This document shows positions 1 through 64,000 of a DNA stretch of 64,000 bases, one piece after another. Every line of letters begins with the position of its first letter. The stretch's first letter is position 1. Source of the DNA: Rhizobacter sp. AJA081-3 (GTDB lineage: Bacteria > Pseudomonadota > Gammaproteobacteria > Burkholderiales > Burkholderiaceae_C); contig NZ_CP059067.1 in the NCBI RefSeq assembly GCF_017795745.1, forward strand, positions 1,674,001 to 1,738,000. The letters are read 5' to 3'. Under the pieces are notes generated by a model that was not told the origin of the DNA, did not search any database, and saw only the letters and a program-made list of their open reading frames with translations. The position numbers were made by a program, and so were the translations under genes.

Positions 1-466
1 AGGTGCCGCCGCAGTCGGGCACCAGACCGATCTTCGAGAAGGCCTGGATGAAGGAGGCGGATTTCGCTGCCAGCACGATGTCGCAGTTCAGCGCCAGATT
101 GGCGCCGGCGCCTGCGGCCACCCCGTTCACCGCCGCGATCACCGGCACCGGGAAGTGGTGCAGAAGCATCGCCAGCGGCTTGTAGCGTGCTTCGATCAGG
201 TTGCCGATGTCGCGCGGCGGCGCACCGGGCGTGAGGTCGGGGGCGATGGCCGGGTCCGACAGATCCTGGCCGGCGCAGAAGCCACGGCCGGCGCCGGTGA
301 TGACGACGCAGCGCACCGCAGAGTCGGCGGCAGCCGCCTTCAGCTCCGTCGACAGCGCGTCGTGCATCGCGCCGTTGAAGCTGTTCAGCGCCTGCGGCCG
401 GTTCAGAGTGAGGGTCTGCACGGCGCCATCTCGATGGCTCAGTACAGGGGCGGCATCGTCGGCCAT
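1..466 (-). CDS. paaG: PaaG-like enoyl-CoA hydratase/isomerase (3' end cut by window)
   Basis: The first 155 residues are visible; the C-terminal part lies beyond the left edge. The crotonase fold is clear: LTLNRPQALNSFN near residues 19-31, the oxyanion-hole segment GAGRGFCAGQD at 58-68, GVAAGAGANLAL at 115-126 and LVPDCGGT at the cut end. These match the E. coli PaaG pattern closely. PaaG isomerises the ring-epoxide of phenylacetyl-CoA to the oxepin form in aerobic phenylacetate catabolism. The ATG has GAGG five bases upstream. A palindrome typical of TetR-family operators lies about 35 bp upstream. It could instead be a general enoyl-CoA hydratase; the family is certain, the exact substrate less so. 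Confidence 0.8.
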   Translation of the reverse strand, partial: MADDAAPVLSHRDGAVQTLTLNRPQALNSFNGAMHDALSTELKAAAADSAVRCVVITGAGRGFCAGQDLSDPAIAPDLTPGAPPRDIGNLIEARYKPLAMLLHHFPVPVIAAVNGVAAGAGANLALNCDIVLAAKSASFIQAFSKIGLVPDCGGT

Positions 467-498
467 CGGCACCTCGGGGGTTGATCCTGCAATTCATC

Positions 499-510
499 GA
501 CCGATCGGTC
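499..510. promoter_or_regulatory. Perfect 12-bp palindrome, likely TetR-family operator
   Basis: GACCGATCGGTC is a perfect palindrome 33 bp upstream of the paaG-like start, in an AT-richer stretch. TetR regulators of phenylacetate and fatty-acid catabolism in betaproteobacteria bind related ACCG/CGGT palindromes. No regulator gene is visible in the window, so the assignment rests on symmetry, position and family knowledge. Confidence 0.5.
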
Positions 511-619
511 AACGAAAGTTAATGTAGGTCAATCGGCCGGCGCGGGCAAGCCGCCGCCAGCCCGGGTATTCACCAAGGAGCGAGCGAGAGGGGGTGGCCG
601 GGCGGGCGCCCGGCAAGGC

Positions 620-1753
620 TCAGGACTTCTTCCAGACGAACGGGAAGGCGAGCTGCTTGAGGAAGCCGTCGGGCACGTAGTCGCCCTGCACGCCGTAGCG
701 GTCGGGCCACTTGCGGTCGGACTGCACCGCGGTGCCGAACAGGTGGTCGAGGAATGCGAAGTGCGCCGCATAGTTGCGATCGATCGCTTCGTCGTCCTGC
801 GAGTGGTGCCAATGGTGGAAGTTCGGTGTGACGATCAGGTAGCGCAAGGGCCCGAGCCGCACGCTCACGTTGGCGTGATTGAACACCGCCTGGAAGCCGA
901 CGATGACGATGTAGGCGTCGATCACTTCCTTGCTGAAGCCGAGCACGTAGATCGGCGCCAGCACCAGCGTGCGCGTGATCAGAAGCTCGACGATGTGCTG
1001 GCGCGAGCCGGCCAGCCAGTCCATGCTCTTGGCGCTGTGGTGCACGGCGTGCAGGCGCCAGAGTACGGGCACCTCGTGGTACGCACGATGCGTCCAGTAC
1101 TGCACCAGATCGGCCACCAGCACGATCAGGAACAGCGCGACGAAGAAGTTCAGGTCCTGCACCCAGAAGCGCACGCCGTCCTTCGCCGCCCAGCCGAACA
1201 GCTTGTGCACCAGCAGGTTGGTGGCCAGCAGCACGAAGCCGACCACCATGTGGTTGACGATGAAGTGGTGGAAGTCGGTCTGCCATTCGGCGCGGAACAC
1301 CGGCTGCTGCTTGCGCAGCGCGAACAGCTTTTCGACGAAGATGAAGATCAGCGAAGAGCCGAGCAGGTCGAGGATGAACCAGTCCAGGCCGATGTAGGGC
1401 GTGTTGTCGGCGAAGTCGTTCACCGGCACCTTGTGGCCGCCCAGCAGCGCCGTCAGCGCCACCAGTGCGAAGGCTGCGAGCGCCAGCCAGCGTGCGCGGC
1501 CGAACACGGTGTTGAAGATGGCGATGCCGCCGGCGATCACCAGTGCCGCATACATGATCTTGCGGATGATGTCGACGTTGTACGACTGGCGCAGCTGCGG
1601 CGTCGTCAGGTACTCGGGGAAGTGGAAGGCCAGGACGCCCAGGAAGCACAGGATCGCCAGCGACAAGGCGATGATCCCGGAAATGAGGCCCTTGCCGGGC
1701 CGCAGCTCGCCGTGCGATTCGGTGAGCTGGTTGAGCTTGTCGAGTTCCTGCAT
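620..1753 (-). CDS. Membrane fatty acid hydroxylase / sterol desaturase family protein
   Basis: 377 aa. Members are di-iron integral membrane enzymes that hydroxylate or desaturate lipids. The histidine clusters that bind iron are present: HRAYH at 222-226, HAVHH at 235-239, H293 in FNHAN, and HHWHH at 313-317. Several hydrophobic segments precede them (about 24-45, 64-82, 88-105, 125-142, 168-185, 203-220). The ATG at 1753 was chosen because homology begins soon after it; the frame stays open upstream only as a shadow of the cobA region. It lies 50 bp downstream of cobA on the same strand and may be read through from the nitrate operon, but nothing ties its function to nitrogen. The substrate is unknown. 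Confidence 0.82.
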   Translation of the reverse strand: MQELDKLNQLTESHGELRPGKGLISGIIALSLAILCFLGVLAFHFPEYLTTPQLRQSYNVDIIRKIMYAALVIAGGIAIFNTVFGRARWLALAAFALVALTALLGGHKVPVNDFADNTPYIGLDWFILDLLGSSLIFIFVEKLFALRKQQPVFRAEWQTDFHHFIVNHMVVGFVLLATNLLVHKLFGWAAKDGVRFWVQDLNFFVALFLIVLVADLVQYWTHRAYHEVPVLWRLHAVHHSAKSMDWLAGSRQHIVELLITRTLVLAPIYVLGFSKEVIDAYIVIVGFQAVFNHANVSVRLGPLRYLIVTPNFHHWHHSQDDEAIDRNYAAHFAFLDHLFGTAVQSDRKWPDRYGVQGDYVPDGFLKQLAFPFVWKKS

Positions 1754-1803
1754 CTGCGTGCGCCTCCCTGCGTCGCGCCGGATGATACGGGCGGGGATCG
1801 GGC

Positions 1804-2577
1804 TCAGGCGGTGCGCGCGTGTTTCATCGGTTGCGCCTCGAGCGCGGCGTGATGCATGCCGCGCAACACGTCGCCCACCACGATCACCGCGGGGCTGCCC
1901 AGGCCATGCTCCTCGACCAGATCGGCCAGGCCGCCGAGCGTGCCGACCGCGTGGCGCTGCTGCGGCAGGCTGGCGTGCTGCACCACGGCGACAGGTGTGC
2001 CGGCGGGCAGCGCCTCGAGCAGGCCAGCCTGCAATGAGCGCACCGTCGACACGCCCATGTAGATCACCAGCGTCAGGCCCTGCGCCGCGGCGGCGGCGAT
2101 GGTCGGCCAGTGCAGCGAGGCGCCATCGCCACGCGCGTGGCCCGTCACCATCATCACGCCGTGGGCGTGCTCGCGGTGCGTCAGCGGCACGCCGAGCGCG
2201 GCCGTGGCGGCCAGGCCGGCGGTGATGCCGTTGACGACATTGACCTGGATGCCTTGCGCACGCAGGTGCTCGGCCTCCTCGCCGCCGCGCCCGAACACGA
2301 AGGGGTCGCCGCCCTTCAGGCGCACCACGCGCTCGCCCTGCAGCGCCTCGGCGGCCATCAGCTTCTCGATGAAGGCCTGCGGTGTGCTCGCACAGCCGCC
2401 GCGCTTGCCGACATGCACGATGCGCGCGCCGCGGCGCGCGTAACGCAGTACGCCTTCGCCGACCAGGTCGTCGACGAGCAGCACGGTGGCGGCGCGGATG
2501 GCGCGCACGGCCTTGAGGGTCAATAGATCCGGGTCGCCGGGGCCGGCGCCCACCAGCGACACGCGTCCTGCCGTCAT
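1804..2577 (-). CDS. cobA: Uroporphyrinogen-III C-methyltransferase (SUMT)
   Basis: 257 aa. It transfers two methyl groups from S-adenosylmethionine to uroporphyrinogen III to give precorrin-2, the precursor of siroheme. The family signatures are VGAGPGDPDLLTLKA near residues 8-22 and RLKGGDPFVFGRGGEE near 83-98. It overlaps the upstream gene by four bases (ATGA), so it is translationally coupled within the nirBD-nasA operon. The context explains its role: NirB needs siroheme, and this copy probably boosts supply when nitrite is being reduced. There is no CysG-type oxidase/chelatase fusion, so the later steps must be encoded elsewhere. Confidence 0.93.
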   Translation of the reverse strand: MTAGRVSLVGAGPGDPDLLTLKAVRAIRAATVLLVDDLVGEGVLRYARRGARIVHVGKRGGCASTPQAFIEKLMAAEALQGERVVRLKGGDPFVFGRGGEEAEHLRAQGIQVNVVNGITAGLAATAALGVPLTHREHAHGVMMVTGHARGDGASLHWPTIAAAAAQGLTLVIYMGVSTVRSLQAGLLEALPAGTPVAVVQHASLPQQRHAVGTLGGLADLVEEHGLGSPAVIVVGDVLRGMHHAALEAQPMKHARTA

Positions 2578-3527
2578 GCGGTCTTCTCCTGGGTTTGCAG
2601 CCGCTGCAACGCTGCCAGCGCCGCGACCAGGCATTCCACCTGCTGCTGCAGCGGGCCGGGGGCCGGCTTCTCCCCGCTGACCACCGACTGGATGTACAGC
2701 GCCGTGGTGGCGGCGTCGTTGCTGCGGGGCAGCACGGGCAACTCGGTGAGCACGCCCTCCTGCGCCGCGCGCGACAACTCGGGACGCAACTGCCCGGCGA
2801 GGAAGACATCGAGCCGCGGCAACCGGCGCGGGTCCGCCACCGGCTCGCCCTCGGTGCCGCGCAGCAGCATCGCGTTGGCCAGCGTCTGGCCGAGAAAGCC
2901 GGTGAGCATCGTGCCGTATTCGGGGTGGGTGTAGTTCACCACGCGCAGCGAGGGCGATTGCCGCCCCGGCGCTAGCAACTTGGCCACCGTGTGCGCCGGG
3001 TTGCGCAGGCCGATCACGCGGCGCGCGTCGAGCAAGCGGGCCAGCGGCGGGCAGAGTGCTTCAGTGCGGATGAACACCGGCTCGCGGCGTTGCCATGCGG
3101 CGTGAATGTCGCCGGCGTCGCTGGCGCTGGGCAGGCCCAGGGTCTGGAAGATCTCGGCGGTGGTCACCCGGCCCGGGTCGTGTTCGGGCCCGTGCACCAG
3201 CACCGGCACGCCCTCCTGTGACAGCAGCAATGCCAGCAGCGTCGTCAGGTTGGGCAGCTTGCGTGCGCCGTTGTACGAGGGCAGCACCACCATCGGGTGC
3301 TGTGGATGCAAGCCGATGCAACGTTCGTGCGTGGCCTGCAGGAAGCCGGCGAGCTCGTCGGTGGTCTCGCCCTTGATGCGCATCGCAATCGCGAATGCGC
3401 CGATCTCGAGGTCGGTGACATGGCCGTCGAGCACCTGGCTCATCAGGTCGTGCGCCTGCTCCTGGGTCAGGGCCCGCGCGCCTTCCTTGCCTCGTCCGAT
3501 TTCCTTGATGTATGTCGCGATGCTCAT
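2574..3527 (-). CDS. ybiB: YbiB/TrpD2-type protein (anthranilate phosphoribosyltransferase-like fold)
   Basis: 317 aa. The sequence resembles the YbiB (TrpD2) family, which has the glycosyltransferase-3 fold of anthranilate phosphoribosyltransferase but binds nucleic acid and is not known to catalyse. The helical N-terminal domain (about 1-70, with MRIKGETTDELAGFL) and the PSYNGARKLPNLTTLLALLL segment near 83-102 fit. It lies 29 bp downstream of nasA and overlaps cobA by four bases, so it is an operon member. Placement of ybiB in nitrate/siroheme clusters recurs in betaproteobacteria by my recollection, but its job there is not established. Confidence 0.75.
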   Translation of the reverse strand: MSIATYIKEIGRGKEGARALTQEQAHDLMSQVLDGHVTDLEIGAFAIAMRIKGETTDELAGFLQATHERCIGLHPQHPMVVLPSYNGARKLPNLTTLLALLLSQEGVPVLVHGPEHDPGRVTTAEIFQTLGLPSASDAGDIHAAWQRREPVFIRTEALCPPLARLLDARRVIGLRNPAHTVAKLLAPGRQSPSLRVVNYTHPEYGTMLTGFLGQTLANAMLLRGTEGEPVADPRRLPRLDVFLAGQLRPELSRAAQEGVLTELPVLPRSNDAATTALYIQSVVSGEKPAPGPLQQQVECLVAALAALQRLQTQEKTA

Positions 3528-3556
3528 GCATGTCCCCCCTCACGGCATCGCAATGT

Positions 3557-6349
3557 TCATGCCGCCCGTTGTCGGAGGCGAACGATACGCCTGAGTTCCG
3601 GAATGCACGATCCGCAGTTGGTGCCGCATCGGAGTTCGCTCTGCAGTTGCGCGAGTTGTGCGTCCGGTGTGCCGCTGCAATGTGACAGGGTCTCGCCGAC
3701 CTGCGCCTCGCTGACATCGAAGCAGCTGCAGATCTGCCGGCCGCGCGCGGGCAGAGCCATCGGCGCCTTCGCGCCGGGCTGCAGCAAAGCCCGGCCGAAA
3801 GCCTGTGCGCTCGCACCGTCCTGCAGCAGCGGGCGCACCCAGGCCTCGGCGCTGATGTCGCCAGCGAGCAGGAAGGCCTCGAGCCGCGCGTCGCTGCCCT
3901 GCGGCGCGAGCTTCATGCAACGCTGCTGGCCGCGCCGGCGGTCGGCATAACGCAGCACGCCGGGCTGGTCGAGCTGCAGCACGGTTTCGATCTGTTGCAC
4001 CAGCTCCTGCGGCGGCGGCTCATAGGACGCAGCGCGGAACATCACCCCGCAGCGCTCGCGCCCGAAGGGCACGGCGGTGGCGAAGGCGAAGGCACCCATC
4101 GCCTCGCGCAGCAGCGCCTGCGCGCGCAGTGCCTGGCCTTCAGGCAACCAGGCCATGGCGAGCAGCTGCCATGGCAACTCCGCCTTGAGGATCTTCACCG
4201 CGGCGTGCTTGAGTTCGGGCTGCTTCGAGCTCGGGCAGAAGGCCGGGCTGGTCAGCGAATTGACGCCGGTCATGCGCGCGCCGGTGGCGCCGCGGCCGGA
4301 CAGGTACTCCTCGCCCCAGTGCATGGCGATGAAGCTCTGCGCCGGTGCGACCTGAGCGCTGGCGCGTGCCGGCAGCACCAGCGTGCCGCGCCGCGAAGTC
4401 ACATGCACCAGGTCGCCCTCGGCAAGCTTCAGCCGGGCCATGTCCTGCGCATGCATGTCGATGTACGGCTCGGCCACATGGCCGAACAGCCGCGCCACGG
4501 TGCCGGTGCGGCTCATGCCATGCCACTGGTCGCGCAGCCGGCCGGTGTTCAGCGAGAACGGATAGCGCGCGTCGCGCGGCTCGGCGAGCGGCTCGTGGCG
4601 CGTGTCGGCGAAGCGGGCGCGGCCGTTCTCGGTCGGGAAGATTCCGTCTTCGTACAGCCGCGCCCGGCCGGTCGTGGCGCCGCTCGGGAAGGGCCATTGC
4701 TGCGGCGCTTCGTCGAGCTGCGCATAGCTCAGGCCGGTGATGTCGAGGTCGCGGCCGCGCGTCGTCTCGCGGTGCTCGTTCCACACTGATTCCGGTGTGG
4801 CATAGGCGAACAGCGTCGGCCGGCCAGGTCTCAGCCGCGCCTCGAGCCGCTGTGCGAAGGCGGTGCCCACCGCCCAGTCGTGCCGCGCCTCCCCCGGCCC
4901 CCAGACGGCAGGGCGCACGCGGCTGATGCACCGCTCGCTGTTGGTGACGGTACCGTCCTTCTCGCCCCAGGTGGTGGCGGGCAGCAGCAGGTCGGCATAG
5001 GCGCAGGTGGCGGTCGTGGCGAAGGCCTCCTGCACCACCACGAACTCGGCGCGCTCGAGCGCGCGCCGCACGGTGGCCTGGTCGGGCAGCGACTGCGCCG
5101 GGTTGGTGCAGGTGATCCACAGCGCCTTGATCTGGCCATCGGCAGCCGCTTCGAACATCTCCACCGCGGTCTTGCCGGGCAGCGCGGGCACCTCATCCAC
5201 GCCCCACAAGCGCGCGACCTCCGCGCGGTGCTGCGCATTGCCCAGGTCGCGATGCCCCGACAGCAGGTTGGCCAGGCCGCCCACCTCGCGCCCGCCCATC
5301 GCGTTGGGCTGGCCGGTCAGCGAGAACGGCCCGGCACCCGCCTTGCCGATCTGACCGGTGGCCAGATGCAGGTTGATCAGCGCGGCGTTCTTCGCTGTGC
5401 CGCTGGCGCTCTGGTTCAGCCCCTGGCAGTACAGCGACAGCGTGGGCCGGCGCGGGCCGCCGTTGGCGTCACTGCCGTCCAGCCCGGCGAACCAGCGCGC
5501 GGCAGTCACCAGGTCGGTCTCGGCGATGCCGCAGATCGCCGCCACGTCCTTGGGCGCGAAGTCGCGCACGCGGTCGCGCAGCGCCTCGAAGCCCTGCGTG
5601 CGCGCAGCGATGTAGGCCGTATCGGTCAGGCCTTCCCACAGCATCAGGTGCAGCAGGCCGTTGAACAAGGCGACGTCGGTGCCAGGCAGGATCTGCAGGA
5701 ACAGGTCGGCGGCTTCGGCGGTGTCGGTGCGGCGCGGGTCGACGACGATCAGGCGCAGCGCCGGGTTGGCACGCTTGGCGTCCTCGATGCGGCGGAACAG
5801 GACCGGGTGCGCGAAAGCGGTGTTCGAGCCGGCGATGAACAGGGTGTGCGCGTGGGCCAGATCATCGTAGCAGGCCGGCGGCGCATCGGCGCCCAACGTC
5901 GCCTTGTAGCCCGCCACCGCGCTGCTCATGCACAGGCGCGAGTTGGTGTCGACGTTGTTGGTGCCGATCAGGCCTTTGGCGAGCTTGTTGAAGACGTAGT
6001 AGTCCTCGGTGAGCAGCTGGCCGGAGAGGTAGAAGCCCACCGAATCCGGGCCGTGCTCGCGGACCACGCCGGCGAAACGATCCGCCGCCAGGTCGAGCGC
6101 GGCCTCCCAGCCCACGCGTTGCGGCGCCTCGCCGCGCGCCAGGCGCTGCATCGGGTGAAGCAGCCGCGTCTGCAACGTCACCTCGGCGGTGGCGGACAGG
6201 TGCAGCGTGCTGCCCTTACTGCACAGCCGGCCGAAGTTGGCCGGGTGGTCCGGGTCGCCGCGCACGCCGGTGATCTGCCGCCCCTGCGACTCGATGATCA
6301 CCCCGCAGCCGACGCCGCAGTAGGGGCAGGTGGATCGGGTTTCGGCCAC
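3557..6349 (-). CDS. nasA: Assimilatory nitrate reductase, molybdopterin catalytic subunit
   Basis: 930 aa; reduces nitrate to nitrite in the cytoplasm. The N-terminal [4Fe-4S] site CPYCGVGCG (Cys spacing 2 and 3, then a fourth Cys in GRLCSKG near residue 43) is followed by the long bis-MGD domain of the DMSO-reductase superfamily and a C-terminal molybdopterin dinucleotide-binding domain. The last 70 residues form a BFD-like [2Fe-2S] domain (CSCFDVSE, then CGTNCGSC), typical of NasA/NarB enzymes that take electrons from reduced NAD(P)H partners or ferredoxin. The start is GTG, one base after the nirD stop codon. No Tat signal is present, which fits the assimilatory and not the periplasmic type. 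Confidence 0.93.
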   Translation of the reverse strand: MAETRSTCPYCGVGCGVIIESQGRQITGVRGDPDHPANFGRLCSKGSTLHLSATAEVTLQTRLLHPMQRLARGEAPQRVGWEAALDLAADRFAGVVREHGPDSVGFYLSGQLLTEDYYVFNKLAKGLIGTNNVDTNSRLCMSSAVAGYKATLGADAPPACYDDLAHAHTLFIAGSNTAFAHPVLFRRIEDAKRANPALRLIVVDPRRTDTAEAADLFLQILPGTDVALFNGLLHLMLWEGLTDTAYIAARTQGFEALRDRVRDFAPKDVAAICGIAETDLVTAARWFAGLDGSDANGGPRRPTLSLYCQGLNQSASGTAKNAALINLHLATGQIGKAGAGPFSLTGQPNAMGGREVGGLANLLSGHRDLGNAQHRAEVARLWGVDEVPALPGKTAVEMFEAAADGQIKALWITCTNPAQSLPDQATVRRALERAEFVVVQEAFATTATCAYADLLLPATTWGEKDGTVTNSERCISRVRPAVWGPGEARHDWAVGTAFAQRLEARLRPGRPTLFAYATPESVWNEHRETTRGRDLDITGLSYAQLDEAPQQWPFPSGATTGRARLYEDGIFPTENGRARFADTRHEPLAEPRDARYPFSLNTGRLRDQWHGMSRTGTVARLFGHVAEPYIDMHAQDMARLKLAEGDLVHVTSRRGTLVLPARASAQVAPAQSFIAMHWGEEYLSGRGATGARMTGVNSLTSPAFCPSSKQPELKHAAVKILKAELPWQLLAMAWLPEGQALRAQALLREAMGAFAFATAVPFGRERCGVMFRAASYEPPPQELVQQIETVLQLDQPGVLRYADRRRGQQRCMKLAPQGSDARLEAFLLAGDISAEAWVRPLLQDGASAQAFGRALLQPGAKAPMALPARGRQICSCFDVSEAQVGETLSHCSGTPDAQLAQLQSELRCGTNCGSCIPELRRIVRLRQRAA

Positions 6350-6350
6350 G

Positions 6351-6707
6351 TCAGGCGACCGCGTTGCCCGGGTACAGGGCCAGCGAGTTCAACTCGTCGA
6401 CGTCGAGCGAAACCACGCCGGATTCCACCTTGACGGAAAAGCGCGTCGTGCAGCCGATGTCCGGCGCCTTGGCGCAGCCGTCGGCCAGGCCGATGGTCCA
6501 GTTGTGCAGCGGGCAGGCGACGCTCTCGCCGAACACGATGCCCTGGCTCAGCGGGCCACCCTTGTGCGGGCAGCGGTCGAGCAGGGCGAACACCTTGTCC
6601 TCGGCGTTGCGGAACACGGCGACTTCGGCGCCGTTGGCGCGCGACACGCGCCGTGCGCCAAGCACAGGGATTTCGTCGACGCGGCAGATCACTTTCCACT
6701 GGCTCAT
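6351..6707 (-). CDS. nirD: Nitrite reductase small subunit, Rieske type
   Basis: 118 aa; small subunit of cytoplasmic NAD(P)H-dependent nitrite reductase. It shows a full Rieske [2Fe-2S] ligand set: CPH in DRCPHKGGPL and CPLH in VACPLHNW. E. coli NirD is known to have lost these ligands, so this subunit is the cluster-bearing version. The ATG overlaps the last base of the nirB stop (TGATG), and nasA begins one base after its own stop, showing tight coupling of nirB, nirD and nasA. Confidence 0.92.
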   Translation of the reverse strand: MSQWKVICRVDEIPVLGARRVSRANGAEVAVFRNAEDKVFALLDRCPHKGGPLSQGIVFGESVACPLHNWTIGLADGCAKAPDIGCTTRFSVKVESGVVSLDVDELNSLALYPGNAVA

Positions 6708-9142
6708 CACAGCGCTCCCACGGGGGTGAACTGGCGGGTGTCGACCGAGGCCTTGTCGAACTCGAACCAGGGGTCGGGCTCGCCGTCGAGCGAGAACTGC
6801 AGCCGCTCCCACAGGCTCTTGCGCAGCGCGTGGTCGTCGAGGATCTGCTTCTTCACATAGTCCAGCCCGACGCGGCCGACCCAGTGGCAGGTGCGCTCCA
6901 GGTACCAGCCTTCCTCGCGGTACAGCTGCAGGAAGGCGCCGCTGTACTCGAGCACCTCGGCAGCGGTCTTGAGCTTGACGAGGAACTGCGCCACCTCGGT
7001 CTTGATGCCGCCGTTGCCGGCGACGTAGATCTCCCAGCCCGAGTCGACGCCGATCACGCCGACGTCCTTGATGCCGGCCTCGGCGCAGTTGCGCGGGCAG
7101 CCCGACACGGCGAGCTTGACCTTGTGCGGCGCGTACATGCGCCACAGCGCTCGCTCCAGGTCCTTGCCCATCTGCGTGCTGTCCTGCGTGCCGAAGCGGC
7201 ACCACTCGCTGCCCACGCAGGTCTTCACGGTGCGCAATGCCTTCGCATAGGCATGGCCGCTGGGCATGCCGATGTCCTTCCAGACGCCGACCAGGTCTTC
7301 CTTCTTCACGCCGAGCAGGTCGATGCGCTGGCCGCCCGTCACCTTGACGGTGGGGATCTTGTACTTGTCCACCGCGTCGGCAATGCGACGCAGCTCGTCG
7401 GCCGTTGTCTCGCCGCCCCACATGCGCGGGATCACCGAGTAGGTGCCGTCCTTCTGGATGTTGGCGTGGCTGCGCTCGTTGATGTAGCGGCTCTGCGGAT
7501 CGTCCCTGGCCTCCTTCGGCCAGCTGCTGATCAGGTAGTAGTTGATCGCCGGCCGGCAGGAGGAGCAGCCGTTCGGCGTGCGCCAGCCCAGGCGCTTGTA
7601 GACCGAGTCGATGGTCAGCAAGTGATCGGCCTTGATCGCCTCGCGCGCCTCCTGGTGGCTGGCGTCGGTGCAGCCGCACATGGCCTTCTTGGTCGGCGCC
7701 TTCGAGTAGTCGCCACCGGCGGTGAACATCAGCAGCTGCTCGACCAGGCCCGTGCAGGAGCCGCAGCTCGCGCTGGCCTTGGTGTGCTTGCGTACCTCGT
7801 CGAGCGTGAACAGGCCCTTGTCCTTGATGGCCTTGCAGATCGTGCCCTTGTTGACGCCATTGCAGCCGCACACCTCGTCGCTGTCGGCCATCGCCGCGGC
7901 GCGCGTGTTGCCTTCGTGGCCGGTGTCGCCGATGTTGCTTTCGCCGAACATCAGCTTGTCGCGGATGTCGGCGATCTTGCGGCCCTCGCGAAGCAGCTTG
8001 AAGTACCAGGAGCCGTCGACGGTATCGCCATACAGGCAGGCGCCGACGAGCTTGTCGTCCTTGATGACGAGCTTCTTGTACACGCCGCCGAAGGGGTCGC
8101 TCATCACGATCTCCTCGCAGTCGCCACCGCCAGTGAAGTTGCCGGCCGAGAACAGGTCGATGCCGGTCACCTTCAGCTTGGTGCTGGTCTGGCTGCCGGT
8201 GTAGCGGCCGATGCCGAACTCGGCCAGGTGCGTCGCGCAGACCTTGCCCTGCTCGAACAGCGGCGCCACCAGGCCGTAGGCGATGCCGCGGTGCGCTGCG
8301 CATTCGCCGACCGCGTAGATGCGCGGGTCGGTGACGGTCTGCAGGGTGTCGCTGACGACGATGCCGCGGTTCACGTGCAGGCCGATCTTCTCGGCCAGCT
8401 CGGTGTTCGGGCGAATGCCGGCGGCCATCACCACCAGGTCGGCAGGGATCTGTGTGCCGTCCTTGAACTGCACCGCGGTGACACGACCATCGGCGCCGCC
8501 GACCAGGGCCTGCGTCTGCGCACCGATCATGAATTTCAGGCCGCGGTCCTCGAGCGACTTCTGCAGCAGCCGGCCGGCGGTGTCGTCGAGCTGGCGCTCC
8601 ATCAGCCAGGGCATGATGTGCACGACGGTGACCTGCATGCCGCGCAGCATCAGGCCATTGGCGGCTTCCAGGCCGAGCAAGCCGCCGCCGATGACGACCG
8701 CATGCCGGTACTTCTGCGCCGCGTCGATCATGGCGTTGGTGTCGGCGATGTCGCGGTAGGCGATGACGCCTTCGAGTTCCTTGCCGGGCACCGGCAGGAT
8801 GAACGGGTTGGAGCCCGTGGCCAGAAGCAGGCGGTCGTATTCCTCCTCGGTGCCGTCGGCGGCCTTGACCACGCGGCGGCGCCGGTCCACGTCGACCACC
8901 TTCTTGCCCAGGTGCAGACGGATGCCGTGCTCCTCGTACCACGACAGAGGGTTCAGCACGATCTCGTCGAGCGTCTGCTCGCCGGCCAGCACCGGGCTGA
9001 GCAGGATGCGGTTGTAGTTCGGGTGCGGCTCGGCGCCGAAGACGGCCACGTCGTAGAGCTCGGGGGCGATCTTCAGCAGTTCTTCGAGCGTGCGGACGCC
9101 GGCCATGCCGTTGCCGACCATCACGAGCTTCATCTTCTTCAT
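6707..9142 (-). CDS. nirB: Nitrite reductase large subunit, NAD(P)H-dependent
   Basis: 811 aa; reduces nitrite to ammonium with six electrons from NAD(P)H through FAD, iron-sulfur clusters and siroheme. Domains in order: FAD/NAD(P)-binding Rossmann region (VGNGMAGVR near 8-16, then GGGLLGLEAANGL), two BFD-like cysteine regions (CGCNGVNKG...CGSCTG and CGCTDASH...CSSCRP), and the siroheme/[4Fe-4S] domain with CVGSEWC and CPRNC. An ATG six bases further upstream (9148) is in frame, but GGAG would directly abut it; from 9142 the GGAG has a normal six-base spacing, so 9142 is preferred. First gene of the operon behind a sigma-54 promoter and ANTAR-type leader. Confidence 0.94.
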   Translation of the reverse strand: MKKMKLVMVGNGMAGVRTLEELLKIAPELYDVAVFGAEPHPNYNRILLSPVLAGEQTLDEIVLNPLSWYEEHGIRLHLGKKVVDVDRRRRVVKAADGTEEEYDRLLLATGSNPFILPVPGKELEGVIAYRDIADTNAMIDAAQKYRHAVVIGGGLLGLEAANGLMLRGMQVTVVHIMPWLMERQLDDTAGRLLQKSLEDRGLKFMIGAQTQALVGGADGRVTAVQFKDGTQIPADLVVMAAGIRPNTELAEKIGLHVNRGIVVSDTLQTVTDPRIYAVGECAAHRGIAYGLVAPLFEQGKVCATHLAEFGIGRYTGSQTSTKLKVTGIDLFSAGNFTGGGDCEEIVMSDPFGGVYKKLVIKDDKLVGACLYGDTVDGSWYFKLLREGRKIADIRDKLMFGESNIGDTGHEGNTRAAAMADSDEVCGCNGVNKGTICKAIKDKGLFTLDEVRKHTKASASCGSCTGLVEQLLMFTAGGDYSKAPTKKAMCGCTDASHQEAREAIKADHLLTIDSVYKRLGWRTPNGCSSCRPAINYYLISSWPKEARDDPQSRYINERSHANIQKDGTYSVIPRMWGGETTADELRRIADAVDKYKIPTVKVTGGQRIDLLGVKKEDLVGVWKDIGMPSGHAYAKALRTVKTCVGSEWCRFGTQDSTQMGKDLERALWRMYAPHKVKLAVSGCPRNCAEAGIKDVGVIGVDSGWEIYVAGNGGIKTEVAQFLVKLKTAAEVLEYSGAFLQLYREEGWYLERTCHWVGRVGLDYVKKQILDDHALRKSLWERLQFSLDGEPDPWFEFDKASVDTRQFTPVGAL

Positions 9143-9161
9143 GGGCATCTCCGGGGAGCGA

Positions 9162-9269
9162 TCAGAGCAATCGGGGTGCCACGCGACGATCGGCGCAACC
9201 GCAATGGAGGTCGGCGCCGGCAGCGTGCGCGGCGACGAGAAACCGGAGGGTGGTGTGTACGACGGTCAT
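9162..9269 (-). CDS. Possible 35-aa leader ORF upstream of nirB
   Basis: A short ORF lies inside the nirB leader: ATG at 9269 with GGAG six bases upstream, 35 sense codons, TGA ending 19 bp before the nirB ATG. The product begins MTVVHTTLRFLV and contains a CGC near residue 24; it resembles nothing I know. Its ribosome binding site is as good as that of nirB. It sits just after the ANTAR hairpins, where a U-tract terminator would be expected but is not seen. It could be a regulatory upstream ORF whose translation sets nirB expression, or a chance ORF in GC-rich DNA. Confidence 0.35.
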   Translation of the reverse strand: MTVVHTTLRFLVAAHAAGADLHCGCADRRVAPRLL

Positions 9270-9323
9270 GACGGGCTCCAGGGGGCCATGTCCGGACAGG
9301 CCGGATTGGCGGAGATACATCAC

Positions 9324-9385
9324 CGCGCACGTCGATGTGCGCGCGGCCGGCGCCTTGGCGCGAGCCGGGTGCGTCGTTACACCCG
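9324..9385 (-). promoter_or_regulatory. Tandem ANTAR-target hexaloop hairpins in nirB leader
   Basis: Read on the minus strand, hairpin P1 (9385-9366) has stem CGGGTGT/GCACCCG and loop AACGAC. Hairpin P2 (9343-9324) has stem CGCGCAC/GTGCGCG and loop ATCGAC. Both loops are six bases with A at position 1 and G at position 4, the signature known to be bound by ANTAR antiterminators. A 22-base linker separates them and P1 begins at the predicted transcription start. NasT, encoded at 35872-36504, is the obvious ligand. No U-tract terminator follows, unlike in the nrt leader, so the downstream switch is unclear. Confidence 0.72.
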
Positions 9386-9395
9386 GCGGGGGAGA

Positions 9396-9411
9396 AGCAA
9401 ACGACGGGCCA
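9396..9411 (-). promoter_or_regulatory. Sigma-54 (-24/-12) promoter of the nirB operon
   Basis: On the minus strand TGGCCCG-TCGT-TTGCT matches the sigma-54 consensus TGGCACG-N4-TTGCW, with the invariant GG and GC exactly 12 bp apart. The predicted start is near 9385, the first base of hexaloop hairpin P1, leaving a leader of about 240 nt before nirB. Confidence 0.72.
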
Positions 9412-9439
9412 GCATTGCCCGCCGATTCAACGTGTCTGC

Positions 9440-9456
9440 TGCACCACAGTGGTGCA
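9440..9456. promoter_or_regulatory. NtrC-type enhancer dyad upstream of nirB
   Basis: TGCAC-CACAGTG-GTGCA is a perfect TGCAC-N7-GTGCA dyad, the NtrC consensus, centred about 63 bp upstream of the predicted start. A weaker copy with only the right half site (ending GGTGCA at 9510) lies 54 bp further upstream. Together with the sigma-54 promoter this predicts induction under nitrogen limitation. The rest of the interval up to 9727 holds no gene that I can support. Confidence 0.7.
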
Positions 9457-9727
9457 AACCCTGCCGGTGGTCGCAGGGCGCAGGCGTGCTTCGGCTCTCA
9501 CCGTGGTGCACTCGCGGGACCGCGCCCGGGATTCGGATCGGCCAAGAAGCCGAGCCTTCGAACCCCTCATTCGAGCGGTGCGAGGCAGCCGACCCTCGTT
9601 ATGATGGTTTTCAAGTTAGGGAGGCGGAGGTAAACGGGCGCGCCCGTTCCTTGTCAATCGCCCTGTCGAAGCACAAGATGGTTCAAGCGCCCCGGGATGT
9701 GCCCGCGGAACCCGCGAAAGAATTCCG

Positions 9728-10768
9728 ATGACCGAAGTCACCTCGCCTTCCAGCCTGCCGCGCGCCGAACCGGCCGGCAGTGTGCTGGCGGCGTTGCGTT
9801 CCAGCGAAGGTGAAATGAGCGCCGCGCTGCTCGAACTGATCGAACGGCTGGAGTTGCCCTTCGGCGTGAAGGACGTGGCCACATCGCAGTACCGGCACGT
9901 GAACGGGCGCCTGGCGGCCCTGTTCGGTACCACGCCCGACAAGATGATCGGCACGGCCGATGCGCAATGGCTGGAAGCGGCTCAATGGCCGGCGCTGCGC
10001 ACGGCGGAGCACGCCGCCCTGGCCATGTCCCGCGGCGCATTGACCGAGCATCGCCTCGATATCGGCGGGGCCAGGCGAGAGTTCAACGTGGCGCGCGTCG
10101 GCTTGTCTTCGGCAGACGGCACGCCAAAGCTGATCTGCAGCCTCTGGACGGAACTGACGGCACACAGGCAGCGCGAGGCGCAACTTCAGCAGGCGCTGGC
10201 GCAACTCGAGCAGCAGCAGCTGGCCGCCGAGGCCTTGCGCCGCGAGACACAAGACCAGACGTTGCGCGACAACGTCACGGGGCTCTACCAGAAGATGCAC
10301 TTCGAGGACCAGTTGCGACGCGAAGTCGACCTCTCGTCACGCGAGCACCGCGAGTTCTCACTGGTGTCGATCGCGCTCGACCCGCCTTCCGAAGAGGTCA
10401 AGGCCATGGGCACCGAAGCCCATACGCGCATTCTCGAGGCGCTCGGGCGCCTGTTGCGCGGCAACACGCGGGCGATGGATGCCTCGTGCCGCCTGGACAA
10501 CTCACGCTTCGCCGTGCTGCTGTCGGGCGTCGGGCTGGCCACGGCGCACTCGCGCATGGAAGGCCTGCGTCGCCAGTGCGCCACCCAGATCGTCGTGCTG
10601 CAGGGGCGCAACATCGGCTTCACGGTTTCGATGGGCGTGGCGAGCTTTCCGCACACCGCGCACACGCAGGACGATCTGGTCGGCGCGGCAGAGACTGCGC
10701 TCGCCGAGGCGCGCAAGCGCGGCGGCAACCACGTCACGCTGGCCAGCATCCGCTTCGCGCTGGAATAG
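9728..10768 (+). CDS. PAS-GGDEF protein with degenerate catalytic motif and intact I-site
   Basis: 346 aa. Residues about 30-145 look like a PAS-type sensor domain, followed by a coiled-coil linker (150-180) and a GGDEF-type domain (181-346) that opens with DNVTGLY. Where active diguanylate cyclases have GG(D/E)EF the sequence reads DNSRF (257-261), so substrate GTP should not be held for catalysis. The allosteric c-di-GMP-binding I-site RxxD is kept as RAMD at 248-251 in the correct register. This points to a c-di-GMP receptor and not a synthase. The start has only a weak ribosome binding site. It is divergent from nirB and convergent with the next gene. Confidence 0.82.
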   Translation: MTEVTSPSSLPRAEPAGSVLAALRSSEGEMSAALLELIERLELPFGVKDVATSQYRHVNGRLAALFGTTPDKMIGTADAQWLEAAQWPALRTAEHAALAMSRGALTEHRLDIGGARREFNVARVGLSSADGTPKLICSLWTELTAHRQREAQLQQALAQLEQQQLAAEALRRETQDQTLRDNVTGLYQKMHFEDQLRREVDLSSREHREFSLVSIALDPPSEEVKAMGTEAHTRILEALGRLLRGNTRAMDASCRLDNSRFAVLLSGVGLATAHSRMEGLRRQCATQIVVLQGRNIGFTVSMGVASFPHTAHTQDDLVGAAETALAEARKRGGNHVTLASIRFALE

Positions 10769-10791
10769 CCCCGGCGGCTCGCGCCAGCGGC

Positions 10792-11610
10792 TCATCCCGC
10801 CAGTCCCTTGTAGAGCATGTACGCCGCCAGCGCGTACAGCATCAGCGCGAACACCCGCCTGAGTTGTCGCATGTCGAGGCTGTGCGCCGCCCGTGCGCCC
10901 AGCGGCGCCGTGCTCACGCTCGCGACGGCAATGCAGAGCAACGCCGGCACGTACAGATAGCCCACGGCGCCGGGCAGGGCCGGCGGCAGGTTCCATCCGC
11001 CGATCACGTAGCCCACCGTGCTCGCCAGCGCAATCGGGAATCCCAGCGCCGCACTGGTGGCCACGGCGTTGTGGATCGGAACATTGCACCACGCCATGAA
11101 GGGAACCGAGACGAACGCGCCGCCCGCGCCGACCAGGCCGGAGAGGAAGCCGATTCCGGCGCCCGCCGCGCCCTGGCCCAGCGGCCCGGGCATGCTTCGC
11201 GACGGCGCGGGCTTGCGGTCGAGCAGCATCTGCGTGGCCGAGAAGCCGACGAAGACAGCGAACAGCACCGCGAGCGCCGCGCCCTTGATCAACGAGAACG
11301 CGCCGGCACCCGCCAGCAGCGAGCCGATCACGATGCCAGGGGCGATGCCGCGCACCAGATCCCAGCGCACGGCACCCCGCTTGTGGTGTGCACGCAGACT
11401 GGAGATCGATGTGAACAGGATGGTCGACATCGACGTGGCGATGGCCATCTTCACGGCGAGTCCGGGCTCCACGCCGCGAGCCCCGATGATCAGGGTGACG
11501 AAGGGCACCATGAGCATGCCCCCGCCGATGCCCAGCAACCCTGCGAGGAAGCCGGTGCATCCACCGAGGACGAGCAGTTCGATCAGGAGCGTGGGCGAGG
11601 GCAGCGGCAT
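10792..11610 (-). CDS. TauE/SafE-family membrane permease
   Basis: About 272 aa from the ATG at 11610. The family contains predicted anion exporters (sulfite, sulfoacetate, organosulfur compounds). The repeated half-motif is visible: GLLGIGGGMLMVP near the N-terminus and GLVGAGGAFVSVP in the second half, with about eight hydrophobic segments. A GTG at 11661 would add 17 residues (MLPSGASPVARPEESSP) of polar sequence without a ribosome binding site, so the shorter form is preferred. The substrate cannot be told from sequence, and the neighbours give no clue. Confidence 0.82.
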   Translation of the reverse strand: MPLPSPTLLIELLVLGGCTGFLAGLLGIGGGMLMVPFVTLIIGARGVEPGLAVKMAIATSMSTILFTSISSLRAHHKRGAVRWDLVRGIAPGIVIGSLLAGAGAFSLIKGAALAVLFAVFVGFSATQMLLDRKPAPSRSMPGPLGQGAAGAGIGFLSGLVGAGGAFVSVPFMAWCNVPIHNAVATSAALGFPIALASTVGYVIGGWNLPPALPGAVGYLYVPALLCIAVASVSTAPLGARAAHSLDMRQLRRVFALMLYALAAYMLYKGLAG

Positions 11611-11853
11611 CGGCGAGGATTCTTCGGGCCTCGCGACGGGAGATGCTCCGCTCGGCAACACGTGAGGACGATACTGGATTGTGCCCTCGATGCCTTCGCG
11701 CTATAACCGAGCCACCTGCGGTCTGGGCCAGCATCATGGCCCGCCAGCCAGCCCTGCCATCAGCCGGGTATCCGGCCGCGAGTAACCCCGCGCCCCTTTG
11801 TTGCGCGCCGCCCGAAAGGGCGGCGGGCCCTGACTTTTGATTCGAGGAACTTC

Positions 11854-13377
11854 ATGTCTCGCACCCTGAAGGACTTGCTGGCGCAAGGCGCCGAAGCGGC
11901 GGCCGCGGTGTCGGCGCCGGGACGTCCGACACTGAGCCACGGCGCTCTGCGCCTGTTGATCGATGCCACGCTGGCACGGCTGAACGGCCTGGGCCTGGGC
12001 CGCAACGACCGCGTGGCGATCGTGCTCGACAACGGCCCCGAGATGGCCACCTGTTTCCTGGCTTGCGCCAACGGCGTGGCGAGCGCACCGCTGAATCCGT
12101 CCTACCGGGCCGACGAGTTCGAGTTCTACCTCTCCGACCTGAACGCCAAGGCGCTGATCGTCGGGCGCGGCAGTGCCTCACCGGCGGTGGACGTGGCGGT
12201 GAAGCTCGGCGTGCCGATCATCGACCTCGTCAGCGATGCGGCGTCGCCGGCCGGCAGTTTCATGCTCGAGCCGCGCCAGGCTGGCGCCGCAGCGCCCGCC
12301 ACGAACGGTGGCTACGCGGCCCCTGAAGACGTGTCGATGGTGCTGCACACCTCGGGCACCACGTCGCGGCCGAAGATCGTGCCGCTGTCGCAGGGCAACC
12401 TGGCGGCCTCGGCGTCGAACATCGCTCGCACGCTGCAGTTCAGTTCGAAGGACTGCGGCCTGAACATCATGCCGCTGTTCCACATCCATGGCCTGATCGC
12501 TGGCGTGCTCGCCCCGCTGTCGGCCGGCTCGCAGGTGTTCTGCACACCGGGCTTCAATGCGCTGAAGTTCTTCGGCTGGATGGACGAGGCCAAGCCCACC
12601 TGGTACACGGCGGTTCCCACGATGCACCAGGCCATCCTCGGCCGGGCCTCGCGCAGCGCCGACGTGATCGCGCGAAATCCGCTGCGCTTCCTGCGCTCGT
12701 CGTCGTCGTCGATCCCGCCTCAGGTGATCCGCGAACTCGAGGAGGTGTTCCACGCGCCGCTGATCGAGGCCTACGGCATGACCGAGGCCACGCACCAGAT
12801 GTGCTCCAACCCGCTTCCGCCGGCGCTTCGCAAGCCGGGCACGGTCGGGCAGGCTGCCGGCCCCGAGGTGGCGATCATGTCCGAGGACGGCGCGTTGCTG
12901 GCGCGCGGCGAGACCGGAGAGATCGTCATCCGCGGACCGAACGTCACGGCCGGCTACGAGAGCAACCCGAAGGCGAATGCAGAGGCCTTCCACAACGGCT
13001 GGTTCCGCACCGGCGACCAGGGCGTGATGGATGCCGAAGGCTACGTTTCGATCACCGGCCGCCTGAAGGAGATCATCAACCGCGGCGGCGAGAAGATCAG
13101 CCCGCGCGAGGTCGACGAAATTCTCATGGACCACCCCGCGGTGGCCCAGGTGGTCTGCTTCGGCATGCCGCACCCGAAGCTCGGCGAAGAGGTCGCCGCC
13201 GTGGTGGTGCTGCGCGAAGGCCAGCAGGCCACGGAACGCGAATTGCAGGAGTTCGTGGCGCAGCGCGCCGCCGACTTCAAGGTGCCCAAGAAGGTGCTCT
13301 TCATGCCCGAGATCCCGAAGGGGGCCACGGGCAAGCTGCAGCGCATCGGGCTGGCCGCCAAGCTCGGCCTGGGCTGA
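11854..13377 (+). CDS. AMP-dependent acyl-CoA ligase, oxalyl-CoA synthetase-like
   Basis: 507 aa. It activates a carboxylic acid with ATP and coenzyme A through an acyl-adenylate. ANL-family motifs are present: P-loop LHTSGTTSRPK at 164-174, YGMTE near 308, GWFRTGD, the hinge region GRLKEIINRGGEKI, and the C-terminal catalytic lysine in PKGATGKLQR. The MPLFHIHGLIAGVLAPL region resembles plant and fungal oxalate-CoA ligases, so a small dicarboxylate is a fair guess. It is the first gene of a unit with a tripartite tricarboxylate transporter 32 bp downstream, which suggests it activates the imported acid. Substrate specificity is inference only. Confidence 0.82.
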   Translation: MSRTLKDLLAQGAEAAAAVSAPGRPTLSHGALRLLIDATLARLNGLGLGRNDRVAIVLDNGPEMATCFLACANGVASAPLNPSYRADEFEFYLSDLNAKALIVGRGSASPAVDVAVKLGVPIIDLVSDAASPAGSFMLEPRQAGAAAPATNGGYAAPEDVSMVLHTSGTTSRPKIVPLSQGNLAASASNIARTLQFSSKDCGLNIMPLFHIHGLIAGVLAPLSAGSQVFCTPGFNALKFFGWMDEAKPTWYTAVPTMHQAILGRASRSADVIARNPLRFLRSSSSSIPPQVIRELEEVFHAPLIEAYGMTEATHQMCSNPLPPALRKPGTVGQAAGPEVAIMSEDGALLARGETGEIVIRGPNVTAGYESNPKANAEAFHNGWFRTGDQGVMDAEGYVSITGRLKEIINRGGEKISPREVDEILMDHPAVAQVVCFGMPHPKLGEEVAAVVVLREGQQATERELQEFVAQRAADFKVPKKVLFMPEIPKGATGKLQRIGLAAKLGLG

Positions 13378-13409
13378 CCCACAGGTTCTGACCACAAGGA
13401 GACTCTCGA

Positions 13410-14417
13410 ATGAAGACTGCACTTCCTCTCAAGGGCCTGCGGGCCGCGATGCTGGTGATTGCCGGGGCCTGCGCCAGCCTCGGCGCGGCGGCCTGGGAGC
13501 CGAGCAAGCCGATCGAGTTCATCGTGCCGGCCGGTACCGGCGGCGGGGCTGACCAGATGGCCCGCTTCATCCAGGGCGTGGCCGCGAAGAACAAGCTGAC
13601 ATCGCAGCCGATCGTGGTCGTCAACAAGTCGGGCGGCGCCGGTGCGGAAGGCTTCCTCGACGTGAAGGGCGACAAGGGCAACGCCCACAAGATCGTCATC
13701 ACGCTGTCGAACCTGTTCACCACGCCGCTGGCCACCGGCGTGCCGTTCAACTGGCGCGACCTGACGCCCGTGCAGATGCTGGCACTCGACCAGTTCGTGC
13801 TGTGGGTCAACGAGGAGTCGCCGCACAAGACGGCGAAGGCCTACTTCGACGCCATCAAGGCCGGTACGCCGAATCAGTTCAAGATGGGCGGCACCGGCTC
13901 CAAGCAGGAAGACCAGATCATCACCGTCATGCTCGAGAAGGCGGCGGGCAAGAAGATCACCTACATCCCGTTCAAGGGCGGCGGCGACGTGGCCGTGCAA
14001 CTCGTGGGCAAGCACATCGACTCGACGGTGAACAACCCGATCGAGGCCGAGTCGCATTGGCGTGCCGGCAAGCTGCGCGCGCTGTGCGTGATGGACAAGG
14101 AAAAGCTCCCGTACACCGCCAAGGTGACGGCCAGCCAATCGTGGGCCGACCTGCCGACCTGCGCTTCGGCCGGCATCCCGGTCGAGTACGTGATGCTGCG
14201 CGGCATCTTCATGCCGCCGGGCGTGACGCCCGACCAGGTCAAGTACTACACCGACCTGATCGCCAAGGTGCGGGCACTGCCGGAATGGAAGGACTTCATG
14301 GACAAGGGGGCGTTCCGACAGACGGCGCTCAGCGGCCAGGACTACTTCGATTGGCTGGCACGCAACGAGCAGATGCATCGTGTGCTGATGAAGGAAGCGG
14401 GCTTCGTGGCCAACTGA
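13410..14417 (+). CDS. tctC: Tripartite tricarboxylate transporter substrate-binding protein (Bug/TctC family)
   Basis: 335 aa periplasmic binding protein. An N-terminal Sec signal peptide is evident (Lys/Arg start, hydrophobic 10-27, cleavage after LGAAA). The mature part begins with WEPSKPIEFIVPAGTGGGADQMAR, the typical Bug opening in which the loop around GTGGGAD coordinates the ligand carboxylate. AAGG-type ribosome binding site (AAGGAG) upstream. It is followed by tctB and tctA, so this is a full three-component secondary uptake system. Bug proteins bind carboxylates ranging from citrate to aromatic acids; the ligand here is unknown, though the adjacent CoA ligase suggests an organic acid. 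Confidence 0.9.
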   Translation: MKTALPLKGLRAAMLVIAGACASLGAAAWEPSKPIEFIVPAGTGGGADQMARFIQGVAAKNKLTSQPIVVVNKSGGAGAEGFLDVKGDKGNAHKIVITLSNLFTTPLATGVPFNWRDLTPVQMLALDQFVLWVNEESPHKTAKAYFDAIKAGTPNQFKMGGTGSKQEDQIITVMLEKAAGKKITYIPFKGGGDVAVQLVGKHIDSTVNNPIEAESHWRAGKLRALCVMDKEKLPYTAKVTASQSWADLPTCASAGIPVEYVMLRGIFMPPGVTPDQVKYYTDLIAKVRALPEWKDFMDKGAFRQTALSGQDYFDWLARNEQMHRVLMKEAGFVAN

Positions 14418-14454
14418 TACCCCGCCCGGCAACGAATCGGGCCAAGGAGCTCTC

Positions 14455-14964
14455 ATGACGCAGGAGAAGGGAGCCGACGACGCGAGCGTCGTCGGCAGCC
14501 GAGGGCCGGAGGTCGGCGTCGCCGCCTTCCTGTTCGCGATCGGCGCGCTGGTGGTGGGCGACAGCCTGCGCGTGGGCATCGGCTGGGCCGACGACGGGCC
14601 GCGATCGGGCTACTTTCCCTTCTACATCGGGCTGATGCTGCTCGGCTCGAGCGGCTACATCCTCGTGCGCGCGCTGCTCAGTTGGCGCGCCACGCGCACG
14701 GAGTTCGCCAGCCGCGAGCAGATCGGCATGGTGTTCGCCGTGTTCGTGCCGATGGTCGTGTACGTGGCGCTGATTGCCGGCATCGGCATCTACGTCGCAT
14801 CGTTCCTGCTGATCGCCTACTTCATGCGCCGCCATGGCCGCTATGGCTGGCCGGTGACGGTGGCCGTGTCGGTGGCCGTGCCGCTGGCGTTCTTCCTGGT
14901 TTTCGAGCGCTGGTTCCTGGTGCTGCTGCCGAAGGGGCCGCTCGAGCGCGCCTTCGGTCTCTGA
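14455..14964 (+). CDS. tctB: Tripartite tricarboxylate transporter small membrane subunit TctB
   Basis: 169 aa with four predicted membrane segments (about 17-36, 54-74, 93-125 and 135-155) and the usual TctB length. It sits between the binding protein and the large permease, with AAGGAG upstream of the ATG. Together with TctA it forms the membrane part of the ion-driven uptake system. The small subunits of this class are poorly conserved, so context carries much of the assignment. Confidence 0.88.
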   Translation: MTQEKGADDASVVGSRGPEVGVAAFLFAIGALVVGDSLRVGIGWADDGPRSGYFPFYIGLMLLGSSGYILVRALLSWRATRTEFASREQIGMVFAVFVPMVVYVALIAGIGIYVASFLLIAYFMRRHGRYGWPVTVAVSVAVPLAFFLVFERWFLVLLPKGPLERAFGL

Positions 14965-14973
14965 GGCGTGGCG

Positions 14974-16485
14974 ATGGAAGAACTCGGAAATCTCCTCCAC
15001 GGCTTCTCGATCGCGCTGACGCTGCCCAACCTGCTGTACATGCTGGTGGGCATCGTGCTGGGCGTGCTGATCGGCGTGCTGCCGGGCCTGGGCGGTGCCA
15101 ACGGCGTGGCCATCCTGCTGCCGCTGACCTTCAGCATGAACCCGACTTCGGCGATCATCATGCTGTCGTGCATCTACTGGGGTGCGCTGTTCGGCGGTGC
15201 GATCACCTCGATCCTGTTCAACATCCCGGGCGAGCCCTGGTCGGTGGCCACCACCTTCGACGGCTACCCGATGGCGCAGCAGGGCAAGGCGGCGCAGGCG
15301 CTCACCGCGGCGTTCACCTCGTCCTTCGTCGGCGCCTTCTTCGCGGTGGTGCTGATCACCTTCCTCGCACCGGTGCTCGCCAAGTTCGCGCTGAAGTTCG
15401 GCCCGGCGGAGTTCTTCGCCGTGCAACTGCTGACCTTCTGCAGCTTCGTGGGTATGAGCAAGGAGCCTCCAGCCAAGACCATCGCCGCGATGATGCTCGG
15501 CTTCGCGCTGGCCGCCGTCGGAATGGACAGCGTCACCGGCCAGTTGCGCATGACCTACGGCCAGCCGGAACTGCTCAAGGGCTTCGACTTCCTGATCGCG
15601 GTGATTGGCCTGTTCGGAATCGGCGAGATCCTGCTCACCATGGAGGAGGGCCTGGCCTTCAAGGGCAAGAGCGCGCGCATCAATCCCAAGGTGGTTTGGC
15701 AGACCTGGAAGGAACTCGGCAAGCACTGGAAGGTGTTCCTGCGCTCCACCGCCATCGGCTGCTGGATGGGCATCACGCCGGGCGGCGCGACACCGGCCTC
15801 GTTCATGGGCTATGGCATGGCGCGGCGCTTCTCGAAGGACCCGCAGTCGTTCGGCAAGGGCGCGCTCGAGGGCGTGGTCGCACCCGAGACCGCCGCGCAC
15901 GCGGCCGGCACCTCGGCGCTGCTGCCCATGCTGACGTTGGGCATCCCGGGTTCACCGACGGCGGCGGTGCTGCTCGGCGGCCTGCTGATCTGGGGCCTGC
16001 AGCCCGGGCCGATGCTGTTCATCGAGCAGAAGGACTTCGTCTGGGGCCTGATCGCCTCGATGTACCTGGGCAACCTGGTCGGCCTGCTGGTCGTGCTGAC
16101 CACGGTGCCGTGGTGGGCTGCGCTGCTGCGCATCCCGTTCTCGGTGATCGCGCCGGTGATCATCGTCATCTGCGCGATCGGCGCCTACACGGTGCACAGC
16201 TCGATGTTCGACGTGGCGATGATGCTGGTCTTCGGCGTGCTCGGCTACCTGTTCAAGAAGCTGAAGTACCCGCTTGCGCCGCTGGTGCTGGCGCTGGTGC
16301 TGGGTGACATGTCCGAAGCCAGCTTCCGCCAGGCGATGCTGCTGTCGCAGGGCGACCTGGCGATCTTCTGGTCCAACGGGCTGGTCGGCGGCATCGTGCT
16401 GCTGGCGCTGGTCATGCTGGTCTCGCCCCTGTGGGGCATCGCGCGCAAGCACCTGCGTTCGCGCGAGTACACGCAAGCGAAGTGA
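14974..16485 (+). CDS. tctA: Tripartite tricarboxylate transporter large permease TctA
   Basis: 503 aa with about twelve membrane segments. Conserved TctA glycine-rich motifs are present: VLPGLGGANGVAILLPLTF near residues 33-51 and the inverted-repeat counterpart GITPGGATPASFMGYGMA near 265-282. A GTG six bases upstream (14968) is in frame, but GAGG would be only one base from it; GAGG is seven bases from the ATG at 14974, which is therefore chosen. Imports an organic acid with the TctB/TctC partners. Confidence 0.92.
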   Translation: MEELGNLLHGFSIALTLPNLLYMLVGIVLGVLIGVLPGLGGANGVAILLPLTFSMNPTSAIIMLSCIYWGALFGGAITSILFNIPGEPWSVATTFDGYPMAQQGKAAQALTAAFTSSFVGAFFAVVLITFLAPVLAKFALKFGPAEFFAVQLLTFCSFVGMSKEPPAKTIAAMMLGFALAAVGMDSVTGQLRMTYGQPELLKGFDFLIAVIGLFGIGEILLTMEEGLAFKGKSARINPKVVWQTWKELGKHWKVFLRSTAIGCWMGITPGGATPASFMGYGMARRFSKDPQSFGKGALEGVVAPETAAHAAGTSALLPMLTLGIPGSPTAAVLLGGLLIWGLQPGPMLFIEQKDFVWGLIASMYLGNLVGLLVVLTTVPWWAALLRIPFSVIAPVIIVICAIGAYTVHSSMFDVAMMLVFGVLGYLFKKLKYPLAPLVLALVLGDMSEASFRQAMLLSQGDLAIFWSNGLVGGIVLLALVMLVSPLWGIARKHLRSREYTQAK

Positions 16486-16492
16486 GGACGAG

Positions 16493-17503
16493 ATGAAGAT
16501 CGCGGTGGTCGGTGCCGGAGCCATCGGCGGCTACCTGGGCGCCAAGCTCGCGCGTGCCGGCGAGGAGGTCACCTTCATCGCGCGCAACCGCAACCTGGAG
16601 GCGATCAACGCACGCGGCTTCCGGCTCATCCTGGAAGACGGCACCGAGGAACACGCGCCGACGGCCCGCGCCGTGCAGCACATGGCCGAGGCCGGACCTC
16701 AGGACGCCGTGCTGATCACGCTGAAGGCGCACCAGGTGCGTGACGTGCTGCCTGGGCTGCGCGAGCTGTTCGGGCCGAAGACGATGGTCGTGACGATGAT
16801 CAACGGCATCCCGTGGTGGTATTTCCACAAGCTGGCCGGCCCTTATGAGGGCCGGCGGCTGGACAGCGTCGATCCCGGCGGCGTCATCGCCGAGCACATC
16901 GAGCCCGAACGCATCATCGGCAGCGTGGTCTACCCGGCCAGCGAACTCGTCGAGCCCGGCGTGGTGAAGGTGATCGAAGGCAACCGCTTCACGCTCGGCG
17001 AACTCGACGGCGGGCGCAGCGAGCGCATCGACGCACTCTCGCAGACGATGATGCGCGCCGGCTTCAAGGCGCCGGTGAGCCGCGACATCCGCAGCGAGCT
17101 GTGGGTCAAGCTGTGGGGCAATCTCAGCTTCAACCCGATCTCGGCATTGACCCATGCCACGCTGGAGCAGATCTGCCGTTTTGGCCCGACGCGCGCGTTG
17201 GCCGCGTCGATGATGCGCGAGGCGCAAACGGTGGCCGAGGCGCTCGGCGTGCGCTTCAAGATCACGCTTGAGCAGCGTATCGCCGGGGCCGAGGCGGTGG
17301 GCGCCCACAAGACCTCGATGCTGCAGGACGTCGAGCATGGCCGCGCCCTCGAGCTCGAGGCGCTGGTCGGGTCGGTCGTCGAGCTCGGCCGCATCACCGG
17401 GACGCCCACGCCGACCATCGATGCGGTCTATGCCGCGACCAGCCTGCTTTCGTCCACGCTGACTGCTCAGCGCGGCCGGCTCGCGGTGCAGCCGCTGGGT
17501 TGA
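16493..17503 (+). CDS. 2-Dehydropantoate 2-reductase family oxidoreductase
   Basis: 336 aa. N-terminal Rossmann NADP-binding motif GAGAIGG at 7-13, middle GGVIAEHI..PERIIGSVVY segment, and C-terminal helical domain with the ELWVKLWGNLSFNPISALT block typical of ApbA/PanE proteins. True ketopantoate reductases make pantoate for coenzyme A. Here the gene lies 8 bp after tctA in a catabolic-looking unit, so it more likely reduces a 2-oxo acid related to the transported substrate. GAGGACGAG precedes the ATG. Convergent with the FAA hydrolase gene 16 bp away. Confidence 0.85.
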   Translation: MKIAVVGAGAIGGYLGAKLARAGEEVTFIARNRNLEAINARGFRLILEDGTEEHAPTARAVQHMAEAGPQDAVLITLKAHQVRDVLPGLRELFGPKTMVVTMINGIPWWYFHKLAGPYEGRRLDSVDPGGVIAEHIEPERIIGSVVYPASELVEPGVVKVIEGNRFTLGELDGGRSERIDALSQTMMRAGFKAPVSRDIRSELWVKLWGNLSFNPISALTHATLEQICRFGPTRALAASMMREAQTVAEALGVRFKITLEQRIAGAEAVGAHKTSMLQDVEHGRALELEALVGSVVELGRITGTPTPTIDAVYAATSLLSSTLTAQRGRLAVQPLG

Positions 17504-17519
17504 GGCGGACGCCGGCGTC

Positions 17520-18284
17520 TCAGCCGTAGGTATTGACCAGCCGGCCGATGCCGTCGATCTCGACCTCGACGGTGGTGCCCGGCTTCATCGGCAGCACACC
17601 CAGCGAGGTGCCGCACAGGATCACGTCGCCCGGCTCCAGCGTCATGTCGTGCGAGATCCGCGACACCAGTTCGTGCGGCGTGAAAATCATGTCGGCCAGC
17701 GGGTAGTTCTGCCGCTCGCGGCCGCCGACCACGGTGTGCAGCGAGGCTTTCGCGGGGTCGAAGTCGGTCTCGATCACCGGGCCGAACACGCCGAAGCCGT
17801 CGAAGCCCTTGGCACGCGTCCACTGCGGGAAGCTCGGGTCGCGCTGCAGCAGTTCCATCGCGGTGAGGTCGTTGGCGCAGCTGTAGCCGAAGATGTGCGC
17901 GGCAGCTTGTTCGATCGACACGTTCTTCGCGCGGCGGCCGATCACGATGGCCAGTTCGCCCTCGTAGGCCACGCGGCCGACTTCCGCAGCCGGCGCGGCG
18001 ATGGCCTGGCCGTGTGCCGCGAAGCTGTTGCGCGTCTTGACGAAGTACAGCGGCTCGGCGGGGATGGCCCAGCCGTTCTTCTCGGCCGCGGCGCGGAAGT
18101 TGTTCCACAGCGCGAGCATCTTGCCCGGGCGACAGGGCATGAGCCACTGGGCATCGGCGAGATCGACGCGCTCGCCGGTAGGCCGCGCCGCGCCGAACAG
18201 ATCGCCCTCTTGTACGGCGAGCTGATCGCCCTCGAGCAGGCCGAAGAGCTCACGTCCGCCCTGGCGACAACGCATCCATTTCAT
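17520..18284 (-). CDS. Fumarylacetoacetate hydrolase family protein
   Basis: 254 aa. The FAH fold is shown by VGRVAYEGELAIVIGRRAKNV (metal-binding Glu pair), FGYSCANDLTAMELLQRD, KGFDGFGVFGPVI and the C-terminal GDVILCGTSLGV. The family covers fumarylacetoacetases, oxaloacetate decarboxylases and hydratases of aromatic meta-cleavage. The start at 18284 overlaps the stop of the EVE gene by four bases, so the two are co-translated; the longer frame upstream is that gene in another frame. The substrate is undetermined; a FAHD1-like acylpyruvase/oxaloacetate role is as likely as aromatic catabolism. Confidence 0.85.
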   Translation of the reverse strand: MKWMRCRQGGRELFGLLEGDQLAVQEGDLFGAARPTGERVDLADAQWLMPCRPGKMLALWNNFRAAAEKNGWAIPAEPLYFVKTRNSFAAHGQAIAAPAAEVGRVAYEGELAIVIGRRAKNVSIEQAAAHIFGYSCANDLTAMELLQRDPSFPQWTRAKGFDGFGVFGPVIETDFDPAKASLHTVVGGRERQNYPLADMIFTPHELVSRISHDMTLEPGDVILCGTSLGVLPMKPGTTVEVEIDGIGRLVNTYG

Positions 18285-18757
18285 CGTGTCTTGTCCTGTT
18301 GGTCGAGCAGGGCCATGACGGCCTTCCACTCCGCCGGCGTCACCGGCGTGATCGACAGCCGGTTGCCCGGGCGCAGCAGTGTCATCGTCTGCAGTTGGGG
18401 AAGCTCTCGCATGCGCTTGAGCGGCAGCAGCGAGGTCTTGCGCCGCAGCTTCACGTCCACGAGCAGCCAGCGTGGCGCCTCGGGCTGCGACTTCGGGTCG
18501 AAGTAGGGGCTCTTCGCATCGAACTGCGTGGCGTCAGGGTAGGCCGTGCTGGCCACTTCAGCCAGCCCTGCCACGCCGGGCTCGGCGCACGAGGAGTGAT
18601 AGAAGAGCACGCCGTCGCCGATGTGCATGGCGTCGCGCATGAAGTTGCGCGCCTGGAAGTTGCGAACGCCGAACCAGGGCACCGTCTGGCCCGCGGCCGA
18701 GGCGAGGTCGTCGATGGAGCACTCGGCGGGCTCGCTTTTCATCAACCAGAAAGACAT
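18281..18757 (-). CDS. EVE domain-containing protein
   Basis: 158 aa, one complete EVE domain: MSFWLMKSEPAECSIDDL at the start, WFGVRNFQARNFMRDAMHIGDGVLFYHS in the middle, and WLLVDVKLRRKT. EVE domains have a PUA-like fold and are thought to read modified bases in DNA or RNA. The ATG at 18757 begins exactly where family members begin. It lies directly downstream of 6S RNA and zapA, an order I recall from other Burkholderiales. Confidence 0.9.
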   Translation of the reverse strand: MSFWLMKSEPAECSIDDLASAAGQTVPWFGVRNFQARNFMRDAMHIGDGVLFYHSSCAEPGVAGLAEVASTAYPDATQFDAKSPYFDPKSQPEAPRWLLVDVKLRRKTSLLPLKRMRELPQLQTMTLLRPGNRLSITPVTPAEWKAVMALLDQQDKTR

Positions 18758-18771
18758 CGGGCTCGCGGTGC

Positions 18772-18929
18772 TCGAAGGAAGAAGGTGTCCGCCACGAACC
18801 GGGAGCCGCATTCCTGAACCCAGGGTTCAGGTGGGCGAGGTCAGCGAGGCTTCGGGTTCATCTGACGCGAGACGATCACACCTGCCAGGCGATGTTCCAA
18901 GCCCTAGCTCGCAAGAGCATAGGTTCAAG
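18772..18929 (-). ncRNA. ssrS: 6S RNA
   Basis: The minus strand between zapA and the EVE gene carries the 6S hallmark CACCTGAACC-CTGGGTTCAGG, the counterpart of the E. coli segment CACCTTGAACC-AAGGGTTCAAGG near the 3' end. A long imperfect rod is possible around it. A TATATT-like -10 box (18932-18937) lies just upstream of the predicted 5' end. 6S RNA binds the housekeeping RNA polymerase holoenzyme and restrains it in stationary phase. Position next to zapA is conserved in proteobacteria. The exact ends are uncertain by about ten bases. Confidence 0.82.
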
Positions 18930-18991
18930 GAAATATAAGACTCACGCGAACGCGACGGACCGAATCATTCTACGCCGCGCTCGCCGCGCGA

Positions 18992-19294
18992 TCAGAGCAA
19001 TTGACCGTCGGCGCCAAGGGCTTGATCGAGCCGGCGGATCAGCGCGTCCACGTCGACCGGTTCGGCCGAGCCATCTGCGGCTGCGGCAGGCAGCGGCCGC
19101 TCGGCCAGCGCAAATGCCAGGTTCAGAGCAGCCAGCACCGCGATGCGTTCGCGCGCCTTGACCTTGCCCGAATCGCGAATGGCGCTCATCTCGCGGTCGA
19201 CACTGCCCACGGCTTCCAGCAGAGAAGTCTCGCCGCCTTCGGGGCAGCCCAGGATGTAGCTCTGGCCCATGATCGTGACTTCGATCTGCTTCAC
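18992..19294 (-). CDS. zapA: Cell division protein ZapA
   Basis: 100 aa; ZapA cross-links FtsZ filaments at the division ring. The sequence KQIEVTIMGQSYILGCPEGGE followed by LLEAVGSVDREMSAIRDSGKVKARERIAVLAALNLA is characteristic. The start is GTG with GGGGAG about seven bases upstream; it overlaps the end of the upstream coiled-coil gene by four bases (GTGA), so the pair is translationally coupled. 6S RNA follows 60 bp downstream. Confidence 0.92.
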   Translation of the reverse strand: MKQIEVTIMGQSYILGCPEGGETSLLEAVGSVDREMSAIRDSGKVKARERIAVLAALNLAFALAERPLPAAAADGSAEPVDVDALIRRLDQALGADGQLL

Positions 19295-19509
19295 GTAGCG
19301 CTCCCCGGGGCATCGCCGGCTTCCGCCGGCAGGCGCTCGAGCAGCGAGTCGATCCGGCCGCGCGCCGCGTTCAGGCGCGAGCGCAGGCTGTCGCGTTCCT
19401 GCGTCACCGAGGCGAGTTGCTGCTCCAGCAGCGCATTCGTGCGCTGCAGTTCCTGGTGCCTCAGCAGCAGGCGATCGACCCGTTCCGCAAGATCCTGGAG
19501 CTTGGGCAT
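19291..19509 (-). CDS. ZapB-like / DUF904 coiled-coil protein
   Basis: 72 aa, predicted almost wholly coiled coil from residue 5 to 60 (LAERVDRLLLRHQELQ... heptads with Leu at a/d positions). Small coiled-coil genes directly upstream of zapA in betaproteobacteria are annotated as ZapB-like or DUF904. It overlaps zapA by four bases, which supports a shared role in septum assembly through ZapA. Similarity is structural and positional; I cannot show homology to E. coli ZapB. Confidence 0.8.
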   Translation of the reverse strand: MPKLQDLAERVDRLLLRHQELQRTNALLEQQLASVTQERDSLRSRLNAARGRIDSLLERLPAEAGDAPGSAT

Positions 19510-19595
19510 GGCGCACGAAGAGGTGGGCGGAGCGGGAATTGTAGGCTCCGGCGAAGCGCCGGCCGGGGCGATGCACGCGCCGGGCGTGCAGCGCG

Positions 19596-20219
19596 TCACG
19601 TCGTGCCGCGGTGGGCATCGTCCTCGTCCGGATCGAGCGGCGCAGGCATGGTCAGCAACCGATTGGGAGAGCTGGGCTCCCACAGCGCCGCAGGCTGCGT
19701 GTCGGTGTGCGCATTGGCCGCATTCAGCAGCGCCAGGCTGGCCCGCGAGCCGATCTGGCGCAGCATCTGTATCTGCCGCTGCGACCACACCAGCGGTGCG
19801 CCGGCCTGTTCGCAGCTGAAGGTGCCAAAAGGCACGCCGTTGACCGAAAAGCAGACATCGAGCACCGAGTGAAGATCCAGCGGCACCAGATAGTTGTCGC
19901 GGAATACCGAGGTGGCGGGGTGATAGCGTGCATCGGAAGCGACCACGCAGCCATCGGCCACCAGAGTCTCGAAGTAGGGGCCGGCCGCCGCATTGAGCAT
20001 GTCGGTGGCGCCGACGATGCGATCGACCCGCCTGTCGTACATGGCCATGCACCGCAGCGCCCGCCCTTCGGCGGTGTCCACGAAGATCCAGACGCCGGCG
20101 CGCGTGCAGCCGATCAGGTCGCTGACGGCGCGGGTAAGTTGCTCGAAGAACAGGTCGCGGTCGATCTCTCCGCGGTCGAGTCGACCGCAGATCTCCTGGA
20201 TGTCTTTGACATCGGGCAT
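19596..20219 (-). CDS. GAF domain-containing protein
   Basis: About 207 aa. A single GAF domain spans roughly residues 20-175: LIGCTRAGVWIFVDTAEGRALRCMAMYD, then YFETLVADGCVVASDAR and the closing GTFSCEQAGAPLVWSQRQIQMLRQIGSRASLALL. The C-terminal 35 residues are acidic and probably disordered. No output domain is fused, so it may be a stand-alone small-molecule or redox sensor (several Cys, e.g. CTRAG and DVCFSVNG). A GTG at 20255 would add twelve residues; neither start has a good ribosome binding site. Function unknown. Confidence 0.75.
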   Translation of the reverse strand: MPDVKDIQEICGRLDRGEIDRDLFFEQLTRAVSDLIGCTRAGVWIFVDTAEGRALRCMAMYDRRVDRIVGATDMLNAAAGPYFETLVADGCVVASDARYHPATSVFRDNYLVPLDLHSVLDVCFSVNGVPFGTFSCEQAGAPLVWSQRQIQMLRQIGSRASLALLNAANAHTDTQPAALWEPSSPNRLLTMPAPLDPDEDDAHRGTT

Positions 20220-20283
20220 GGCCGCATTCTGGTTCTTCCCCTGCCGCCGCGACACTGCAAGGTCTTGCAGGTTCCGGCGCGAT

Positions 20284-20916
20284 TCAGGCGGATTTCGGTG
20301 CCGAGTCGCAGTAGGCCGAGACGCTGCATTCGGCGCAACGCGGCTGGCGTGCCTGGCAGACGTATCGGCCGTGCAGGATCAGCCAATGATGGGCGTCGAC
20401 GAGGTAGGCGCCGGGCACACGGTCCAGCAGTTGTCGCTCCACCTCGAGCGGGTTGCGGCCGGGCGCCAACCCGGTGCGGTTGGCGACGCGGAAGATGTGC
20501 GTGTCCACCGCCATGGTCGGTTCGCCGAAGGCGACGTTGAGTACCACGTTGGCGGTCTTGCGGCCCACGCCGGGCAAGGCCTCCAGCGCCTCGCGCGTGC
20601 GCGGCACCTCGCCGCCATGGCGTTCGACCAGCAGCCGGCAGGTTTCATAGAGGTTCTTCGCCTTGGTCCGGAACAACCCGATGGTTCGGATGTGCTCGGT
20701 CAACGCCGGCAGGCCGAGCTCGAGAATGCGCTGCGGCGTGCCGGCGAGCGGGAATAGGCGCCGCGTGGCCTTGTTCACGCCCACGTCGGTGGCCTGGGCC
20801 GACAGCAGCACGGCGGCCAGCAGTTCGAACACGTTCGTGTACTCGAGCTCGGTGACCGGGTGCGGATTGGCACGCTCCAGCGTCGCGAAGAATGGCTCGA
20901 TCAGTCGGGCGTCCAT
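20284..20916 (-). CDS. nth: Endonuclease III
   Basis: 210 aa DNA glycosylase/AP lyase that removes oxidised pyrimidines in base excision repair. The helix-hairpin-helix LPGVGRKTANVVL carries the catalytic K120, and D138 is in VDTHIFRV, the same numbers as in the E. coli enzyme. The C-terminal [4Fe-4S] loop shows the pattern C-x6-C-x2-C-x5-C. It lies 7 bp downstream of the RnfB-like gene, an arrangement also seen in gammaproteobacteria, where nth follows the rnf/rsx genes. Confidence 0.96.
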   Translation of the reverse strand: MDARLIEPFFATLERANPHPVTELEYTNVFELLAAVLLSAQATDVGVNKATRRLFPLAGTPQRILELGLPALTEHIRTIGLFRTKAKNLYETCRLLVERHGGEVPRTREALEALPGVGRKTANVVLNVAFGEPTMAVDTHIFRVANRTGLAPGRNPLEVERQLLDRVPGAYLVDAHHWLILHGRYVCQARQPRCAECSVSAYCDSAPKSA

Positions 20917-20923
20917 CGGCGGT

Positions 20924-21592
20924 TTACTCCTGCGGCCGCTGGCGTGCGCGGGCACGCTCGAGCGCCGCCTCGATGACGGCGCGTTTGCGCTCGATCACCT
21001 CGGGGTCGGTGTGGCGGGTGTGGCTCGGCAAGTCGGCCAGCTTGGTGTGGGCCTTGGCCGCCAGGCGCGCCTCGTTGTCGCGCGCGGCCTGCTCGAGCCG
21101 GATGGCGCGGAAGGCGTAGCGCTCACGGGCTGCCTCGGCCTGCCCGGCGCTCCAGGCCGACCAGCCGGTACGGCTGCCGCTCGTGTCGACCAGAGCAATG
21201 CAGTCCACCGGGCAGGCGGGAATGCACAGCTCGCAGCCGGTGCACTGCGATTCGATCACCGTGTGCATCACCTTGGGCGCACCGACGATGCAATCCACCG
21301 GGCAGGCCTTGATGCACAGCGTGCAGCCGATGCACCAGGCTTCGTCGATCACGGCCAACCGCATTGGCCCCTCGACACCACGGGCCTGGTCTAGCGGCAG
21401 GGTCGGGCGGCCGGTCAAGGCCGACAGCCGCACCACGCCCTCCTGGCCGCCGGGCGGGCACTGATTGATGCCCGCCTCTCCGGCCGCGACCGCGCGCGCG
21501 TAGGCGGCGCAATCGGGATAGCCGCAGCGCGTGCACTGCGTCTGTGGCAGGGCGTCGTCGATCAGGCGGGCGAGGTCGGCGGTGTCGGGCAC
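20924..21592 (-). CDS. rnfB: RnfB/RsxB-like ferredoxin
   Basis: 222 aa. An N-terminal 4Fe-4S domain ([19 protein letters not shown] ... CPPGG, residues about 18-45) is followed by two 4Fe-4S ferredoxin motifs ([15 protein letters not shown] and [15 protein letters not shown]) and a charged helical tail. The usual RnfB membrane anchor is missing and no other rnf genes are nearby, so this is the soluble stand-alone form typical of betaproteobacteria. The start is a GTG; the frame is open further upstream but homology begins at [18 protein letters not shown]. Its electron partner is unknown, perhaps the Nth cluster or another redox protein. Confidence 0.85.
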
Positions 21593-21599
21593 CGCGCGA

Positions 21600-22904
21600 T
21601 TATCGGGCGCGCGACTTGACCTTCTTGGCTGGCGCTGCACGCGGCCGGGAAGCCGCCGGAGCATCGTTCTGGTGCGAGGCAATGAACTGCTTCACCTCGG
21701 GGTAGACCTTCTCGCGCCAGCGGCGGCCGGAGAAGATGCCGTAGTGGCCCGCTCCGACCGCGTCGTAGTGGAACTGGCGCGTCTTCGCGATACCGGTGCA
21801 CAGCTCGTGCGCCGCACGCGTCTGGCCGGCGCCGGAGATGTCGTCGAGCTCGCCTTCGATGGTCAGCAGGGCCGTGGTCTTGATGTCCTGCGGGCGCACC
21901 AACTGGCCGTTGACCTGCCAAGTGCCATTGACCAGCGCGAAGTCCTGAAACACTGTCTTGATGGTGTCGAGGTAGTACTCGGCCGGCATGTCCAGCACGG
22001 CGTTGTACTCGTCGTAGAACTCGCGGTGCGAGTCGGCACTGTCGCCGTCGCCGCGCACGAGGTCGAGGAAGTAGTCGTAGTGCGAGCTGAGATGGCGGTC
22101 CGGGTTCATCGCCACGAAGCCGCTGTGCTGCAGGAAACCGGGATACACCGCGCGCCCGGAGCCGGGGTAGTTGACCGGCACGCGGTAGATGACGTTGTGC
22201 TCGAACCAGTTGTGGCTCTTGTTCATCGCCAGGTTGTTCACCGCGGTCGGGCTCTTGCGGGCGTCGATCGGGCCACCCATCATGGTCATCGTGCGCGGCG
22301 TGACCTCGCCGTTGCTGGCCATCAGCGAGATCGCGGCGAGCACCGGCACCGTGGGCTGGCACACCGAGATGACGTTCACTTCCGGCCCGATGTGGCGGAT
22401 GAACTCCTGCACGTAGGTCACGTAGTCGTCGAGGTGGAACGGGCCGGCGTCCAGCGGAACCATGCGCGCGTCGGTCCAGTCGGTGATGAAGACCTTGTGG
22501 TCGCGAAGCAGTGCGCGCACGGTGTCACGCAGCAGCGTCGAATGGTGGCCCGACAGCGGCGCCACGATCAGCACCGTCGGGTGCTCCTTCATCTGCGACA
22601 ACGCCCGCAGGTTGTCGGTGAAGCGCTTGAAGCGAAGCAGACGGCAGAACGGCTTCTCCATCGCCACCTGCTGCTGCACGGCGACGTCGACGCCACCCAC
22701 GTTGGCGGTGCCGATATTGAACTGCGGCTTCTCGTACTCCTTGGAGAGGCGGTGCATCAAGTCCAGGCCGGCGGATACGCGGTCGGCCATCGGTGTGTGC
22801 GCAAACGGCGACAGCGGGTGGCTGTACAGCTTGGACGACGCGCTGGCGAACTCGGCGAACGGGCTCAGCATGGCGCGCTGGGTCTCATACAACTGATACA
22901 GCAT
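21600..22904 (-). CDS. phaZ: Intracellular polyhydroxyalkanoate depolymerase
   Basis: 434 aa alpha/beta-hydrolase that degrades the cell's own polyhydroxybutyrate granules. The nucleophile elbow reads [10 protein letters not shown] with a cysteine (C182) in place of serine, as in the Cupriavidus necator PhaZa1 type. Late Asp (IEGELDDIS) and His ([10 protein letters not shown]) complete the triad. A TTG two codons upstream is in frame, but the ATG with AGAGGG about eight bases upstream is preferred. The C-terminus ends in a basic Ala/Lys/Arg tail, which may help granule binding. It indicates that the organism stores PHB. Confidence 0.93.
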
Positions 22905-22994
22905 GATCAAGCCCTCTTGGTGCGATGCAGCATTCTAGGTACGTTGCTTTCATGGTGCTGTCTGCTGGCGCACAGGGATATCCCGACTGAGCAC

Positions 22995-23019
22995 AAAAAA
23001 GGGGCGCAAATCGCGCCCC
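22995..23019 (-). terminator. Rho-independent terminator of the aminotransferase gene
   Basis: On the minus strand GGGGCGC-GATTT-GCGCCCC is followed by TTTTTT, a perfect seven-bp stem with a U tract. It lies 32 bp after the aminotransferase stop. A second hairpin (CCGGGGT/ACCCCGG, 23030-23047) stands between it and the stop codon. Confidence 0.88.
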
Positions 23020-23050
23020 TCGTGTGTCGCCGGGGTGACAACCCCGGGGG

Positions 23051-24262
23051 TCAGGACACCTTGGCGATCGCCGAGACGACGGCGTCGATGTTCTTGCTGT
23101 TCAGTGCCGCAACGCAGATCCGGCCTGAATCGACGCCATAAATGCCGAACTCGCCCCGAAGACGCTGCATCTGCTCCTTGTTCAGCCCGGAATAGCTGAA
23201 CATGCCCTTCTGGCGGGTGATGAAGCTGATGTCCTGCTTGACGCCGGCTGCGGCGAGCTTGGTCTGCAGCGCCTGGCGCATCTGCTTGATGCGCACGCGC
23301 ATGCCGGCGAGTTCTTCTTCCCACATGGCGCGCAGCGCCGGCGTGGTCAGCACCATCGCAACGACCTGCGCACCATGGATGGGCGGGTTGGAGTAGTTGG
23401 TGCGGATCACGCGCTTCAGTTGGCTCAGCACGCGGTCGGCTTCGTCCTTGGACTCGCAAACCACGCTGAGCGCACCGACGCGTTCGCCGTACAGCGAAAA
23501 ACTCTTCGAGAAACTGGTGGCGACGAAGAAGTCGAGCCCTGCGTCCATGAACTGGCCGATCACCGCGCCGTCTTCGGCGATGCCTTCGCCGAAGCCCTGG
23601 TAAGCCATGTCGAGGAAGGCCACCAGGCCGCGTGCCTTGACCGCCTGCACGACCTGCGACCACTGGTCGGCGCTGATGTCGTAGCCGGTCGGGTTGTGGC
23701 AGCAGGCATGCAACACGACGACGGTGCCCGCCGGCGCAGCATTCAGCGCGCCAAGCATGCCGGCGAAGTCGACGCCCTTCGTCTTGGCGTCGTAGTAAGG
23801 GTAGTTCTCGACCTTGAAGCCGGCGCTTTCGAACAGCGCGCGGTGGTTCTCCCAGCTTGGGTCGCTGATCAGCACCTTGGCACCGGGGTTGATGCGCTTG
23901 ATGAAATCGGCGCCCAGCTTCAGGCCGCCGGTGCCGCCGAGCGCCTGCACGGTGGCGATGCGGCCGGCCTTCACCGCGGCGCTGTCAGCACCGAACACCA
24001 GGCCCTGCACGGCCTTGTCGTAGGCGGCGATGCCGTCGATGGGCAGGTAGCCGCGCGCCTTGGGCGCTTCCATCATCAGCTTCTCGGCTTCCTGCACGCA
24101 CTTGAGCAAGGGCAGCTTGCCGTCGTCGTCGTAGTAGACGCCCACGCCGAGATTGACCTTCGCCGGGTTCGGGTCGGAGGCGAATTGTTCGTTCAGGCCG
24201 AGGATCGGGTCGCGCGGGGCCAGTTCGACGGCGGCGAACATCGACGGGGAGGGCGAAGACAT
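23051..24262 (-). CDS. tyrB: Aromatic amino acid / aspartate aminotransferase
   Basis: 403 aa class I PLP-dependent aminotransferase of the AspC/TyrB subgroup. It interconverts aspartate or aromatic amino acids and 2-oxoglutarate. Motifs: VNLGVGVYYDDDGKLPLL at the N-terminus, HACCHNPTGYDIS, and the PLP-lysine block ATSFSKSFSLYGERVG near residues 248-263. Sequence cannot decide reliably between aspartate and aromatic preference; TyrB-like is the common call in Burkholderiales. Divergent from uvrB; monocistronic, closed by a strong terminator. Confidence 0.88.
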   Translation of the reverse strand: MSSPSPSMFAAVELAPRDPILGLNEQFASDPNPAKVNLGVGVYYDDDGKLPLLKCVQEAEKLMMEAPKARGYLPIDGIAAYDKAVQGLVFGADSAAVKAGRIATVQALGGTGGLKLGADFIKRINPGAKVLISDPSWENHRALFESAGFKVENYPYYDAKTKGVDFAGMLGALNAAPAGTVVVLHACCHNPTGYDISADQWSQVVQAVKARGLVAFLDMAYQGFGEGIAEDGAVIGQFMDAGLDFFVATSFSKSFSLYGERVGALSVVCESKDEADRVLSQLKRVIRTNYSNPPIHGAQVVAMVLTTPALRAMWEEELAGMRVRIKQMRQALQTKLAAAGVKQDISFITRQKGMFSYSGLNKEQMQRLRGEFGIYGVDSGRICVAALNSKNIDAVVSAIAKVS

Positions 24263-24361
24263 GGTCAGTCCTTGTCAGTAGAGCGGGGCGGTGTTTTCCG
24301 TTAACCTGTTCGATTGCCTTGCGTTCGAGCGAGGTGGGTTAACCCGGAGATTTTATCCGCC

Positions 24362-26485
24362 ATGGCCGACTTGTCCGAAGTCCGCTCCGCTGAGGCGCCC
24401 GTGGAGGCGCCTGCGGGCGAGTTCGCGAGCTTTCCCGATTCGCCGTTCCAGCTCTTCATGCCCTATCCGCCGGCGGGCGACCAGCCGGCCGCCATCGACA
24501 AGCTCGTCGAGGGCATCGCGGATGGCCTGAGCTACCAGACCCTGCTGGGCGTGACCGGCTCCGGCAAGACCTTCACGATGGCCAACGTGATCGCGCGCCT
24601 GGGCCGCCCGGCGATCGTGTTCGCACCCAACAAGACGCTGGCCGCGCAGCTGTATGCCGAGTTCCGCGAGTTCTTCCCGAAGAACGCCGTGGAGTACTTC
24701 GTCAGCTACTACGACTACTACCAGCCCGAGGCCTACGTGCCGCAGCGCGACCTGTTCATCGAGAAAGACAGCTCGATCAACGAGCACATCGAGCAGATGC
24801 GCCTGTCTGCCACCAAGAGCCTGCTCGAGCGGCGCGACGTGATCATCGTGGCCAGCGTCAGCGCGATCTACGGCATCGGCAACCCGGCCGACTACCACCG
24901 CATGGTGATGACGCTGCGCGTGGGCGACAAGCTGGGTCAGCGCGACGTGATCGCGCACCTGATCCGCATGCAGTACCAGCGCAACGAGACCGACTTCTCG
25001 CGCGGCACCTTCCGCGTGCGCGGCGACACCATCGACGTGTTCCCGGCAGAGCATTCGGAGCTGGCCATCCGCATCGAACTGTTCGACGACGAGATCGAGA
25101 CGCTGCAGCTGTTCGACCCGCTGACCGGCCGCATCCGCCAGAAGATCCCGCGCTTCACCGTCTACCCGTCAAGCCACTACGTGACACCTCGCGACCGCGT
25201 CGTCGCGGCCATCGAGACCATCAAGGCCGAGTTGCGCGAGCGCCTGGACGAGCTGGTGAAGGCGGGCAAGCTGGTCGAGGCGCAGCGCCTGGAGCAACGC
25301 ACCCGTTTCGACCTCGAGATGCTGCAGGAGGTGGGCCACTGCAAGGGCATCGAGAACTACACGCGGCACCTGTCGGGCGCCGCGCCGGGCGAGCCGCCAC
25401 CCACGCTGGTCGACTACCTGCCGGCGGACGCGCTGATGTTCCTCGACGAGAGCCATGTGCTGATCGGCCAGTTCGGGGGCATGTACAACGGCGACCGCGC
25501 GCGCAAGTCGGTGCTGGTGGAATACGGCTTCCGCCTGCCCAGCGCGATGGACAACCGGCCGCTGAAGTTCGAGGAATTCGAGAAGAAGATGCGCCAGGCG
25601 GTCTTCGTCTCGGCCACGCCGGCCGCCTACGAGCAGGAGCACGCGGGCCAGGTGGTCGAGCAGCTGGTGCGGCCCACCGGGCTGGTCGACCCCGAGGTGG
25701 AAGTGCGCCCGGCCAGCCGCCAGGTCGACGACGTGCTGCAGGAGATCCACCTGCGCGTGAAGCTCAACGAGCGAGTGCTGATCACCACGCTGACCAAGCG
25801 CATGGCCGAGCAGCTCACCGACTACCTCAGCGACAACGGCGTCAAGGTGCGCTACCTGCACAGCGACATCGACACTGTCGAGCGCGTGGAGATCCTGCGC
25901 GACCTGCGACTGGGCAGCTTCGACGTGCTGGTGGGCATCAACCTGCTGCGCGAAGGGCTCGACATCCCCGAGGTGTCGCTGGTGGCCATCCTCGACGCCG
26001 ACAAGGAAGGCTTCCTGCGTGCCGAACGCAGCCTGATCCAGACCATCGGGCGCGCGGCGCGCAACCTGAACGGACGCGCCATCCTGTACGCCGACAAGAT
26101 CACCGAGTCGATGCGCAAGGCCATCGGCGAGACGGAGCGCCGGCGCACCAAGCAACTGGCTTTCAACGTCGAGCATGGCATCGTGGCGCGCAGCGTCAAC
26201 AAGAAGATCAAGGAGTTGATCGACGGCGTCTATGGAGAGAAGAACGCCAAGGACGACCTGAAGTCCGCCACGGAGGCGGCCGCCGTCGAGGCAATGAGCG
26301 AGAAGGACCTGGCCAAGCGCATCAAGCTGCTCGAGAAGCAGATGCTCGACCATGCGCGCAACCTCGAGTTCGAGAAGGCGGCACGCGTGCGCGACCAGCT
26401 CGCACTGCTGCGCGAGCAGGCCTTCGGCGCGGCAGGGCACGACGTCAACGTCGTGCCGCTCGTGGCGGGCAAGGACGCGGCATGA
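24362..26485 (+). CDS. uvrB: UvrABC excinuclease subunit B
   Basis: 707 aa; damage-verifying helicase of nucleotide excision repair. Walker A GVTGSGKT near residues 63-70, the DNA-inserting beta-hairpin [16 protein letters not shown] box ([11 protein letters not shown]), helicase motif VI around QTIGRAARN, and a C-terminal UVR coiled-coil motif ([24 protein letters not shown]) that contacts UvrC. The ATG at 24362 was chosen; the frame extends 16 codons upstream to a TTG but those residues are not family-like. No convincing LexA box is visible upstream. Confidence 0.97.
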
Positions 26486-26967
26486 CGGTCCGGCGCGTGC
26501 TGATGGTCTGCATGGGCAATATCTGCCGGTCGCCGACGGCGGAGGCGGTGTTGCGCCACAAGCTGCAGGCGGCCGGCCTCGGCGACACGGTCAGCGTCGA
26601 TTCGGCCGGCACGCATGCCTGGCACGCAGGCTCTCCGCCCGACCATCGTTCAACCTCGCACGCGGCACGCCGCGGCTACAGCCTCGCCGGTTTGCGAGCC
26701 CGCGAGGTCGTCGACGCCGATTTCGACCAGTTCGACCTGATCCTGGCCATGGACTGGGATAATCTCGCGCTGTTGGAAGATCGCTGCCCGCCGCCGTACC
26801 GGCGCAAATTGGGGCGGCTCACCGAACACTGCCGGCTGCACGACAGCCCGGTCGTGCCCGATCCTTACGCCGGCGGGGCGCAGGGCTTCGAGGAGGTGCT
26901 CGATCTGGTCGAGGACGCGTGCGACGGGCTGGTCACGATGCTGCGCCGCCAGCAAGGCGCGGCTTGA
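26482..26967 (+). CDS. Low-molecular-weight protein-tyrosine phosphatase
   Basis: 161 aa. The catalytic P-loop CMGNICRS (C10 to S17) is near the N-terminus and the general-acid Asp sits in VPDPYAGG near residue 132, both as in LMW-PTPases. It overlaps the uvrB stop by four bases, so it is translated with uvrB. Such enzymes often dephosphorylate BY-kinases of capsule synthesis, but no kinase or polysaccharide genes are nearby, and its target is unknown. Confidence 0.92.
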
Positions 26968-27012
26968 GGGAACTTCCCTCGCCAATCTCGACCAAATCAG
27001 TCGGCTTCAGGT

Positions 27013-27035
27013 ATACTTGACTGAACCACTCGGAG
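27013..27035 (+). promoter_or_regulatory. IscR-type operator / isc promoter
   Basis: ATACTTGACTG followed by AACCACTCGGAG matches the E. coli type 1 IscR site (ATASYYGACTR, then YASTCRR-like half). GTATACTT at its left edge could serve as the -10 element, so [2Fe-2S]-IscR bound here would block the promoter. It lies 100 bp upstream of iscR, as expected for autoregulation of the operon. Confidence 0.65.
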
Positions 27036-27134
27036 ATAGCCGAGGGTTCGACCGGCGAACAGCCGGACAGCGTCGAGTGCCTCGTGCCTGGATTCCAGAA
27101 CCCCTCGTGCCGATGCCGGCTTTAGGAGATAGAG

Positions 27135-27668
27135 ATGCGACTGACCACCAAGGGCCGTTTTGCCGTGACCGCCATGATCGACCTGGCGCTGCGTGAGCAC
27201 ACCGGGCCCGTGGCCCTGGCTGCCATCAGCGCGCGCCAGCAGATTTCGCTGTCCTACCTGGAACAGCTGTTCGGCAAGCTGCGCCGCCACGAACTCGTGG
27301 AGAGCACGCGCGGCCCGGGCGGCGGCTATTCGCTGGGCCGCAAGGCCGAGGAAATCACCGTGGCCGACATCATCGTCGCGGTCGACGAGCCGATCGACGC
27401 CACCGGCTGTGGCGGCAAGACCGACTGCATGGGCGAGGACAGCGGCAAGTGCATGACGCACGACCTGTGGGCCAGCCTGAACTCGAAGATGATCGAGTTC
27501 CTGGACTCGGTGTCGCTGAAGAAGCTGGTCGACGAGCAGATCGCCAAGGGCGTTTCCATCGAGGAGCATCCGGTCAAGCGCGCCATCTCCTCGCAGCCGG
27601 TCGTCAAGCCGATCAAGGTCACCGCGCCCAACTCGGTCTTTGCCCTCGGCAACGCCTTCAACAAGTAA
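27135..27668 (+). CDS. iscR: Fe-S cluster assembly transcriptional regulator IscR
   Basis: 177 aa Rrf2-family winged-helix repressor. [19 protein letters not shown] and the recognition helix region [29 protein letters not shown] are diagnostic. The [2Fe-2S] ligands are C92, C98 and C106 with H109 nearby. GGAG lies before the ATG (TTTAGGAGATAGAG). It heads the isc operon and is expected to repress it when clusters are plentiful, through the site at 27013. Confidence 0.96.
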
Positions 27669-27697
27669 ACCCACCTTCTCTGGCAGCGCTGCGTTTC

Positions 27698-28918
27698 ATG
27701 GACATGACCCCGCACTTCCCCATCTACATGGACTACGGCGCCACCAACCCGGTGGACCAGCGCGTGGTGGACGCGATGATCCCGTGGTTGCGCGAGCATT
27801 TCGGCAACCCGGCGTCGCGCAGCCATGCCTGGGGCTGGGAGGCCGAAGCGGCTGTCGAGAAGGCGCGCGAGCAGGTGGCCGAGCTGATCGGCGCCGACCC
27901 GCGCGAGATCGTCTGGACCTCCGGCGCCACCGAGTCGAACAACCTCGCGCTGAAGGGTGCGGCGCAGTTCTACAAGACGCGCGGCAAGCACCTGATCACC
28001 GTGAAGACCGAGCACAAGGCCGTGCTCGACACGATGCGCGAACTCGAGCGCCAGGGCTTCGAGGTGACGTACCTCGATGTCCAGGAAGACGGCATGCTCG
28101 ACCTCGACAAGCTCAAGGCGACGATGCGCCCCGACACCATCCTGGTCTCGGTGATGTTCGTCAACAACGAGATCGGCGTGATCCAGGACATCCCGGCCAT
28201 CGGCGCGATGTGCCGCGAGCGCGGCATCATCTTCCACGTCGACGCGGCGCAGGCCACGGGCAAGGTCGCCATCGACCTGAAGACGCTGCCGGTTGACCTG
28301 ATGAGCCTGGCCTCGCACAAGACCTACGGCCCGAAGGGCATCGGCGCGCTGTACGTGCGCCGCAAAGCCGCGGTGCGCATCGAGGCGCAGATGCACGGTG
28401 GCGGCCACGAGCGCGGCATGCGCTCGGGCACGCTGCCCACGCACCAGATCGTCGGCATGGGCGAGGCCTTTCGCATCGCCCGCGAAGAGATGGGCACCGA
28501 GAGCGAGCGCATCCGCATGCTCAGCAAGCGGCTGATCGACGGCCTGAAGGACATCGAGCAGACCTTCCTGAACGGCCACGCCGAGAAGCGCGTGCCTCAC
28601 AACGTGAACATGAGCTTCAACTTCGTCGAGGGCGAGTCGCTGATCATGGGCATCAAGGGCATCGCCGTGTCCTCGGGCTCGGCCTGCACCTCGGCGAGCC
28701 TGGAGCCGAGCTACGTGCTGCGCGCCCTGGGCCGCAGCGACGAGTTGGCGCACTCGAGCCTGCGCATGACGATCGGCCGGTTCACGACCGAAGAAGAGAT
28801 CGACTACGTGGTCAGCACGCTGAAAGACCGCGTCGCCAAACTGCGCGAGCTGTCCCCGCTGTGGGAGATGTACCAGGATGGTGTGGACATCAGCACCATC
28901 CAGTGGACGGCACACTGA
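27698..28918 (+). CDS. iscS: Cysteine desulfurase IscS
   Basis: 406 aa PLP enzyme that removes sulfur from cysteine and hands it to IscU. PLP lysine in [19 protein letters not shown]; catalytic cysteine loop [22 protein letters not shown]-terminal [22 protein letters not shown], the end that contacts IscU and Fdx. Two ATGs six bases apart (27698, 27704) are possible; the product would be 406 or 404 aa, the latter equal to the E. coli length. No strong ribosome binding site distinguishes them. Confidence 0.96.
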
Positions 28919-28939
28919 ACGAGTTGTTGGAGAAGCACC

Positions 28940-29344
28940 ATGGCATACAGCGAAAAGGTCGTCGAGCACTACGAGAATCCGCGCAACGTCGGCTCCTTCG
29001 AGAAGGGTGACGAAACGGTGGGTACCGGCATGGTCGGCGCACCGGCCTGCGGCGACGTGATGAAGCTGCAGATCAAGGTCAACCCGGTCACCGGCCTGAT
29101 CGAGGACGCGAAGTTCAAGACCTACGGCTGCGGCTCGGCGATCGCCTCGAGCTCGCTGGTCACCGAGTGGGTCAAGGGCAAGTCGCTCGACGAGGCGCTG
29201 ACCATCAAGAACACTCACATTGCCGAGGAACTGGCGCTGCCGCCGGTGAAGATCCACTGCTCGATCCTGGCCGAAGACGCCATCAAGGCGGCGGTGAACG
29301 ACTACAAGGCCAAGTCGGCTCAGCCGTCCGGCCCCACGCACTGA
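28940..29344 (+). CDS. iscU: Fe-S cluster scaffold IscU
   Basis: 134 aa scaffold on which [2Fe-2S] and [4Fe-4S] clusters are built. Ligands C37, D39, C64, H106 and C107 are all present, and the LPPVK motif recognised by the chaperone HscA is at 100-104. TTGGAG precedes the ATG. Follows iscS by 21 bp. Confidence 0.97.
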
Positions 29345-29355
29345 TCAGCATTCCC

Positions 29356-29679
29356 ATGGCAGTCACCCTGACCGAAGCGGCAGCGCGCCACGTGACGCGC
29401 TACCTGAGCAAACGCGGCAAGGGCGTGGGCGTGCGGCTGGGCGTGAAGACCACCGGCTGCTCCGGCCTGGCCTACAAGCTCGAGTACGCCGACGACTTCG
29501 CGCCCGAGGACGTGATCTTCGAGGGCCACGGCGTCAAGGTGCTGGTCGACCCGAAGAGCCTGCCCTACATCGACGGCACCGAACTCGACTTCGTGCGCGA
29601 AGGCCTCAATGAGGGCTTCAAGTTCCACAACCCCCGCGAGAAGGACCGCTGCGGCTGCGGCGAGTCGTTCCGCGTCTGA
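29356..29679 (+). CDS. iscA: A-type Fe-S carrier IscA
   Basis: 107 aa A-type carrier that passes clusters or iron from the scaffold to apo-proteins. The three conserved cysteines are C35 (TTGCSGLAY), C99 and C101 (CGCGESF). The ATG at 29356 matches the usual N-terminus [13 protein letters not shown]; the open frame upstream is only iscU read in another frame. The gap to iscU is 11 bp. Confidence 0.96.
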
Positions 29680-29744
29680 CCGCCTCCCGCCGACCCGAAG
29701 GCGCGGCGTCAAGCCGCGTTTTTGTTTCTCCGACCGCTGCCACC

Positions 29745-30263
29745 ATGAAGCTGGACGACAACGACTTCGACCTGTTCGGCGTGGCGCAGCGCTTCGCGCA
29801 GGACCGTGCAGCACTCGACGACCGCTGGCGTGCTTTGCAGGCCGAAGTGCACCCCGACAAGTTCGCCGCCGACGGCGCCGCAGCCCAGCGTGTGGCGGTG
29901 CAATGGGCGGTGCGCGTCAATGAGGCCTACCAGCGCCTGAAGGACCCGCTCAAGCGCGCGGCCTACCTGTGCGAACTGGCCGGCCAGCCGATCAACGCCG
30001 AGAACAACACCGCGATGCCCGGCGCCTTCCTGATGCAGCAGATGGAATGGCGCGAGTCGCTCGACGAGGCGCGCACGCTGCCGCAGGTCGAGGCGCTGGC
30101 CGAAGCGGTTGGCGCGCATCGCAAGGGCGCGCTGCAGCGGCTGCAGCAACTGCTCGACGATCAGCAGGATGCGGTCGCCGCAGCACAGCAGGTCAGAGCC
30201 CTCATGTTCGTCGAGCGCTTTGCCGAGGACGTCGATCGCCGCCTCGAGGCGCTGGGACAATAG
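29745..30263 (+). CDS. hscB: Co-chaperone HscB
   Basis: 172 aa J-domain protein that brings IscU to HscA and stimulates its ATPase. The HPD motif is at 36-38 and the C-terminal three-helix bundle ([14 protein letters not shown]...) that binds IscU follows. Spaced 65 bp from iscA and 4 bp before hscA. Confidence 0.96.
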
Positions 30264-30267
30264 TTCT

Positions 30268-32124
<1,857 letters not shown>

Positions 32125-32126
32125 GC

Positions 32127-32465
32127 ATGCCTGTGATCCGCATCCTGCCGCACCCGGAGTACTGCCCGAACGGCGCCGAAGTCACGGCGCCATCGGGCAC
32201 CTCGCTGTGCGAAGCCATGCTCGACAACCAGATCGACATCGAGCACGCCTGCGAGCTGAGCTGCGCGTGCACGACCTGCCACGTGGTGGTGCGCGAGGGC
32301 TTCGATTCGCTGGGCGCGATGGACGAGAGCGAGGAAGACCTGCTCGACCGCGCCTGGGGCCTGGAGCCCACCTCGCGCCTGTCGTGCCAGGCGATCCTGT
32401 CCAACCGCGACGTGACGATCGAGATCCCGAAGTACTCGATCAATCACGCCAAGGAAAAGCACTGA
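32127..32465 (+). CDS. fdx: Isc-type [2Fe-2S] ferredoxin
   Basis: 112 aa adrenodoxin-like ferredoxin that supplies electrons for cluster assembly. Ligands C42, C48, C51 (CELSCACTTC) and C87, the same numbers as E. coli Fdx. It starts 2 bp after hscA. The operon ends here: no iscX follows. Its stop codon overlaps the U-tract side of the terminator for the convergent nrt genes. Confidence 0.96.
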   Translation: MPVIRILPHPEYCPNGAEVTAPSGTSLCEAMLDNQIDIEHACELSCACTTCHVVVREGFDSLGAMDESEEDLLDRAWGLEPTSRLSCQAILSNRDVTIEIPKYSINHAKEKH

Positions 32466-32499
32466 AAAAAATGCCCCAGGCCGGGAAGGCCTGAGGCAT
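32465..32499 (-). terminator. Rho-independent terminator of nrtABC
   Basis: On the minus strand GATGCCTCAGGCC ... GGCCTGGGGCAT forms a 12-bp stem with one mismatch and a five-base loop, followed by seven U residues. It lies about 90 bp after the nrtC stop, directly against the end of fdx. On the plus strand the same hairpin lacks a U tract and would serve fdx poorly. Confidence 0.85.
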
Positions 32500-32530
32500 C
32501 TCGAAAGGGACGAGCCCTGCTGAGGAGACA

Positions 32531-32556
32531 GCGATGGTTGCTCTGCCAACCATCGC
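32531..32556. repeat. Perfect 10-bp inverted repeat with six-base loop
   Basis: GCGATGGTTG-CTCTGC-CAACCATCGC is a perfect hairpin between the nrt terminator and the nrtC stop. No U tract follows on either strand. It may protect a 3' end or pause polymerase; no function is shown. Confidence 0.6.
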
Positions 32557-32588
32557 CAGAGCTCTAGCAAACTGCGTGCCGTGCCGGT

Positions 32589-33389
32589 TCAGGCGGCCTG
32601 TGATTCCACGTGGCCGTGGCGGGTGTACAGGAAGTCCAGCACCTCCTTGCGGTAGTGCACGTAGCGGCTGTCCTCGGCCAGCTCGACGCGGTGGCGCGGG
32701 CGCGGCAGTTCCACCGACAGAATCTCGCCGATCGTGGCCGCCGGGCCGTTGGTCATCATCACGATGCGGTCGGACAGCAGCACGGCCTCGTCGACATCGT
32801 GGGTGACCATCACCACGGTGCTGTGCGTGCGCGCAACGATCTTCAGCAGTTCGTCCTGCAGGTGGGCCCGAGTGAGGGCGTCCAGCGCGCCGAAGGGCTC
32901 GTCCATCAGCAGCACCTTGGGCTCCATCGCCAGCGCACGGGCGATGCCCACGCGCTGCTTCATGCCGCCGGAGATCTCGTGCGGGCGCTTGGCCGAGGCG
33001 TGCGCCATGCCCACCAGTTCGAGCGCCGCGTCGGTGCGCTGCTTCAAGGCGGTGCGCGATTCGGTGGCGCCGAATACGCGCTCGACGGCCAGATGCACGT
33101 TCTCGAAGCAGGTCAACCAGGGCAGCAGCGAGTGGTTCTGGAACACCACCGCGCGCTCCGGCCCCGGGGCGGCGATCTCACGGTTGTCGCACAGCAGCAC
33201 GCCGCTGCTGGGCAGCAGCAGCCCGGCGATCAGGTTGAGCAGCGTCGACTTGCCGCATCCCGAGTGCCCGATCAGCGTGACGAACTCGCCCTTGGCCACG
33301 TCTAGATCGATCTCGCGCAGCGCGTGGAATTGGCCCTTGCGGGTGCTGAACACCATCTCGGCGTTCTGGACCTGGATGAAGCTGTTCAT
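32589..33389 (-). CDS. nrtC: Nitrate ABC transporter ATP-binding protein
   Basis: 266 aa. Walker A GHSGCGKST near 42-50, signature ISGGMKQRVGIARAL, Walker B VLLMDEPFGALD and H-loop MVTHDVDEAV. It belongs to the nitrate/sulfonate/taurine subfamily. The cyanobacterial NrtC carries an extra substrate-binding domain that is lacking here, so this corresponds to the short NrtD/NasD type. Last gene of the nrtABC unit, 16 bp after nrtB. Confidence 0.92.
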   Translation of the reverse strand: MNSFIQVQNAEMVFSTRKGQFHALREIDLDVAKGEFVTLIGHSGCGKSTLLNLIAGLLLPSSGVLLCDNREIAAPGPERAVVFQNHSLLPWLTCFENVHLAVERVFGATESRTALKQRTDAALELVGMAHASAKRPHEISGGMKQRVGIARALAMEPKVLLMDEPFGALDALTRAHLQDELLKIVARTHSTVVMVTHDVDEAVLLSDRIVMMTNGPAATIGEILSVELPRPRHRVELAEDSRYVHYRKEVLDFLYTRHGHVESQAA

Positions 33390-33405
33390 GGCGAAGACTC
33401 CCGGT

Positions 33406-34317
33406 TCAGTGGTGTTCGTCGTAGCTGAAGCGCTTGGCGATGCTGATCAGCAGCGCCTCCAGCAGCAGGCCGACGACGCCGATCACGACGATGGCGATCA
33501 GGATGTGCTTCACGTTGAGGTTGTTCCACTCGTCCCACACCCAGAAGCCGATGCCCACGCCGCCGGTGAGCATCTCGGCTGCCACGATCACCAGCCAGGC
33601 CGTACCCACCGACAGGCGCACGCCGGTCAGCATGTAGGGCAGTACGGCGGGAAACAGTATCTTGGTGATCACCTTCCACTCGCTCAGGTTCAGCACCTTG
33701 GCGACGTTCAGGTAGTCGGCCGGCACGCGCTGGACGCCCACGGCGGTGTTGATGATCATCGGCCAGATCGAGCAGATGAAGATCGTCCAGATGGCTGCCG
33801 GGTTGGCCGCCTTGAACACCAGCAGGCCGATGGGCAGCCAGGCCAGCGGCGACACCGGCCGCAGCAGGCTGATCAGCGGCGAGACCATGCGATTGAGCAC
33901 CTCGAAACGGCCGATCATGAAGCCCATCGGGATGCCCACCACCGCCGCCATGCCGAAGCCGATGGCCACGCGCTCCAGCGAGAACAGGATATTCCAGCCG
34001 ATGCCCTGGTCGTTCGGCCCCTTCGAGTAGAACGGGTCGGCGAACAGCTTCACTGCCGCGTCGAAGGTGGCCAGCGGCGTCGGGAAGGTCTCGCTCTTCA
34101 TCGTCAGCAGCGCCCAGATCCCGATCAGCAGGGCCACACCGATGAGCGGTGGAAGCACCTTGAGCAGCATGCCGTTCCAGTCGAAGCCCGGCCTGGGCGG
34201 CGCTGCTGGCTTCGGCAGTTCGGCAGTGGCGGCCTTGGCGGCCGACAGCGTCGCTGCAGCGTCGGCCTTGGCATCCATGCTGGCTTGCAGCGGGGTGTGA
34301 AACACGGCACTGACCAT
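33406..34317 (-). CDS. nrtB: Nitrate ABC transporter permease
   Basis: 303 aa. A long N-terminal extension rich in Ala/Pro (about 1-48) precedes six membrane segments of the binding-protein-dependent permease family; the EAA-like loop is around NVAKVLNLSEWKVITKILFPAVLPYMLTG. AGGAG lies seven bases before the ATG. Located 23 bp downstream of nrtA. Confidence 0.92.
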   Translation of the reverse strand: MVSAVFHTPLQASMDAKADAAATLSAAKAATAELPKPAAPPRPGFDWNGMLLKVLPPLIGVALLIGIWALLTMKSETFPTPLATFDAAVKLFADPFYSKGPNDQGIGWNILFSLERVAIGFGMAAVVGIPMGFMIGRFEVLNRMVSPLISLLRPVSPLAWLPIGLLVFKAANPAAIWTIFICSIWPMIINTAVGVQRVPADYLNVAKVLNLSEWKVITKILFPAVLPYMLTGVRLSVGTAWLVIVAAEMLTGGVGIGFWVWDEWNNLNVKHILIAIVVIGVVGLLLEALLISIAKRFSYDEHH

Positions 34318-34340
34318 GGTGTGCTCCTGGGCGTCGGTGT

Positions 34341-35564
34341 TCAGACCTTGACCTTGAATCCGTCGGCGTACTTGGCCGGTTCCTTGCCGTCCCAGACCAC
34401 GCCGTCGATCAGCTTGCTGCTGCGCATCGGGCTGGCAGGCACGCTGACCTTGAGGGCGCCGGCCGCCTGCTTGTAGAGATCGATCTGGTTCACCTGTTTG
34501 GCCACGGCCAGGTAGTCCGGGTGTTCCTTCAGCAGCCCCCAGCGCTTGTGCTGCGTGAGGAACCACATGCCGTCGGACAGGTACGGGAAGTTCACTGCGC
34601 CATCGTTGAAGAACTTCATGTAGTTCGGATCGTCCCAGGTCTTGCCCAGGCCGTTCTGGTAGCGGCCCAGGATGCGCTGGTTGATCACGTCGACGCTGGT
34701 GTTGACGTAGCTCTTGTCGGCCACCGTCTCGGCCATCTTGTTCTTGTTCTGCAGGCCGGCGTCGATCCAGCGGCCGGCCTCGAGGATGGCCATCATCACG
34801 GCGCGCGCGGTGTTCGGGTACTTCTTGACGAACTCGCCGGTGGTACCGAGCACCTTCTCGGGGTGGTCCTTCCAGATGTCCTGCGTGGTGACGGCGGTGA
34901 TGCCGATGCCGTCGGCGATGGCGCGGTGGCCCCAGGGTTCACCGACGCAGTAGCCGTCCATGTTGCCTACGCGCATGTTGGCCACCATCTGCGGTGGCGG
35001 CACGGTGATGACCTTGGCGTCCTTCATCGGATTCACGCCGACACTGGCCAGCCAGTAGTACAGCCACATGGCGTGGGTGCCGGTCGGGAAGGTCTGCGCG
35101 AAGGTGTACTCGCGCTTGTCGGTGCTCATCAGCTTGGCCAGGCTCGCTGCGTCGACCGCACCCTTGTCGGCCAGCTTCTTCGACAGCGTGATCGCCTGAC
35201 CGTTGTTGTTCAGCGTCATCAGCACGGCCATGTCCTTCTTCGGGCCGCCCACGCCGAGGTGCACGCCGTACACCAGGCCGTAGAGCACATGCGCCATGTC
35301 GAGCTCGCCATTGACGAGCTTGTCGCGCACGCCGGCCCAGGAGGCTTCCTTGGTCGGGATGATCTTCACACCGTACTTCTTGTCGAAACCCAGCACCGAA
35401 GCCATCACCACCGAGGCGCAGTCGGTCAGCGGGATGAAGCCGATGCGCACCTCTTCCTTCTCAGGCTTGTCGGAGCCCTGCGCGTAGACCGCGCTCTGCA
35501 GTCCGGGCACGAGGCCCGTGGCACCGGAGGCGGCGGCGGCCTTGATGAGGGTTCGGCGGCTCAT
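34341..35564 (-). CDS. nrtA: Nitrate-binding protein NrtA with Tat-type signal
   Basis: 407 aa from the ATG at 35564. The N-terminus MSRRTLIKAAAASGATGLVPG has a twin-arginine motif and a cleavage site near VYAQG. The mature protein is a CmpA/NrtA-type nitrate or nitrite binder (VRIGFIPLTDCASVVMA, YGLVYGVHLG, GYCVGEPWGHRAI). An in-frame ATG at 35594 would add ten residues; it lacks a ribosome binding site, whereas GGAAG lies about six bases before 35564. Expression is predicted to be controlled by the leader terminator at 35618-35669. Confidence 0.92.
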   Translation of the reverse strand: MSRRTLIKAAAASGATGLVPGLQSAVYAQGSDKPEKEEVRIGFIPLTDCASVVMASVLGFDKKYGVKIIPTKEASWAGVRDKLVNGELDMAHVLYGLVYGVHLGVGGPKKDMAVLMTLNNNGQAITLSKKLADKGAVDAASLAKLMSTDKREYTFAQTFPTGTHAMWLYYWLASVGVNPMKDAKVITVPPPQMVANMRVGNMDGYCVGEPWGHRAIADGIGITAVTTQDIWKDHPEKVLGTTGEFVKKYPNTARAVMMAILEAGRWIDAGLQNKNKMAETVADKSYVNTSVDVINQRILGRYQNGLGKTWDDPNYMKFFNDGAVNFPYLSDGMWFLTQHKRWGLLKEHPDYLAVAKQVNQIDLYKQAAGALKVSVPASPMRSSKLIDGVVWDGKEPAKYADGFKVKV

Positions 35565-35617
35565 GAGGATCTTCCGTGTCGTCGAGTGGGTCATGGCAGG
35601 TGGCTGATGTGCAGTCG

Positions 35618-35669
35618 AAAAAAAACGTCCACACGTCGTCTGCCCGGTGGGGCGGAGTTCGTGAGGACG
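35618..35669 (-). terminator. Leader attenuator terminator upstream of nrtA
   Basis: On the minus strand CGTCC-T-CACG pairs with CGTG-T-GGACG (one T-T mismatch), enclosing 24 bases, and is followed by eight U residues. It ends 54 bp before the nrtA start, inside the transcribed leader. Bases 35677-35683 (read as CGGTGGG) can pair with 35645-35651 (CCCACCG) in the terminator loop, a candidate antiterminator that begins directly after hexaloop hairpin P2. This is the expected architecture of ANTAR-controlled antitermination. Confidence 0.8.
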
Positions 35670-35683
35670 TCGTCGTCCCACCG

Positions 35684-35736
35684 CAGCGCATCGGCCTTGA
35701 TCCGCTGGGGTGATCGCGAGGGTCGGCTTTGACCCT
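35684..35736 (-). promoter_or_regulatory. Tandem ANTAR-target hexaloop hairpins in nrtA leader
   Basis: Minus strand: P1 (35736-35719) has stem AGGGTC/GACCCT and loop AAAGCC. P2 (35707-35684) has stem CAGCGGATC/GATGCGCTG with one G-G mismatch and loop AAGGCC. Both loops have A at 1 and G at 4. The linker is 11 bases. P1 begins about three bases from the predicted transcription start. The nasT gene ends 136 bp upstream on the same strand, so the regulator and its RNA target are neighbours. Confidence 0.82.
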
Positions 35737-35749
35737 TCACTGCACACGT

Positions 35750-35765
35750 TGCAATCGCTATGCCA
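35750..35765 (-). promoter_or_regulatory. Sigma-54 (-24/-12) promoter of nrtABC
   Basis: TGGCATA-GCGA-TTGCA on the minus strand; GG and GC are exactly 12 bp apart. The predicted start is near 35739. It matches the promoter found upstream of nirB in type and in distance to the hexaloop hairpins. Confidence 0.75.
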
Positions 35766-35815
35766 GCGCATTGCAGGCGATTTGCCCGGAAGAAGCAGGG
35801 ATGTCGATGCTGCTA

Positions 35816-35864
35816 TGCACCATTTGAGGTGCGTTGCGGCGCCTGACGCACCCGGCTTGTGCGT
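35816..35864. promoter_or_regulatory. Two NtrC-type dyads upstream of nrtA
   Basis: ACGCAC-CCGGCTT-GTGCGT (35846-35864) is a perfect dyad with the NtrC spacing GCAC-N7-GTGC. TGCAC-N8-GTGCG (35816-35833) is a second dyad with one extra base in the spacer. Their centres are about 30 bp apart, close to three helical turns, at roughly -86 and -116 from the predicted start, suitable for paired NtrC binding. Confidence 0.62.
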
Positions 35865-35871
35865 TGCCAGC

Positions 35872-36504
35872 TCAGATCAGGAGGTCGGCGACGTCCACGA
35901 TGCGCTGCGCCACTTCGGCGAGCTTCATGCCCCGGTCCATCGCTGTCTTTCGCAGGCGAGAATAGGCCGCCTCCTCGCTGAGCGAGTGCCGCGTCATCAG
36001 GATGCCCTTGGCCTTGTCGATGACCTTTCGTTCGCTGAGTTGGGTGCGGGCGTCGGCGAGTTCGCGTCGAAGGTTCTCCTCGTGCGTGAATCGCGCCAGC
36101 GCGACGTCGAGCACAGGCCGGATGCGCTCCGGGGCGAGCCCAGCGACGACGTAGGCCGACACACCGGCGGCGATGGCCGCGCCAACCTGGCTGGTGTCGT
36201 CGTCGTTGGTGAACAGCACGATGGGGCGCCGCGCGTCGCGGGTCGCCATCACGACGTGCTCCAACGTGTCGCGCGCCTGGCTCTCGGCGTCCACGATGAC
36301 CATGTCAGGCGCGATCTGCGCCAGCCGCTCGGTGAGGAAAGTGTCTGCCGGCAGCACCGCGACGATGTTGTAGCCGCTTTCGATCAGGCCGATGCGCAGG
36401 CTGCGCGAGCGTTCGAGCTCAGTCTCCGTGTGCGCGTCCGCGAGGTCGCGCTCCAGCGGTTCGGGAGCGACGATGACGATTCGGAGCTGCGGCGTGGCGG
36501 GCAT
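35872..36504 (-). CDS. nasT: NasT-type ANTAR antitermination regulator
   Basis: 210 aa. Residues 1-140 form a receiver-like domain: D72 in MVIVDAES is in the phosphoacceptor position, but the usual acidic pair after strand 1 is replaced by APEP and about a dozen extra residues follow. A coiled coil (140-160) leads to the ANTAR domain (about 160-206, VIDKAKGILMTRHSLSEEAAYSRLRKTAMDRGMKL). ANTAR domains bind paired hexaloop RNA hairpins and prevent termination. Known NasT proteins are held by the nitrate sensor NasS; no nasS is present in the window. GGGG lies before the ATG. It sits between a small winged-helix gene and the nrt promoter. Confidence 0.92.
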   Translation of the reverse strand: MPATPQLRIVIVAPEPLERDLADAHTETELERSRSLRIGLIESGYNIVAVLPADTFLTERLAQIAPDMVIVDAESQARDTLEHVVMATRDARRPIVLFTNDDDTSQVGAAIAAGVSAYVVAGLAPERIRPVLDVALARFTHEENLRRELADARTQLSERKVIDKAKGILMTRHSLSEEAAYSRLRKTAMDRGMKLAEVAQRIVDVADLLI

Positions 36505-36539
36505 GCCCCTGCCGGTGCAACATTCGAGCCAAGCTCAGT

Positions 36540-36827
36540 TCAGCGCCCGCGTGGCGTGCGAGTGAAGGCGCGACGCAGCCATCCGCCCAAAGGACGCAGT
36601 GAAGCGGCGAGTCGATCGACACGCGCCGCCTCGCGCTGGATCACCAATCCGCGGTCCACCAGCATGCTGACGAAGGCGCTCACCTGCTGTCGCGGCAGCC
36701 CGCTGCGTGCGTACAACTGCGCGAGCGTGACGTGGCGCTGCGACATGTCGCTGAGAATGCGGCGATAAGGCGTGCGCTCGTAGGTGGCACCGAGGTCGGG
36801 CCAGGCGGACAGGCGATACTCTTTCAT
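36540..36827 (-). CDS. Small winged-helix-like protein
   Basis: 95 aa, not recognised by name. The segment VTLAQLYARSGLPRQQVSAFVSMLVDRGLVIQRE (about 42-75) reads like a MarR/FaeA-type winged helix: helix, recognition helix rich in Ser/Arg/Gln, then a wing ending in a basic tail. The start at 36827 has GGAG only two bases away; the frame stays open to 37025 but the extra residues are low complexity and not convincing. It lies 35 bp upstream of nasT on the same strand and may be co-transcribed with it. A dyad lies 25 bp upstream. Confidence 0.6.
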   Translation of the reverse strand: MKEYRLSAWPDLGATYERTPYRRILSDMSQRHVTLAQLYARSGLPRQQVSAFVSMLVDRGLVIQREAARVDRLAASLRPLGGWLRRAFTRTPRGR

Positions 36828-36851
36828 GGCTCCAACGACTATGAGGGCGTG

Positions 36852-36870
36852 CGGCAATACTTTGTTGCCG
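36852..36870. promoter_or_regulatory. Dyad upstream of the winged-helix gene
   Basis: CGGCAA-TACTTTG-TTGCCG is a perfect six-bp inverted repeat with a seven-base spacer, 25 bp before the winged-helix start. It could be an operator for that protein itself. The spacing does not fit a sigma-54 promoter. Confidence 0.35.
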
Positions 36871-36979
36871 TTATGATTTGCAGAGTAGTCCGGTCCCGAG
36901 ATGGCGTGAAGGGGAGTGACGCTGCCTTTCGGGGTTTTTCTGACGATCTCTTGGTAACGAGATGCTGTTCGGCGTGGCT

Positions 36980-37432
36980 TCACGCGTCGTGGTGATGGAG
37001 GGCTCTCTGGACTTCGGTTTGCCAAGGCAGGGCATGCACCAGCCCATTGAGATGCACGGCCACCTGGAAGTCGCTCAGGGCCTTGCCGTGCGAATCGAGC
37101 AGTTTCAGATTCGTCACCAGGCCCAGTGGGTCGGCGATGGCGAGCACGCCTTCCTCGACCTCGATCCAGTCCCAGGCCACGCCCGCCGACCGGTCGTTAG
37201 AGGCTTCTCCCCACAGCGTCTGCCCGCTGCAAAGGCAGGCGTCGTCCCCATAATGCAGAACACGGGTGCCGAGGTGCACGAGGCGCAGATGTGGCGCAAC
37301 GTCCACCTGCCACAATACCGGTGGCCACGCGCAGACTATCCAGGCGGGGGTCATGGGCTGGTACATCCGATGGCCATCCATCGTTCTTGATTCGACGGAC
37401 GAGAGTGTGGCAAGGCCTTGTCGTCGTGCCAT
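36980..37432 (-). CDS. Hypothetical protein beside the LuxR regulator
   Basis: Up to 150 aa, not recognised. The sequence is rich in Trp, Leu, Val and His (WIVCAWPPVLWQVDVAPHLRL, CLCSGQTLWGE), with a beta-rich look and a His-rich end. There is no signal peptide or membrane segment. AAGG lies eight bases before the first ATG (37432), but that ATG overlaps a lux-box-like dyad; if the dyad controls this gene, the start at 37381 (MDGHRMYQP) is more likely. Divergent from luxR, so it may belong to the same regulon. Confidence 0.6.
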   Translation of the reverse strand: MARRQGLATLSSVESRTMDGHRMYQPMTPAWIVCAWPPVLWQVDVAPHLRLVHLGTRVLHYGDDACLCSGQTLWGEASNDRSAGVAWDWIEVEEGVLAIADPLGLVTNLKLLDSHGKALSDFQVAVHLNGLVHALPWQTEVQRALHHHDA

Positions 37433-37450
37433 CTGTAAGACCTTGCAGGG
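37431..37450. promoter_or_regulatory. Lux-box-like dyad between the hypothetical gene and luxR
   Basis: ATCTGTAAGACCTTGCAGGG contains the near-palindrome CTGTAAG-AC-CTTGCAG (six of seven arm positions symmetric). It shares CTGTAAG with the box at 38260 and agrees with the Vibrio fischeri lux box at about 14 of 20 positions. It is 53 bp upstream of the luxR ATG, suited to autoregulation. Confidence 0.6.
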
Positions 37451-37503
37451 ACGCGCAAGGTCGTGAGGATTCGACTTAACGCGGCGCGAGCTGGATAAAA
37501 CGC

Positions 37504-38217
37504 ATGCTGCAGGACGGCTATCTGTCGGTGCTGGAAGCCAGGGATCGCGACGAGTTCCTGGGGCAGGTCGTGCGTTTCGCGAAGCGCCTCGGCTTCGATA
37601 CCGTCACCGCGACGACGATCATCGACCATTTCCTTGGCGAGTCCGAACTCATCAGCGTGGACAACGCGCCGGTGGGCTACCGCGACACCCATGAAGACAT
37701 GGGTCAGGCCCAGCGGGACCCCGTGATGCAGCACTGCAAGCGGCAAAGCGTGCCCATCATCTGGAATCGCGACACCTACGTGGGCGCAGGGTTGGCTGAC
37801 AAGTGGGACGAGCAGGCGCGGTTCGGCTATCACACGGGCGTGGCCATGGCTCTGCATCTGCCGGAAGGTCGGCACTTCTTTCTCGGGGTCGATCGCGACC
37901 AGGCGCTGCCCAGCAATCGCTCAGAACTCACACGCATGGTGGCCGACCTGCAGTTGTTCGCCGTGCATGCCCAGGAGGCGGCGCAGCGCATCATGTTGCC
38001 CGCCACGAGGGACAGCGATGCTCCCAGCCTGACGCCTCGCGAGGTCGAGAGCCTGCGCTGGACGATGGACGGGAAGACGGCCTGGGAAGTCGGCAACATC
38101 CTGGGCATCAGCGAACGCACGGCCGTACTGCACGTCAACAATGCCATGCACAAGCTGGGTTGCATCAACAAGCACCAGGCCGTGCTGAAGGCGCTGCGCC
38201 TCGGGCTCATCCGTTGA
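37504..38217 (+). CDS. LuxR-family regulator with autoinducer-binding domain (LuxR solo)
   Basis: 237 aa. Residues about 10-160 form an autoinducer-binding domain; 173-237 form the LuxR helix-turn-helix (LTPREVESLRWTMDGKTAWEVGNILGISERTAVLHVNNAMHKLG). Aligned with TraR, the acyl-homoserine-lactone contacts D70, P71 and W85 are kept (D72, P73, W87), but W57 and Y61 are replaced by Y59 and H63. No luxI is in the window. Changes at these two sites are typical of solos that bind other ligands, such as plant compounds or unusual lactones. Lux-box-like dyads stand before this gene and before the peptide gene downstream. Confidence 0.88.
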   Translation: MLQDGYLSVLEARDRDEFLGQVVRFAKRLGFDTVTATTIIDHFLGESELISVDNAPVGYRDTHEDMGQAQRDPVMQHCKRQSVPIIWNRDTYVGAGLADKWDEQARFGYHTGVAMALHLPEGRHFFLGVDRDQALPSNRSELTRMVADLQLFAVHAQEAAQRIMLPATRDSDAPSLTPREVESLRWTMDGKTAWEVGNILGISERTAVLHVNNAMHKLGCINKHQAVLKALRLGLIR

Positions 38218-38259
38218 CATCGCGCGCACTTGCAGCGTGGAGCCGTTCGCTCCGGTTGG

Positions 38260-38279
38260 ACCTGTAAGAGCTGACAGTT
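38260..38279 (+). promoter_or_regulatory. Lux-box-like dyad upstream of the double-glycine peptide gene
   Basis: ACCTGTAAGAGCTGACAGTT agrees with the canonical lux box at about 15 of 20 positions, with the outer ACCTGT fully conserved. Its centre is about 43 bp upstream of the transcription start predicted from the extended -10 at 38298, the position used by LuxR-type activators that contact polymerase directly. Confidence 0.72.
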
Positions 38280-38297
38280 ATGCGAAGCGGGTGTGGC

Positions 38298-38306
38298 TGC
38301 TGAAAT
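38298..38306 (+). promoter_or_regulatory. Extended -10 promoter element for the peptide gene
   Basis: TGC-TGAAAT is an extended -10 element (TGn plus a 4/6 match to TATAAT) with no good -35, as expected of an activator-dependent promoter. Predicted start near 38313, giving a leader of about 40 nt before the peptide ATG. Confidence 0.5.
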
Positions 38307-38353
38307 CTGTCTTGCGCAATTTGTGCGCGTCAAGGCAAGGTCAGGAGCCCACC

Positions 38354-38521
38354 ATGCAAACCACGAAGCGCGACTCTTCGAAGGCCAATCGGGAAATCAA
38401 GCTCGGCACCACGCTTCAGCCGAAGCGCCAGAACAAGCAGTCCGCTCCCGTTGAACTCGATGCGCGCTCCTTGCGGCACGTCAGCGGCGGCGTGGTGACC
38501 GGTCCTCACAAGGGCTGGTGA
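38354..38521 (+). CDS. Double-glycine leader peptide, predicted secreted nonapeptide precursor
   Basis: 55 aa. AGGAG lies seven bases before the ATG. The N-terminal 33 residues are hydrophilic and basic. They lead into ELDARSLRHVSGG, a canonical double-glycine leader end: L at -12, L at -7, V at -4, GG at -2/-1. After the GG only nine residues remain, VVTGPHKGW. C39-peptidase ABC exporters cut after GG, and exactly such an exporter with its HlyD adaptor follows. The mature size is far below class II bacteriocins, so a signalling peptide or small modified product is plausible; that is inference. I do not recognise a named family. Confidence 0.8.
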   Translation: MQTTKRDSSKANREIKLGTTLQPKRQNKQSAPVELDARSLRHVSGGVVTGPHKGW

Positions 38522-38522
38522 G

Positions 38523-38546
38523 AACCCGGCGCCCGGTTGCCGGGTT
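38523..38546 (+). promoter_or_regulatory. Hairpin directly after the peptide stop codon
   Basis: AACCCGGC-GCCCGGTT-GCCGGGTT is a perfect eight-bp stem starting two bases after the TGA, without a U tract. Such hairpins often stabilise a small-peptide mRNA or limit read-through into exporter genes, giving more peptide than transporter. Confidence 0.5.
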
Positions 38547-38603
38547 GAATCAGGTCGGCATCGCTGGCCGGGTCGTGCGGGGCGCTCGTCACAGCGCTCA
38601 CGT

Positions 38604-39848
38604 ATGAGCAGCCTGTTCCGCCCCGAAGTCATCGAGAACCGGCAGAGCCAGTGGCTCGGCAGCATCCAGCTGCTGCGGCCCGTGTCGCTTCACGTGCTCA
38701 CGCTGTTGGCGGTGGGCGCGGTCGTAATCGTGGCTGCCTACCTGTGGGTAGGCGAGTACACGCGCAAGGCCCATGTGAAGGGTTTTCTCGCGCCCGACCG
38801 CGGCGTGATGCGCCTCATGTCGCCGCAGGCCGCGACGGTGCTCGAGAGCCGGGCCGTCGAAGGGGCAAGTGTGCGTGCCGGCGACGTGCTCTACGTGCTG
38901 TCGGTCGATGCTGCCAATGTCTCGGTCAACGTGCGCGAGACGCTGACGGCGCGCGAACGCAGCCTGCAAGGTGCGGCGCGCCAGCAGGCGGAACTGGAGC
39001 GGGAGCGCGCTCAGGCGCTTGACCGTCAGGTCGCCACCATGCGCGGCGAACTCGGTCAGATCGATGCCGAGGCGCGCCTTCACGAGCAGCGGCTGGCACT
39101 GGCTGAACAGGCGCTGGCTCGCCTCGAATCCCTGCGTGCCGACAACTTCATCTCCGCTGCCCAGGTGCAGGCCAAGAACGAGGAACTGCTCGGCCTGCGT
39201 GCGCAGGCGCAGTCGCTGCAGCGCCAGCGCGCCGCGCAGATGCGCGAGATCGAGCAGTTGCTCGCCCGCCGCCGCGAGCTGCCGCTGCAGACCCAGGTGG
39301 CGCAGGGCGAACTCGAGCGCGACATGGCCGAGATCGCGCAGCAGCAGGCCGAGAACGACTCCCGCCGCCGCATCGAGATCCGCGCGCCGCAGGACAGCAC
39401 GGTGACCGGCGTGGTCGCGCAACCCGGCCAGTCCGTCAATGCCTCGGTCGCGCTGGCCAGCCTCTTGCCCGCCGACGCACGCCTGCAGGCGCATCTCTTC
39501 GCCCCGTCCAGTGCCGTCGGCTTCGTGAAGCCTGATCAGCCTGTACTGCTTCGCTACCAGGCCTTCCCGTACCAGAAGTTCGGCTTGCAAGGCGGCCAGG
39601 TGGCGCAGGTGTCGCGCTCTCCCTTGCAGGCCAGTGAACTGGCGGGCGTGCCGCTGCCCAAGTCCGACGGCGAGGCCGAGCCGCTGTACCGCATCACCGT
39701 CACGCTCGACAAGCAGGCCGTCGCCGCCTACGGCCGCGAACAGGCGCTGTCGCCGGGCATGCAGCTCGAAGCCGACGTGATGCTCGATCGGCGCCGCCTG
39801 ATCGAATGGATCTTCGAGCCGCTGCTCGGGCTGGCGAGCCGGGTCTGA
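38604..39848 (+). CDS. HlyD-family membrane-fusion adaptor for peptide export
   Basis: 414 aa. One N-terminal membrane segment (about 29-49) follows a short cytoplasmic tail. A lipoyl-like half (KAHVKGFLAPDRGVMRLMSP) and a long coiled coil (about 105-260, very rich in Gln/Glu/Arg) come next, then the second lipoyl half (IRAPQDSTVTGVVAQPGQSVNASV) and a beta-barrel region. This is the adaptor type that pairs with peptidase-containing ABC exporters, as in microcin/colicin V export (CvaA-like). It starts 82 bp after the peptide gene and ends 2 bp before the exporter. Confidence 0.9.
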   Translation: MSSLFRPEVIENRQSQWLGSIQLLRPVSLHVLTLLAVGAVVIVAAYLWVGEYTRKAHVKGFLAPDRGVMRLMSPQAATVLESRAVEGASVRAGDVLYVLSVDAANVSVNVRETLTARERSLQGAARQQAELERERAQALDRQVATMRGELGQIDAEARLHEQRLALAEQALARLESLRADNFISAAQVQAKNEELLGLRAQAQSLQRQRAAQMREIEQLLARRRELPLQTQVAQGELERDMAEIAQQQAENDSRRRIEIRAPQDSTVTGVVAQPGQSVNASVALASLLPADARLQAHLFAPSSAVGFVKPDQPVLLRYQAFPYQKFGLQGGQVAQVSRSPLQASELAGVPLPKSDGEAEPLYRITVTLDKQAVAAYGREQALSPGMQLEADVMLDRRRLIEWIFEPLLGLASRV

Positions 39849-39850
39849 GC

Positions 39851-41977
39851 ATGATCGACGCGCTGCGACTCGGATTCGGCGGCGCCCGGCTGCCCATGCT
39901 GCTGCAGACCGAAGGCGCCGAGTGCGGCCTGGCTTGCCTGGCGATGGTGGCGTCGTTCCACGGCCTGCAAACCGACCTGCAAAGCCTGCGCCGGCGCTTC
40001 TCGCTCTCGCTCAAGGGCGCCACCATGGTCGACATGGTGCGCATGGCCGGGCAGATCCAGCTCAACGCGCGCGCGCTGCGCGCCGAGATGGAACATCTCG
40101 ACCAGCTCGCCACGCCTTGCGTGCTGCACTGGGACCTGAACCACTTCGTGGTGCTGAAGGAAGTCCGCCGCGGCCACGCGATCATCCACGACCCGGCGCG
40201 CGGCGTGCGGCGCGTGTCGCTGGCCGAGGTCTCGCGCCACTTCACCGGCGTGGTGCTCGAGCTGACGCCGCGCTCCGACTTCCAGCCGAGACGCGAGCAC
40301 CGGCCCGTCAGCCTGCGCCAGCTGCTCGGTCGCGTCACCGGGCTGAAGCGCTCGCTGATCCAGATCCTGGTGCTGGCGCTCGCGCTCGAGGCCTTCGTGC
40401 TGCTCACGCCCTTCTTCATGCAGTGGGTGGTCGACGGCGTGCTCGTCAGCGCCGATCGCGATCTGCTGGTCACGCTGGGGATCGGCTTCGCATTGCTCGT
40501 GCTGCTGCAGGTGGCCACCGGGGCGGTGCGCTCCTGGGCCGTATTGCACCTGTCCAGCACGCTCAACCTACAGTGGCTGAACAACGTCTTCGCCCACCTG
40601 ATGCGCCTGCCGGTGGACTGGTTCGAGAAGCGCCATACCGGCGACGTGCTGTCGCGCTTCGGTGCTGTGCAGCAGATCCAGCAGACGCTGACCACCAGCT
40701 TCATCGAGGTGGTGCTCGACGGCGCGCTGGTCGTGGTCACACTGGCGATGATGTTCGTCTACAGCCCGGCGCTGAGCGCCATCGCGATCGGCTGCGTGGC
40801 CGTCTACGCGCTGCTGCGCTGGGCCTTCTTCCGGCCGCTGAGCGAGGCCACCGAAGAGGCGATCGTGCATGACGCCAAGCGCGCCAGCCACTTCCTCGAG
40901 TCGCTGCGCGGCGTACAGGCCATCAAGCTGGCCAACCGCCAGGAGGACCGCCAGGCCCGCTTCATGAACCTGGTGGTCGACGCGATGAACGCCAATATCG
41001 CCACGCGCAAGCTTGAGGTGCTGTTCGGCGTGCTGCACAAGCTGGTGTTCGGGCTGGAGCGCGTGGCGGTGCTCTGGGTCGGCGCGCTGCTGGTGCTCGA
41101 CCAGCGCTTCTCGGTGGGCATGCTGTTCGCGTTCTTCGCCTACAAGGAGCAGTTCGCGCTGCGTGTCAGCGGCCTGATCGACAAGGTGGTCGAGCTGAAG
41201 ATGCTGCGCCTGCAGGGCGAGCGGCTCGCCGACATCGTGCTCACGCCGCCCGAAGCCGAACCCGAGGCCACGCCGCGCCGGCATGAACTCGCGGCCAGGC
41301 TGGAATTGCGGGACGTACGTTTCGCCTATTCCGATGGCGAGCCGCCGGTGATCGAGCACCTGAACCTCGTCATCGAGCCGGGCGAGTCGGTGGCCATCGT
41401 CGGTCCTTCCGGCTGCGGCAAGACCACGCTGCTCAAGATCATGCTCGGCATCCACGCGCCGGAGTCCGGCGAGGTGCGCGTGGGCGACGTGCCGATGCGC
41501 CACCTGGGCCTGCGCGCCTGGCGCGACATGATCGGCACGGTCATGCAGGACGACCAGCTGTTCGCCGGCTCGATCGCCGACAACATCGCCTTCTTCGATG
41601 CGCGGGCCGATGCCCAATGGGTCGAGCAGTGCGCGCGCTTCGCTGCCGTGCACGACGAGATCGAGGCCATGCCGATGGGCTACCACACGCTGATCGGCGA
41701 CATGGGTGCCAGCATTTCCGGAGGCCAGAAGCAGCGCATCCTGCTGGCGCGTGCCCTCTACAAGCGGCCGAAGATCCTGTTCCTCGACGAAGCCACCAGC
41801 GCGCTCGACATCGACCGTGAGCGCCTCGTCAACCAGGCGATCCGCCAACTCGAGATCACCCGCGTGGTCGTCGCGCACCGGCCGGAGACCATCGCCGCGG
41901 CGGCCCGGGTGGTCGTGCTTGCCGGCGGACGCGTGTCGCAGGACCTGCGCACTGTCAGCACGGCCGGTCAGCGCTGA
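39851..41977 (+). CDS. Peptidase C39-containing ABC exporter (PCAT) for double-glycine peptides
   Basis: 708 aa. The N-terminal C39 peptidase has its oxyanion Gln19 and catalytic Cys25 (LQTEGAECGLACLAM), His98 (LNHFVVL) and Asp114 (IIHDP), all intact. Six membrane segments follow (about 160-445), then the nucleotide-binding domain with GPSGCGKTT, SISGGQKQR, ILFLDEATSALD and VVVAHRPET. It cuts leaders after GG and exports the product, in the manner of CvaB/RaxB. The ATG at 39851 is used; the frame extends upstream into the HlyD gene only as shadow. No TolC-like gene is adjacent. Confidence 0.93.
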   Translation: MIDALRLGFGGARLPMLLQTEGAECGLACLAMVASFHGLQTDLQSLRRRFSLSLKGATMVDMVRMAGQIQLNARALRAEMEHLDQLATPCVLHWDLNHFVVLKEVRRGHAIIHDPARGVRRVSLAEVSRHFTGVVLELTPRSDFQPRREHRPVSLRQLLGRVTGLKRSLIQILVLALALEAFVLLTPFFMQWVVDGVLVSADRDLLVTLGIGFALLVLLQVATGAVRSWAVLHLSSTLNLQWLNNVFAHLMRLPVDWFEKRHTGDVLSRFGAVQQIQQTLTTSFIEVVLDGALVVVTLAMMFVYSPALSAIAIGCVAVYALLRWAFFRPLSEATEEAIVHDAKRASHFLESLRGVQAIKLANRQEDRQARFMNLVVDAMNANIATRKLEVLFGVLHKLVFGLERVAVLWVGALLVLDQRFSVGMLFAFFAYKEQFALRVSGLIDKVVELKMLRLQGERLADIVLTPPEAEPEATPRRHELAARLELRDVRFAYSDGEPPVIEHLNLVIEPGESVAIVGPSGCGKTTLLKIMLGIHAPESGEVRVGDVPMRHLGLRAWRDMIGTVMQDDQLFAGSIADNIAFFDARADAQWVEQCARFAAVHDEIEAMPMGYHTLIGDMGASISGGQKQRILLARALYKRPKILFLDEATSALDIDRERLVNQAIRQLEITRVVVAHRPETIAAAARVVVLAGGRVSQDLRTVSTAGQR

Positions 41978-42007
41978 GGGACTTGCGCCGCGCCGTAGAC
42001 TCGGCGC

Positions 42008-43054
42008 ATGAACGTTCTCGGCATCGAATCGTCGTGCGACGAGACCGGCGTGGCGCTGGTCGAGTCGGTCGGCCAGGGCACGCCGGCGCTACTGGCCCAC
42101 GCGTTGCACACCCAGATCGACATGCACCAGGCCTACGGCGGCGTGGTACCCGAACTCGCCTCGCGCGACCACATCCGACGCGTCGTGCCGCTGGTGCGCC
42201 AGGTGATGGCCTCAGCCGGCCGCAGCCTGGCCGACATCGACGTGGTGGCCTATACGCAAGGCCCGGGGCTGGCCGGTGCATTGCTCGTCGGCGCCGGCGT
42301 GGCCTGTGCGCTCGCTGCATCGCTTGGAAAGCCAACGCTGGCCATCCACCACCTCGAAGGTCACCTGCTCTCGCCCTTTCTGTCGGCCGACCCGCCGAGC
42401 TTTCCCTTCGTCGCGCTGCTGGTGTCTGGCGGGCACACGCAGCTGATGCGCGTGGACGGCGTCGCGCAATACGAACTGCTGGGCGAGACGATCGACGACG
42501 CCGCCGGCGAGGCCTTCGACAAGTCGGCCAAGCTGATGGGCCTGGGCTACCCCGGCGGGCCGGCGCTGGCGCGGCTGGCCGAGTTCGGCGACCCGGCCGC
42601 CTTCGATCTGCCGCGGCCGCTGCTGCACAGCGGCAACCTCGATTTCTCGTTCGCGGGCCTGAAGACGGCGGTGCGCACGCGGCTGGGCAAGCTCGGGGCG
42701 AACGTCTGCCAGCAGGACCTAGCGCACCTGGCGGCGTCGACGCAGCAGGCCATCGTCGACGTGCTGGTGCGCAAGTCCGTCGCCGCGCTGCGCGACACAG
42801 GCCTGGACCGGCTGGTGGTCGCCGGCGGCGTGGGCGCGAATGCCGCACTGCGCAGCCAGTTGAACGAGGCCTGCCGCAGGCGCGGTGCGCGCGTGCACTA
42901 CCCCGAGCTCGCGCTGTGCACCGACAACGGCGCGATGATCGCGCTCGCCGCGGCGCTGCGCCTGCAAAGCGGTGCCCAGGCCGCGTCGGACGACTACGCC
43001 TTCACTGTGCGGCCGCGCTGGCCGCTGGCCGAGGTGGTGCGCGCCAGCGCCTAG
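42008..43054 (+). CDS. tsaD: tRNA N6-adenosine threonylcarbamoyltransferase
   Basis: 348 aa; transfers the threonylcarbamoyl group to A37 of ANN-decoding tRNAs. [18 protein letters not shown] at the N-terminus, metal ligands H115 and H119 in [18 protein letters not shown], and the late [13 protein letters not shown] and CTDNGAMIA blocks are typical of the Kae1/Qri7/TsaD family. It lies 30 bp after the exporter but is a housekeeping gene and marks the end of the peptide cassette. Confidence 0.97.
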
Positions 43055-43096
43055 AATCCGCGGCCCTGCCGGGCGAGCCGGCTCAGCTGATCCTCG

Positions 43097-44377
43097 ATGA
43101 CACGATTCCTTGCCCGCTGGGCCGGCGCCCTGGTCGGCGCCATTCTCTGCGCTGCCGCAGCCGTGGCGGCACCCGCCGCCGAACCCATCCCCATCGCGAT
43201 GATCGAGGGCCTGTCGGGCAGCTTCGGCAATGCCGGCGAGGCGGTTCATCGCAACCTGCTTCTGGCCGTCGAGCGCGTCAACCGCCGCGGCGGCGTGCGC
43301 CTGCCCGGGGTCGCGCGTCCGCTGGAACTGCTGCGCTTCGACGGCAAGGGGAGCAGCGAAGAGTCTCTGGCCATGCTGCGTGCGGCGCTGGACCGCCGCG
43401 TCACCTTCGTCGCGCAGGGCAACAGCTCGTCGGTGGCAATGGTGCTGGTCGATGCGCTGAACAAGCACAACCAGCGCGAGCCGCTGTCGCGCGCGCTGCT
43501 GCTCAACTATTCCGCGGTCGACCCGGCGCTGACCAACGAGAAGTGCAGCTTCTGGCACTTCCGCTTCGATGCGCATGCCGACATGCGCCTGGCCGCGCTG
43601 ATCGACGTGCTGCAGGGCGACACGGAGCTGAAGAAGGTCTACCTGATCGGGCAGGACTACAGCTTCGGACAGCATGTGCAGCGTGCCGCGCGAGCTCGCC
43701 TCGCGGCGAGCCGGCCCGACATCGCCATCGTCGGCGACGAACTGCATCCGATCGGCCGCGTGAAGGACTTCCTGCCTTACGCCATGAAGATCAAGGCCAG
43801 CGGCGCGCAGGCGGTGCTGACCGGCAACTGGGGCAACGACCTGACGCTGCTCGTGCGAGCGATGCGAGAGGTGGGCGTCGACGCGCGCATCTACAGCTTC
43901 TACGGCAATGCACTCGGTGCGCCGGCGGCCATCGGCGACGCGGGCGTGGGCCGCGTGCTGGCGGTGGCCGAATGGCATCCGAACGTCGACACCCCGGCCT
44001 CGCAAGAGTTTCATGCCGCCTTCCGCGCCCGCTTTCCGCGACCCGAGGAGGACTACCAGCACGCCCGCATGCAGGTGATGGTGGAGATGCTCGCAGCGGC
44101 GATCGAGCGCGCCGGCAGCGCCGAGGCCGGGGCCGTGGCCAAGGCGCTGGAGGGCATGCACTACGATGGCCGCACGCTCGGCGGCTTGCACACCGGTACC
44201 ATGCGGGCGGCCGACCACCAGTTCATCCAGCCCCTGGTGGTCAGCGTGATGGACCGGCTCGGCGCACCCGGTGTGCGCCACGACAACGAGGGTTCGGGCT
44301 ACGGCTTCCGCACCGTGCGCAGCTTCGAGGCCCGCCAGACGGAACAACCCCACGGCTGCACGATGGAGCGTCCATGA
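43097..44377 (+). CDS. Branched-chain amino acid-type ABC substrate-binding protein
   Basis: 426 aa with a Sec signal peptide (hydrophobic 8-24, cleavage near AAPAAE). The mature part is a type I periplasmic-binding fold of the Leu/Ile/Val-binding (LivJ-like) group: IPIAMIEGLSGSFGNAGEAVHRNLLLAVERVNRRGG opens it and the two-lobed pattern continues. No permease or ATPase genes are adjacent, so it is an orphan that must work with a system encoded elsewhere or act as a sensor. It overlaps the next gene by four bases (ATGA). Confidence 0.85.
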   Translation: MTRFLARWAGALVGAILCAAAAVAAPAAEPIPIAMIEGLSGSFGNAGEAVHRNLLLAVERVNRRGGVRLPGVARPLELLRFDGKGSSEESLAMLRAALDRRVTFVAQGNSSSVAMVLVDALNKHNQREPLSRALLLNYSAVDPALTNEKCSFWHFRFDAHADMRLAALIDVLQGDTELKKVYLIGQDYSFGQHVQRAARARLAASRPDIAIVGDELHPIGRVKDFLPYAMKIKASGAQAVLTGNWGNDLTLLVRAMREVGVDARIYSFYGNALGAPAAIGDAGVGRVLAVAEWHPNVDTPASQEFHAAFRARFPRPEEDYQHARMQVMVEMLAAAIERAGSAEAGAVAKALEGMHYDGRTLGGLHTGTMRAADHQFIQPLVVSVMDRLGAPGVRHDNEGSGYGFRTVRSFEARQTEQPHGCTMERP

Positions 44378-45525
44378 GAGCGGTGATCGACCAACTTCCA
44401 GGCTCGAAGATCCGCGAGGTCGCCAACGCCGGCCTCGGCCGCAGCGACGTGCTGGCCTTCTGGTTCGGCGAGAGCGACGAGGTCACGCCGGCCTTCGTGC
44501 GCGAGGCGGCGCAGAAGTCGATCGCCGACGGCGAGACCTTCTACGCCCACAACCTTGGCCTGCCCGAATTGCGCGAGGCGCTGTCGCGCTACACCTCGGC
44601 GTTGCACGGCCCGGTGGCGGCCGGGCGCATCGCCGTCACCTCGTCGGGCGTCAATGCGCTGATGCTGGCGATGCAAGCGCTCGCCGGGCACGGCGACGAA
44701 GTGGTCGCCGTGGTGCCGGTGTGGCCGAACCTGACCGCGCAGCCCGAGATCCTCGGCGCCACGGTGCGGCGCGTGCCGCTGAAGGTGGAGGGGGGTGCCT
44801 GGCGGCTCGACCTGCCGGCGCTGCTGGCGGCCATCACGCCCGACACCAAGGTGCTGATCGTCAACGCGCCGAACAACCCGACCGGCTGGACGCTCGAGCG
44901 TGCCGAACAGCAGGCCATCCTCGAACACTGCCGCCGCACCGGCACCTGGATCGTCGCCGACGAGGTCTACGAGCGCGTCTACTTCCGCGAAGGCGCGCGC
45001 TGCGCGCCAAGCTTCCTCGACGTCGCCGGCGCGGACGACCGCCTCGTGGTGGTGCACAGCTTTTCGAAGAGCTTCCTGATGACCGGTTGGCGCCTGGGCT
45101 GGATGGTCGCGCCCGAGCCGCTGGTGGCGGCGCTGGGCAAGCTGATCGAGTTCAACACCTCTTGTGCGCCGGTGTTCGTGCAGCGCGCCGGGCTGGCCGC
45201 GCTGGCCGGCGCCGACGACTTCGTGCCCGGGCTGATCGGCCGGCTCAAGTACTGCCGCGACACGCTGCTGCCGCAGCTGGCGGCGCTGCCCGGCGTCTCG
45301 GTGGCGAGCCCGGAGGGCGGCATGTACGCCTTCTTCCGCGTCGCCGGGCAGGACGACTCGCTGGCCTTCGCCAAGCGCCTGGTCACCGAAGTGGGCCTCG
45401 GCCTCGCCCCGGGCGCCGCCTTCGGGCCGGAGGCCGAGGGCTGGCTGCGCTGGTGCTTCGCCTCGCGCGACCCACAGCGGCTCATCGAAGGGGTGAAGCG
45501 GCTGTCCCGGGCGATCGGGCTATAA
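44374..45525 (+). CDS. Class I/II PLP-dependent aminotransferase
   Basis: 383 aa. PLP-binding features: NAPNNPTGWTLERAE (Asn), ADEVYERVYF (Asp-Tyr) and the PLP lysine in HSFSKSFLMTGWRLGW near 225-240; C-terminal Arg in LRWCFAS. It resembles the AspB/alanine-aspartate aminotransferase group. The start codon overlaps the binding-protein stop, suggesting that both act on the same amino acid. The frame is open far upstream, through tsaD, but that stretch does not look like protein. Amino donor unknown. Confidence 0.87.
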   Translation: MRAVIDQLPGSKIREVANAGLGRSDVLAFWFGESDEVTPAFVREAAQKSIADGETFYAHNLGLPELREALSRYTSALHGPVAAGRIAVTSSGVNALMLAMQALAGHGDEVVAVVPVWPNLTAQPEILGATVRRVPLKVEGGAWRLDLPALLAAITPDTKVLIVNAPNNPTGWTLERAEQQAILEHCRRTGTWIVADEVYERVYFREGARCAPSFLDVAGADDRLVVVHSFSKSFLMTGWRLGWMVAPEPLVAALGKLIEFNTSCAPVFVQRAGLAALAGADDFVPGLIGRLKYCRDTLLPQLAALPGVSVASPEGGMYAFFRVAGQDDSLAFAKRLVTEVGLGLAPGAAFGPEAEGWLRWCFASRDPQRLIEGVKRLSRAIGL

Positions 45526-45585
45526 TCCTGCGGTTTTGCGGCTGGCGGGGTTCCCCCGGGGCGGCAAGGCAGGCACGGCACTGGT

Positions 45586-45615
45586 CGGTTTCACCGGTGT
45601 CCGCAAGTGAAACCG
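45586..45615 (+). promoter_or_regulatory. Perfect hairpin in the rpsO leader
   Basis: CGGTTTCAC and GTGAAACCG pair perfectly over nine bases around a 12-base loop, about 70 bp upstream of rpsO. The 160-base interval to the preceding gene has no other gene. Ribosomal protein S15 is known to repress its own mRNA through leader structures that differ between lineages; this hairpin is a candidate. Confidence 0.45.
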
Positions 45616-45685
45616 GAAACCGTGGCGGGGTGCCCCATTCCATGAAGGGGGCCGAAGCTCGGTTTCATGAACAGGAAACGAGCAC

Positions 45686-45949
45686 ATGACCACCCTCAAC
45701 AAGGCCGAGATCGTCAAGGCCAATGCCCGCAGCGGCAACGACACCGGATCCCCCGAAGTGCAGATCGCGCTGCTGACCGCGCGCATCAACGAGCTGACGC
45801 CGCACTTCAAGACCCACCTGAAGGACCACCACGGCCGCCGCGGCCTGCTCAAGCTGGTCAATCAGCGCAAGAGCCTGCTGGCCTACCTGAAGGACCGCGA
45901 CGCGTCGCGCTACACCGCGCTGATCCAGAAGCTGGGCCTGCGCAAGTAA
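45686..45949 (+). CDS. rpsO: 30S ribosomal protein S15
   Basis: 87 aa. S15 binds 16S rRNA early in assembly of the 30S subunit platform. The conserved blocks [50 protein letters not shown] and [12 protein letters not shown] are complete. AGGAAA lies before the ATG. Linked to pnp as in most bacteria. Confidence 0.98.
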
Positions 45950-45964
45950 TCCACGATGAATTCG

Positions 45965-45998
45965 AAGAGCCTGTCTGGAACCACCAGCACAGGCTCTT
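45965..45998 (+). terminator. rpsO-pnp intercistronic hairpin
   Basis: AAGAGCCTGT-CTGG-AACCA-CCAG-C-ACAGGCTCTT forms a 14-bp stem with one bulged base, followed by TTGCGTTTG, a poor U tract. It is probably a partial terminator or an RNase III processing site between rpsO and pnp, as in E. coli. Confidence 0.7.
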
Positions 45999-46154
45999 TG
46001 CGTTTGGAGTCAGGCAGCCACCGATGACGATGTGTCATTCCAAGGACGTTCCGAGGCGGAATGTCGCTGGAATGGCATCGCGCCAGGATGCCGCAGCTCC
46101 GGGGACAGGGGCGACACCCTCAGAGTCGCCCGAGACAAGAAATTGGAGAACCCA

Positions 46155-48275
46155 ATGAGCATGTTCAACAAAGTCACCAAGACCTTCCAATGGGGCCAGC
46201 ACAGCGTGACGCTGGAGACCGGCGAGATCGCTCGCCAGTCCAGCGGCGCCGTGCTCGTCAACGTCGAGGACACCGTGATCCTCGCCACCGTGGTCGCCAA
46301 GACCGATGCCAAGCCCGGTCAGGACTTCTTCCCGCTGACCGTCGACTACATCGAGAAGACCTACGCCGCCGGCAAGATCCCCGGCAGCTTCTTCAAGCGT
46401 GAAGGCCGCCCGAGCGAACTCGAGACGCTGACCTCGCGCCTGATCGACCGCCCGCTGCGCCCGCTGTTCCCGGACGGCTTCTTCAACGAAGTGCAGGTGG
46501 TGATCCACGTGCTGTCGCTGAACCCCGAGGTGTCGGCCGACATCCCGTCGCTGATCGGCGCGAGCGCCGCGCTGGCCATCTCCGGCATCCCGTTCAACGG
46601 CCCGATCGGTGCCGCCCGCGTGGGCTACATCAACGGCGAGTACGTGCTGAACCCGGGCAAGACGCAACTGCTCGACTCGAAGATGGACCTCGTCGTCGCC
46701 GGCACCGAAGCGGCCGTGCTGATGGTCGAGTCCGAAGCCCAGCAGCTGAGCGAAGAGGTGATGCTCGGCGGCGTGGTGTTCGGCCACGAGCAGGGCAACA
46801 TCGCGATCAACGCGATCCACGAGCTGGTGCGCGACGCTGGCAAGCCGGCCTGGGACTGGAAGGCCCCGGCCAAGGACGAGGCCTTCATCGCCAAGGTCAA
46901 CGCGCTGGGCGAGGCCAAGCTGGCCGCCGCCTACCAGATCCGCTCGAAGCAGGCGCGCACGCAAGCCTGCCGCGACGCCTACGCCTCGGTGATCGGCACG
47001 CTGGTGGAAGAGGGCACCACCTTCGACAAGGTCAAGGTCGAAGGCCTGCTGTTCGACATCGAGGCGCGCATCGTGCGCAGCCAGATCCTGTCGGGCGAAC
47101 CGCGCATCGACGGCCGCGACACCCGCACCGTGCGCCCGATCGAGATCCGCAACGGCGTGCTTCCGCGCGTGCACGGCTCGGCGCTGTTCACCCGTGGCGA
47201 GACGCAGGCGCTGGTCGCCGCGACGCTCGGCACCGACCGCGACTCGCAGAAGATCGACGCGCTGGCCGGCGAGTTCAGCGAGCACTTCATGCTGCACTAC
47301 AACATGCCTCCGTTCGCCACCGGCGAGACCGGCCGCGTGGGCAGCCCGAAGCGCCGCGAGATCGGCCACGGCCGCCTGGCCAAGCGCGCGCTTGTCGCCG
47401 TGCTGCCGGACCGCACCGACTTCCCGTACTCGATGCGCGTGGTCTCGGAGATCACCGAGAGCAACGGTTCTTCGTCGATGGCCTCGGTGTGCGGCGGCTG
47501 CCTCGCGCTGATGGACGCCGGCGTGCCGATGAAGGCCCACGTGGCCGGCATCGCCATGGGGCTGATCAAGGACGGCAACCGCTTCGCCGTGCTGACCGAC
47601 ATCCTGGGTGACGAGGATCACCTCGGCGACATGGACTTCAAGGTGGCCGGCACGACCACCGGCGTGACCGCCTTGCAGATGGACATCAAGATCCAGGGCA
47701 TCACGAAGGAGATCATGCAGGTCGCGCTGGCGCAGGCCAAGGAAGCGCGCATGCACATCCTGGGCAAGATGGTCGAGGCCATGGGCGTCGCGAAGACCGA
47801 GGTCTCGCAGTTCGCTCCGCGCCTGTACACCATGAAGATCAATCCGGAGAAGATCCGCGACGTGATCGGCAAGGGCGGCGCCACCATCCGTGCGCTGACC
47901 GAAGAGACCGGCACGACGATCGACATCGGCGAAGACGGCACGATCACCATCGCGTCGACCGATGCCGAGAAGGCCGAGTACGCGAAGAAGCGTATCGCCG
48001 AGATCACCGCCGAGGTCGAAGTGGGCAAGGTCTACGAAGGCCCGGTCACGAAGATCCTCGACTTCGGTGCGCTCGTGAACCTGCTGCCCGGCAAGGACGG
48101 TCTGCTGCACATCAGCCAGATCGCCCACCAGCGCGTCGAGAAGGTCACCGACTTCCTCAAGGAAGGCCAGATCGTCAAGGTCAAGGTGCTCGAGACCGAC
48201 GAGAAGGGCCGCGTCAAGCTGTCCATGAAGGCGCTGCTCGACCGCGACGCGCAGCCGGCCCCGGCGCAGGAGTGA
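46155..48275 (+). CDS. pnp: Polyribonucleotide nucleotidyltransferase
   Basis: 706 aa phosphorolytic 3'-5' exoribonuclease. Two RNase PH domains (about 1-220 and 310-545), then a KH domain ([20 protein letters not shown]) and an S1 domain ([33 protein letters not shown]). GGAG lies seven bases before the ATG; upstream in-frame codons belong to the leader. Part of the RNA degradosome in many proteobacteria. Confidence 0.98.
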
Positions 48276-48294
48276 TGCCCTCCCGGGCCCATTC

Positions 48295-49281
48295 ATGAAA
48301 GCGATCGAGATCCTGCGCGCCGGCGCCCCCGAGGTGCTGCAGCTCGCCGAGCGACCCGACCCCGTGTCGGGGGCCGGCGAGGTGCTGATCCGCGTGGCGG
48401 CGGCCGGTGTGAACCGGCCCGATGTGCTGCAGCGCAAGGGGCTTTATCCGGTGCCGCCGGGCGCGTCCGAGCTGCCCGGGCTGGAACTGGCCGGCACCAT
48501 CGTCGCCGGCGATGCCACGGCGATGGCGCAGGCGGGGTTCAAGCTTGGCGATCGTGTCTGCGCGCTGGTGGCCGGTGGCGGCTACGCGCAGCTGTGCGTG
48601 GCGCCGGTCGGCCAGTGCCTGCCGGCACCGGCCGGCCTGTCGGACATCGAGGCGGCGAGCCTGCCGGAAACCTTCTTCACCGTCTGGTCGAACGTGTTCG
48701 ACCGGGCGCGCCTGCAGCCTGGCGAGACGCTGCTGGTGCAGGGCGGCACCAGCGGCATCGGCGTCACGGCGATCCAGATCGCCAAGGCGGCGGGCGCCAC
48801 GGTGATCGTCACCGCCGGCAGCGACGACAAGTGCGCCGCCTGCGTGGCGCTCGGTGCCGACCATGCCATCAACTACCGCAGCCACGACTTCGTGGCCGAG
48901 GTGAAGCGGCTGACCGGCGGCAAGGGTGTCGACGTGATCCTCGACATGGTCGCGGGCGACTACGTGGCCCGTGAGCTGAACTGTCTGGCCGACGACGGCC
49001 GGCTGGTGATCATCGCCGTGCAGGGCGGCATCGACTCGAAGATCGATGCCGGCGCCGTGCTGCGACGCCGTCTCACGATCACCGGCTCCACGCTGCGCCC
49101 ACGGCCGGTGGCCTTCAAGGCAGCCATCGCGGCGGCCCTGCGCAAGAACGTGTGGCCCTGGATCGAAGCCGGCAGCGTCAAGCCGGTGATCTACAAGGTG
49201 TTCCCGGCCGCGGAGGCGGCGCAGGCGCACACGCTGATGGAATCGAACCAGCACATCGGCAAGCTGGTGCTGACCTGGTGA
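48295..49281 (+). CDS. NAD(P)H:quinone oxidoreductase, PIG3-like zinc-free MDR family
   Basis: 328 aa medium-chain reductase. The GroES-like N-terminal half ([36 protein letters not shown]) and the Rossmann motif [19 protein letters not shown] near 150-168 are typical of PIG3/TP53I3-like quinone oxidoreductases. Zinc ligands are absent, as expected. It lies 19 bp after pnp and 19 bp before tpiA, so it probably shares their transcript. The natural substrate is unknown. Confidence 0.9.
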
Positions 49282-49300
49282 CTCCACGAGGAATGACACG

Positions 49301-50044
<744 letters not shown>

Positions 50045-50079
50045 AGGCCGCGACCCAAGAACACTCGGAGTCCAGAAGA

Positions 50080-50508
50080 ATGAACCTGTTGATGAACCTG
50101 ATCGTGGCCGTGCAGATCATCTCGGCGCTGGTGATGATCGGCCTCGTGCTGATCCAGCATGGCAAGGGCGCCGACATGGGCGCCTCGTTCGGCAGCGGCG
50201 CCTCGGGCAGCCTGTTCGGGGCCACCGGCAGTGCGAACTTCCTGTCGCGCTCCACGGCCGTCTGCGCCGCGGTTTTCTTCGCCTGCACGCTGACACTGGC
50301 CTTCTTCGCCAACGACCGCGGTGCGCGCACCGGCGGCGGCGGCAGCGTGCTGCAGGGCGCCGGTGTCGCGGCTCCCGCGGCCAGCGTGCCGGCCACCGGC
50401 GCGGCCCTCGTGCCGGGTGCCGCGGGCTCTGCCGCGGCGCCTGCCGCCGTGGTGCCGGCGCCTGCGCCGGCGGCCTCTTCGGGTGCGGGTGCGGTGCCGT
50501 CGAAGTGA
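50080..50508 (+). CDS. secG: Preprotein translocase subunit SecG
   Basis: 142 aa. Two membrane segments (about 3-22 and 52-73) with the connecting GKGADMGASFGSGASGSLFGATGSANFLSR loop are characteristic; SecG assists SecYEG-mediated export. The C-terminal 50 residues are an Ala/Pro/Gly/Val-rich low-complexity tail, common in betaproteobacterial SecG. Order tpiA-secG-tRNA-Leu-nuo is conserved in the order. Confidence 0.95.
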   Translation: MNLLMNLIVAVQIISALVMIGLVLIQHGKGADMGASFGSGASGSLFGATGSANFLSRSTAVCAAVFFACTLTLAFFANDRGARTGGGGSVLQGAGVAAPAASVPATGAALVPGAAGSAAAPAAVVPAPAPAASSGAGAVPSK

Positions 50509-50662
50509 GTTTTCGGGTGGCCCGCACGGGCCGCCCTGCGCCAGCTCAAACGGCGCTGCTGCAGTGCAGCGAGTGGGTGGGTTAACGCGCAGAACGAGGT
50601 TAGAATGCGCGGCTGTCCGGCGAGCCAATCCTCATGCAAGCCGGCGCATTCGTGAGTACACC

Positions 50663-50747
50663 GCCGACGTGGTGAAATTGGTAGACACGCTATCTTGAGG
50701 GGGTAGTGGCGAAAGCTGTGCGAGTTCGAGTCTCGCCGTCGGCACCA
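50663..50747 (+). tRNA. tRNA-Leu (anticodon GAG)
   Basis: Complete class II tRNA with encoded CCA. Acceptor stem GCCGACG/CGTCGGC, D-loop AAATTGGTAGAC, anticodon stem CTATC/GGTAG with loop TTGAGGG (anticodon GAG), a long variable arm and T-loop GTTCGAGTC. A TAGAAT hexamer at 50601-50606 is a plausible -10 element. Confidence 0.97.
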
Positions 50748-50761
50748 GACACCTGCGCCCC

Positions 50762-51121
50762 ATGAATCTGGAACCTTACCTCCCCGTCATCCTGTTCATC
50801 CTGGTCGGCGTGGCGGTCGGAGTGGCGCCCCAGGTGCTCGGCTATCTCCTCGGCCCGCACCGGCCCGACGCGGCGAAGAACTCCCCCTACGAATGCGGCT
50901 TCGAGGCCTTCGAAGACGCGCGCATGAAGTTCGACGTGCGCTACTACCTCGTCGCGATCCTGTTCATCCTGTTCGACCTCGAGATCGCGTTTCTCTTCCC
51001 GTGGGCCGTGTCGCTGAATGAAATCGGCGCGTCAGGGTTCTGGGCCATGATGATCTTCCTGGGCATCCTCGTCGTCGGCTTCGCCTACGAGTGGAAAAAG
51101 GGCGCCCTGGACTGGGAATAA
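50762..51121 (+). CDS. nuoA: NADH-quinone oxidoreductase subunit A
   Basis: 119 aa, three membrane segments, with the conserved loop [36 protein letters not shown]. First gene of the complex I operon, 14 bp after the tRNA, so tRNA and nuo are probably transcribed together. The subunit lies near the quinone channel in the membrane arm. Confidence 0.97.
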
Positions 51122-51136
51122 GCGAGCAGCACGCAC

Positions 51137-51613
<477 letters not shown>

Positions 51614-51623
51614 GAACAACAGC

Positions 51624-52220
51624 ATGAGCCAACTCGACACGCTCCAGGCGGCCCTGGAAACCGCGCTCGGTGCCCGGCTGAAGAAGCTGGTGCGAGACCG
51701 CGGCGAGATCACCGTCACCGTCGGCGCGGCCGACTACCTTGCCGCCGCCACGGTGCTGCGCGACCATGCGGAGCTGAAATTCGAGCAGCTGGTCGACCTG
51801 TGCGGTGTCGACTACTCCAGCTGGAAGGACCGTCCCTGGGAGGGCCCGCGCTTCTGCGTGGTGTCGCACCTGCTGTCGGTGAGCAAGAACTGGCGGGTTC
51901 GCCTGAAGGTGTTCGCCCCCGACGACGAGGTGCCCATGGTCGCCTCCCTCACCGAAATCTGGAGTTCGGCCAACTGGTTCGAGCGCGAGGCCTTCGACCT
52001 GTACGGCATCATCTTCGAGGGCCACCTCGACCTGCGGCGCATCCTCACCGACTACGGCTTCATCGGGCATCCGTTCCGCAAGGACTTCCCGACGCACGGG
52101 AACGTGGAAATGCGCTACGACCCCGAACAGAAGCGCGTGATCTACCAGCCGGTGTCGATCGAGCTGCGCGAGATCACACCGCGCATCATCCGCGAAGACA
52201 ACTACGGCGGCTTGCACTGA
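51624..52220 (+). CDS. nuoC: NADH-quinone oxidoreductase subunit C
   Basis: 198 aa, the 30-kDa-type subunit of the connecting arm. The signature [38 protein letters not shown] is present. nuoC and nuoD are separate genes here, unlike the fused nuoCD of E. coli, which is the usual state in betaproteobacteria. Confidence 0.98.
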
Positions 52221-52221
52221 C

Positions 52222-53475
52222 ATGGCCGAGATCAAGAACTACACGCTGAACTTCGGCCCGCAGCACCCGGCCGCGCACGGTGTGCTGCGCCTCGTGCTCG
52301 AGCTCGACGGCGAGGTCATCCAGCGCGCCGACCCGCACGTCGGCCTGCTGCACCGCGCCACCGAGAAGCTGGCCGAGAGCAAGACCTTCATCCAGTCGTT
52401 GCCCTACATGGACCGTCTCGACTACGTGTCGATGATGTGCAACGAGCACGCGTACTGCCTGGCGATCGAGAAGCTGATGGGCATCGAGGTGCCCGAGCGT
52501 GCGCAGTACATCCGCGTCATGTTCAGCGAGATCACCCGGCTGCTGAACCACCTGATGTGGCTGGGCGCGCACGGCCTCGACTGCGGTGCGATGAACATCT
52601 TCATCTACTGCTTCCGCGAGCGCGAAGACCTGTTCGACATGTACGAGGCCGCGTCCGGCGCGCGCATGCACGCGGCCTACTTCCGCCCGGGCGGCGTGTA
52701 CCGCGACCTGCCCGACACGATGCCGCAGTACAAGTTTTCGAAGATCCGCAACGCCAAGGCGATCACGCGGCTCAACGACAACCGCCAGGGTTCGCTGCTC
52801 GACTTCATCGACGATTTCGTGCGCCGCTTCCCGACCTATGTCGACGAGTACGAGACGCTGCTCACCGACAACCGCATCTGGAAGCAGCGCACCGTGGGCA
52901 TCGGCGTGGTCAGCCCCGAGCGCGCGCTGAACCTGGGATTCACCGGCCCGATGCTGCGCGGCTCCGGCGTCGAGTGGGACCTGCGCAAGAAGCAGCCCTA
53001 CGACGTCTACGCGAATCTCGACTTCGACATCCCGGTGGGTGTCAACGGCGACACCTACGACCGCTACCTGGTGCGCGTCGAGGAGATGCGCCAGAGCAAC
53101 CGCATCATCAAGCAGTGCGTCGACTGGCTGCGCGCCAACCCTGGCCCGGTGATCACCGACAACCACAAGGTGGCACCGCCTTCGCGCGTGGAGATGAAGT
53201 CGAGCATGGAAGAGCTGATCCATCACTTCAAGCTCTTCACCGAAGGCTTCCACGTGCCCGAGGGCGAGGCCTATGCCGCGGTGGAGCACCCGAAGGGCGA
53301 GTTCGGCATCTACCTCGTCAGCGACGGCGCCAACAAGCCGTACCGGCTGAAGATCCGCCCGCCCGGCTTCGTGCACCTGGCCGCGCTCGACGAGATGTCG
53401 CGCGGGCACATGATCGCCGACGCCGTCGCGATCATCGGCACCATGGACATCGTGTTTGGCGAGATCGATCGATGA
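52222..53475 (+). CDS. nuoD: NADH-quinone oxidoreductase subunit D
   Basis: 417 aa, the 49-kDa-type subunit related to hydrogenase large subunits and forming the quinone pocket with Nuo[22 protein letters not shown] opens it, with the [12 protein letters not shown] block and the [26 protein letters not shown] region. It starts one base after the nuoC stop and overlaps nuoE by four bases. Confidence 0.98.
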
Positions 53476-53954
53476 GCTTCCCGGAAACCACGCTGGCGCG
53501 CTTCGCGAAGGAAGTGGCCAAGTACCCGGCAGACCAGAAGCAGTCTGCCGTGATGGCCTGCCTGGCCATCGTGCAGCAGGAGCTGGGCTTCGTGTCCGCC
53601 GAGAGCGAGAAGGCCGTCGCCGCCTACCTCGGCATGCCGCCGATCGCGGTGCACGAGGTCACGACCTTCTACAACATGTACAACCAGCAGCCGGTGGGCA
53701 AGTTCAAGTTGAACGTCTGCACCAACCTGCCGTGCCAGTTGCGCGATGGCCAGAAGGCCCTCGATCACGTCTGCGGCAAGCTCGGCGTGGAGAAGGGCGG
53801 CACCACGGCCGACGGCCTGTTCACCGTGCAGGAGAGCGAGTGCCTGGGCGCCTGCGCCGATGCGCCGGTGCTGCTGGTCAACGATCGCCAGATGTGCAGC
53901 TTCATGAGCACCGCCCGGCTCGATGAGCTGATCGACACGCTGAAGAAGGCCTGA
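53472..53954 (+). CDS. nuoE: NADH-quinone oxidoreductase subunit E
   Basis: 160 aa, 24-kDa-type subunit with a thioredoxin-like [2Fe-2S] site: VCTNLPCQL and [12 protein letters not shown] provide the four cysteines. The start at 53472 overlaps nuoD (ATGA). Works with NuoF in the NADH-oxidising module. Confidence 0.97.
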
Positions 53955-53959
53955 CGACC

Positions 53960-55312
53960 ATGCTCGACCTGTCCAAGTTCCAAGCCGACGGCACCGAAAC
54001 CTGCTTCCACGGGAGGCATCTCGGCGCGCAGATCTATGCCGACCTGAACGGCCGCAACTGGTCGCTCAAGGACTACGAGGCGCGCGGCGGCTACCAGGCG
54101 CTGCGCAAGATCCTCGGCAAGGACGGCGGCGCGGGCATGACGCCTGAGCAGGTGATCGCCGACGTCAAGCTCTCCGGCCTGCGCGGCCGCGGCGGTGCGG
54201 GTTTCCCGACCGGACTGAAGTGGAGCTTCATGCCGCGCGCGTTCCCGGGCGCCAAGTACCTCGTGTGCAATTCCGACGAGGGCGAGCCGGGCACCTGCAA
54301 GGACCGCGACATCCTGATGTTCAACCCGCACATCGTCATCGAAGGCATGGCGATCGCGGCGTACGCGATGGGCATCGCGACGGGCTACAACTACATCCAC
54401 GGCGAGATCTTCGAGGTCTACGACCGCTTCGAGGCTGCGCTCGAGGAAGCGCGCGCCGCCGGCTACCTCGGCGACGCCATCATGGGCTCGGGCTTCAACT
54501 TCCAGCTGCATGCCTCGCACGGATTCGGCGCCTACATCTGCGGCGAAGAGACCGCGCTGCTCGAGTCGCTCGAAGGCAAGAAGGGCCAGCCGCGCTTCAA
54601 GCCGCCGTTCCCAGCCAGCTTCGGCCTGTACGGCAAGCCCACCACGATCAACAACACCGAGACCTTCGCGGCGGTGCCCTGGATCATCCGCAACGGCGGC
54701 CAGGCCTACCTCGAGGTCGGCAAGCCGAACAACGGCGGCACCAAGATCTACTCGGTGTCGGGCGACGTCGAGAAGCCCGGCAACTACGAGGTGCCGCTGG
54801 GCACGCCCTTCGCCAAGCTGCTCGAGCTCGCGGGCGGCGTGCGCGGCGCGTCGCAGGGCCGCACGCTGAAGGCGGTGATCCCCGGCGGTTCATCGGCGCC
54901 GGTGCTGCCGGCCTCCATCATGATGGAGTGCACGATGGACTACGACAGCATCGCCAAGGCCGGCTCGATGCTGGGCTCGGGCGCCGTCATCGTGATGGAC
55001 GACACCCGCAGCATGGTCGATTCGCTGCTGCGCCTGTCGTACTTCTACATGCACGAGAGCTGCGGCCAGTGCACGCCGTGCCGAGAAGGCACCGGCTGGC
55101 TGTTCCGCCTCGTCGAGCGCATCGCGCACGGCAAGGGCCGGATCGAAGACATCGACCTGCTCAACTCGGTGGCCGACAACATCCAGGGCCGCACCATCTG
55201 CGCGCTGGGCGACGCCGCCGCGATGCCGGTGCGCGCCATGATCAAGCACTTCCGCGGTGAGTTCGTGGAGCTCATCCAGCACCAGACCGCCAAGGTCGCA
55301 GTCAGCGCCTGA
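53960..55312 (+). CDS. nuoF: NADH-quinone oxidoreductase subunit F
   Basis: 450 aa, 51-kDa-type subunit that binds NADH and [21 protein letters not shown] is the FMN/NADH-binding glycine loop, and [11 protein letters not shown] with a later Cys holds the [4Fe-4S] cluster N3. Five bases after nuoE. Confidence 0.98.
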
Positions 55313-55317
55313 ACCCC

Positions 55318-57642
55318 ATGATCGAAATCGAACTCGACGGCAAGAAGGTGGAGGTGCTGGAAGGCAGCGTGATCATGCACGCCGCCGAGAAGGCCGGTAC
55401 TTACATCCCGCACTTCTGCTACCACAAGAAGCTCTCGATCGCGGCCAATTGCCGCATGTGCCTGGTCGACATCGAGAAGGCGCCCAAGCCCATGCCCGCC
55501 TGCGCCACGCCGGTGACGCAAGGCATGATCGTTCGCACCAAGAGCGACAAGGCGATCAAGGCCCAGCAATCGGTGATGGAGTTCCTTCTCATCAACCACC
55601 CGCTGGACTGCCCGATCTGCGACCAGGGCGGCGAGTGCCAGCTGCAGGATCTGGCCGTCGGCTACGGCGCCTCGTCGTCGCGCTACACCGAAGAGAAGCG
55701 AGTCGTCTTCCACAAGAACGTCGGCCCGCTGATCTCGATGGAAGAGATGAGCCGCTGCATCCACTGCACGCGCTGCGTGCGCTTCGGCCAGGAAGTGGCC
55801 GGGGTGATGGAGCTCGGCATGATCCACCGCGGCGAGCATTCGGAGATCACCACCATCGTCGGCGAGACGATCGACTCCGAGCTGTCGGGCAACATGATCG
55901 ACATCTGCCCGGTCGGCGCGCTGACCAGCAAGCCGTTCCGCTACAGCGCCCGCACCTGGGAGCTGTCGCGCCGCAAGAGCGTCAGCCCGCACGACGGAAC
56001 CGGCGCGAACCTGATCGTGCAGGTCAAGAACAACAAGGTGATGCGCGTCGTTCCGCTCGAGAACGAAGACGTCAACGAATGCTGGATCGCCGACCGCGAC
56101 CGTTTCTCGTACGAAGCGCTCAACGGCGACGAGCGCCTGACCGCGCCCATGCTCAAGCAGGGCGGCCAGTGGAAGACGGTCGACTGGACCACCGCGCTGG
56201 AGTACGTGGCGCGCGGCCTCACGCAGATCAAGGTCGACCACGGCCCCGCCGCGATCGGCGCGCTGGGCTCTGCGCACGCCACCGTCGAAGAGTTGCACCT
56301 GCTGGCCAAGGTGGCGCGCGGCCTGGGCAGCGAGAACATCGATCACCGCACCCGCCACGCCGATTTCGCCAACACCGCGGCGCCGGGCAAGGCGCGCTGG
56401 CTCGGCCTCCCGGTGGCGGCACTGTCGGGCCTGCAGCGTGTGCTGGTGGTCGGAAGCTTCCTGCGCAAGGACCATCCCCTGTTCGCCCAGCGCATCCGCC
56501 AGGCGGCGCGCAAGGGTGCGCAGGTGCACAGCCTGCATGCGCTGCGCGACGACTGGCTGATGCCGATGGGCACGCAGCTCACCGCCGCACCCTCGGCCTG
56601 GTTGCAGTCGCTGGCCGACGTGGCCGCCGCCGTGGCCGCTGCCAAGGGCACGAACGCACCTCTGGCTGGCAACGCCAATGCCGCGGCGAAGGCCATCGCC
56701 GACTCGCTGCTCAGCGGCGAGCGCAAGGCCGTGCTGCTGGGCAATGCCGCCGCGCAGCACCCGCAGGCCGGCGCGCTGCTCGCCCTGGCGCAATGGATCG
56801 GCGCACAGACCGGCGCGTCGGTGGGCTACCTGGGCGAAGCGGCCAACACGGTGGGCGCCCAACTCGTCAACGCCCTGCCGGGCAGTGGCGGGCTGAACGC
56901 CGGCCAGATGCTCGCCACGGCGCAGCTGAAGGCCGTGCTGCTGCTCGATGTCGAGCCGCGCTTCGACGCCGCCGATCCGAGCGCTGCCTTCGCCGCACTG
57001 CAGGGTGCGGAGATGGTGGTGGCGCTCAGCGCCTTCAAGAACGCCTCGCTCGACCTGGCCGACGTGCTGCTGCCGATCGCGCCCTTCACCGAGACCTCCG
57101 GCACCTTCGTCAATGCCGAAGGCCGCGCACAAAGCTTCCATGGCGTCGTCAAGCCGCTGGGCGAGGCGCGCCCGGCCTGGAAGGTGTTGCGCGTGCTGGG
57201 CAACATGCTCGGCCTCGCGGGTTTCGATTTCGAGACTTCCGAAGACGTCCGCGCGCAAGCGCTGGGCGACGTCGCCACGATCGCCGCGCGCCTGGACAAC
57301 GGCGGCTCGGTCGCCGTGTCGGCACCTGCCGCCGCCTCCGGCCTGCAGCGCATTGCCGACGTACCGATCTACAGCGCCGATCCGCTGGTGCGCCGAGCGC
57401 CATCGCTGCAGCAGACCGCCGACGCCCGTGCGCCGCAGGCCAGCCTGCCGCAGGCGCTGTGGTCGCGCCTGGGCCTGGCCACCGGTGACCGTGTGCGCGT
57501 GGCGCAGGGCGCGCAGCAGGCCGTGTTGCCGGCGCGCCTGGACGAATCGCTGGCTGCCGACACCGTGCGCGTTCCGGCCGGCCATGCCGATACCGCGACC
57601 CTCGGCGCCATGTTCGGCGCTGTCACGGTCGAGAAAGCCTGA
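55318..57642 (+). CDS. nuoG: NADH-quinone oxidoreductase subunit G
   Basis: 774 aa, the large Fe-S subunit. An N-terminal [2Fe-2S] domain ([15 protein letters not shown]), the His/Cys cluster N5 region ([14 protein letters not shown]), two 4Fe-4S sites ([12 protein letters not shown] and [13 protein letters not shown]) and a C-terminal molybdopterin-oxidoreductase-like domain without cofactor follow in order. Ends eight bases before nuoH. Confidence 0.97.
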
Positions 57643-57650
57643 GTCGCACG

Positions 57651-58715
57651 ATGCTCGATACCGTCACCACCTACGGCTCCTCGCTGCTCGGCCCGTTCTG
57701 GCCGGTCGTCTGGACGCTCGTGAAGATCGTCGTGCTGGTCCTGCCGCTGATGGGCTGCGTCGCCTACCTCACGCTGTGGGAGCGCAAGGCCATCGGCTGG
57801 AGCCAGGTCCGCCCCGGCCCCAACCGCGTGGGCCCCCTGGGGCTGCTGCAGCCGATCGCCGATGCGGTGAAGTTGATCTTCAAGGAAGTCATCCTGCCGA
57901 CGGCGGCGAACAGAGGCCTGTTCTTCCTCGGCCCGGTGATGACCATCATGCCGGCGCTCGCCGCGTGGGCGGTCGTGCCCTTCGGCCCTGAGGTTGCGCT
58001 GGCCAACGTGAACGCCGGCTTGCTGCTCCTGATCGCCATCACCTCGATGGAGGTCTACGGCGTGATCATCGCCGGCTGGGCATCGAACTCGAAGTACGCT
58101 TTCCTCGGCGCGCTGCGCGCGTCGGCGCAGATGGTCTCGTACGAGATCGCGATGGGCTTCGCGCTCGTCGTCGTGCTGATGGTCTCGGCCTCGCTGAACC
58201 TGAGCGACATCGTCATGGGCCAGAGCCGCGGCCGCTTCGCCGACATCGGCCTGACCTTCCTGTCCTGGAACTGGCTGCCGCTGCTGCCGATCTTCGTGGT
58301 CTACGTGATCTCCGGCATCGCCGAGACCAACCGCCACCCGTTCGACGTGGTCGAAGGCGAATCGGAGATCGTCGCCGGCCACATGGTCGAGTACTCGGGC
58401 ATGTCCTTCGCGATGTTCTTCCTCGCCGAGTACGCGAACATCATCCTCGTCTCGATGCTGGCCTCGCTGCTGTTCCTCGGCGGCTGGCTGTCGCCGATCG
58501 ACAGCGCGCTGTTCACCTGGATCCCGGGCTGGATCTGGCTTGGCCTGAAGGTCTTCGTGATGTGCACGCTGTTCCTGTGGGTGCGGGCGAGCTTCCCGCG
58601 CTACCGCTACGACCAGATCATGCGCCTGGGCTGGAAGATCTTCATCCCGGTGACGCTGGTGTGGCTGGTGGTGGTGGGGCTGTGGATCCAGTCCCCCTGG
58701 AACATCTGGAAATAA
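57651..58715 (+). CDS. nuoH: NADH-quinone oxidoreductase subunit H
   Basis: 354 aa with about eight membrane segments; it forms the quinone chamber with NuoB and NuoD. The conserved [21 protein letters not shown] near 45-65 and the charged loop [31 protein letters not shown] are intact. Confidence 0.98.
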
Positions 58716-58734
58716 CGGGAAGCAGGCAGGCACC

Positions 58735-59232
58735 ATGGCATCCGCTTCGACCCTCAAGGACTTCGTCTCCAGCTTCTTCCTGCTGGAACTGCTCAAGGGC
58801 TTCAAGCTCACGGGGCGGCATTTCTTCCAGCGCAAGATCACCGTGCAGTTTCCGGAAGAGAAGACGCCGCTGTCGCCGCGCTTCCGCGGCCTGCACGCGC
58901 TGCGCCGCTACGAGAACGGCGAAGAGCGCTGCATCGCCTGCAAGCTGTGCGAGGCGGTGTGCCCGGCGATGGCGATCACCATCGAGTCCGACGTGCGCGA
59001 CGACGGCTCGCGCCGCACCACGCGCTACGACATCGACCTGACCAAGTGCATCTTCTGCGGCTTCTGCGAAGAGAGCTGCCCGGTCGATTCGATCGTCGAG
59101 ACGCACATCTTCGAGTACCACGGCGAGAAGCGCGGCGACCTGTATTTCACCAAGGACATGCTGCTCGCGGTGGGCGACCGCTACGAGCGCGAGATCGCGG
59201 CCACCAAGGAGGCGGACGCCAAGTACCGCTGA
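58735..59232 (+). CDS. nuoI: NADH-quinone oxidoreductase subunit I
   Basis: 165 aa ferredoxin-like subunit of the peripheral arm with two [4Fe-4S] clusters (N6a, N6b): [16 protein letters not shown] and [16 protein letters not shown]. An N-terminal amphipathic helix (about 5-25) anchors it to the membrane surface. Confidence 0.98.
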
Positions 59233-59271
59233 CCGCTCCGGCGGTCGGCCTTCGCGGGCTGCAAGAAAAAC

Positions 59272-59907
59272 ATGGATACCACCACCGCGCTCTTCTACGT
59301 CTTCTCGGCCGTGCTGCTGTTTGCCGCGTTCCGCGTCATCACCGCACGCACGCCGGTGTACGCCGTGCTCTACCTCGTGCTGGCCTTCTTCAATGCGGCC
59401 TGCGTGTGGATGCTGCTGCGTGCCGAGTTCCTCGCCATCGCGCTCGTGCTCGTCTACGTGGGGGCGGTGATGGTGCTGTTCCTGTTCGTCGTGATGATGC
59501 TCGACATGAACACCGACTCGCTGCGCGAGGGCTTCTGGAAGCACTTCCCGCTGGCCGGGCTGATCGGCGTGGTCATCGCGCTGGAGATGGCGCTGGTGCT
59601 GATCCCCGGTTTCGACGTGCGCAGCGCGCCGGTGGCCGACGCCGTTGCGCTCAAGATGGGCAACACCAAGCTGCTGGGCATCGAGATCTACACGAAGTAC
59701 CTGTACCCGCTGCAGATCGCCGCGGTGGTGCTGCTGGTGGCGATCGTGGCCGCGATCGCGCTGACGCTGCGCCGCCGCAAGGACTCGAAATACCAGGATC
59801 CGGCCGAGCAGGTGCGGGCCAAGAAGGCGGACCGCGTCCGCATCGTGCAGATGAAGGCGACGGTGGAAGTTCCCGCACCGGCCGCTCCCGCGGGAGAGCA
59901 GAAATGA
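59272..59907 (+). CDS. nuoJ: NADH-quinone oxidoreductase subunit J
   Basis: 211 aa with five membrane segments and the conserved third helix [23 protein letters not shown] charged C-terminal tail with an Ala/Pro-rich end is longer than in E. coli. It overlaps nuoK by four bases. Part of the proton-transfer core. Confidence 0.96.
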
Positions 59908-60221
59908 TCCTCGGCCCGGTGACGCTCGGCCACTACCTGTCGCTCGGCGCGATCCTGTTCGCACTGTCGGTGATCGGCATCTTCCTGAACCGCAAGAACC
60001 TGATCGTGCTGCTGATGGCCATCGAGCTGATGCTGCTGGCGGTCAACCTGAACTTCGTGGCCTTCTCGCATTATCTGGGCGACATGGCGGGCCAGGTGTT
60101 CGTGTTCTTCATCCTCACCGTGGCGGCGGCCGAGTCGGCCATCGGCCTGGCGATCCTGGTGGTGCTGTTCCGCAACCGCTCCACGATCAACGTCGACGAG
60201 CTCGACTCGCTCAAGGGTTGA
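59904..60221 (+). CDS. nuoK: NADH-quinone oxidoreductase subunit K
   Basis: 105 aa, three membrane segments, with conserved membrane glutamates in [14 protein letters not shown] and [13 protein letters not shown] that take part in proton movement. The start at 59904 (ATGATCCTC) overlaps the nuoJ stop. Confidence 0.97.
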
Positions 60222-60228
60222 GGCCTCC

Positions 60229-62250
60229 ATGTCCGCAGCATTGAACCCCAACCTCCTGCTGGCGATTCCGCTGGCGCCGCTGGTCGGCGCCGTCGTCGCC
60301 GGACTGTTCGGCAAGACCGTCGGCCGGCGCGGCGCGCACAGCATCACCATCCTGGGCGTGCTGATCGCCTTCATCCTCTCGGCGATGGTGCTCAAGTCGG
60401 TCGCTGTCGACAGCGCGCGCTTCAATTCCACCGTGTACGAGTGGATGGTGCTCGGTGGCCTGAAGATGGAGATCGGCTTCCTGATCGACGGCCTGTCCGC
60501 GATGATGATGTGCGTGGTGACCTTCGTGTCGCTGATGGTGCACATCTACACCATCGGCTACATGGAAGAAGACCCCGGCTACCAGCGCTTCTTCAGCTAC
60601 ATCTCGCTGTTCACCTTCTCGATGCTGATGCTCGTGATGAGCAACAACTTCCTGCAGCTGTTCTTCGGCTGGGAGGCGGTGGGCCTGGTGAGCTACCTGC
60701 TGATCGGCTTCTGGTACACCAAGCCGACGGCGATCTTCGCGAACATGAAGGCCTTCCTCGTCAACCGGGTCGGCGACTTCGGCTTCATCCTGGGCATCGG
60801 CCTGATCGTCACCTACGCCGGTACGCTGAACTACGGCGAAGCCTTCGCTCGCGGCCCCGAGATGGCCAAGCTGATGCTGCCCGGCACTGGCTGGATGCTG
60901 ATCACGGTGACCTGCATCTGCCTGTTCATCGGCGCCATGGGCAAGAGCGCGCAGTTCCCGCTGCACGTGTGGCTGCCCGACTCGATGGAGGGCCCGACGC
61001 CGATCTCCGCGCTGATCCACGCGGCGACCATGGTGACGGCCGGCATCTTCATGGTGGCGCGCATGTCGCCGCTGTTCGAGCTGTCGGATACCGCGCTGAG
61101 CTTCATCCTGGTGATCGGCGCGATCACGGCGCTGTTCATGGGGTTCCTGGGCATCATCCAGAACGACATCAAGCGTGTCGTCGCGTACTCCACGCTGTCG
61201 CAGCTGGGCTACATGACGGTGGCGCTGGGCGCCTCGGCCTACTCGGTGGCGGTGTTCCACCTGATGACGCATGCCTTCTTCAAGGCGCTGCTGTTCCTGG
61301 CCGCCGGCTCGGTGATCATCGGCATGCACCACGACCAGGACATCCGCAACATGGGCGGCCTGCGCAAGTACATGCCCATCACCTGGATCACCTCGCTGCT
61401 GGGTTCGCTGGCGCTGATCGGCACGCCGCTGTTCGCCGGCTTCTACAGCAAGGACAGCATCATCGAGGCGGTGCACGCCTCGCACCTGCCGGGCGCGGGC
61501 TTCGCCTACTTCGCGGTGATCGTCGGCGTGTTCGTCACGGCCTTCTATTCGTTCCGGATGTACTTCCTCGTCTTCCACGGCAAGGAGCGCTTCCACCACA
61601 AGCCCTTCCCGGGCGAGCACGACCACCATGACGACCATGGCGAGCATCACGATCCGCATGAGTCACCCTGGGTGGTGACGGCGCCGCTGATCCTGCTGGC
61701 AGTTCCCTCGGTGGTGATCGGTTACCTGACGATCCAGCCGATGCTGTTCGGCGAGCTGTTCTCCGACTCGATCTTCGTCAACATCGAGCGCCACGGGGCG
61801 ATGGCCGAGCTGGCCAAGGGCTTCCACGGTGCGCTGGCCATGGCGATGCACGGCCTGAGCACGCTGCCTTTCTGGCTGGCGCTGGGCGGCGTGGTCACGG
61901 CCTATGTGTTCTACATGGTCAAGCCGGAGATCCCGGCGGCCTTCGCGCGCATCTTCAGCCCGGTGGTGCGCGTGCTCGAGAACAAGTACTACATGGACTG
62001 GATCAACGAGACGCTGCTGGCACCGGCGGCGCGCGGCCTGGGCCGCGGCCTGTGGAAGGGCGGCGATGTCGGCTTCATCGATGGCATCGTGATCAATGGC
62101 TCGGCCCGTGCGGTGGGCAGCCTGGCGGCCGTCACGCGCTACTTCCAGACCGGCTACCTCTACTGGTATGCGCTGGTCATGATCGTGGGTGTCATCGGCC
62201 TGATGACCTGGCAGTTGTGGCCCTACCTGGGCACCCTGATCGCCAAGTAG
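60229..62250 (+). CDS. nuoL: NADH-quinone oxidoreductase subunit L
   Basis: 673 aa antiporter-like proton-pumping subunit. About 14 core membrane helices are followed by the long lateral helix and terminal anchor. GWEAVGLVSYLLIGFW (key Glu), the discontinuous-helix region around SAQFPLHVWLPDSMEGPTPISALIHAATMV (key Lys/His nearby) and HAFFKALLFL are conserved. A His/Asp-rich loop (HDHHDDHGEHHDPHE, about residues 464-478) lies on the surface between helices. Confidence 0.98.
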   Translation: MSAALNPNLLLAIPLAPLVGAVVAGLFGKTVGRRGAHSITILGVLIAFILSAMVLKSVAVDSARFNSTVYEWMVLGGLKMEIGFLIDGLSAMMMCVVTFVSLMVHIYTIGYMEEDPGYQRFFSYISLFTFSMLMLVMSNNFLQLFFGWEAVGLVSYLLIGFWYTKPTAIFANMKAFLVNRVGDFGFILGIGLIVTYAGTLNYGEAFARGPEMAKLMLPGTGWMLITVTCICLFIGAMGKSAQFPLHVWLPDSMEGPTPISALIHAATMVTAGIFMVARMSPLFELSDTALSFILVIGAITALFMGFLGIIQNDIKRVVAYSTLSQLGYMTVALGASAYSVAVFHLMTHAFFKALLFLAAGSVIIGMHHDQDIRNMGGLRKYMPITWITSLLGSLALIGTPLFAGFYSKDSIIEAVHASHLPGAGFAYFAVIVGVFVTAFYSFRMYFLVFHGKERFHHKPFPGEHDHHDDHGEHHDPHESPWVVTAPLILLAVPSVVIGYLTIQPMLFGELFSDSIFVNIERHGAMAELAKGFHGALAMAMHGLSTLPFWLALGGVVTAYVFYMVKPEIPAAFARIFSPVVRVLENKYYMDWINETLLAPAARGLGRGLWKGGDVGFIDGIVINGSARAVGSLAAVTRYFQTGYLYWYALVMIVGVIGLMTWQLWPYLGTLIAK

Positions 62251-62274
62251 CGATCAGGCACGGAGAACAAGAAC

Positions 62275-63753
62275 ATGGGTTTGCTGAGCCTTGCCATCTG
62301 GCTGCCGATCGCCTGCGGCGTCCTGCTGCTGGCCATCGGGCGCGACGACAAAGCCGACGCGGTGCGCTGGGTGGCGCTGATCGGTTCGCTGATCAGCTTC
62401 CTCGTCACGCTGCCGCTGATCACCGGTTTCGACACGGGCACGGCGGCGATGCAGTTCACCGAGACGCTGCCCTGGATCGAGCGCTTCAACGTGAAGTACG
62501 CGCTCGGCGTCGACGGCCTGTCGGTGTGGTTCGTGCCGCTGACGGCCTTCATCACCGTGATCGTGGTGATCTCGGCCTGGGAGGTCATCACCGACCGCGT
62601 CAACCAGTACATGGGCGCGTTCATGATCCTCTCCGGCATCATGGTCGGCGTGTTCAGCGCGCTCGACGGACTGCTGTTCTACGTGTTCTTCGAAGCCACG
62701 CTGATCCCGATGTACATCATCATCGGCATCTGGGGTGGTCCGCGGCGTGTCTACGCGGCCTTCAAGTTCTTCCTGTACACGCTGGCCGGCTCGCTGCTGA
62801 TGCTGGTGGCGCTGGTCTACCTCTACTACAAGTCGGGCGGCAGCTTCGACATCCTGGCCTGGCACAAGCTGCCGTTGCCGGCGAGCGCGCAGACCCTGCT
62901 CTTCTTCGCCTTCTTCCTCGCCTTCGCGGTGAAGGTGCCGATGTGGCCGGTGCACACCTGGCTGCCGGACGCCCACGTCGAGGCGCCCACCGGCGGTTCG
63001 GTGGTGCTGGCGGCGATCATGCTCAAGCTCGGCGCCTACGGCTTCCTGCGCTTCTCGCTGCCGATCGCGCCGGACGCGAGCCGCCAGTGGGACTGGTTCA
63101 TCATCGCCCTGAGCCTGATCGCGGTGATCTACATCGGCCTGGTGGCGCTGGTGCAGCAGGACATGAAGAAGTTGGTGGCGTACTCGTCCATCGCCCACAT
63201 GGGCTTCTGCACGCTGGGCTTCTTCATCTTCAGCGAGCTGGGCATGTCCGGCGGCATCGTGCAGATGGTCTCGCACGGCTTCATCTCGGGCGCCATGTTC
63301 CTGTGCATCGGCGTGCTCTACGACAGGGTGCATTCGCGCGAGATCGCGGCTTACGGCGGCGTGGTCAACACCATGCCCAAGTTCGCTGCCTTCGCGGTGT
63401 TCTTCGCGATGGCCAACAGCGGCCTGCCCGGCACCAGCGGCTTCATCGGCGAATGGATGGTCATTCTCGGCACGGTGAAGGCCGGCTTCTGGCTGGCCAT
63501 GCTCGCGGCCACGGCGCTGATCTTCGGCGCGGCCTACAACCTGTGGATGGTCAAGCGCGTCTACTTCGGCCCGGTGGCCAACGACCACGTCAAGGCGCTC
63601 ACCGACCTGAACGGCCGAGAGTTCCTGATGATGGCCGTGCTCGCCGTCGCGGTGCTCTGGATGGGCGTGTATCCGAAGCCCTTCACCGACGTGATGCACG
63701 TCTCGGTGACCGAACTGCTCAAGCACGTGGCGCAATCCAAGCTGGTCCCCTGA
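62275..63753 (+). CDS. nuoM: NADH-quinone oxidoreductase subunit M
   Basis: 492 aa antiporter-like proton-pumping subunit with 14 membrane helices. FFEATLIPMYIIIGIWGG (key Glu), FAVKVPMWPVHTWLPDAHVEAPTGGSVVLAAIMLKLG and the SHGFISGAMFLCIG region are conserved. Starts 24 bp after nuoL. Confidence 0.98.
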   Translation: MGLLSLAIWLPIACGVLLLAIGRDDKADAVRWVALIGSLISFLVTLPLITGFDTGTAAMQFTETLPWIERFNVKYALGVDGLSVWFVPLTAFITVIVVISAWEVITDRVNQYMGAFMILSGIMVGVFSALDGLLFYVFFEATLIPMYIIIGIWGGPRRVYAAFKFFLYTLAGSLLMLVALVYLYYKSGGSFDILAWHKLPLPASAQTLLFFAFFLAFAVKVPMWPVHTWLPDAHVEAPTGGSVVLAAIMLKLGAYGFLRFSLPIAPDASRQWDWFIIALSLIAVIYIGLVALVQQDMKKLVAYSSIAHMGFCTLGFFIFSELGMSGGIVQMVSHGFISGAMFLCIGVLYDRVHSREIAAYGGVVNTMPKFAAFAVFFAMANSGLPGTSGFIGEWMVILGTVKAGFWLAMLAATALIFGAAYNLWMVKRVYFGPVANDHVKALTDLNGREFLMMAVLAVAVLWMGVYPKPFTDVMHVSVTELLKHVAQSKLVP

Positions 63754-63754
63754 C

Positions 63755-64000
63755 ATGAACGAGATGAACTGGCTCGCCATCGCCCCCGAGATCGTCCTGC
63801 TGGTCATGGCCTGCGTGGTCGCCCTGGTCGACCTGTGGGTCACGCACCCGCGGCGCACGCCCACCTACCTGCTGGCGCAAGCCTCGCTCGCTGCGGTCGC
63901 GCTGATGCACCTCTCGCTCTTCGACGCCGGCCAGACCTTCTACGCCGTGCAGCGCATGGTGGTCGCCGATCCGATGGGCCACCTGCTCGGCTTCTTCGCC
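63755..64000 (+). CDS. nuoN: NADH-quinone oxidoreductase subunit N (5' part, cut by window)
   Basis: The first 82 codons of the third antiporter-like subunit are present: MNEMNWLAIAPEIVLLVMACVV with the following membrane helices (about 8-26, 37-53). The ATG lies one base after the nuoM stop. The position as last gene of nuoA-N and the N-terminal pattern make the call secure although most of the protein is outside the window. Confidence 0.93.
   Translation, partial: MNEMNWLAIAPEIVLLVMACVVALVDLWVTHPRRTPTYLLAQASLAAVALMHLSLFDAGQTFYAVQRMVVADPMGHLLGFFA

Follow-up and report, generated by a model that had tools for sequence, protein, structure and literature searches.

The window analysed here is a 64 kb stretch (positions 1674001-1738000) of a single-contig genome of 5.40 Mb, and it contains a compact gene cassette in which a LuxR-type regulator stands next to the genes for a very small peptide and its predicted export. 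The features of the cassette, in window coordinates, are as follows.

36980..37354, minus strand: RsaM-like (DUF4902) gene, its start placed at a conserved Met (the open reading frame runs to 37432)
37431..37450: lux box 2, inside the gap between the RsaM-like and LuxR genes, 78 nt from the RsaM start
37504..38217, plus strand: LuxR-type receptor/regulator (Pfam; its model matches QscR and RhlR)
38260..38279: lux box 1, ACCTGTAAGAGCTGACAGTT, 74 nt ahead of the peptide start
38354..38521, plus strand: putative pheromone precursor gene, 55 aa (open reading frame; alignment)
38354..38491, plus strand: double-glycine leader, 46 aa, ending in SGG (sequence; alignment)
38492..38518, plus strand: predicted export product VVTGPHKGW (cleavage after GG as expected from the C39 family)
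38501..38518, plus strand: conserved hexapeptide unit GPHKGW, the proposed signal (unit set by tandem precursors of relatives)
38604..39848, plus strand: HlyD adaptor (Pfam HlyD_3, E 3.3e-10)
39851..41977, plus strand: C39 peptidase-containing ABC exporter, PCAT (Pfam C39, ABC_membrane, ABC_tran)

The exporter gene is followed by tsaD. The initial annotation had described a LuxR gene, two boxes, a 55-codon double-glycine peptide gene, an HlyD adaptor and a C39 exporter on the plus strand between 37431 and 41977; all of these are present in the order it gave, and the two boxes do have CTGTAAG in common. The divergent RsaM-like gene, which belongs to the conserved set, was absent from its list. 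Upstream of the cassette, at 33406-36504, the open reading frame translations read by eye indicate an ANTAR-type response regulator and a nitrate-type ABC permease together with a binding protein; the regulator is also kept next to the cassette in four contexts from the same genus (L031-L034).

Receptor, lux boxes and divergent gene

The LuxR receptor family is known for sensing small lactone signals. Both domains of the family are present in the LuxR protein of the window (Autoind_bind, E 5e-21; GerE, E 5.8e-15; Pfam), and an AlphaFold2 model (pLDDT 87), with QscR and RhlR as its best structure matches, supports an ordinary LuxR fold. No second PF03472 protein was found in the genome, which leaves the cassette LuxR as the only autoinducer-binding protein found there, and a search of the same genome for a LuxI-family synthase (PF00765) gave no match. 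Among 62 carriers of the cassette, 55 are likewise without a LuxI match; PF00765 matches occur in 7, none beside the cassette, the nearest being a partial match about 17 kb away in G245.

Box sites were scored by a weight matrix that had been built from the cassette loci themselves, and the scores were compared with those of shuffled controls. Sites exceeding every shuffled control are present 3' of LuxR in 140 of 141 loci and between the RsaM-like and LuxR genes in 133 of 139. Allowing up to two mismatches, the strict box occurs once in the 5.4 Mb genome, and the pattern CTGTAAGNNNTNNCAG recovers only the two cassette sites, compared with 10 sites for the reversed control pattern. With these strict patterns no box site was found outside the cassette in this genome, and looser patterns were judged too noisy, so LuxR may have further target genes. 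The distance from the end of box 1 to the peptide start is 73-77 nt (quartiles across loci). The RsaM start was found in 88 loci; its distance from box 2 is 76-78 nt in 26 of them and scatters in the rest. From this placing, LuxR would seem to control the signal operon as well as an RsaM brake.

The RsaM-like protein of the window matches PF16245 (DUF4902) at E 2.8e-4, below the cut-off of the family, and E<=0.01 is reached by 21 of the 28 relatives in the alignment. While a profile of these proteins found no match at 0.01 among PDB sequences, an AlphaFold2 model (pLDDT 79) matches 4o2h, the RsaM homolog BCAM1869, with an E value of 5e-6, and the two 4o2h chains are the only structures to pass 0.001 in the fold comparison. 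Profile and fold together place the divergent gene, whose start Met was assigned by conservation, in the RsaM family, and it is likely a brake on the module. According to the review PMC10710839, rsaM genes invariably neighbour luxI and/or luxR, and divergent rsaM-luxR solo pairs are among the arrangements described.

Predicted export of the peptide

All features expected of PCAT export, namely a C39 domain, an HlyD adaptor and a GG leader on a small gene, are found in the cassette. The exporter (39851-41977) has a Peptidase_C39 domain (E 1.2e-34) in addition to ABC membrane and ATPase domains (Pfam), and by eye it retains the residues that we take to form the peptidase motif (Cys, His and Asp). 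PCAT exporters often serve bacteriocins, and the best NCBIfam match of this one is the NHLP bacteriocin exporter TIGR03796, below its cut-off. No importer gene accompanies the cassette; elsewhere the genome encodes nine SBP_bac_5 proteins.

Conservation of the cassette

The precursor of the window ends in LRHVSGG followed by VVTGPHKGW. A search of 149 relatives with this single peptide sequence gave weak yet orderly matches, and nine aligned precursors have in common the GG, one Pro and the terminal Trp. With a peptide profile, 235 of 399 family genomes gave matches at E<=1, chance matches among them, and of 65 peptide-found places examined, 60 hold a LuxR homolog, each with a peptide gene of this kind (60/60). 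Since these 65 places had been chosen by peptide and were biased accordingly, a LuxR-first search was run, in which the LuxR alignment was compared with named genomes and the best 80 of 171 relatives were kept. Among these best 80 of 171, a matching peptide gene lies beside LuxR in 79, with an xPxxxW unit in a small gene just 3' of LuxR in 74 and a related unit devoid of Trp (LPRVS, LPRVG, LPRAG) in 5, while one locus ends at a contig edge. In the same best 80 of 171, an RsaM-like gene is found at 79 loci and HlyD and PCAT genes are both nearby at 67; the four closest named LuxR relatives in this set are from Piscinibacter (86-81% identity), a genus placed by NCBI in Sphaerotilaceae. All loci together, which partly overlap, yield 111 distinct precursors with 73 distinct terminal units. 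Both the cassette and the family of hexapeptides are real and conserved, and the peptide gene is kept beside the exporter in relatives, a point on which the initial annotation had staked its proposal.

The loose xPxxxW pattern returned only noise when further precursors were sought in the retrieved contexts, except for a cut cassette copy in L108. A LuxR profile search at E<=1e-50, class-wide (369 genomes) and order-wide (399 genomes), found only the window's genome and an outlier, G876; remote LuxR relatives may be hidden by this strict threshold. The G876 locus (L210), from another family of the order, has a LuxR of 39% identity, a weak RsaM match, a box-like site and, on the RsaM side, a short GG-type open reading frame ending in GGGFAFVGGN; neither HlyD nor PCAT is matched there, and the scanned part contains no xPxxxW gene. 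It is possibly a distant relative with another core, or else a product of chance.

Several variants of the cassette were observed. At L128, L129 and L130 (named Rhizobacter), as well as at L073 and L074, a GG peptide gene and the RsaM-LuxR pair have no HlyD or PCAT match nearby, and the exporter of these loci may be located elsewhere. At L168, L180, L183, L190 and L196 no exporter is found nearby and a tiny leaderless gene ends in an xPxxxW-type unit, as in the 18-aa open reading frame ending in LLPRNGW at L180 and L183.

A repeated unit of six residues

The initial annotation had taken the nine residues after the GG as the natural unit, which does not hold across relatives. Two to five copies of a unit are present in 43 of the 111 precursors and are identical in 38 of these, as illustrated by LPRGTW in four copies (L170) and GPNGGW in five (L145). 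When copies 1 and 2 of 41 tandem precursors were lined up, Pro and Trp being fixed by the search pattern, the copies agreed in 41/41 at offset 0, 41/41 at offset 2, 37/41 at offset 3 and 36/41 at offset 4; upstream, at offsets -1 to -4, they agreed in 4, 1, 7 and 3 of 41. The first unit directly follows GG or GA in 42 of the 111 precursors, and the precursor ends with the unit in 98 and has a tail in 13. The nonapeptide was rejected as the unit both on the grounds that tandem copies match over six residues only and on the grounds that the stretch from GG or GA to the first unit is between 0 and 32 residues long; it is the last six residues that are conserved. Because tandem copies delimit six residues, the signal of the window is probably GPHKGW, contained within VVTGPHKGW, the predicted first export product.

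Joint change of receptor and peptide

A comparison with the close relative G002 in bins of 150 bases shows 63-83% identity within 37651-38850 and 85-100% outside. This low-identity island spans LuxR, the peptide gene and the start of HlyD, and protein identities to G002 are 98.5% for the RsaM-like protein, 86% for LuxR, 49% for the peptide, 95% for HlyD and 99% for PCAT. As LuxR and the peptide gene are neighbours, one recombination event can alter both.

The same relation was examined in 22 non-overlapping close pairs (PCAT identity 0.85 or more). The 9 pairs with the same hexapeptide have ligand-domain identities of 0.97-0.99, whereas the 13 pairs with different hexapeptides have ligand-domain identities of 0.73-0.94 and helix-turn-helix (HTH) identities of 0.87-0.98, with PCAT identity at 0.94-0.99 in 8 of these 13. 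The mean difference between ligand-domain and HTH distance is 0.004 in same-hexapeptide versus 0.120 in different-hexapeptide pairs (Mann-Whitney P 5e-5), and at PCAT identities of 0.93 or more (9 versus 8 pairs) the difference between ligand-domain and PCAT distance gives P 4e-5. In partial Mantel tests over 88 loci, hexapeptide distance correlates with ligand-domain distance (r 0.18, P 0.001) and with neither PCAT (P 0.98) nor HlyD (P 0.24) nor HTH (P 0.71). Exceptions occur outside the non-overlapping set, in that the same-unit pairs L187/L201 and L082/L085 reach ligand-domain identities of only 0.88-0.89 and the different-unit pairs L100/L186 and L035/L072 have 0.91-0.94. Because the LuxR ligand domain covaries with the hexapeptide, the peptide is the likely ligand of LuxR. 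Of the earlier proposal, a LuxR-linked cassette for the production and export of a very small peptide is supported; the idea that LuxR does no more than switch the peptide on is not.

Covariation in the ligand pocket

The window LuxR aligns gap-free to LasR over most of the ligand domain, LasR numbers being window numbers plus 1, and as pocket columns we used those that we take to be the LasR ligand contacts. Maximal covariation with the hexapeptide has a median z of 7.0 in the 15 variable pocket columns, compared with 2.9 in 100 other variable ligand-domain columns (P 2.6e-6) and 2.3 in 30 columns beyond residue 165, and pocket columns make up 8 of the top 12 covarying columns. Residue rules were counted on 89 PCAT-containing loci. 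No locus combines Gly at unit position 5 with LuxR Gly69 (0/40), and all loci with Gly69 are non-Gly at that unit position (35/35); Lys or Arg at unit position 3 goes with the non-polar class at LuxR 100 (55/55), and Asn or His with the polar class (13/14); at unit position 1, Gly goes with Phe126 (13/14) and Ala with Cys114 (25/31). These links between pocket and hexapeptide are physically sensible, with complementarity of size and charge. The window itself fits the rules, with Phe126 and Ala114 alongside Gly1, Lys100 alongside His3 and Ala69 alongside Gly5. On the exporter tree the characters in these rules undergo 9 to 22 changes; independent evolution, simulated 1000 times in each of four tests, never produced an association as strong as the one observed.

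Furthermore, for each of nine signal characters the best LuxR column beats the best HlyD, PCAT and RsaM column, the lead being slight for Leu at position 1 (0.56 versus 0.54) and Lys at position 4 (0.55 versus 0.54). Between distant loci (PCAT below 0.80), pocket similarity recovers 2.15 of 4 hexapeptide positions, versus 1.61 for the rest of the ligand domain, 1.45 for HlyD, 1.31 for PCAT, 1.08 for HTH and 0.99 for random choice, with all four positions correct in only 13% of pocket-based recoveries.

The loci with Trp-less units (LPRVS, LPRVG, LPRAG) are L146, L155, L178, L182 and L185, and their LuxR columns 39, 49 and 75 are changed; these are three of the 4 columns, out of 237, with a fixed difference in these five loci, which are possibly related, making this weak evidence, and all three are presumably LasR pocket positions. 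At L036, L089, L093, L104 and L105, two to four extra LuxR-like genes with different pocket residues lie beside the cassette LuxR, and it is possible that such arrays are eavesdropping receptors for other hexapeptides.

We take TraR W57, Y61, D70, P71, W85 and G113 to be the six residues of the acyl-homoserine lactone (AHL) site. Four residues of the AHL fold (Asp, Pro, Trp and Gly) are each retained in 109-111 of 111 LuxR proteins, so LuxR may still bind AHLs. Trp is present at the W57 position in 6/111 and Tyr at the Y61 position in 20/111; the window LuxR has Tyr and His at these two positions and lacks the full set of six.

A probable peptide quorum-sensing module and its alternatives

Judged from sequence, the cassette probably constitutes a complete peptide quorum-sensing module, in which a LuxR-type receptor would be paired with a ribosomally made, PCAT-exported hexapeptide. 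In this module, liganded LuxR would act at box 1 to switch on the precursor, HlyD and PCAT genes, and box 2 would serve the divergent RsaM-like gene. PCAT would cut the precursor after GG and, together with HlyD, export VVTGPHKGW, which would be trimmed to GPHKGW (elsewhere xPxxxW, each precursor having one to five copies). Outside the cell the hexapeptide would build up; it would then return to the cytoplasm and bind LuxR in the pocket that corresponds to the AHL site of LasR, which would complete a positive loop restrained by RsaM, and lineages would differ in their hexapeptides and matching pockets as pherotypes. We infer cleavage, trimming, re-entry, direct binding, activation instead of repression and the role of RsaM from knowledge of the protein families and from the covariation.

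Other readings of the cassette account for parts of these data. The lux boxes, the adjacency of the genes and the retained Asp, Pro, Trp and Gly of AHL receptors would all be expected if LuxR were a solo that senses some other signal (the AHL of a neighbour, for example) and does no more than switch on a secreted peptide with another job; we consider this improbable, as it gives no account of why pocket columns track the hexapeptide above other ligand-domain, HTH, HlyD, PCAT and RsaM columns, and the altered W57 and Y61 positions of the window, along with the rarity of Trp at the former, also speak against it. Just as unlikely, in our estimate, is a self-sensing timer, in which LuxR would bind its own precursor or hexapeptide within the producer, with export serving disposal or another purpose, and in which the peptide might even inhibit LuxR. 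The lack of a cassette-linked importer fits such a timer, as does the 18-aa leaderless gene with no exporter nearby in L168, L180 and L183, but the exporter and adaptor nearby in 67 of the best 80 of 171 loci do not, and pherotype-like diversity fits a shared signal more easily.

The peptide could also be a small bacteriocin or modified peptide, its covariation with LuxR being a by-product of recombination of a block of neighbouring genes. The frequent service of PCATs to bacteriocins, the sub-threshold match to TIGR03796 and the location of LuxR and peptide within one divergence island point that way, whereas no modification or immunity gene is found among the conserved cassette genes, the unit has only six residues, and the covariation is focused on pocket columns and goes beyond the tree-based null; we regard this explanation as highly improbable. 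The module of receptor and exported hexapeptide is likely to represent a new class of quorum sensing, in which LuxR proteins would recognise exported xPxxxW hexapeptides in the former AHL pocket with a pherotype code at residues 69, 100, 114 and 126, in many genera of Sphaerotilaceae and near relatives.

Relation to known systems and significance

The RRNPP systems of Gram-positive bacteria use a short linear encoded peptide that is exported and re-enters through an oligopeptide permease to reach a cytoplasmic TPR receptor, and they form pherotypes. The cassette is alike in its short encoded peptide, export, proposed re-entry, cytoplasmic receptor and pherotypes, but differs in its LuxR-type receptor, its PCAT exporter and its Gram-negative host. 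Double-glycine signals of the ComC/ComA type are longer, PCAT-exported and sensed by membrane kinases; the GG leader and C39 exporter are alike, whereas the cassette has an HlyD adaptor and a cytoplasmic LuxR. With LuxI/LuxR AHL quorum sensing that includes RsaM, for instance CepIR with BCAM1869, the cassette has in common the LuxR fold, the lux box and the divergent RsaM-like neighbour, but it has no LuxI, carries a GG peptide gene and an exporter, and is altered in its AHL-contact residues. RsaM-luxR solo pairs are classed as type 6 in PMC10710839, whose available portion makes no mention of a peptide. According to the available portion of PMC4981722, the LuxR homolog PipR responds to a Ser-His-Ser peptide at high concentration, requires an ABC importer and senses an external plant-related compound, its neighbours being peptidases and the importer. 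PipR/OryR solos are flanked by a proline iminopeptidase or importer, in contrast to the RsaM-like, peptide, HlyD, PCAT and TsaD neighbours of the window. A LuxR-linked exported peptide signal was not found in the openly accessible literature (titles; bioRxiv and most subscription papers lying outside it).

If confirmed in the laboratory, the module would be a new kind of cell-to-cell signalling, used by certain bacteria of fresh water and soil. The rule of thumb by which LuxR proteins go with small diffusible metabolites and encoded peptide pheromones with Gram-positive receptors would no longer hold. A group of LuxR solos would gain a concrete ligand, and the shift of a pocket from a lipid-like signal to a peptide would have an example. 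With 73 terminal units in 111 precursors, many genetically encoded signal-receptor pairs would become available, for which the pocket code yields testable predictions.
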